DNA from: a virus
Strand: one strand, 5' to 3'
DNA length: 31,178 bases
IMG/VR virus record: IMGVR_UViG_3300035184_000889
Span: 1-31,178 of that record
A program made the translations under genes and the position numbers. Below the pieces are notes generated by a model. The model saw nothing but the letters and a program-made list of their open reading frames with translations. It searched no databases and was not told where the DNA came from. Below, one piece after another: positions 1 through 31,178 of the stretch (positions are counted from its first letter, which is position 1; every line of letters begins with the position of its first letter).

Positions 1-756
1 ACTGTTCTCTAATAAGTCATCACGAATGCCTTGATTTTTCTTTTCAATGTTTAGCACACGAGTGAATGAGTTGTTAACTGCCGCGGTATAGTAAGCGAAT
101 GGGTTATCCGACTTAGCTTCATTGAACTGTAGCCCAATCTGTGTCAATTGTAACAGTGCTTGTCCACGCATTTCATCAATGTATGTATATCCACGCCAGT
201 TAGCACGTTGTGAATAACGCTCTACTAGTTTAATATACATGTTAGCAAGTGTTGCTGTAATACGTCCAGTAACAATATCAAACTCTTTTGTTTTTGCATT
301 AAAGTGAGATATACCAACTTCACGTATATCATTACCATCGATCACATACTGTTTGTATGGTGGAAATGGAAGTTTAACTTTGTGATCTGCAACAGTCTTT
401 GGATTAGCTTTGCGTCCAGGTTGATCTGGGATGTGTTCAAACGTCATAACACGAAAAACCAGATCATCTTGTGCAAATGAATCGTGATCTACCGCAAAGT
501 TAGCTTGCTTTAGCTTCTTATCAGTGTTTAGATCCCATGCTGCTTTCTGGATACGGTTCGCACGAGATTCACGTGCTTGTGCTTCTAATTCTCGCATTTC
601 TGCGGCGATATCAAGTTCTCCAGCTACGTTATCAATGATAACATCAAACTGATGAAATTTGTCTCGGTCCTCGAACCAAGAATAATTAGATTTTGAAATA
701 TGAATTTCTTTAAGCATATCTCTGTTGTTTAAATAATTTTGTCCTCGACGGGCCAT
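1..756 (-). CDS. 55: Late-transcription sigma factor, gp55-like (3' end outside window)
   Basis: The frame reads as 252 open codons from ATG at 756 to the window edge, so the C-terminus is missing. Residues about 155-252 look like sigma region 2: a conserved helix with QRANWRGYTYIDEMRGQAL, then KSDNPFAYYTAAVNNSFTR and EKKNQGIRDDLLEN, the core-binding and -10-reading pattern of T4-family gp55. T4 gp55 directs RNA polymerase to TATAAATA late promoters together with gp33 and the gp45 clamp. The start is supported by AGGAG eight bases upstream and a consensus sigma-70 promoter just before it. Odd: about 150 residues precede the sigma-like part, containing a charged helix (AAEMRELEAQARESRANRIQ) I cannot assign, whereas all of T4 gp55 is only 185 aa. 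The family assignment rests on motif resemblance. Confidence 0.78.
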   Translation of the reverse strand, partial: MARRGQNYLNNRDMLKEIHISKSNYSWFEDRDKFHQFDVIIDNVAGELDIAAEMRELEAQARESRANRIQKAAWDLNTDKKLKQANFAVDHDSFAQDDLVFRVMTFEHIPDQPGRKANPKTVADHKVKLPFPPYKQYVIDGNDIREVGISHFNAKTKEFDIVTGRITATLANMYIKLVERYSQRANWRGYTYIDEMRGQALLQLTQIGLQFNEAKSDNPFAYYTAAVNNSFTRVLNIEKKNQGIRDDLLENS

Positions 757-783
757 GATGGTATTCTCCTAAATATTATTAAT

Positions 784-812
784 ATTATACATCCTAAATC
801 ATCTGATGTCAA
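784..812 (-). promoter_or_regulatory. Consensus sigma-70 promoter for the gp55-like gene
   Basis: On the minus strand TTGACA (812-807) is followed by a 17-base spacer and TATAAT (789-784), a perfect match to the bacterial housekeeping consensus. Transcription should start near 777, leaving a leader of about 20 bases that carries AGGAG before the ATG at 756. This places the late sigma factor under host polymerase control. Confidence 0.88.
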
Positions 813-819
813 GCGTTAA

Positions 820-847
820 GTTCGTATATTATAAAACGATAAATACT
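820..847 (+). promoter_or_regulatory. T4-type late promoter with conserved upstream element
   Basis: GATAAATACT (838-847) matches the T4-family late -10 (TATAAATA) in seven of eight core positions and lies 25 bases before the tail-cap start. GTTCGTA sits at 820-826 and TTATA at 829-833. The same three blocks at identical spacing occur before gp25 (10867-10894), with 27 of 33 bases identical from 820 to 852. It faces away from the gp55-like gene. Confidence 0.75.
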
Positions 848-861
848 GTTAACAATATCTT

Positions 862-866
862 AGGAG
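862..866 (+). promoter_or_regulatory. Shine-Dalgarno deciding the tail-cap start
   Basis: AGGAG lies three bases before an ATG at 870 and six bases before the next in-frame ATG at 873. The longer spacing is the normal one, so 873 is the preferred start. Confidence 0.6.
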
Positions 867-872
867 AAAATG

Positions 873-1439
873 ATGTCTAATCCATATGCATCTACACAGA
901 ATGTGTTCATTAAGGATCCGAGTGGCAGACTTGCGATTAGTGGGATGAGTGAATTTAATTTCCCATACACACCGACAGTTACCAGTATCTCAAGTTCTAA
1001 TTATACTTCGTATGATCCAACACATTCAAACTTTCAACAACGAGCGTTTGAAATGTCTGCAAATACTGAGCTTACTTTAGCAGCGCCTATTGTAATTGAG
1101 AACGAAGAACAGGCACGACATATACTTAATGCAATGCAGTTCTTCAGAGGCGCAATGAAGATGAACTTCGGTAAGAATGATCCTAATAAAGGACTCCCAC
1201 CTCCAGTGCTACGATTTACTGCACATGGAGTTTATACGAACGTTCCAGTTCTTATTCGTGATTTTACATATAACTTAGATGCAGATGTAGACTACATCGA
1301 AGTAGATGATTTTAGACTGCCTGTGGTTAGTACATTCGTGCTAAGTATGACAACAACATATTCTCCAAAGAATGTAAGAGAAAATTTCACTCTGGATGCA
1401 TATCTTTCTGGAAATTTAAGGGGCAGCGGTTATGTATAA
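873..1439 (+). CDS. 48: Baseplate tail-tube cap/initiator protein (gp48/gp54 family)
   Basis: A 188-aa late virion protein. Marine T4-like phages carry a protein of this kind, which sits between the baseplate hub and the tail tube and shares the tube-protein fold. Supporting features are the N-terminal SGMSEFNFPYTPTVTSISSS, a central AMQFFRGAMKMNFG with a following LPPPVLRF, then VPVLIRDFTYNLDADVDYIEV and a C-terminal YSPKNVRENFTL ending in GSGYV. The strand order of the second half is typical of tube-like proteins. I chose 873 rather than 870 from the Shine-Dalgarno spacing. The next gene starts inside its last codons (8-base overlap), so the two are probably translationally coupled. Choosing gp48 over gp54 is uncertain because the two are homologous in T4. 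Confidence 0.62.
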   Translation: MSNPYASTQNVFIKDPSGRLAISGMSEFNFPYTPTVTSISSSNYTSYDPTHSNFQQRAFEMSANTELTLAAPIVIENEEQARHILNAMQFFRGAMKMNFGKNDPNKGLPPPVLRFTAHGVYTNVPVLIRDFTYNLDADVDYIEVDDFRLPVVSTFVLSMTTTYSPKNVRENFTLDAYLSGNLRGSGYV

Positions 1440-1722
1440 ATCTCATTCGCCATGGAGCAAAACTAGTGTACTATATGGAAGAGTATTAGATATTCAAAAG
1501 AAACGCAATCTGTTTAGAGATCCGATGAATGAATTCATTCCTATTCCACAAGAATTTGATAAGAGACCAGACTTATTCAGTTTTGAAAAATATGGAACTG
1601 CAAAGTACTGGTGGATATTTGCACAGCGAAACCCAGATGATATAATTGATCCAATTAACGACTTTACTGCTGGTAAGTACATTTATGTACCTAGTCGTTC
1701 TAACATAGATAAGATGAAATAA
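1432..1722 (+). CDS. 53: Baseplate wedge protein gp53
   Basis: A 96-aa protein with the gp53 signature. A KRPDLFSFEKYGTAKYWW stretch (residues about 45-62) is followed by IFAQRNPDDIIDPINDF and TAGKYIYVPS, a LysM-like fold in which the Trp-Trp pair and the NPD..DPI..F..G..I.VP pattern are conserved. In T4, gp53 joins neighbouring wedges through gp6/gp25 contacts. This version is about half the T4 length (196 aa) and keeps mainly the conserved domain, as in other marine T4-like phages. The ATG at 1432 overlaps the upstream stop and has AAGGGG upstream. Confidence 0.85.
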   Translation: MYKSHSPWSKTSVLYGRVLDIQKKRNLFRDPMNEFIPIPQEFDKRPDLFSFEKYGTAKYWWIFAQRNPDDIIDPINDFTAGKYIYVPSRSNIDKMK

Positions 1723-1723
1723 T

Positions 1724-4700
1724 ATGACCAGAACTACAGCCCTAATTAAACAGTTTGAAGGCTTTAGTGCCGAGCCATATTGGGATGAACACCAATGGTC
1801 TATTGGATATGGTTCATTCGCAGGAAGCAGAGACCAAAACGTTCGACCTAACATAAGAGTGTCAGAGAACCAAGCTGACTTAATGCTACAGAGGCAACTT
1901 GGGTCGTTTGAAAGATCCGTAGACAGATATGACAATATTTACGATTGGTCCGCAGATGAAAGAGCTTCACTTACTAGTTTTGCATATAATGTTGGGAGTA
2001 TTGACCAATTAACCGCTAATGGAACAAGATCAAGAGGAGAAATTGCAGAAGCAATGCTTCTTTACAATAAAGCGGGTGGTGGAACGAATAGAGGACTTGC
2101 TCGTAGACGAGCCATAGAACAATCTCTTTTCACTGGTGGTCGCAATCTACCAGTTGATAATGAACCAGCACCAGAACGAAGACAACTCTCGCCAGAAGAA
2201 GAAGTTAGACTGAGAGAACTTCAACGTGCCAGAAGAAATTTAGATGCAACATTAGCAGACCCCTTGGCATCACCAATTGAAAAAAGCCAGGCACAAGAAC
2301 GTTTCGATGCGGCTAAAGCTAATTCTCCATTAACTGGCGACAATGACCGGGACGCAAGAATGTTAGATGCATTTGGCGGAGCTGGCGAAGATTATGCGGC
2401 ACAGCAAACTGGCAATGGAGTAGATGCTGGAGTTAGTACTGGGACAAATTTCAATACACAAGAAAGTTTAAGTGGTATCGTTTCTGAAATGGAAAGGACT
2501 GGCGAATGGTGGGAGAATTCATTAGATGAATATCAAAACTATACCTATCACTTGGAACTATTCATTGTTAAAGAAAAAGATGCACGTGAATTCTTAATCA
2601 ATGAAAGTTTAAATTTAGACACTATAATCTCAAATGGTTGGCCTGGAAGTGATATACAGTATATAACTATTGCAGAAACTGGTGTTACTACTGAGTTTAA
2701 TATACAAGACTTAGAAATACAATCATTGGGCGCTGGTTCTAGCAGTTTATCTAAATTAGCTGGTACTGCAACTAGACTATCATTTACTATTATGCAAGTT
2801 GGTAATACTAGCTTGAATGATAATTTAATGAATGCTGCATTACTATCTGGTTTTCCTAGTATTGGACTCAGTAAATTCTTCTTGAAGGTTAACTTTAAGG
2901 GGTATAGCGACGATGGCAGTACTATCAGAAGTGAAAATCAAAATCTAACTAAAGTTTTTCCATTCGTAATTTCTAATGTAGGCGATGTACCATCTGGTAC
3001 AGATGAAAGAGGTACTATTACTACTATTCAAGGTACTATCTCTCCAGACTATGCGGTTAGTACTAGTTGTAATATGGTACAAAATAATTTTGAATTTAAT
3101 ATCAAAGATACCTTAAAGGAAACTATTGACGAATTTATAACTAAACTTAATACAAATATTAGAAAAAACGATTATACTTCAGATAACATTCAGGAAAATG
3201 CTTTTGTCAATGAATATGCAGTTGAGTTTGATCCTGAATTCATGACAAAATATGCCGAATCTAAAATGATGGGTGAAGATGCCAATATGGGGTCTGGTAG
3301 TAATGAAGTATCAACAAGATCCGGCGCAGTAAACATTGGTACGCCAATTGGTACAGTTGCTCCTGGTTTAAGTATACTTGATATTATATATGATGTTTGT
3401 ATACAATCTTTAGATATTAGAAAAGAATTAACAGAGGCCAGAGAGACATTCAGTGATACTATAGCAATAATACCAAATGCTATTCCTAGAGACGGCGGAC
3501 TTAATATTCTGACAGGAGAGCAAGGCCATAATGTTAGCTACTATATCACAACAAAGCGTAGACTTATTATGCAAAATAATCATGATAATGCTAATAAAGT
3601 TCGAAATTCTGGTAAACTTATTAAAGAGATTTTTGAAAAACAGCAATGCAAGAAAGTTTATTACTACCAGTTTACTGGGCTTAACGATCAGATATTAGAC
3701 TTAAACCTAAGCTTTAACAGACAATTAGTCAAAGCTTATAGTATGCCAAACGAAACCGCTTATGCACAGATGTTTATTGAGGGTAACGAACAAGTTATGC
3801 AAGACTTAAACCCTCGTGCCCGAGCAAAAATAGATGAATTAAGATTGGAACATCTTGCAGTCCAACGAGATAGGACTGCGGCAAATGAATCCAGAGATGA
3901 ACTGAGAGCGCAAATTGAAAATACAAGCGAAGCTATAACAGATAAACTTGTTGAAAGCAGTATTACTTCATTGATGGAACAGGGAGTACCGCAAAACATT
4001 GCAGAAGAAACTGCTAGTGAATTGAGAGACAAAGGTCTACAAGCACAACTTGAAGCGGCAGCACAATATGATCCAGAGATTCTGAGTGTAGTTTCCGAAG
4101 AACGAGATGAGTATACTAGGCTAGTAGGAGAAATCTCCGGACTTGATGATGTTGCAAACAGATTAACTGCTGCAGGTAGACGCGCCAGGAATGAAATTGA
4201 TGAAGTGACTATGCAAGCATTGGGTGCTAACTTTTCAAGAGATGCTAACTCTCAGGTTAGAAACATTTCAGAAAATTTCTTTGGTACACCAGTAACTGGA
4301 AGTCAAGGAAATGATGGAGGAATAGGACAGAGACCAGCTACTATGCCTAGCGGATCCACAAACCCTAATCAAATAATCTTAGAAGAGTTAGACGACAATC
4401 TTATATCTACGCTTACGACACAGCAATTAGAAGACATCGTAGAATCATTAATAATGAACCCAGTAATATTCAAGTCTAATGTACTACCGTACCTAACTCA
4501 TAACAGCCATATTAAGTTATTTGCATCGTCGGATGAAGCAGATATAAACTTAGCTAAGCAAAAGTTTTATGAAGCGGTGAATATGGATATTAGTATGGAA
4601 ACTCTTAAACTAACAATCAAGGGTGATCCATATTGGATCGATACGTATCTAACTGCAAAAACTGCTAAAGAATTATATGGGACTAACGGCGCATTAGATG

Positions 4701-6811
4701 ATTATAAAAATCATCCAACTAATGTCAACGGTTCTAACTATGTTACTATTGTTACTAATAAAGCGGCAGGCGTTGATGATAATGATAATACTAAAATAGC
4801 ACACCTTGCAACAATGTTGTATGTTGTGCTAGATATTACTAGTTCGTTTAGTCAAGGGCAGTTTGTTCAGCAACTTGATATGATTAGAATACCAGTACCT
4901 GATAGCTTTAAGCCTATAACTCCATTATTTGATGCTATCGAAAGTGATTCTGGGTATGGATCAGATCGATTTGGTGAATTCGGTGGAATTGAATCTGTCG
5001 TTACTGACGTGCTTGATGATCTTGTAGTAGCTCCATTTGATGGATTTGTAGGCGCAGAAGAATTCACTGGTTTGAAATTCAACTTACCCGATGATATAAC
5101 CCCGGTCGCATTAGCAGCAGAAGATGCTTACGCAAAAATTTCTGGTGGGTTGATGACGCTTGCTACCGCGATTTCAGAAGCATCTCTGCCTACAGCCGCA
5201 CAAGCATCAAGATTCACAGTATTGATGAATGAAGCACAAGCGGCCGCTAATGCTGGATCACCTAGTGCCGCACTTGCAATTGAAAGTGTAAAAGCGAAGT
5301 TACGAGACAACTTTGGTACTGCGGAGGAAGCAAGTGAAATCTTTCAGGAATTAATAGATGACGGAGAGCCAGTATCGCCTGAGTTAATAGCAATGTTAAA
5401 CACGCACATATATGAGGATGAGAATCTTACTGTTACTGGAGGAAGCTTTAATCCAGCCGATGTAAATGAAATTACGACTGAGATTGAAAATCTCAATGCA
5501 GTTAATTTATATAGTGCGGGAGACCTTGCTATGGATATACCTACAGCAATGACATCAACAGTTGACACTAATCCAATATCTACTACTCCGCCATCTGCGC
5601 TCGTGTTGGCTAATTCTAATATGATGTTAGACGGTACGTTGCCACTATTGTCAACTGAAGCTTATAAAGATCCTACACCGCCACAGGTTGATTACGATGT
5701 AGCCAAGTTAGCAGAATTAAGATTACCAGAAGAGATTGATAGCGGCTTTAAAGATGTTTCAGCTACGCGCAATGGAATAAAAATAAGAAATTATATTGAT
5801 TCTCTTCCACTAGCTGAACAACAAAAACTAAATAGTTTAGATAGTCCGTACATTGTCAAAACGCAACCCGTAATTGAGAGTGTACCAACAATAACAAAAA
5901 TTATCAATACTCCATTAAAAACTCCTAGAGAGGCTATCATGCAAGCGAGAATTGCCGATGCACAAATGCAAATGGTTGCAGAAGCAGGCGGTAGTTACAA
6001 TAAATTATCAGTAGATGAAAAACGTCATTACGAAAACTTGTCAGACGCATATGACGAAATTGATGAAATCGCAACACTTGATCCTATACGCAATGAAGCT
6101 AAGTTGGGAATTGTCCAAGAAGAGTTAGATAAATCTATCAGAATATACAATGATAGATTATCAGGCGGAGACAGTGAATGGAGTTGGACTAAAGCAGAGG
6201 CATTAGAAGCTGAAGCATTAGAAGCAACTAATACTGCAACTGTATTACAAAACATATCAAATGTAGATAATCGTCCTTCGTCTCCTACTGCTAGTTTAGT
6301 TAAAGTAAATACTGATGGTAGTGTGAGTCTTATATCAGATATATCAGCACTTCCATCGGTGCCAACTGATGGGTTTACATTACCTACAAATTACAAAGTT
6401 GCAGATGATACAATAGAGATAACAGATGCGCATCGGGTGCAATATGAGTCGGCACAAGCAACTTGGGACGATTTTAAAAAAGGCGAGTATGTAGAAGTAA
6501 CTGTGATTGATTCAACCGGCGGCGAACCATTTAAATGGAATCTGATTAGTGTTTATGAAAATGAAGCAATTGCACAATCACTAGGCATCGATACCACTCC
6601 AGGAGTAGCTGGTGAAACAATCACTGACGAAGACCCAAGATACAACCAATGGAATATGGCAAACATGGGCAGGATTAGAAATGATATCGTTGATAATTAT
6701 CCATTGATAACTACAGGAAAAAAGCTTGAGGCAGAACGAGATGCAGCAGGAATATTAACGATTGACATTTCACTTGATGAATTTGTAATAGATAACAGAG
6801 ATGAGGAATAA
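1724..6811 (+). CDS. Giant baseplate hub-like protein with N-terminal GH24 lysozyme domain
   Basis: A 1695-aa protein. Residues 1-140 are a GH24 (T4/lambdoid) lysozyme domain: FEGF with Glu12, YWDEHQWSIGYGS with Asp21 and Ser26 at the usual Thr position, DERASLTSFAYNVGS, and the closing NRGLARRRAIEQSLF. Residues about 255-690 and 880-1060 look like hub domains of the gp27/gpD type (YTYHLELFIV; YYYQFTGLNDQILDLNLSFN; METLKLTIKGDPYWI; DITSSFSQGQFVQQLDMIRIP). Between them, residues about 695-840 form a charged predicted coiled coil. The last 600 residues are Ala/Glu/Asp-rich, low in complexity and unassigned. In T4 the lysozyme belongs to the spike gp5; here it is fused to the hub-like chain. A role in peptidoglycan penetration is inferred. 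The ATG follows the gp53 stop by one base. Confidence 0.72.
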   Translation: MTRTTALIKQFEGFSAEPYWDEHQWSIGYGSFAGSRDQNVRPNIRVSENQADLMLQRQLGSFERSVDRYDNIYDWSADERASLTSFAYNVGSIDQLTANGTRSRGEIAEAMLLYNKAGGGTNRGLARRRAIEQSLFTGGRNLPVDNEPAPERRQLSPEEEVRLRELQRARRNLDATLADPLASPIEKSQAQERFDAAKANSPLTGDNDRDARMLDAFGGAGEDYAAQQTGNGVDAGVSTGTNFNTQESLSGIVSEMERTGEWWENSLDEYQNYTYHLELFIVKEKDAREFLINESLNLDTIISNGWPGSDIQYITIAETGVTTEFNIQDLEIQSLGAGSSSLSKLAGTATRLSFTIMQVGNTSLNDNLMNAALLSGFPSIGLSKFFLKVNFKGYSDDGSTIRSENQNLTKVFPFVISNVGDVPSGTDERGTITTIQGTISPDYAVSTSCNMVQNNFEFNIKDTLKETIDEFITKLNTNIRKNDYTSDNIQENAFVNEYAVEFDPEFMTKYAESKMMGEDANMGSGSNEVSTRSGAVNIGTPIGTVAPGLSILDIIYDVCIQSLDIRKELTEARETFSDTIAIIPNAIPRDGGLNILTGEQGHNVSYYITTKRRLIMQNNHDNANKVRNSGKLIKEIFEKQQCKKVYYYQFTGLNDQILDLNLSFNRQLVKAYSMPNETAYAQMFIEGNEQVMQDLNPRARAKIDELRLEHLAVQRDRTAANESRDELRAQIENTSEAITDKLVESSITSLMEQGVPQNIAEETASELRDKGLQAQLEAAAQYDPEILSVVSEERDEYTRLVGEISGLDDVANRLTAAGRRARNEIDEVTMQALGANFSRDANSQVRNISENFFGTPVTGSQGNDGGIGQRPATMPSGSTNPNQIILEELDDNLISTLTTQQLEDIVESLIMNPVIFKSNVLPYLTHNSHIKLFASSDEADINLAKQKFYEAVNMDISMETLKLTIKGDPYWIDTYLTAKTAKELYGTNGALDDYKNHPTNVNGSNYVTIVTNKAAGVDDNDNTKIAHLATMLYVVLDITSSFSQGQFVQQLDMIRIPVPDSFKPITPLFDAIESDSGYGSDRFGEFGGIESVVTDVLDDLVVAPFDGFVGAEEFTGLKFNLPDDITPVALAAEDAYAKISGGLMTLATAISEASLPTAAQASRFTVLMNEAQAAANAGSPSAALAIESVKAKLRDNFGTAEEASEIFQELIDDGEPVSPELIAMLNTHIYEDENLTVTGGSFNPADVNEITTEIENLNAVNLYSAGDLAMDIPTAMTSTVDTNPISTTPPSALVLANSNMMLDGTLPLLSTEAYKDPTPPQVDYDVAKLAELRLPEEIDSGFKDVSATRNGIKIRNYIDSLPLAEQQKLNSLDSPYIVKTQPVIESVPTITKIINTPLKTPREAIMQARIADAQMQMVAEAGGSYNKLSVDEKRHYENLSDAYDEIDEIATLDPIRNEAKLGIVQEELDKSIRIYNDRLSGGDSEWSWTKAEALEAEALEATNTATVLQNISNVDNRPSSPTASLVKVNTDGSVSLISDISALPSVPTDGFTLPTNYKVADDTIEITDAHRVQYESAQATWDDFKKGEYVEVTVIDSTGGEPFKWNLISVYENEAIAQSLGIDTTPGVAGETITDEDPRYNQWNMANMGRIRNDIVDNYPLITTGKKLEAERDAAGILTIDISLDEFVIDNRDEE

Positions 6812-6814
6812 TTA

Positions 6815-8602
6815 ATGTCACTAGAGAATCAGTCATCGGGCAATTTAGCGAGTACACTCGCTCGTGAACGCAAACACGGATCATCTCCAGTTGTAAGTAA
6901 TATTGAGAGTGGTATATATCTTGCCATTACAACTGGGGTACCTGATCCAGAGGGTAGAGGAAGAGTCGGCGCGTATGTACCTTCATTTGGTGGGTCACCA
7001 GACGAACCAATGTATTTTCAATATGCGTCTCCGTTCGGCGGTAGTAATGCAGGCGGATCATATGGTATGTTTGCTGTCCCACCAGACGCAGGGGTTACTA
7101 TACTTGTATTTTTTGCAAACAATGGTGAGCTTGCACGTGGTTATTGGTTCGCAGTGTCGCAGGAAGTACCAGATGTCGCTGCTGGTGGAGCTTCGGGTCC
7201 CGCCGCAGTAGACGGAACAGGGCAAGGCGAAGGCGTATTTACTGATGCTCCAGCAGCAAAATCAACGGCTCCCAGTTTGACAGCACATCAAAATCCAGAT
7301 GCAAATGATCCCAGAGGTCCTGATCAAATACCCAATCACCCTAGAAACGTAAACACAGCAGGTCAAGGTGTCTACACTGATTCAGTTAGAGGGCAAACTA
7401 CAGCATCACCACTGCGTGAGGCAAGTTATGAAGACCCGCAACATTCTAGAGTATTTGGTCTAAAGACACCTGGTAGTAATGCGTTAACTATGGACGATGG
7501 TTCAGTTAGTCCTGATGGTACTATTAATCCGAATCAAGTTCGATTACAGACTGGTGCCGGAGCAAGCATTATTCTTGATGGTACGAATGATACAATTTAT
7601 ATGATCAATTCATCTGGTTCTGGATGGGTTGAGATCGGAGCAAGTGGTGAAATAATGGCATATGCTCAAGGTTCAATATCCATGAGAGCAGAAAAAGATT
7701 TCAATATTCGTGCTGATAAGAATATTAATATGGAAGCGGGCGAAGGTATAAACATTAAAGCAGGCAACGATTACAATTTAAATACTGGTGATCAAATACA
7801 TTTGAAGAGTGGAGGATCGCAATTTTTTGATAGTGCTGGTTCAAACTTTACCAAAGTAAAATCTAGTATGTATGTCTCAACTGGTGATCTATTACATTTG
7901 AATGGTCCTCAGGCACCAATGTCACCAGGAATCAATACTGTCTCTCACGCTGATATTCAAAACTTAGAAAGTACACAAGTGGAAGAAAGTATTATGTCAA
8001 CTATGCCATCACACGAACCAATGGCACGACAAAATATACCACCTAATTCCGGAGCAACAGCAGGTAGTCCAGCATCTGAAATTGCGGCTGATCCAAATAG
8101 TGCGGCAGAACAATTAGATATCGCTGATTTAGAAGAAGTGATTGATGATGGCGCAGGTGGAATAGTCAAATATGTAAATCAAAACAGAACACGTAGTCTT
8201 AAAGTTGTACCCGCATTAGAACGTATTTTATTGTCAGCCGCGAATGCAACAAATATAGAGGTACGAATTTTCTCAGGTGGACAAGATCACACAACTGGAT
8301 CTGTGGGCACGCACAGACATGATCATGGTTATGCCGCAGATTGTCATTTGTATCTACGCGAAGGTACTAGTACTGGTAGGCAATTGTCAATGGTTAGTGA
8401 TGTCGATATAGTTGCACTATTTGCAAAAGCAGCAAGACAGGCAGGCGCATTATCTATTGGAGCAGGCGCTCGTTATATGAGTGGAACCGGTATGCACGTT
8501 GATATTGCACCCGGTAACACTGTCGCTATTTCTGCCGGAAGATACTGGGGTAAAAAAGGCGAGAGCGCACCAGGTTGGCTAGTAGGAGTTATGACTGCAT
8601 GA
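6815..8602 (+). CDS. 5: Central spike protein, gp5-like, with C-terminal M15-type peptidase domain
   Basis: A 595-aa protein. Residues about 30-115 are a gp5/VgrG-like OB-fold (GIYLAITTGVPDPEGRGRVGAYVP, then PMYFQYASPFGG and GYWFAV). Residues about 215-375 hold short beta repeats typical of the trimeric spike helix (SISMRAEKDFNIRADKNINM, EAGEGINIKAGNDYNLNTGD). Residues about 440-595 resemble a zinc M15 peptidase: HDHGYAAD gives His502 and Asp509 (pattern HxxGxAxD), and GMHVDI gives His561. These are the three expected metal ligands. No lysozyme domain is present, unlike T4 gp5. A GAGGAA Shine-Dalgarno overlaps the end of the upstream gene. The structural role is well supported; catalytic activity is inferred. 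Confidence 0.78.
   Translation: MSLENQSSGNLASTLARERKHGSSPVVSNIESGIYLAITTGVPDPEGRGRVGAYVPSFGGSPDEPMYFQYASPFGGSNAGGSYGMFAVPPDAGVTILVFFANNGELARGYWFAVSQEVPDVAAGGASGPAAVDGTGQGEGVFTDAPAAKSTAPSLTAHQNPDANDPRGPDQIPNHPRNVNTAGQGVYTDSVRGQTTASPLREASYEDPQHSRVFGLKTPGSNALTMDDGSVSPDGTINPNQVRLQTGAGASIILDGTNDTIYMINSSGSGWVEIGASGEIMAYAQGSISMRAEKDFNIRADKNINMEAGEGINIKAGNDYNLNTGDQIHLKSGGSQFFDSAGSNFTKVKSSMYVSTGDLLHLNGPQAPMSPGINTVSHADIQNLESTQVEESIMSTMPSHEPMARQNIPPNSGATAGSPASEIAADPNSAAEQLDIADLEEVIDDGAGGIVKYVNQNRTRSLKVVPALERILLSAANATNIEVRIFSGGQDHTTGSVGTHRHDHGYAADCHLYLREGTSTGRQLSMVSDVDIVALFAKAARQAGALSIGAGARYMSGTGMHVDIAPGNTVAISAGRYWGKKGESAPGWLVGVMTA
8584..8588 (+). promoter_or_regulatory. Shine-Dalgarno deciding the start of the lysozyme-like protein
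   Basis: AGGAG lies ten bases before the ATG at 8599, which overlaps the spike stop as ATGA. The upstream TTG at 8575 would precede this site and is not needed. Confidence 0.6.
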
Positions 8603-9231
8603 TTTATGATAAGAAAAAAGGTTCACTACTTAATTATATCCAGTTGCCACTGCATGTGGTAACATCCGACGGAACTTACCTTGGGGTTGGATATGACGCT
8701 GATAGACCAAAGTATATGCTATCTCACGTTAGGGTCGTAACATACGATGTGCGTGATCTTGTGTTCTCTAAAATCAGTAAGAACGCAATAGTTAACCATA
8801 CTACTCCTTTAATAGAGATCAAGGATAACACTATTGGCTATGATTATAAAATTACGGAAACTGAAATAAAATATGGTTATATCACAGTTGCATCACAACG
8901 TGTCGATATCACAAAAAATGTTATATCAAAGGATTCTGCCGCTCGTATTTTAGATAAACAATTGCGTAATATAGGAAATGTACTTGAACAGTTTGTTAAA
9001 CAGCCACTTTCACAAAGTCAGTTCGATGCACTGCTTCATCATTTTTACTTTGTTGGGGTTGATAAGATACAATCTAGTTCAATCATACAATTGATAAACG
9101 TTAAACGCTGGTATGATATCACTGATGAAATTCAAAGTGGCATAAAACGAAATAACGGCAAAGTGGATGAACACCTCGCCGCTATTAAAATTAGGACTTC
9201 TAAAATGTGGAGTTACGTACCTGGCTTTTAA
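8599..9231 (+). CDS. Degenerate GH24 lysozyme-like protein
   Basis: A 210-aa protein read from the ATG that overlaps the spike stop by four bases (ATGA). The C-terminal lobe is clearly GH24-like: [37 protein letters not shown] (lysozymes have LTQNQFDAL..F.FNVG) and a closing [21 protein letters not shown]. The catalytic half appears lost: the position of the catalytic Glu reads LIEIKDN (Asp76 or none), no Asp stands in the usual place, and the TIGYGH motif reads KYGYIT. Residues 1-70 are beta-like and unassigned. It is probably a structural or peptidoglycan-binding relic rather than an enzyme. It ends tail-to-tail with clpP, the two stops overlapping. Confidence 0.55.
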
Positions 9232-9854
9232 GTTGGACGCTCAGAAATCATTAAGTCTGCTAGACCATACTCAACTGCATCACTCGCAGACATGAATGTA
9301 TCAAACTTCATTGTAACTTCTAACTCTTCGAATGTTTTGCCCTTTGAGTTGTGCTGTACGTATAATTCTGTTAAGCGTTTGTTAATATTCTTAGACTCTT
9401 CAAAATGACGGAGGTTATCTTCCATTTCGAGTTCTTGTACGTATACAGAACCACCAGTACCGCGAGTACCACTTGATACACGATGGACCATCGTGCGAGA
9501 GTTAGGTAGAACATAACGCTTGCCTGTCGCACCAGCTTGTGCTAGAAATGATCCCATTGAACATGCTTGTCCGATAACAGTAGTGCATACATCAGGTTTG
9601 ATGAATTGCATGGTATCATAGATAGCAAGACCTGATGTTACAGCCCCACCTGGTGAGTTGATATAAAAGTGAATATCTTTATCTGGGTTTTCTGCTTCTA
9701 GAAATAGTAATTGTGCGCAAAGCAAGTCTGCTTGGTAGTCATTAACTTCACCAGTTAGAAAAATCACACGCTCTTTCAACAGTCGTGAAAAGATATCGTA
9801 GCTGCGTTCGCCGTTAGCTGATTGGTCTACAACCATTGGTACTAGATTTGGCAT
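9228..9854 (-). CDS. clpP: ClpP-like ATP-dependent protease proteolytic subunit
   Basis: A 208-aa serine peptidase of the ClpP family, whose barrel degrades proteins fed by a Clp ATPase. It tracks bacterial ClpP closely: [67 protein letters not shown] with Ser99, RTMVHRV with His124, and [17 protein letters not shown] with Asp185, so the triad is intact. Odd: His-to-Asp spacing is 61 residues against 49 in E. coli ClpP, a net insertion of about 12 residues in the handle-helix region, and the usual MIHQP is MVHRV. No phage Clp ATPase lies nearby, so it may use or interfere with the host ClpX/ClpA. Its AAGGA site lies in the end of the upstream gene, implying coupling. Confidence 0.92.
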
Positions 9855-9856
9855 TG

Positions 9857-10105
9857 TTATTCCTTATTTTCATATTTAGATTTTAGTTCGTGTAATTCTG
9901 CGTTCAATTCTATGATTCGCTTGTATCCATCATACACTTGTTCTTGTAGTTTTGCAACCTCTATTTTCAATAACTCTACTTCGTTATAGTTCGGCTGTTC
10001 AAGTGTATACGATGGATATTTCATACTAAACATAGTTCCTACTGGAAGTTCTGTTACTTTAGGTTTAAATTCTGATAGTTCAATTATAGTTTTATCGTCT
10101 GTCAT
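9857..10105 (-). CDS. Small coiled-coil protein upstream of clpP
   Basis: An 82-aa protein I do not recognise. Residues 1-35 are mixed, with [18 protein letters not shown]. Residues about 40-80 form a strongly charged amphipathic helix with heptad spacing ([36 protein letters not shown]), so oligomerisation is likely. The frame is open to an ATG at 10141, but that codon lies upstream of the predicted transcription start. I therefore use the ATG at 10105, which has GGGAGA five bases upstream. It is the first gene of a two-gene operon with clpP, separated by two bases. A role as a ClpP partner or adaptor is only a guess from position. Confidence 0.65.
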
Positions 10106-10110
10106 ACTAC

Positions 10111-10116
10111 TCTCCC
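10111..10116 (-). promoter_or_regulatory. Shine-Dalgarno deciding the start of the coiled-coil protein
   Basis: On the minus strand GGGAGA precedes the ATG at 10105 by five bases and lies downstream of the predicted -10 box. Confidence 0.65.
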
Positions 10117-10132
10117 TATTACGCTTGATATA

Positions 10133-10161
10133 AGTATACATACAAATTTATTAGTTGTCAA
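10133..10161 (-). promoter_or_regulatory. Sigma-70 promoter for the coiled-coil/clpP operon
   Basis: On the minus strand TTGACA (10161-10156), a 17-base spacer and TATACT (10138-10133). It lies between the SGNH-like gene and the small coiled-coil gene. The expected transcription start near 10126 rules out the upstream ATG at 10141. Confidence 0.82.
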
Positions 10162-10164
10162 GTA

Positions 10165-10854
10165 CTATTTTAGTTTTGGCACAATAAAATCTCTGATCAT
10201 TTCTTCGTTGGTATTGTCATTGAAGTGTACATGATCACACAGTATGTTTTCTTTTCCGTATTTGTCTACATAATAACTATGTGCATTGGGATGGCCTATG
10301 AATTTCACATCTGTATCTATGTGATTGCTAAAGTCGAACTGTTCTTGCCATGTAATTACTTTTATTCCTAATAAATTGCAAAGCTTGATAGCTTGTTTGC
10401 AATCTAATATGCCCCAAAACTCAAATGCATTTTCATTGTATGCTAGTTGCTCTTGCACACGTTGCCACACATCAAAATCTCGCTTTGTTGCGAACTTAGT
10501 ATGGTCTATTGGCTGAGTTATAGCTCTTACATACTCCCAAATAGACGCACTATCTTTGTACACGTTGTCAGTTACATCAGACAAATCATATTCTTGCGAT
10601 TTCATGTTAAGCATTGAACGGTTGTTAACAAGTTCCATTAAAATACAATCAACATCATGTGTCTCTTTTAGATATACTATCTTATCAAGATATAATTCAG
10701 TTCCCTTACCAGAACATGCACTGTTATAAACCTGAATATCCGTTGTATATTTTTCTATCCAAGTCTCAAATGGCAATGCCAGATCATTTAATCCTGTAAC
10801 TTTATTGTGATGACAGCCAACTGAAAAGCTTGAACCGATAATACCTAGTTTCAT
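10165..10854 (-). CDS. SGNH/GDSL-hydrolase-like protein
   Basis: A 229-aa protein with the SGNH layout. The first strand and nucleophile elbow is LGIIGSSFSVG (Ser9 in a GSS replacing GDS). NSACSGKGTE has Gly49/Gly51 at the oxyanion block, and ILMELVNNRS (Asn77/78) stands in the third-block position. CDHVHFND near the C-terminus supplies Asp207 and His210 of the usual DxxH. Such proteins are esterases or acyl/acetyl hydrolases acting on carbohydrates or lipids; the substrate here cannot be read. There is no signal peptide or membrane segment. It has no Shine-Dalgarno, and a late-promoter-like CATAAATA on its strand (10867-10860) ends five bases before the ATG. The start is fixed because the first strand begins at residue 2. 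Confidence 0.6.
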   Translation of the reverse strand: MKLGIIGSSFSVGCHHNKVTGLNDLALPFETWIEKYTTDIQVYNSACSGKGTELYLDKIVYLKETHDVDCILMELVNNRSMLNMKSQEYDLSDVTDNVYKDSASIWEYVRAITQPIDHTKFATKRDFDVWQRVQEQLAYNENAFEFWGILDCKQAIKLCNLLGIKVITWQEQFDFSNHIDTDVKFIGHPNAHSYYVDKYGKENILCDHVHFNDNTNEEMIRDFIVPKLK

Positions 10855-10866
10855 ACATATATTTAT

Positions 10867-10894
10867 GTTCGTAGTTTATACGATGATAAATACT
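10867..10894 (+). promoter_or_regulatory. T4-type late promoter before gp25, with conserved upstream element
   Basis: GATAAATACT (10885-10894), preceded by GTTCGTA (10867-10873) and TTATA (10876-10880) at exactly the spacing seen at 820-847. It should drive the gp25-gp6-gp7 block. Confidence 0.75.
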
Positions 10895-10924
10895 CTTAAT
10901 CGAACAAAGTATAGAGAGAATATT

Positions 10925-11284
10925 ATGGCTATAAGATTTACAGGTTTTAGTACAAAGAATAAAAGTGCTATCAATCACGTACTTAAAGGTAAAGACCTTA
11001 TCATTGAGGACTTGATGAATCACATTATGACCCGTAAAGGTGAGCGAGTGATGATGCCTACATATGGTAGCATTATCCATGAGCTTATATTTGAGCCACT
11101 AACTCCAGAACTTAATAAACTAATCGAAGATGATATTACAAAAATCATCGAAGAAGATCCTAGGGTGACACTTGATAACATTATCGTGTCTGATACGGAT
11201 CACAACATAACAGTCGGTCTTACAGTATCAATCGTAAATGAAGATGAACCTGTAATACTACAAATAGATTTAGAGAGAGAATAA
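10925..11284 (+). CDS. 25: Baseplate wedge protein gp25
   Basis: A 119-aa protein with the gp25 family core: KDLIIEDLMNHIMTRKGERV, MMPTYGSIIHELIFEPLTPE and a C-terminal strand VNEDEPVILQIDLERE. gp25 forms the core bundle of the wedge with gp6 and gp53 and is conserved across contractile injection systems. T4 gp25 is 132 aa, so this is full length. The frame is open to an ATG at 10865, but that lies upstream of the late promoter. The ATG at 10925 (MAIRFTGF) follows an AGAGAGAA site and starts the conserved sequence. The late promoter is 30 bases upstream and gp6 follows after one base. Confidence 0.92.
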   Translation: MAIRFTGFSTKNKSAINHVLKGKDLIIEDLMNHIMTRKGERVMMPTYGSIIHELIFEPLTPELNKLIEDDITKIIEEDPRVTLDNIIVSDTDHNITVGLTVSIVNEDEPVILQIDLERE

Positions 11285-11285
11285 C

Positions 11286-14200
11286 ATGAGTCAAGAACGA
11301 GTTGACAATTTATTTGCGAGTGAGAGCTGGACAGCAGTTTACACAGCGTTTACTAAAGTAAGTTTAAAAGCATACGACTTTGATACTATCAGAGAAGCAC
11401 TAATAGATTATGTTTCGACGACATATCCAGACAAATTTAATGACTTCATCGCAAGTTCTGAATTTATTGCAATCTTAGATTTGGTTGCATATATGGGACA
11501 TTCATTGTCATTCAGGCTTGACATGAACACACGTGAAAACTTCTTAGATACCGCAGAACGCCGTGAGAGTGTTCTTAGAATGGCTAAGACGTTAGGATAT
11601 AATAAGACACGTCCTACAAACGCACGTGGTTTCTTAAAGATCACAAGTGTAACAACCGATCAACCAATTGCAGACAACGAAGGTAACTCTCTCGCCAATC
11701 GTACTATCAATTGGAATGATTCTAATAATGTTGATTGGTATGAAAATTTTATTGATGTTATAAATGCATCACTGTCTAAAACTTCAAAGATCCAAGATCC
11801 GATGTCAAGTTTGGTAGTTGCTGGTGTAGAAAATCATTTATATGAAATAAATCAGAACTTAGCCTCACGTGCTGTATCTTTCGCATTCGAAGCTCCGGTT
11901 GCTGGTGGTAACAGAAGATTTGAAGCTGTCCGTACTACATTTACTGACGGTAAAATGATTGAAGCTGAACCGATTGAATCAAAGAAGTTTACAATTGTAA
12001 ACAGAAATGACAATCTGGGTCCTGCAAGTGATAGAACTGGATTCTTTGTTTTTGCAAAAACCGGTAAACTACAATTTCAAAATTTTACATACAATAACAA
12101 AATTTCAAATCTAATCGAAACACTTGCTACTCCTAACATTTCAAATACAGATGTTTGGGTACAAAAAGTTGATACAACTAATACGTATTCATCAAGTGTT
12201 TCAAAAGTAGATAACGATACAAGAGAAACAGCAATCTATAACTCATTACGTAGTGGCAGTGGCGATCTTGTTAGTGTAAACACAATAGACAATAATGCAA
12301 TTTCACTTCATTACGGTGATGGTGTATTTGGTAACGCTGCAAGCGGTAATTATCGTGTTTGGTATCGTGTCGCCGATAATGAGAATTACAGAATTGATAG
12401 AAACGATATCAACGACCAAACTGTGTCAATCCCTTATATTGGAGCTGATAATAAGAACTATCGTTTAGTAGTTACACTATCATCTACAAAAGATTTCTCA
12501 GAGAACTTTGCTGCGGAAACATACACAAGTGTAAGACGTATTGCACCACGTTCTTATTATGCACAAGATAGAATGGTTAACGCACAAGATTATAACGTGC
12601 TTCCACTATCTCTTGGTTCAAACATTGTTTCAAAAGTTAAAGCAGTTAACACTACATTTGCAGGTAACTCTCGTTACTTTGAAATGGATGATATTACGGG
12701 ACATCACTCTAACATTAGTATAACTGGCAATGATGGGTCAGTGTATATGGATGATGACGTAATAACAATGAACTTACAATTTAATAGACAGAATAATAAT
12801 GCTGTAGATTTTGTTCGTAATGAAATGACCAAAGCTATCAGGCATCCCAGTTTAGTTAATCTTTACTATTCTGCTATTCGAAAAAATCCAGTAACTGGCG
12901 TAATAGATCCTTATGCAGTATTCGATGTATCGATTGCATATACAGTTAGTGGAAAATCAATGACAGCTACTATGGGAGTAACATCAGTTGCTCCTGGTGA
13001 CCACATCAAACTGATCGGAGTAAGCGGAACTGAATATTGGACTAGGGTTGAGTATGGTGAAGGCGCACCAATCAGCAATGATACGTTCACTATCACTGAT
13101 GTTATTCCAGAGTCTGGAAGCATTGAGACTGTGATTAGAGGATACAGAACTAGGTTTGATGATCAGTTCTTTAACGAAATATCTCCTATTGTAACTAAAA
13201 TACAAGAAAGTCCAGAAGATTTCGTAATAAAATATATTTTCGATGCGGCGATTGATCCAATACGTTGGGTGTGGGTATTACATGATGTCGCCACAGCGAT
13301 GCCAGAAGGCACAGTAAACTTAACATTCACATACAACTCTGGTATCAGAGACAATGAAGCTGAATATACTGTAAGATTTACAGGTAAACGTGTAGTGTTT
13401 GAAAGTCATGATCAGGTTAAATTTTATTATGGCAATGAAGAAATAGTAGTAGACAACGAAACAAATTTAGCAGAACGTGACGCACTGCACCTGACTCATA
13501 AAGTTACTACACTACCAGAATCAAGTACTACTATTGGTGATACTTCTGGTATTACTATTGGCTATGCTCCTATGACCAACTACGTTCAAACTGGCAATAG
13601 TGCAGATTTTGACGTTAATTTAAAATTCTCAGGCGCACAGGAAAATTATGATTATGCCGAGACACAACAAAGCGAAACATATCATCATTTTTTAGTGTCG
13701 CCTGATGGTATCGAATACGAACTAGACAAAGCTGTAAATATTACTGCACCAGCTAGCCCAAATAATATCGTAGGCACAGCAGGCACCAACCTTCTTTCAA
13801 TGACAATTAATGATGTGACTTCATATGTTAGTTCTATTGACGCCATAGCATTAAGTGAAAACACGGCAGACTCAAATGAATTTATCGTTCAGTCGGACCA
13901 TTTAAATATTGTAACTGATGGTGACTTTGCAAATGCGGATACATCTTATACAACAGTATCAGAAAACGATATCATAAGTTTAGGGATCAAAGGTAAGCCG
14001 TCGGCGACATACTTCTCATCGGCCGCTTCAGTTAATAAATTCTTTTGGATTGACGAAAACGAACTACCTACCGCAGAGACATATGCATCTGCTATACCGC
14101 CAATGATTGGGGTACAGACTGAATTCATATCTGCATATACCAATGTATACACATTTACATTCCCCACACAGACAAACTGGGCAATTGATAAATTGGATAA

Positions 14201-15563
14201 TAATCCTGACAGAGATGTTAGATTTAAACAGATTGCATACGGTGAATGTTCATTCACTCCACTCAATGCATTAATTGCAACAACTAGTACCTTAATCATC
14301 AAAGATGGCGATAACGTTATTAGTACGGATCACTGTGAGTTAATAGTAGACGCTGTAACAAATTTACATCGTGTTATATTTTGGACATATGATCCAGCTG
14401 GAGTAGATATAGATTTTTACATTGGGGATGCGACCCAAACATCTACCATTGACAATTTCTATGTTAAAATTACAGCAGCATACAATACAGTATTAGCAGT
14501 ATCATCCGTTTCAGATCGATATGAAAATGTATCATCATTGGTTTATGACAAATATATTACCGAAGCGGGATACACTGATAATACTAAATTAAAACTGTTA
14601 CATTCAGATGATAACAATGATCCATTTGGTATGCTACAAATTGTAAATGATGACAATATAATATTAGAGACATATTTTATAGATACTAATAAATTCCAAA
14701 GAGTGTCAACTACAGCTATAGCTACAGATGACGTACAATTGTTATCTACGATAGCCAGACTTTGGTTCGACGGATCAGATTGGTATATCCGAGCTGCAGG
14801 ATCTTGGGTAGGGTTACAAAACTATCAAATAAAAATTAATAATGTATGGACTAGCCTTCCAGTTGATAACACGGATGTGCATACTTACATACAATACGAC
14901 GGAGTTGAGTATACTGTAGTTGATGGTAAAACTTATGTAGAAGATAAATTTATGAGCTTCAGGTGGGATCACTTTGCTGATGTAGATAAACGTATTGATC
15001 CAAGCACAAGTAACATCATTGATATGTATGTTCTTACAACTGATTATGTAAGAAATATAAATGAGTGGATTGCGGGCGGCTTTGGTTCTATTATTCCTAA
15101 GGCACCAAACAACTTTGAACTTCGTAAAGTTATGGAAACCCTTGCAGACAAAACTGCAATCGCAGATCACGTAAGTTATATCCCAGTTAAGTTTAAGATG
15201 TTATTTGGTGATTTTGCAGATGCAGAAAATCAAGCAACATTCAAAGTGATAGCTAAATTAGGAACTGTGTATACTAAAAGCGAAATTAAAAATGTAGTAT
15301 CAGCAAAAGTTAATGAATACTTTAAGTTAGAAAATTGGGACTTTGGTGACCAGTTCTATTTCTCAGAACTTGCATCATACTTACACCAAGAACTTGCAGA
15401 TTACATTTCAAGTGTTATCATCACTCCAAAATTTGCAAGTAACGATTTTAAAAACTTGCTAAGTATTAGTTGTGAGCAACACGAAATCTTCTTGAGTGTG
15501 GTGACATCAAAAGATGTAAAAATCATTTCATCAATCTCTGATAATGAATTAACAGGTGAATAA
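11286..15563 (+). CDS. 6: Baseplate wedge protein gp6, enlarged
   Basis: A 1425-aa protein. The N-terminus is typical of gp6: YPDKFNDFIASSEFIAILDL, GHSLSFRLDMNTRENFLDTA, ERRESVLRMAKTLGYNKTRP. The C-terminal 230 residues are also typical (VDKRIDPSTSNIIDMYVLTT, VNEYFKLENWDFGDQFYFSE, LHQELADYISSVIITPKF). gp6 dimers form the inner ring of the baseplate and drive sheath triggering. T4 gp6 is 660 aa; here roughly 700 extra residues lie between about 500 and 1200, beta-rich, polar and unassigned. The frame continues without a break, so it is an expansion and not a frameshift. It sits between gp25 and the gp7-position giant, as in T4. Confidence 0.85.
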   Translation: MSQERVDNLFASESWTAVYTAFTKVSLKAYDFDTIREALIDYVSTTYPDKFNDFIASSEFIAILDLVAYMGHSLSFRLDMNTRENFLDTAERRESVLRMAKTLGYNKTRPTNARGFLKITSVTTDQPIADNEGNSLANRTINWNDSNNVDWYENFIDVINASLSKTSKIQDPMSSLVVAGVENHLYEINQNLASRAVSFAFEAPVAGGNRRFEAVRTTFTDGKMIEAEPIESKKFTIVNRNDNLGPASDRTGFFVFAKTGKLQFQNFTYNNKISNLIETLATPNISNTDVWVQKVDTTNTYSSSVSKVDNDTRETAIYNSLRSGSGDLVSVNTIDNNAISLHYGDGVFGNAASGNYRVWYRVADNENYRIDRNDINDQTVSIPYIGADNKNYRLVVTLSSTKDFSENFAAETYTSVRRIAPRSYYAQDRMVNAQDYNVLPLSLGSNIVSKVKAVNTTFAGNSRYFEMDDITGHHSNISITGNDGSVYMDDDVITMNLQFNRQNNNAVDFVRNEMTKAIRHPSLVNLYYSAIRKNPVTGVIDPYAVFDVSIAYTVSGKSMTATMGVTSVAPGDHIKLIGVSGTEYWTRVEYGEGAPISNDTFTITDVIPESGSIETVIRGYRTRFDDQFFNEISPIVTKIQESPEDFVIKYIFDAAIDPIRWVWVLHDVATAMPEGTVNLTFTYNSGIRDNEAEYTVRFTGKRVVFESHDQVKFYYGNEEIVVDNETNLAERDALHLTHKVTTLPESSTTIGDTSGITIGYAPMTNYVQTGNSADFDVNLKFSGAQENYDYAETQQSETYHHFLVSPDGIEYELDKAVNITAPASPNNIVGTAGTNLLSMTINDVTSYVSSIDAIALSENTADSNEFIVQSDHLNIVTDGDFANADTSYTTVSENDIISLGIKGKPSATYFSSAASVNKFFWIDENELPTAETYASAIPPMIGVQTEFISAYTNVYTFTFPTQTNWAIDKLDNNPDRDVRFKQIAYGECSFTPLNALIATTSTLIIKDGDNVISTDHCELIVDAVTNLHRVIFWTYDPAGVDIDFYIGDATQTSTIDNFYVKITAAYNTVLAVSSVSDRYENVSSLVYDKYITEAGYTDNTKLKLLHSDDNNDPFGMLQIVNDDNIILETYFIDTNKFQRVSTTAIATDDVQLLSTIARLWFDGSDWYIRAAGSWVGLQNYQIKINNVWTSLPVDNTDVHTYIQYDGVEYTVVDGKTYVEDKFMSFRWDHFADVDKRIDPSTSNIIDMYVLTTDYVRNINEWIAGGFGSIIPKAPNNFELRKVMETLADKTAIADHVSYIPVKFKMLFGDFADAENQATFKVIAKLGTVYTKSEIKNVVSAKVNEYFKLENWDFGDQFYFSELASYLHQELADYISSVIITPKFASNDFKNLLSISCEQHEIFLSVVTSKDVKIISSISDNELTGE

Positions 15564-15565
15564 CA

Positions 15566-18500
15566 ATGGCGAATAAAATATATGACTTTCTCCCAGCACA
15601 TTTGCGTAACAGTGAGTTGGAAAGCATCTTTGATGTTACACTGGAACGTGTGTTTTCTAAGGGCAATGTACGAAAAGAAAAAGCATTCATTGGTAGAAAA
15701 GAGAAAGGTATATACAGCGACAAAGATGTATACTTGTCATTTCCGGAACACCTGTATCAGCGTGACAACTATGGCTTAGAGCCAGTATTCTCTAATACTG
15801 AAGTTGGTGATAACGTTTTTTATGATGATCTATTGAATGCGATGTTCAATAAAGGTATGCTTACAAATGATCATAGACGCTTATTCAATTCAAAATCTAA
15901 CACAGTTAATCTTCCTATTGATGCTGATAAGTTTGCAAATTGGACTATGTATTATTGGGTTAATACTGGCTTCTTTGCAAATGGAAACCAAGAATCTGAC
16001 AACAAGCATTATGTAACAATTGAAAAAGCTACTACTGGAAACTGGTGGAGTAACAATAACGCTTGGTATCACTATGATGATATTCGTGAATTTATTACAT
16101 CAGCCAACCAGAATCTGATAGAGCAAGCAAAGCGTCCCATCATTGAATTTGATGATGCACTGTCACTAAGCGCAGATAGTACAGCTAAAGATTTGGCTGA
16201 TGCAAACTGGGAGCAACCTAAATTTAATGCTGACGATGGCAATGCATATAGTATATTTGAATATGTGACTAGTGCCGCATACCCAATGGATTATGAATTA
16301 GGATTTGCCCCTAAGTTAAAAGCGGGAGACCTTCAAAGTGAGTATGTATTCATTATTGACGTGCCAAACGATGTTAAATATCAATTTACAGGTGCCATAG
16401 ACAAGTCTATGTACACTGTATGCAATTTTAACTATAGAAATTTACGACATGAAGTTGGTGCTGGTATTTTCTCACGTATAGAACTTACACAAAGTGCGAT
16501 AGGCATTAATGATATTGATGTGTACGTAGATGGTATCAAACAAATAGGCAATTATACATACGACGATACAGATAATGTAATAGAATTCAATGATATAGCA
16601 GACGGTTATGTATATGTTGATTATGCAACTACTGATGCAGTGGTGACCGACGGCGATTACGTTTGGCAAAGAGTTAACCCAGCTATTGAATACAACATCG
16701 ATAACGAATATCATAACCTTAAAGAGCTTACGTACTCGACTATATACGAGCATATGGTCAGAATGATTGAAACTACTGATGGATTAACAGGTGAGCCAAA
16801 CGGTGATAACAACTTCAGACTTATCGGTGATAACACTGATAAGACACGATTCAATGACTTGGGTAGTATATTAGTTCGCAATTCAATTGACATTAAAAAA
16901 GCATACTTTGCGATAACACGCAACGACTATGACCCAATTAAATCTACAGAATTCTTGTCAACTGCGTATAACAACTTCAAAAACAAATTCATTACTGTAG
17001 TCAGAGATATATTATCAGATACTGGTAGTGTAACAAAAACAACCACTGAAATCTTAGAACAAGCTATTAGTGAAATCTCACTAGCAAAGCGTGAGAGTAT
17101 TAGTGTGTTTGATGGCACAATGATGATCAACTCTGGTGAAAAGCTAAGCCACTATATAGTTGGCAATGCTGAAATTATTGTTGGATCTCGCTTCCAACCA
17201 ATACCAGATGCTATGATAGTCAGTATTATACTTACTGAAAATCTATCAGTGTATCTTAATGGAGTTCTTCAACTTAACAAAATAGATTATAACATCAACG
17301 GTAGCGAGATTGAATTTGTAGAATATACAGCGCAAATTGGCGATGTGATTGAATTGCGATATTATGAAAAACTTGCAAATACATTTGTCCCACCTAGTTC
17401 TTCAAAACTAGATATTAATGCATTATATATCCCTAGAGTTGTAACAGATAGTGAATATCATCCAGATGTAGAAATGATTTTAGGACACGATGGTTCTCTT
17501 GTTCCTGCGTGGAATGATAGAACTGATGAAATTCTATTAGAATTTGAAACAATGATCTTCAATAGACTTTCGGTTACTAGTACTGACAATACAATCAAAT
17601 TCCATAATTACGGTATGTATCGTGATGCTAGTGAAGAGTACTCTGTTGCAGAAAAGAAATATACACAATACCCATTCTTTAAGAAATGGATGATTAGAAA
17701 TAACATTGACAATCTATACAATGACACATTCGATCCTGATGACTGGAAGACATGGAACTATCGTTCTATTAATGAGAGTTCACCTGGGCACTGGCGCGGA
17801 ATCATGGAGTATGTTTATGGCACTGATAATCCAGTTGCAGCACCTTGGGTAACGATTGGGTTGTCGCAGAAACCAGATGGCTTTGATGCGTATGGCACTG
17901 ACTATACACAAGTTTCATTCTGGGAAAATATAAAAACTGCATTCAGCAAAGATTGGCCTGTACCTGTAACTAGTAATGGCCAGATAGAAACGATTAATAA
18001 TTTATTCTTCAGCGGTAGTATAACTACCAGTGAAGTGACACTAATGGATCAAGATTGGGAATTCGGAGACGGATCACCAGTTGAACTGGCATGGAGACGT
18101 AGTAGTGAGTATGCATTCGCTCAATTTTTGTTAATGATGTTAACAAAACCATTTGAAGTGATTGATAACTATTCAGTGCAAATTGACCATATCATTTCTT
18201 ACTTTAATGCAAGAGAAGGATTCAATTCAGAAAAGATTACAGCACAACGTGAACAGTATGAATTTAAACTAGGATCAAAATTAGGCGGATATGTTAATAA
18301 TTTCAAACTACTTTCAGAAAATTCAGGTCTATCCAATAGTAGATACACTGATATACCACGTGATAACTATGACTTGTTTGTACATGCCGGAGAACCAAAC
18401 CGTTCAGAAAGCTTTAGTGCAATTGTAATTGAAAAGGTTTCAGTTGATAAAGATTATCCTACATATGATAGACTAGAAACTGCCACATATTCAGCAGGAG

Positions 18501-21500
18501 ACGTTCTTCTTAACCCATACGATCACAAGTACTATAAACGTAAAACTACTGGTTCAAGTGCAAAGGAATCCGCAAACACTATCAAATTTGATTATACGAT
18601 GTGGACTCTGATTTCACAACCAAAGACACGAGAGTTCGGGTACCGGGTTCATGGGTATGATGACTTCAATCCTGTATTCTTTTCTATGGATTGGGATAAG
18701 ACATCAGGACAAAAAGTTTGGAAAACTGACGGCGATCCTGCGAACCTTAAAACTTGGACTGGTGGAGAATATTACAGACAAGATAGTTATGTAATGTTCA
18801 ACAGTAAACCTTATGTATCATTGATTAATCATACTGCCGCTACAACATTCGACGATGATAAAGATAATTGGAAGCTACTGTCGGAGTGGCCTCGTATTAA
18901 CCAAGTTGAAGCATATGGTTATAAAGAAACATTGCCAGACCAAATCAAAACATATAATTATGGTGATATACTAAGCACACGTGATCAGGTTGCACACTTG
19001 ATGGTCGGATATCAAGACTACCTTAATGCAGTTGGTTGGGATTTCACTGATACTGACGTAGACAATAATGTTGTTGATTTTGGAAAACTATTAGAAAAGT
19101 TCTTAGACTGGAGTGCAGAAACACATCAGCCAGGTGATTTCATTACATTAACTCCGATATTATTTAGTGGTGCGTTCGAAACTCCATATGGTGTAGCAAC
19201 TATAGGTAAAGAAACAAATAAAAACTTTTATCGTGTAGTTGACGAAGCTGGCAGACAGATCCCAACTACAGAAATTGAATTTAATTCTGCTAATGGTAAG
19301 ATAACTTGGGAAAGTACACTTCCTATCTACGGTATCAAGATTGATATAGCAGATATAGAACAGGCGTTCGTGGTTGATAGAGTAGACAGTTACGGTGATG
19401 TAATATATGATCCATTGTCACATAACAGAAACTTACGTATGATGGTTGATTGCAATAGAACAGCAGATTGGGACGGCACGTTAGCAGCAGATGGATACAT
19501 AGTGTCAAATAATGAACTTGTTCCTAACTTAGAAACTATGGTTAGTGAAACACAGTTCTATAGAGATACAATAGTAGATCAAAGTTTAAAGAATATTAAT
19601 ATGTTGAAATCAAGTCAAATTGGATATTCACCTAGAACATATCTGGCTAATCATGGGGTAGAACGTGAATCTCAGTTAGAATTCTATAAAGGCTTCCTAG
19701 CAAATAAGTCAACTGTCGGCAGTATTAATAAAATTATAAACTTCAACTCTAACTTTAATGACATTAAACATAATGATGTCTGGGCAATTAAACTATCTGA
19801 CTATGGTACACTTGATAACAACTTGTCAGTATCATCGGTTATCAACACCGATGACATTATTAGTGACCCACATGTAGTTACCTTTGATGCTGATAAAAAG
19901 TTTACTAGTCTAACTAACAAAAAAAGAGTTGCGATTAAAACTTCTGGGTATGTTGATCCAGCAGATGTTAATTATGTAGTAACAGATCCAGATGCACTAA
20001 ATTCATCAGAGTTGTCGTATTTTGAGGGCGATCTTGCTTGGGTTAGATTTGATCCAGTGCGTGAGTGGGATGTTAAACGGCTTAGTGAAATAGCAGAAAT
20101 ATTTTTTGTAAGCGAAACGGGAGATGGGCAACTTAAGGTTGCACTTACAAATGAAATTGAAACTGGCAAGCTTGCGTATTTAAAGATTGTTAATATCAAT
20201 ATTGATCCTATAATTGAAGGAAACTACTATTTCGTTGAAGAAGATTCATATGAGTTGAATGGAAGTGAGATTTATGAATACTTAGTATTCGATCAATCTT
20301 TCGAACCTCTTATTGTTGAGATTGATACTACTACAGACAATTCAGTTTATGTACCGACATCATCTGATATTGGAGTTGAAGCGATTGGATTGATTTCTAA
20401 CCCAGTGTTTGCAGATGGTGACACACTTATCATTGATAATGAAGTTTTTGTTTACGCAATTGGTTCAGGCAGTGTGTCATCTGGTATTACAATCGGCGGC
20501 GAAACTGCTACATCTGACCCTATTGTCAGTGAAGGCGAACAAGTAAGAATTGTGGTATACGGAACTGATGGTATTATCGCAAATGCTAATACACTTGTAA
20601 CTTTTAGTGGCAACAATGCAACCGCAGATACCACAGTCATAAGTGTCGAAGGAGACAAAATCGATATCGATGGTGTAACAGTAACTATTGATTATAGTGC
20701 AACACAAAGCATTAGAACAGTAAGTTCAGCAACGATAGACGATGATATCACAACTGGGTTTATATTAGAATTAGATTCAGATGGTGGAAGTAATGATACT
20801 GTGACTGTAGAAGATATTGTAGTCGTTGGCACAATTGCAAATCCCACAATAACTGAAACTAAGTCTATTCGAATTCAGGGAGTTTTCATTACGCTTGATA
20901 CACCATCGCCCAAGCCAGCTGATGTAACTGAAACATTCACAGCCACAGCAGCGCAGACAGATTTTACTATTGCGCAAGCATTATCAGTTACTACTTACAG
21001 TGTAGGCACCGTGACAGTTGATAGCGTGGCAACTACAGATTATACAGTAGTGGGACAAATACTTACATTGAATTCCCCTGCACTGGTGGGCGGAGAAACT
21101 TTAGAACTTACACTAACTCATGCTGATATGATATTAGAAACTCAAGGCATCGTTGATAAAATTAATGCAAGTGGCGTTGGTGCTACAGCCTCAATTAACA
21201 TATCAAATACTATTGAAATATCAAGTACATCTGCAACTCTTGATATGTCAGGTGATGCATTGCTAGATATTGGCATGTCATCAAATAGTATATTTGTAAG
21301 TAAACTTGGAAATCTAGCAGATGAATTGAATGCATTATCATACATAGATTCTTATATTGCGGGAGGTGTACTAGTTATAGAAACCGACAATAATACTCTC
21401 ACACTGTCGGGTACCGCGTTTAACAGTCTAGGATTCCCATCAAACACGTTTGAACAGAATTCTAATCCAACAGCAGCTAGTATATCACAGCAAATAAATG

Positions 21501-24500
21501 CTATGCTTATTCCGAATGTAACGGCAACAGTTACGCTAGGTAAGCTAAAGATTAAATCAAGTGCGCCTTCATTAACTGTTGCAGAAAATAGTACTACTCC
21601 AGACTCAATGTTACGTCTTGGGTTTGCAGTATCGTCTGTTACTGTGACTTCAGTTGATAGCATAGTAGCTGATTTGAATTCTGCATTAGATGATGTTTCT
21701 AATACAATAGCTGACCAAACACTGAACAATAGACAGATTGTCATCACAAGTGGAGAAAGCATTATAACTATTAGTGACGTAACTGGCAACGCTTGGAGTG
21801 ACATGGGTATTTCTTCTGGTACGTATATTAATAATACATCATTAAGTACGACAGCAGCAGAATTTAGAGAACAGATAAATGCTCAATCAGATATTGTAGA
21901 AGTTAACATATCAAGTGATGGCAGAATGATATTCACAAATTCTAATACTGAAATGTCATTCACGGGAACAATACAAACAGTTCTTGATACAATCGGACTG
22001 TCACCGAATTATACAAGTGTGACCAGCAACGCAGACTTCAAAATCATGCGTTGGAAAACTGTACGCTTCACTCCTAACTTTAATGGCACAGATTTCGATG
22101 AGTTCTATACTGCGCTTGGATTAAACGATGAGAGTTTAGTGTGGGCAGATGAATACTCAAATTATGGTTGGGCAGTTCTACAACGAAATTCAGTTGGTGT
22201 TTTAGCTATTACTAGTAGACAAGCACCACAAGTTGATACTGATTATATAAGTCGTGTTGTTGCTACTTCTGGTGACACTTTTTACGATTATCAATTGTTT
22301 GATCCTATAAACTTTAAAATGGCAGGTTCTATTACTAAAGATATTGATTATGTAGATTTTAATGACCCAGCAAAATATGACATTGCGCTGAATAATGATC
22401 TATGGTTGTCTCAGAATCTAGGTACAATTTGGTGGGACACGAACTTAGCCAGATACTATCGCTATAACGATATCGGTGATGCGAACGGAAATATAAACAT
22501 AACTTATGCCAAACGTTTCTGGGGAAAAATTGTTCCTGGTTCCGAGATAGTAGTTAAGCAATGGGTATCAAGTGAGGTACTAGCGGATGATGTGACAAGT
22601 TTTAATACTGAAATTTATTTTGATAGTATAAGAAACAAGCTGGTAACCAAATATTATTATTGGACTAGTGTAGGCGCTGAAGCGCGATATTCAAAAGACT
22701 TATCAATTGAAGAAATATCAATGATGATTGCTTCTCCTACTACTATCAATAAGTTCTTTCCAGTAGACAATGATACTATTATCATTTCTAATAATGCTAA
22801 TATCACTACAGAAAAAACAGTTACATATTCTATTGATTATAGAGTAGACAAAAATCGTGAAGTACACCACTCTGATTGGGAACTAGTTTCACGTTCATCA
22901 ACTGTTGCGTTGGATAATACATTCTTAGTAGATTTCAAAAATTCAATTGCAAATAGCACTGTTATACAACATGAACAGTTCAGTGTACAAGCAAATCAAA
23001 TCACTGCATCTGGTACAGTATTTTCATATTATTGGATAGGCGCTAACTCCTTAACGAACAACGATATAGTTATATCTGTTAATAATAACATCGTGCCTGC
23101 CAATAACTTCTACATCAACGTTGATGAGGTTACTATAACCAATACTCTTATACTAGCAGGTGACGTAATACGAGTATACCAGTTATCAGAATATGACAGT
23201 TGGTTCACTGATATTAATGGTGCAAGAGATAACTTTGCGAGTGTACTACATAATGTGTTGAATAAACGTATGCTTATGACAGACTACCCACAGTATGCAG
23301 ATTATATCACATTAGATCATGGTATTTTTAATTCTGCAAACTGGTATTATTCTGATGAGTACCAAACTATCGAAAGTTTTGATTATATATCACGTACTCG
23401 TGATATAGATATGATTTCACTTTATGAAAGCGGAGTAACTTCGTTTAAAGTGGAACTTACTGAAGCAGATGAATACTACTTCCCAGTTAACAACGAAATA
23501 CGATTGGTTCATAAAACTGACGCAGTATTGGATTTAGATTTCAATACAGAATTAACACAGAACCAAATTAGTGTACAATTACATGAGTTAATGAATATGT
23601 TGTATGCTTATGCAGACGTATCAGATATTAAGAATATATTCTTTGATATGATTGAATATATGTATACTGAGAGATCACATCCTGAGTGGATATTCAAAAC
23701 TAGTTATATAGATTTGACTATGTTTAATAAGCCATTGCGACAGTATGCGATTTATCAACGAGATTCGTATCAAGATACGATTGACTATGTGACCGAAACA
23801 AAACCGTATCACGTAAAAATACGTAAGACAGATCGTATATATCCTAAGGATGAAATCGCAGATTTAAACACGACCGCATTACATGAGATGCTAATTACCA
23901 AAGACTTTGGTAATCATAGTAGATTTGAACTTAATGGAATAGATGGCGGATCTTCATTTTCAAATACTTGGACAGATGATCCACTTCAAAGTGAAATAGA
24001 CCTGTATAATCCATTATCTGAAGGAACATATCAAGCTGGTACGTTCCTACGTAACGACATCGAATACACTGCAAGCGCAAACGGATTTGACACTGGTCCC
24101 TTCCATGCACACCTACGTGATGCGGCGGTTGTAACAGTTGACACATTCACAGATGATACACTATCTACACTTGACAAGAAAGAGTTTTACGTGTATGATA
24201 ACTTTGGGCGCGGTCATCATATACCAGTTAAAGACACTGGTACTATCGCATCATTTGATGGGGACATCTTAACTGTAGATCAAGCTTCTAAGTTCAAGTC
24301 TGCAAAAAGTAACACCGTAAGATTGATTGCAGTAGAAAATACGGCTGGCAATATAGAGTTTATGCTATATAATTCCAAATCTACGAATAAGTTGAGTATT
24401 TCTGAACGAGCAGTGTACACTGGTGTAGCTTCTGACTTTGAAGTCGGAGCAACGGTATATGTACTTGGTTCACCTGATCAGATTTATTCACATGAGGATG

Positions 24501-24505
24501 CATAA
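15566..24505 (+). CDS. 7: Giant baseplate wedge/virion structural protein at the gp7 position
   Basis: A 2979-aa protein starting two bases after the gp6 stop. It is assigned to gp7 by gene order and by resemblance at its ends to large marine T4-like structural proteins: N-terminal NKIYDFLPAHLRNSELESIF, KFANWTMYYWVNTGFF; C-terminal MIEYMYTERSHPEWIFKTSY and VTETKPYHVKIRKTDRIYP. T4 gp7 is 1032 aa. Internal expansions include four copies of a small beta module (residues about 305-357, 551-602, 1789-1852, 2471-2542; pattern V.V.NG....DY......I.F......GD.I.V) and five hook-IN-like repeats at about 1850-2150. Numerous Trp/Tyr-rich blocks elsewhere suggest further beta domains. It is a peripheral wedge protein and possible surface adhesin. 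The naming as gp7 is less certain than its structural role. Confidence 0.68.
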   Translation: MANKIYDFLPAHLRNSELESIFDVTLERVFSKGNVRKEKAFIGRKEKGIYSDKDVYLSFPEHLYQRDNYGLEPVFSNTEVGDNVFYDDLLNAMFNKGMLTNDHRRLFNSKSNTVNLPIDADKFANWTMYYWVNTGFFANGNQESDNKHYVTIEKATTGNWWSNNNAWYHYDDIREFITSANQNLIEQAKRPIIEFDDALSLSADSTAKDLADANWEQPKFNADDGNAYSIFEYVTSAAYPMDYELGFAPKLKAGDLQSEYVFIIDVPNDVKYQFTGAIDKSMYTVCNFNYRNLRHEVGAGIFSRIELTQSAIGINDIDVYVDGIKQIGNYTYDDTDNVIEFNDIADGYVYVDYATTDAVVTDGDYVWQRVNPAIEYNIDNEYHNLKELTYSTIYEHMVRMIETTDGLTGEPNGDNNFRLIGDNTDKTRFNDLGSILVRNSIDIKKAYFAITRNDYDPIKSTEFLSTAYNNFKNKFITVVRDILSDTGSVTKTTTEILEQAISEISLAKRESISVFDGTMMINSGEKLSHYIVGNAEIIVGSRFQPIPDAMIVSIILTENLSVYLNGVLQLNKIDYNINGSEIEFVEYTAQIGDVIELRYYEKLANTFVPPSSSKLDINALYIPRVVTDSEYHPDVEMILGHDGSLVPAWNDRTDEILLEFETMIFNRLSVTSTDNTIKFHNYGMYRDASEEYSVAEKKYTQYPFFKKWMIRNNIDNLYNDTFDPDDWKTWNYRSINESSPGHWRGIMEYVYGTDNPVAAPWVTIGLSQKPDGFDAYGTDYTQVSFWENIKTAFSKDWPVPVTSNGQIETINNLFFSGSITTSEVTLMDQDWEFGDGSPVELAWRRSSEYAFAQFLLMMLTKPFEVIDNYSVQIDHIISYFNAREGFNSEKITAQREQYEFKLGSKLGGYVNNFKLLSENSGLSNSRYTDIPRDNYDLFVHAGEPNRSESFSAIVIEKVSVDKDYPTYDRLETATYSAGDVLLNPYDHKYYKRKTTGSSAKESANTIKFDYTMWTLISQPKTREFGYRVHGYDDFNPVFFSMDWDKTSGQKVWKTDGDPANLKTWTGGEYYRQDSYVMFNSKPYVSLINHTAATTFDDDKDNWKLLSEWPRINQVEAYGYKETLPDQIKTYNYGDILSTRDQVAHLMVGYQDYLNAVGWDFTDTDVDNNVVDFGKLLEKFLDWSAETHQPGDFITLTPILFSGAFETPYGVATIGKETNKNFYRVVDEAGRQIPTTEIEFNSANGKITWESTLPIYGIKIDIADIEQAFVVDRVDSYGDVIYDPLSHNRNLRMMVDCNRTADWDGTLAADGYIVSNNELVPNLETMVSETQFYRDTIVDQSLKNINMLKSSQIGYSPRTYLANHGVERESQLEFYKGFLANKSTVGSINKIINFNSNFNDIKHNDVWAIKLSDYGTLDNNLSVSSVINTDDIISDPHVVTFDADKKFTSLTNKKRVAIKTSGYVDPADVNYVVTDPDALNSSELSYFEGDLAWVRFDPVREWDVKRLSEIAEIFFVSETGDGQLKVALTNEIETGKLAYLKIVNINIDPIIEGNYYFVEEDSYELNGSEIYEYLVFDQSFEPLIVEIDTTTDNSVYVPTSSDIGVEAIGLISNPVFADGDTLIIDNEVFVYAIGSGSVSSGITIGGETATSDPIVSEGEQVRIVVYGTDGIIANANTLVTFSGNNATADTTVISVEGDKIDIDGVTVTIDYSATQSIRTVSSATIDDDITTGFILELDSDGGSNDTVTVEDIVVVGTIANPTITETKSIRIQGVFITLDTPSPKPADVTETFTATAAQTDFTIAQALSVTTYSVGTVTVDSVATTDYTVVGQILTLNSPALVGGETLELTLTHADMILETQGIVDKINASGVGATASINISNTIEISSTSATLDMSGDALLDIGMSSNSIFVSKLGNLADELNALSYIDSYIAGGVLVIETDNNTLTLSGTAFNSLGFPSNTFEQNSNPTAASISQQINAMLIPNVTATVTLGKLKIKSSAPSLTVAENSTTPDSMLRLGFAVSSVTVTSVDSIVADLNSALDDVSNTIADQTLNNRQIVITSGESIITISDVTGNAWSDMGISSGTYINNTSLSTTAAEFREQINAQSDIVEVNISSDGRMIFTNSNTEMSFTGTIQTVLDTIGLSPNYTSVTSNADFKIMRWKTVRFTPNFNGTDFDEFYTALGLNDESLVWADEYSNYGWAVLQRNSVGVLAITSRQAPQVDTDYISRVVATSGDTFYDYQLFDPINFKMAGSITKDIDYVDFNDPAKYDIALNNDLWLSQNLGTIWWDTNLARYYRYNDIGDANGNINITYAKRFWGKIVPGSEIVVKQWVSSEVLADDVTSFNTEIYFDSIRNKLVTKYYYWTSVGAEARYSKDLSIEEISMMIASPTTINKFFPVDNDTIIISNNANITTEKTVTYSIDYRVDKNREVHHSDWELVSRSSTVALDNTFLVDFKNSIANSTVIQHEQFSVQANQITASGTVFSYYWIGANSLTNNDIVISVNNNIVPANNFYINVDEVTITNTLILAGDVIRVYQLSEYDSWFTDINGARDNFASVLHNVLNKRMLMTDYPQYADYITLDHGIFNSANWYYSDEYQTIESFDYISRTRDIDMISLYESGVTSFKVELTEADEYYFPVNNEIRLVHKTDAVLDLDFNTELTQNQISVQLHELMNMLYAYADVSDIKNIFFDMIEYMYTERSHPEWIFKTSYIDLTMFNKPLRQYAIYQRDSYQDTIDYVTETKPYHVKIRKTDRIYPKDEIADLNTTALHEMLITKDFGNHSRFELNGIDGGSSFSNTWTDDPLQSEIDLYNPLSEGTYQAGTFLRNDIEYTASANGFDTGPFHAHLRDAAVVTVDTFTDDTLSTLDKKEFYVYDNFGRGHHIPVKDTGTIASFDGDILTVDQASKFKSAKSNTVRLIAVENTAGNIEFMLYNSKSTNKLSISERAVYTGVASDFEVGATVYVLGSPDQIYSHEDA
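21125..22015 (+). repeat. Five tandem hook-IN-like protein repeats inside the gp7-position protein
   Basis: Five units each contain [I/L]-N-[A/S] at residues 1866, 1921, 1977, 2037 and 2104, then a strand of the form G.L.I.S, and end in an L/I/M-G-aliphatic turn (IGMSSN, LGFPSN, LGFAVS, MGISSG, IGLSPN). Spacing is 55, 56, 60 and 67 residues. The repeats have diverged at DNA level. The pattern resembles the flagellin/FliD hook IN motif; this is recognised by eye, not by a profile search. Confidence 0.65.
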
Positions 24506-24515
24506 GAAATGAACT

Positions 24516-24525
24516 ATTGCGCAAT
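24516..24525. other. Perfect 10-bp palindrome beside a late promoter
   Basis: ATTGCGCAAT lies two bases upstream of the GATAAATA box at 24528. It could be a binding site or part of a short hairpin, or may be chance; no second copy was noticed. Confidence 0.3.
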
Positions 24526-24527
24526 TT

Positions 24528-24535
24528 GATAAATA
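24528..24535 (+). promoter_or_regulatory. T4-type late promoter
   Basis: GATAAATA lies in the 60-base gap after the giant wedge gene, 30 bases before the next start. Unlike the two other late promoters it lacks GTTCGTA 18 bases upstream. Confidence 0.65.
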
Positions 24536-24565
24536 TACTTAGTATTTAAAAGAAGAGAGATATGA

Positions 24566-25228
24566 ATGTTTAACGAGAATATTGAATCACAAATCATCGG
24601 CACCCTTAAAATCTTTGATAAAGATAGTGGCGAAGTACTTGTGCAAAAGAGAAATGCTATTCACCCCGGCAACATGGCCTATGTACTTGCGAGTGCGTTA
24701 GCTGGAAAGCCTGTATCGGTAAACGCGAACGGTAGCTCTCCATACATTGGATGGATGGCGTTTGGTAACGGCGGTAGTAACTCTACCACAACACTATCAT
24801 ATCGATCACCTCGAGTTTTTAGTGTATATGATAATCTACCAATTACATCTAGTAATTCGAGACTTTATGCTAAAACGTACCAACAACGAACAACAAACAC
24901 TGTCTATTACCCAGGCGAAGACATGGGAGACAGTGAAATTGTTCCAGATTTCACCTCTAAAATAAAATTTAGTGTAGAAATAGATAAGACTCAGTATGCA
25001 GCTATGAACAGTGCAGCAATTCCAGAGAATGATTCTCTTGTCGCACCGGTATTTACAATTGATGAAATCGGACTATTGTCCGGAAATCTACTTGCGGATA
25101 CTAATGATTGGTCTGATCTTGATGAAGACAAAACGTTGATGCTTACGCATGTAACATTTCATCCTGTGTTAATATCAGCAAACAGAACTATTGTAATTGA
25201 TTATACAGTTACGATACAAATAAACTAA
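24566..25228 (+). CDS. Virion structural protein (baseplate or fibre associated)
   Basis: A 220-aa protein behind its own late promoter with AGAAGAGAGA five bases before ATG. I recognise no named family with confidence. The sequence is beta-rich: GTLKIFDKDSGEVLVQKRNA, an IGWMAFGNGGS turn, then VFTIDEIGLLSG, and a closing LMLTHVTFHPVLISANRTIV followed by a final strand. The combination of a 'FGNGG' turn, 'DEIGL' and 'LTHV.FHPV..S.NR' is familiar from phage tail and baseplate accessory proteins. It stands where T4 has gp8, but no similarity to gp8 was seen. There is no membrane segment or signal peptide. It is probably a host-distal tail component because it lies between the wedge and fibre genes. 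Confidence 0.55.
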   Translation: MFNENIESQIIGTLKIFDKDSGEVLVQKRNAIHPGNMAYVLASALAGKPVSVNANGSSPYIGWMAFGNGGSNSTTTLSYRSPRVFSVYDNLPITSSNSRLYAKTYQQRTTNTVYYPGEDMGDSEIVPDFTSKIKFSVEIDKTQYAAMNSAAIPENDSLVAPVFTIDEIGLLSGNLLADTNDWSDLDEDKTLMLTHVTFHPVLISANRTIVIDYTVTIQIN

Positions 25229-25261
25229 AAAGTCGGTAAAAGAGAATCCGGAAAATCTTTT

Positions 25262-25273
25262 TTAATCGATTAA
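25262..25273. other. Perfect 12-bp palindrome in the leader of the first fibre-type gene
   Basis: TTAATCGATTAA, preceded by a run of six T (25258-25263), lies in the 96-base gap 25229-25324. The gap also holds an AGGAG site (25311-25315) for the next gene. A weak AAAAGA/TCTTTT pairing upstream of the T run could act as a poor terminator, but the stem is AT-only and the loop is 12 bases. Confidence 0.25.
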
Positions 25274-25324
25274 GGCGAATAAACTTAAAAACTAAACGAC
25301 TAGTCAACTTAGGAGCAAAATAAA

Positions 25325-26242
25325 ATGGCTGTAGGAGATATCATTAACGCAAGCGATCCGTTTGCAAGCCTACGTAGCAAGATGGACACCATTCTAAACG
25401 GAACGGGTGTCGCAGGAGGTTACAACCAAGGTCACACAATTGCTGCAAACCCAAGTACAGGTGATACAATCGATGATGCGTATTTCGATTCACTGTTCTC
25501 GGCGGCAGCAAAGATTTCAAATTATTATAACATTACTAACCCATTCACGGCAGTAAACGCTGGTACGGTTATTGCATGGGCAGATTATGCAAGTGTTGCG
25601 GCAACATTTGAATCCGACATTAATACACGGTTTATCGCACCATGGAGTTATTCTTCAGGTTGGGATACAACAACTGCAACAGAAACAACACAAACTGTTG
25701 CCAACTGGAACGGTACACGAGATACAGTAACGAAAGTTGCGTTCGGTTCAGTTGCAAATATGGATGCATGGTTCGCTGCAGGCGGCGAATTACGGGTATC
25801 TATGTCACACAGTGACACATCACAAAATCAACAAGGTACTTCATGGGAACAGCTATGTGCAGAAGTAGGCACATATCGTATCTCATTACGTGCGACAGAC
25901 TCAACTAACATTGATACGTCAACACGTAAGAAGTATGATGACTTGACCACATCAAACGCATATATCAAACGTGAATATGCAAATGATGGGGATTATTCAA
26001 GTAACTATGCAGATATTTCAGCATACAAATCAGGGTCTGACATTTTTGTTACCACACGTCTTATAGACGCACACGTAGCACGTACAGGTTCTGGTTCTGG
26101 TTATGGTGGCGCATGGTCTTGGACTGGCGCAGATACAGTGCCAGGTACTTCAACTGTGAACGTTTCTTCATTGAAACTTTCAAATGCATCAGGTTCAGTT
26201 ACTTTAACTAACCCGACATACACCGTTACTAACACATTATAA
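25325..26242 (+). CDS. Tail/fibre-type structural protein, paralogue 1
   Basis: A 305-aa protein with AGGAG nine bases before ATG. The N-terminal third holds repeated short motifs of the type G.I..AS/A..F..L....(I) (GDIINASDPFASLRSKMDTI; GDTIDDAYFDSLFSAAAKIS) and a GYNQ turn. The middle carries FGSVANMDAWFAAGGELRVS (AGGELR at residues 152-157) followed by GTSWEQLCAEVGTYRISL, and the C-terminus is Ser/Thr/Gly-rich (SGSGYGGAWSWTGADTVPG). The next gene shows the same order, so the two are paralogues. Such AGGE-type modules occur in phage tail and distal-fibre proteins. A role in receptor contact is inferred from position after the wedge genes and from composition. Confidence 0.6.
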   Translation: MAVGDIINASDPFASLRSKMDTILNGTGVAGGYNQGHTIAANPSTGDTIDDAYFDSLFSAAAKISNYYNITNPFTAVNAGTVIAWADYASVAATFESDINTRFIAPWSYSSGWDTTTATETTQTVANWNGTRDTVTKVAFGSVANMDAWFAAGGELRVSMSHSDTSQNQQGTSWEQLCAEVGTYRISLRATDSTNIDTSTRKKYDDLTTSNAYIKREYANDGDYSSNYADISAYKSGSDIFVTTRLIDAHVARTGSGSGYGGAWSWTGADTVPGTSTVNVSSLKLSNASGSVTLTNPTYTVTNTL

Positions 26243-26263
26243 TAAACTGAAGGCGAATTAGAT

Positions 26264-27238
26264 ATGGCACCGCAAAGTTACTTCTTGGGAGGAAAAATCA
26301 GAGCATCTGATTTCAATGGTTTCGCTAATGATATTAACGAAATTGTTGGATTAGGGGCAGGTGATTCTGGTTATGGACAATCTCAACTATTAGTAACTCT
26401 TGTGACTGCTGGTTCTAAAGTGCGGGCATCAAATTGGAATGAACTTTTAAATTCAGTGACATTTGGAGCGCAACACCAAGGGACAACTATTTCAATACCA
26501 GCGGACACTAGTGATCCACTGTTTCCAGCACCGGGTAGAATAATTTCAATTATCCCAGTACTAGAAGCAGATATTGCTAGTGTCCGTGCTAACAAATTAG
26601 ATTATGATATCTCATTGATGGCAATTGAAACAAATAAAATATCTTCATCTAAGACATTTGTAGATCCTACGAGTACAGGTAATCATTGGGATAATACAAA
26701 TAACCCACAAACATACGAATTCAAAACAACGTTTGTTGACACAGATGCGATGCGTAACTTCTTCAATGCAGGCGGCGAAGTTCGTATATCCACAGAGTTG
26801 ACTGGATATGATGTCTCGCATGTGCAAAGTGATTCATGGGCAGATTTACTTACTGACATTGCAACAGTTAAGCTATCAAATAACTTAACTGAGAGTTCAG
26901 CAGGCGTTGGTACTCCTGGTACTGGTTTCACCTCAATGACAAGCACATACGCACTTGTATATACTAAAGGCGGGACTGGAGATTATGTACAGAACCAACT
27001 TAACGTATACGCAAAAACAAATGGTTCAGCTATTGATATCAAAGTAGAGTATAATGATGGTCACCAATCAGACACCGGTTCTTGGTCAAATGACGGCGGC
27101 GGCACTTGGACTGGAACCGATTATACTGAAGGTACACTTACAGTAACTATTGATCAACAACGTGCAGATGACAGTGATGTATCTGGATTGGGTGTTGTCA
27201 CTCCTACGCCGACTTATTCTCATATTTCCGAACTTTAA
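26264..27238 (+). CDS. Tail/fibre-type structural protein, paralogue 2
   Basis: A 324-aa protein starting 21 bases after paralogue 1 with an AAGGCG site. It repeats the same plan: N-terminal GGKIRASDFNGFANDINEIV and GSKVRASNWNELLNSVTFG around a GYGQ turn, then FVDTDAMRNFFNAGGEVRIS (AGGEVR at 169-174), DSWADLLTDIATVKLS, and a Gly/Ser/Trp-rich C-terminal part (DTGSWSNDGGGTWTGTDY). The nine bases AAGGCGAAT occur both just before this gene (26250-26258) and in the leader of paralogue 1 (25272-25280), consistent with duplication of the whole unit. Probably a distal tail or fibre component. It is the last gene before the sigma-70 promoter. Confidence 0.6.
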   Translation: MAPQSYFLGGKIRASDFNGFANDINEIVGLGAGDSGYGQSQLLVTLVTAGSKVRASNWNELLNSVTFGAQHQGTTISIPADTSDPLFPAPGRIISIIPVLEADIASVRANKLDYDISLMAIETNKISSSKTFVDPTSTGNHWDNTNNPQTYEFKTTFVDTDAMRNFFNAGGEVRISTELTGYDVSHVQSDSWADLLTDIATVKLSNNLTESSAGVGTPGTGFTSMTSTYALVYTKGGTGDYVQNQLNVYAKTNGSAIDIKVEYNDGHQSDTGSWSNDGGGTWTGTDYTEGTLTVTIDQQRADDSDVSGLGVVTPTPTYSHISEL

Positions 27239-27241
27239 TAC

Positions 27242-27270
27242 TTGACATTTGGCTAATATTTCTATATAAT
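27242..27270 (+). promoter_or_regulatory. Consensus sigma-70 promoter for the glycosyltransferase operon
   Basis: TTGACA (27242-27247), 17 bases, TATAAT (27265-27270): a perfect consensus that begins three bases after the stop of the last fibre-type gene. AGGAG at 27282-27286 serves the first gene. No late -10 box is present here. Confidence 0.9.
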
Positions 27271-27293
27271 AGAACAATATTAGGAGAGTAACC

Positions 27294-27674
27294 ATGTCAA
27301 ACGAAACCATCAATCCGTCTAGCGATGACCAAGCACGTCTTGCCAAAGCCTTAGACTTTTCAAACACAATGCAAACATTTAACTTGTCTAAGAATAATCT
27401 TAAAGTCAAGACGCAAAACCTATTGTCTTATAGCATCAACGGTGGTACATTTAGTGTATCACAGGAACTGATTGCATTTGTCAATATGGCAGTTGTTGCA
27501 GAAAAGACTAATCTAATTCTGTTAGATAAGAACGATATTCCAATTCAAATCGGTGATACTACAAAGTTCTTGGAAGATATTTCAAGTCTGTACTTTGAAG
27601 TGATCAACGAGTATTACAATGACTATCAGAAATTACGTAGTTCACGTAAGATTGAAAAAGTGTTGGAGATTTAA
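27294..27674 (+). CDS. Conserved-looking hypothetical, first gene of the sugar operon
   Basis: A 126-aa soluble protein that I cannot name. It begins with a polar segment (NPSSDDQARLAKALDFSNTM), continues with NLLSYSINGGTFSVSQELIA (residues about 43-62) and a central FVNMAVVAEKTNLILLDKND strand-turn, and ends in a charged helix (YYNDYQKLRSSRKIEKVLEI). It has no metal-binding, membrane or signal features. It is the first gene after the sigma-70 promoter, with AGGAG seven bases from ATG, and its stop overlaps the start of the first glycosyltransferase (TAATG). It is therefore expected to be made with the glycosyltransferases; function unknown. Confidence 0.75.
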   Translation: MSNETINPSSDDQARLAKALDFSNTMQTFNLSKNNLKVKTQNLLSYSINGGTFSVSQELIAFVNMAVVAEKTNLILLDKNDIPIQIGDTTKFLEDISSLYFEVINEYYNDYQKLRSSRKIEKVLEI

Positions 27675-28543
27675 TGAAACGCGGCATTATTATTTTTGCA
27701 AGAAATAATGGTTACGTTGATTATGTTAAGATTGCTTGTGCGAGTGCAGGCTATGCCAGAAAGCATCTTAGTGGATTTAACGAGATATGTCTTATCACAG
27801 ACACATCATCACATGATGATAACCCAAAGTTAATTGAACAATATTTCGATAGAACTATTATTTCAGACAACTTTCAACCCGAGAATACAAGATTGTTCAA
27901 AGATACTGCGAACAGTCCTGAGTATGCGTCCTTTAAAAATATGGGACGCAGTGAAGTCTATGACCTTTCGCCGTATGACGAGACATTAGTTATTGATTGT
28001 GATTACTTTATCATGAGTGATACATTGGATCAAGTGTGGGGAAGCGAAAATGACTTTATGATAAATTATCAATATAGGGATATTGCTGGTAGGCATGGCG
28101 GTAATATTTCCTATATTGATGATTTTACTATTCCAATGTGTTGGGCTACCGTATTTTTCTTTAGAAGGAGCGAGTATGCAGAAAATCTATTCAATCTGAT
28201 TACACACATCAAATTTAACTACAAGTACTACTATGCACTTTATAATTGTTCTGGTAACTTATTTAGAAACGATTTTGCATTTGCTATGGCATTGCATATT
28301 TTAAATGGCAATGTATCATTTAAAGCACCATCTCTTCCAATAGATTATCTTAATAACAGTTTTGATTTAGATGATATTTTTCGAGTGAATGCGGCGAATG
28401 ATATTATTATGTATTGTGCTAAAGCAGAAACCGTGGAAGAACATTTATTGTCTCGGTTTACTAATACAGACGTACATATTATGAATAAACGAGCAATTGG
28501 TAGACATGTCGATACGATGTTAGAAATGGGAGAAACTGTATGA
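27674..28543 (+). CDS. GT-A-type glycosyltransferase-like protein 1
   Basis: A 289-aa protein with a nucleotide-sugar transferase outline. There is an N-terminal strand KRGIIIFARNN, an alternating alpha/beta first half, and ETLVIDCDYFIM with a DxD-type metal site (Asp108-Cys109-Asp110). The second half is Tyr/Asn-rich and contains NLFRNDFAFAMALHILNG. A DxD at the end of a hydrophobic strand near residue 110 is typical of GT-A enzymes such as family 8. Donor and acceptor are unknown. It overlaps the upstream gene by one base and the next by four (ATGA). The next gene is a paralogue with the same plan, and both could modify virion or host surface glycans. Confidence 0.65.
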   Translation: MKRGIIIFARNNGYVDYVKIACASAGYARKHLSGFNEICLITDTSSHDDNPKLIEQYFDRTIISDNFQPENTRLFKDTANSPEYASFKNMGRSEVYDLSPYDETLVIDCDYFIMSDTLDQVWGSENDFMINYQYRDIAGRHGGNISYIDDFTIPMCWATVFFFRRSEYAENLFNLITHIKFNYKYYYALYNCSGNLFRNDFAFAMALHILNGNVSFKAPSLPIDYLNNSFDLDDIFRVNAANDIIMYCAKAETVEEHLLSRFTNTDVHIMNKRAIGRHVDTMLEMGETV

Positions 28544-29397
28544 GTAAAGGTTATATCGTAATTGCACAGAATAACAATGAGTATGATTACCTTGAAATGA
28601 CATACGCATTGGCATTAAGCTTGAAAGCGACACAAAAGGAAAACGCAATTTGTATTTGTGTAGATGATTATACCAAAAGCTTGATCCAAGATAAACATCG
28701 CAATGTATTTGATCATATCGTTGATATTCCTTGGAATGATGATTCTGGTAACGACAACTGGAAAATTCACAATAAGTGGAAATACATTCATATGTCTCCG
28801 TTTGATGAAACTATTATCTTAGATAGCGATATGGTGTTCACCCACAGTGTTGATCATTGGTGGGACTATCTAGGTACTAAAGATGTATGGTGTTGTACAA
28901 ACGTCAAGACATTTAGAGGCGAAGACGTGACAAGCGATTACTATCGTAAGAAGTTCACAGAACTAGAATTGCCAGATATCTATAGTAACTTTTCTTACTT
29001 TAAAAAGACTCAACCAGCATATGAGTTCTTCCGTATGATTGAACTTATTATGACGCACTGGAATGTATATTACGATAAGTTTCTTAAAGGTATTGGACAG
29101 AATTGGATGAGTGCTGATATGGCATATGCTCTTGCAATTAAACTACTTGACATTGAAGAGATTGTATGTGATTATGATATTAAGGACGTGCCCACATTTG
29201 TTCATATGAAATCACACATTCAGAATATTGACAAAACAAAGATCAATAATATTTGGACTAAAAGTATTTCAAGTGAACTTACAGATAACCTTGAGGTACG
29301 TATCGGAAACTTCATTCAAACTTTACCAGTGCATTATGTACAGAAAGAATGGATGACCGAAGAAAAGATTACAACTTATGAGAAAGCTGTCCTATGA
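28540..29397 (+). CDS. GT-A-type glycosyltransferase-like protein 2
   Basis: A 285-aa paralogue of the preceding protein. N-terminal SKGYIVIAQNNNEYDYLEMT, then HMSPFDETIILDSDMVF with a classical DxD (Asp95-Ser96-Asp97). A Trp/Tyr-rich second half has a conserved MSADMAYALAIKLL stretch that corresponds to the NDFAFAMALHIL stretch of paralogue 1. A nucleotide-sugar transferase role is inferred from the DxD and the fold pattern. There is no signal peptide or membrane anchor, so it should act in the cytoplasm. Both junctions are four-base ATGA overlaps, giving tight translational coupling. Confidence 0.7.
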   Translation: MSKGYIVIAQNNNEYDYLEMTYALALSLKATQKENAICICVDDYTKSLIQDKHRNVFDHIVDIPWNDDSGNDNWKIHNKWKYIHMSPFDETIILDSDMVFTHSVDHWWDYLGTKDVWCCTNVKTFRGEDVTSDYYRKKFTELELPDIYSNFSYFKKTQPAYEFFRMIELIMTHWNVYYDKFLKGIGQNWMSADMAYALAIKLLDIEEIVCDYDIKDVPTFVHMKSHIQNIDKTKINNIWTKSISSELTDNLEVRIGNFIQTLPVHYVQKEWMTEEKITTYEKAVL

Positions 29398-29969
29398 TTA
29401 GTAGCACGTTAGAAACAACTCGTACCGCTAGATATGTTTATTTTGATGATACCGGCATGATCACTAGTATTAGTGGACGAACAAATGATACAGATGATAT
29501 GTATGCCAATTTTGAGTTAGATGTTATTTTACCATTCATTGATGGTTCTTTTAAGTTTTCAGACTATGCAGTTGTTCGCAGTAGCAATCCGCTAGTGTAT
29601 GACATTGTAAAACGTAAAGTCAGTATTAAACAGCGAAGTTCTGAAAGTCAAATAACTAAAGTAACTAAGCTTGACGGAGCTGACATTAATATTGAAATGA
29701 CAGATAATACAATTGAGATTAGTGCCAGTGCAGGATTGGTTGCACGATCAAATGTAAATAAGAATCAAACAGTTATCGTAGCTGGAGCAGACGTTCACCC
29801 ATTCTTTATTACACACAAAGATCGACCAGAGTTCTTGATTAGTACGCAACTGATTAAGTTTAGTGACTTGTTAAGTGGTGAAAAAGTAGTGGTTAACTAC
29901 GACTATAAATACAGTATAAGTGTTTACACCCGTAAGTACTTTGACAGTTATTCTTTAAGGAGATCATAG
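29394..29969 (+). CDS. Beta-rich hypothetical protein within the sugar operon
   Basis: A 191-aa protein that I do not recognise. It begins with TARYVYFDDTGMITSISGR (residues about 10-28) and is rich in alternating strand-like segments (VYDIVKRKVSIKQRSSESQI, GADINIEMTDNTIEISA, NKNQTVIVAGADVHPFFI). There are no cysteines, membrane segments or obvious catalytic motif. The composition suggests a virion or binding protein rather than an enzyme. Being locked between glycosyltransferases by a four-base overlap on one side and a two-base gap on the other, it may be their acceptor or a sugar-decorated structural part; that is speculation. Confidence 0.65.
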   Translation: MISSTLETTRTARYVYFDDTGMITSISGRTNDTDDMYANFELDVILPFIDGSFKFSDYAVVRSSNPLVYDIVKRKVSIKQRSSESQITKVTKLDGADINIEMTDNTIEISASAGLVARSNVNKNQTVIVAGADVHPFFITHKDRPEFLISTQLIKFSDLLSGEKVVVNYDYKYSISVYTRKYFDSYSLRRS

Positions 29970-29971
29970 TA

Positions 29972-30946
29972 ATGAAATTAGAAATCGGCGACCTAGATAT
30001 TTTCTATCTAAGTTATGACGAACCAAACAAAGAAAAGCATTGGGCAGATATTCTACAAAAATTTCCGTTTGCAAAACGAGTAGATGGAGTTAAAGGTTTT
30101 GATAATGCACATAAAGAATGTGCTAGACAAAGTGATACTGACCGCTTTATTACAATCGACGGTGATAACATCGTTGATGAAAAATTCTTTGATATTGAGT
30201 TAACATTCCCAGACGGAACAGATTTGACTAACTCTGTTATCTCATGGAGCGCAAAGAATGTGGTTAACGGATTGGTATATGGTAACGGTGGTATTAAGTG
30301 TTGGCCTGTACAACTTGTATTAGATATGCGCACACATGAAAATGCAGAAGATGAAACAAAAAAGGTTGACTTCTGTTGGGATTTGAACTATATTCAAATG
30401 AACAATGTATACTCGTTAGTGTACAACGCAGGTTCGCCGTTTCAAGCATTTCGTGCTGGGTATCGTGAAGGTGCAAAGATGTCACTTGATGAAGGTAAGA
30501 AAGTACCAGTAGAAGATTTTAAGAAGCGTATCTGGCCTAAGAACTATGAGCGTTTGATTACTTGGTGTAACATCGGAGCAGATGTTGAGAATGGTATCTG
30601 GGCTTTATTTGGCGCACGTTTAGGCTGTTATGATATGAACTTGAATGACGATTTCATACTAGAAAACATTTCAAGCTATGACTGGTTTAAAGAGTATTTC
30701 GACAATGAAGTATTTCCTAAGTTCTCAGGTGGCGAAATGAAATGTGAAGCTACTAAAATAACATGGGATTATGAGAAATTGTTTGATGAATGTCTACGTG
30801 TTGGCGACATCTTAGTTGATAAGATTGGTATGGAACTATGTGATCCAACACCAGAACTAGGTGCGTTCTTCAAACGAGTATATACAAATCCACCACGTGT
30901 TAAGAATCCATTAGCAACTGAGAAACAAACTGGCTGGGATAAGTAA
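29972..30946 (+). CDS. Glycosyltransferase-like protein 3 (DGD type)
   Basis: A 324-aa protein that resembles a family common in marine T4-like phages. It begins with LDIFYLSYDEPNKEKHWADI, then AKRVDGVKGFDNAHKECA and RFITIDGDNIVD, with a DxD-like site Asp63-Gly64-Asp65 at a strand end, as in GT-A transferases. The middle has ISWSAKNVVNGLVYGNGGIK, a glycine-rich acceptor-loop-like stretch, and a Trp-rich region follows. Not a paralogue of the two upstream transferases by eye. AAGGAG precedes the ATG, and the next gene starts within its stop (TAATG). Exact donor and acceptor are unknown. Confidence 0.62.
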   Translation: MKLEIGDLDIFYLSYDEPNKEKHWADILQKFPFAKRVDGVKGFDNAHKECARQSDTDRFITIDGDNIVDEKFFDIELTFPDGTDLTNSVISWSAKNVVNGLVYGNGGIKCWPVQLVLDMRTHENAEDETKKVDFCWDLNYIQMNNVYSLVYNAGSPFQAFRAGYREGAKMSLDEGKKVPVEDFKKRIWPKNYERLITWCNIGADVENGIWALFGARLGCYDMNLNDDFILENISSYDWFKEYFDNEVFPKFSGGEMKCEATKITWDYEKLFDECLRVGDILVDKIGMELCDPTPELGAFFKRVYTNPPRVKNPLATEKQTGWDK

Positions 30947-31178
30947 TGTCAAACTACGATGATGATGCACGTGCAACACGTAAAAAACTAAACTCATTAT
31001 CACCTTCTATGTGTATGGCTAAGTGGCTGCAAGTAAGTTTGCATTTACCACAAGGTCGTACACATAGTTGTTATCACCCACCCACGCATCCTATTCCTCT
31101 ATCAGAACTTAAAGCGAACCCAAATGCTTTACATAATACAAAGTTCAAGCTAGAAGAACGTAAACAAATGAAGAACGG
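30946..31178 (+). CDS. Radical-SAM-like (twitch domain) protein, 5' end only
   Basis: Seventy-seven codons are visible before the window ends. Residues 18-64 read as LSPSMCMAKWLQVSLHLPQG (with Cys23), then THSCYHPPTHPIPL with Cys42, and SELKANPNALHNTKFK. This matches my memory of the N-terminus of radical-SAM/twitch proteins in marine T4-like phages, in which the remaining cluster cysteines lie further downstream. The rest of the cluster is outside the window, so this is resemblance only. Such enzymes use S-adenosylmethionine and an iron-sulfur cluster for radical chemistry; a sugar or peptide substrate would fit the neighbours. The start overlaps the upstream stop by one base. Confidence 0.55.
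   Translation, partial: MSNYDDDARATRKKLNSLSPSMCMAKWLQVSLHLPQGRTHSCYHPPTHPIPLSELKANPNALHNTKFKLEERKQMKN

Follow-up and report, generated by a model that had tools for sequence, protein, structure and literature searches.

What is the role of the genes that follow the fibre genes in this phage, and on what would their products act? The window analysed here, 31,178 bases long, is a complete IMG/VR record. It covers the baseplate and fibre region from a T4-like phage, with genes for a late sigma factor, baseplate proteins and a giant virion protein, and its baseplate protein gp6 is nearest to that of RaK2/PA5oct-type jumbo phages (about 34%). The source is an uncultured aquatic virus of bacteria. 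A preliminary description had proposed that six genes at the end of the window form an early-type operon for sugar modification, which would decorate virion fibres or remodel host surface glycans. Here, we explored this proposal in the window and in related loci. Scanning the window for Rfam families and tRNAs found nothing.

Gene order and promoters

The cassette lies behind structural genes on the plus strand. A structural protein homologous to gp357 of phage PA5oct (35% identity; phrog_11259, E = 1e-30) is encoded at 24566–25228. Two paralogous fibre-type proteins, placed in the same family by clustering, follow at 25325–26242 and 26264–27238, and the second of them is a homologue of PA5oct gp360 (31% identity; profile E = 1.5e-48). 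After this fibre gene come, on the same strand, fam5 (27294–27674, 126 aa), GTc (27674–28543), GTd (28540–29397), fam6 (29394–29969, 191 aa), fam3 (29972–30946) and the twitch radical-SAM genes, represented in the window by an N-terminus at 30946–31178 that is cut by the contig end. Every joint between the six genes is as had been claimed: they touch or overlap through TAATG at 27672–27676, ATGA at 28540–28543 and again at 29394–29397, a 2-base gap at 29970–29971, and TAATG at 30944–30948.

The cassette has its own sigma-70 promoter at 27242–27270, three bases past the stop codon of the fibre gene (TAA, 27236–27238), as described. It consists of TTGACA from 27242, a 17-nt spacer and TATAAT at 27265–27270, and is the only 12/12 site within 11.2–31.2 kb. 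A match of at least 11/12 was present upstream of fam5 in 38 of 109 distinct loci, compared with 0.3% of shuffles, and the same comparison of relatives found no such match upstream of GTc, GTd or fam6. The spacer diverges among relatives while the hexamers are kept. Because the matches recur in this position, a chance origin of the promoter is ruled out.

The structural genes carry signals of another type. The T4-type late promoter motif GATAAATA lies at 24528–24535 on the plus strand, ahead of the structural gene at 24566, and is kept in relatives (L003, L006, L007, L011, L012 and L013); counted over the window alone, the motif is no commoner than expected by chance, so that only its position and conservation are informative. 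Among the structural genes that precede the cassette, 30% have ATAAATA upstream (6.8% in shuffled sequences), as do 11% of the cassette genes (5.4% shuffled). The late sigma gene (1–756) has its own perfect promoter on the minus strand at 784–812, which serves as an example of the early/middle type from within the window. Judged by these motifs, a host-type promoter would start the cassette and late-type ones the fibres, from which we infer an earlier start of the cassette, in agreement with the early-type promoter of the preliminary description. Late transcription probably also reads through from the fibre into the cassette, since no terminator was found between them in the window; a terminator-like sequence occupies this place in one relative (L017). 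A host-type promoter would also suit early enzymes that alter or cap the LPS or capsule sugars of the host, for superinfection exclusion or progeny release.

Conservation in viruses and bacteria

Lack of conservation of the gene set as a unit had been named beforehand as one outcome that would speak against the proposal. The set was syntenic in more than 150 loci. A viral scan with GTd gave 17 loci, all in the same order wherever contig ends do not intervene. Scans with fam3 and fam5 gave at least 598 and at least 563 relatives, respectively; 80 were read from each, and some contigs are common to both samples. In the loci read from the DGD (fam3) and transferase scans, the commonest order was fam5-GTc-GTd-fam6-fam3-radical-SAM (56), and the variants had a duplicated DGD gene, lacked radical-SAM genes, or had GTd or fam6 missing or unrecognised. 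In the fam5 sample, GTc, GTd, fam6 and fam3 lay downstream in 68 of 80, and nearly all the others stop at contig ends. A random neighbourhood of hypervariable genes is ruled out, because the two samplings give the same order and the exceptions are nearly all at contig ends. In 148 of 166 loci, the gene directly before fam5 is a member of one fibre family. No match to the cassette proteins tested was found by tblastn in 50,697 records of cultured phages, at that sensitivity.

In pelagimyophages, a single hypervariable region, the host recognition cluster (HRC), brings together fibres, glycosyltransferases and radical-SAM cassettes (PMC7029224). It is defined as lying between VrlC and the neck gene gp14; both markers lie outside our window. 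The two cases are alike in that T4-like aquatic phages hold these three kinds of gene together. However, the HRC is described as non-syntenic and variable, whereas the present cassette has an invariant core order and its own promoter, and by its gp6 the present phage stands nearest to a different group, the jumbo phages named above. The 183-kb T4-like TARA_ERS488813_N000010 has 12 radical-SAM genes, discussed under Fe-S cluster metabolism (PMC5332604), and thus likewise gathers many such genes in one marine genome; unlike here, a glycosyltransferase cassette linked to fibres is not described in the part of that source available to us. Moraphages, which are aquatic jumbo phages, have four putative glycosyltransferase core orthogroups (PMC12619734). 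They may resemble the present large aquatic phage in their putative glycosyltransferases. The clade is defined by MCP/TerL/PolB phylogeny, and these marker genes lie outside the window. The word "radical" is absent from the text of that paper.

The structural genes of PA5oct are syntenic with those of the window, and ESI-MS/MS notes are attached to its gp357 and gp360; the upstream fibre family is thus annotated as virion-detected in that phage. After gp360 the cassette is absent, and the DGD profile, run without a positive control, gave no match in PA5oct. The cassette is therefore an added module, and fibres of this kind can in general do without its modification.

The cassette was also found once together with a fibre gene in a bacterium. 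In the Bdellovibrionota bin G198, genes reading as the housekeeping genes trmD, rimM and pheST are followed by a radical-SAM gene, a double DGD gene, a radical-SAM gene, a fibre gene, fam5, GTc, GTd, a gene for a 163-aa protein, a DGD gene and a radical-SAM gene. The fibre gene was recognised with E = 3.6e-58, and there were no other tail genes beside it in the 25 kb read. The G+C content of the cassette part is 0.38 versus 0.46, as for acquired DNA. This was the only fibre-plus-cassette case in 369 Bdellovibrionota genomes, and a misassembly is possible because it is a single case and comes from a genome bin. Homologues of the DGD enzyme were found in 16 of 241 Bdellovibrionota genomes, some as tandem doublets.

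Enzymes of the cassette and its downstream islands

The preliminary description had recognised three glycosyltransferases of two unrelated kinds, and this division holds. GTc (DCD) and GTd (DSD) are paralogues (28% identity, E = 1e-7; profile–profile probability 99.8%), and fam3 (DGD) is unrelated to the pair (profile-level probability 4% or less), so that fam3 as a distant copy of it was rejected. The DxD motif is present in 61 of 61 GTc sequences and in nearly all of 61 GTd sequences, and D[GA]D in 61 of 61 fam3 sequences. A broad GTc+GTd profile showed significant similarity to glycogenin, a characterised GT8 member (E = 5.6e-7), over the N-terminal third to half including DxD, while the C-terminal half is unmatched; GTd also matched phrog_1903 (E = 1.5e-6). 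By their sequences, GTc and GTd are GT8-like glycosyltransferases with a putative role in sugar transfer. The pair profile gave two matches per contig in 14 of 14 contigs.

No match of fam3 to a known glycosyltransferase family was found in Pfam, NCBIfam or PDB sequences. All 16 PDB matches of its predicted fold with E < 0.001 were glycosyltransferases, at a TM of only about 0.3, and we regard fam3 as a predicted GT-A-like glycosyltransferase. No membrane segments were evident by hydropathy in the cassette enzymes, and these enzymes are more constant between relatives than the fibres are.

The radical-SAM-like sixth gene is real. Its fragment in the window matches NF033640 (E = 1e-10) with 41 bits and is too short to reach the curated cut-off of 170 bits, which the full-length homologues of the relative L003 exceed (237–383 bits). 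The preliminary description had asked what lies beyond 31178; the contig ends there, and the continuation was read in relatives, where several full-length radical-SAM genes stand in tandem behind fam3. The collection scan used a two-sequence alignment, since a mixed alignment was too diverse. CxxxCxxC was present in 222 of 222 radical-SAM ORFs, with at least four Cys before the motif in about 90%. From this motif, the scores and the Cys-rich N-terminal twitch, the downstream genes belong by sequence to the family N_Twi_rSAM (NF033640). Their homologues in cultured phages are only weak, in Vibrio phages. A 635-aa ORF of an Oligoflexia genome fuses the DGD enzyme to a radical-SAM/SPASM region, which scores just below the Pfam cut-offs, and this fusion ties the radical-SAM proteins to the DGD enzyme.

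These proteins would also suit a tailoring of the RiPP type, in which a radical-SAM enzyme cross-links or epimerises a protein that the glycosyltransferases then glycosylate, with fam6 as a possible substrate. The Cys-rich twitch and CxxxCxxC agree with this, as does a weak similarity of the radical-SAM proteins to peptide maturases, and the fold matches of fam3 include the peptide glycosyltransferases SunS and ThuS; however, they span many other glycosyltransferases, and NF033640 has no assigned substrate. Without a dedicated search, no precursor peptide turned up. The fast-evolving fam6 changes at the same pace as the fibres (38% identity where fam3 has 87%), as a substrate might. We consider such tailoring unlikely. 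No family or PDB match was found for fam6, the beta-rich protein of the preliminary description, and fam6 as a relative of the fibre, fam5 or fam3 was rejected for want of any signal at the profile level.

In relatives, the cassettes lead on to islands that extend over tens of kilobases and carry as many as 13 confident radical-SAM genes. Thirteen exceed the curated cut-off in a contig of 107.8 kb (G001), which has four weaker ones as well, and 13 exceed it in a contig of 246 kb (G016); two contigs have none. The islands hold epimerases, an aminotransferase, a UDP-sugar dehydrogenase, a C-methyltransferase, carbamoyltransferases, oxygenases and polysaccharide lyases, and NDP-sugar epimerases scored above cut-off in 7 of 13 large contigs. 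The sugar-nucleotide enzymes and carbamoyltransferases support sugar modification as such, and together with the C-methyltransferase they would also fit a remodelling of the host surface, which the authors of the pelagimyophage study proposed for the glycosyltransferases there (PMC7029224). In Chitinophagales, relatives of the radical-SAM proteins lie amid glycosyltransferases, a sulfotransferase, DegT and a carbamoyltransferase, a polysaccharide-type cluster that suits surface glycan and counts against fibre decoration. However, neither an initiating sugar-phosphate transferase nor a flippase (PF02397, PF13440) was found in the 13 large contigs, so that no complete lipid-linked polysaccharide assembly is visible, although the host could supply these functions. 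The lack of membrane segments also speaks against action at the host surface, as do the fixed place of the cassette beside the fibre gene and the constancy of its enzymes while the fibres vary. We judge host-surface remodelling, the chief rival to fibre decoration, to have roughly one chance in four.

Glycosylation of the phage DNA against host nucleases has precedent in other phage glycosyltransferases (discussed in PMC12619734), and thymidylate-synthase-family genes were present in 6 of the 13 contigs. However, they were absent from the other 7, which are fragments, and such genes are ordinary in phages. The fixed position behind the fibres, the GT8-type enzymes and the bacterial copy joined to a fibre gene make DNA glycosylation very improbable.

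The fibre as probable acceptor

The first gene of the cassette points towards the fibre. The predicted model of fam5 (pLDDT 86) has as its best viral structural match in BFVD an uncharacterised protein (E = 3e-6), followed by many DUF4376 proteins, while no Pfam match to a DUF4376 sequence domain was obtained. Fam5 as a prefoldin was rejected, as the PDB match was not significant and the DUF4376-like viral matches were better. In the Alteromonas phages V22 and A5, DUF4376 proteins are tail-fibre chaperones encoded behind the fibre gene (PMC7289586, PMC10579305). Fam5 resembles them in its predicted fold, which is DUF4376-like, and in its place directly behind a fibre gene, but it differs in having no family match at the sequence level. 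On its model and position, fam5 is a putative fibre chaperone. Unlike the cassette here, the host recognition modules of V22 and A5, as far as the available parts of these papers describe them, contain no modification enzymes.

Decoration of the phage's own fibre by a conserved, fibre-linked modification cassette is the best-supported reading, and we give it about an even chance. From the host-type promoter, a chaperone-like protein and three soluble glycosyltransferases would be made early, and the transferases would act in the cytoplasm. The radical-SAM enzymes may supply or alter an unusual sugar, or tailor the attachment site, and the fibre protein, made later, would receive the decoration. 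Fibre-type protein 2 would be the probable acceptor or client; the timing and the sugar chemistry, too, are inferred. Modification of the fibre inside the cell is favoured because the cassette adjoins the fibre gene, the two occur jointly in a bacterium and the first gene is chaperone-like, and also because the enzymes are soluble, lipid-carrier genes are lacking and the enzymes are steadier than the fibres, as would be expected for a fixed modification under a varying host range.

Of the original sugar-modification proposal, the three glycosyltransferases, the radical-SAM gene, the conserved host-type promoter and the conserved unit stand. The suggested participation of the SGNH-like gene at 10165–10854 is not supported: the gene belongs to a different gene group on the opposite strand, and no link to the cassette was found.

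Further observations count against fibre decoration, namely the PA5oct fibre without a cassette, the joint bacterial copy in only one of 369 genomes and the low TM of fam3. A precedent for how such a system could work is given by mycobacteriophages, whose virion proteins carry glycans (cited in PMC12619734). There the glycans are on capsid and tail tube, not fibres, and in the available part of that source radical-SAM enzymes, unlike in the present cassette, are not mentioned for this case.

Fibre-region glycosyltransferases with radical-SAM cassettes are already known from pelagimyophages, and core putative glycosyltransferases from moraphages. As far as our literature searches went, the invariant core order, the promoter, the DGD family, the empty site, the bacterial fibre-plus-cassette unit and the fusion are new. 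More tentatively, fibre, chaperone-like protein, glycosyltransferases and radical-SAM enzymes might form one transferable unit that puts a non-standard glycan on the fibre, is widespread in uncultured aquatic large phages and was taken up on one occasion by a bacterium of the Bdellovibrionota.

Parts of the cassette occur in close to 600 or more virus contigs, but in none of the cultured phages searched. A widespread enzyme set of aquatic phages thus raises a defined question: are phage fibres decorated by the phages themselves with enzymatically unusual glycans? This question can be tested because the cassette has a fixed position behind the fibre and its own early-type promoter, and because one bacterial copy joins it to a fibre gene. 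The natural fusion, which shows a glycosyltransferase as partner of the twitch radical-SAM family, offers a handle on the substrates of that family.

Other genes of the window

The SGNH-like protein (window 10165-10854, minus strand) carries GSS near its N-terminus and DHVH near its C-terminus. Pfam, PHROG and NCBIfam were searched with this protein and gave zero matches. The preliminary description had proposed that it could take part in the sugar-modification system; we found no tie between it and the glycosyltransferase cassette.

A ClpP protease gene (9228-9854, minus strand) sits within the baseplate region. Its product scored 252 bits against NCBIfam NF001368 (ClpP subfamily), which is above the cut-off of 249. 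The late sigma factor gene occupies 1-756, and a second perfect sigma-70 promoter (784-812, minus strand) lies directly upstream of it.

Apparent multi-module form and natural fusion of the DGD enzyme

On the related viral contig G001, a 1219-aa protein (59363-63022; loci L022/L023) consists, as judged by eye, of about seven degenerate DGD-type modules in tandem, most of which lack the DGD motif. The DGD profile matched the final module.

The Bdellovibrionota genomes with loci L125 (6034-18030) and L210-L213 each hold at least seven twitch radical-SAM genes, arrayed next to housekeeping genes, and one of the encoded proteins shares 47% identity with the first phage radical-SAM protein. In an Oligoflexia genome (L213, 10387-12294, minus strand), a radical-SAM/SPASM region is naturally fused to a DGD glycosyltransferase.

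Cassettes without a visible radical-SAM gene

In four loci (L096, L097, L100 and L107), the cassette has two copies of the DGD gene, no radical-SAM gene within view, and opposite-strand genes after it. The contigs of L096 and L097 gave no radical-SAM match. These four cassettes form a natural set for comparison.
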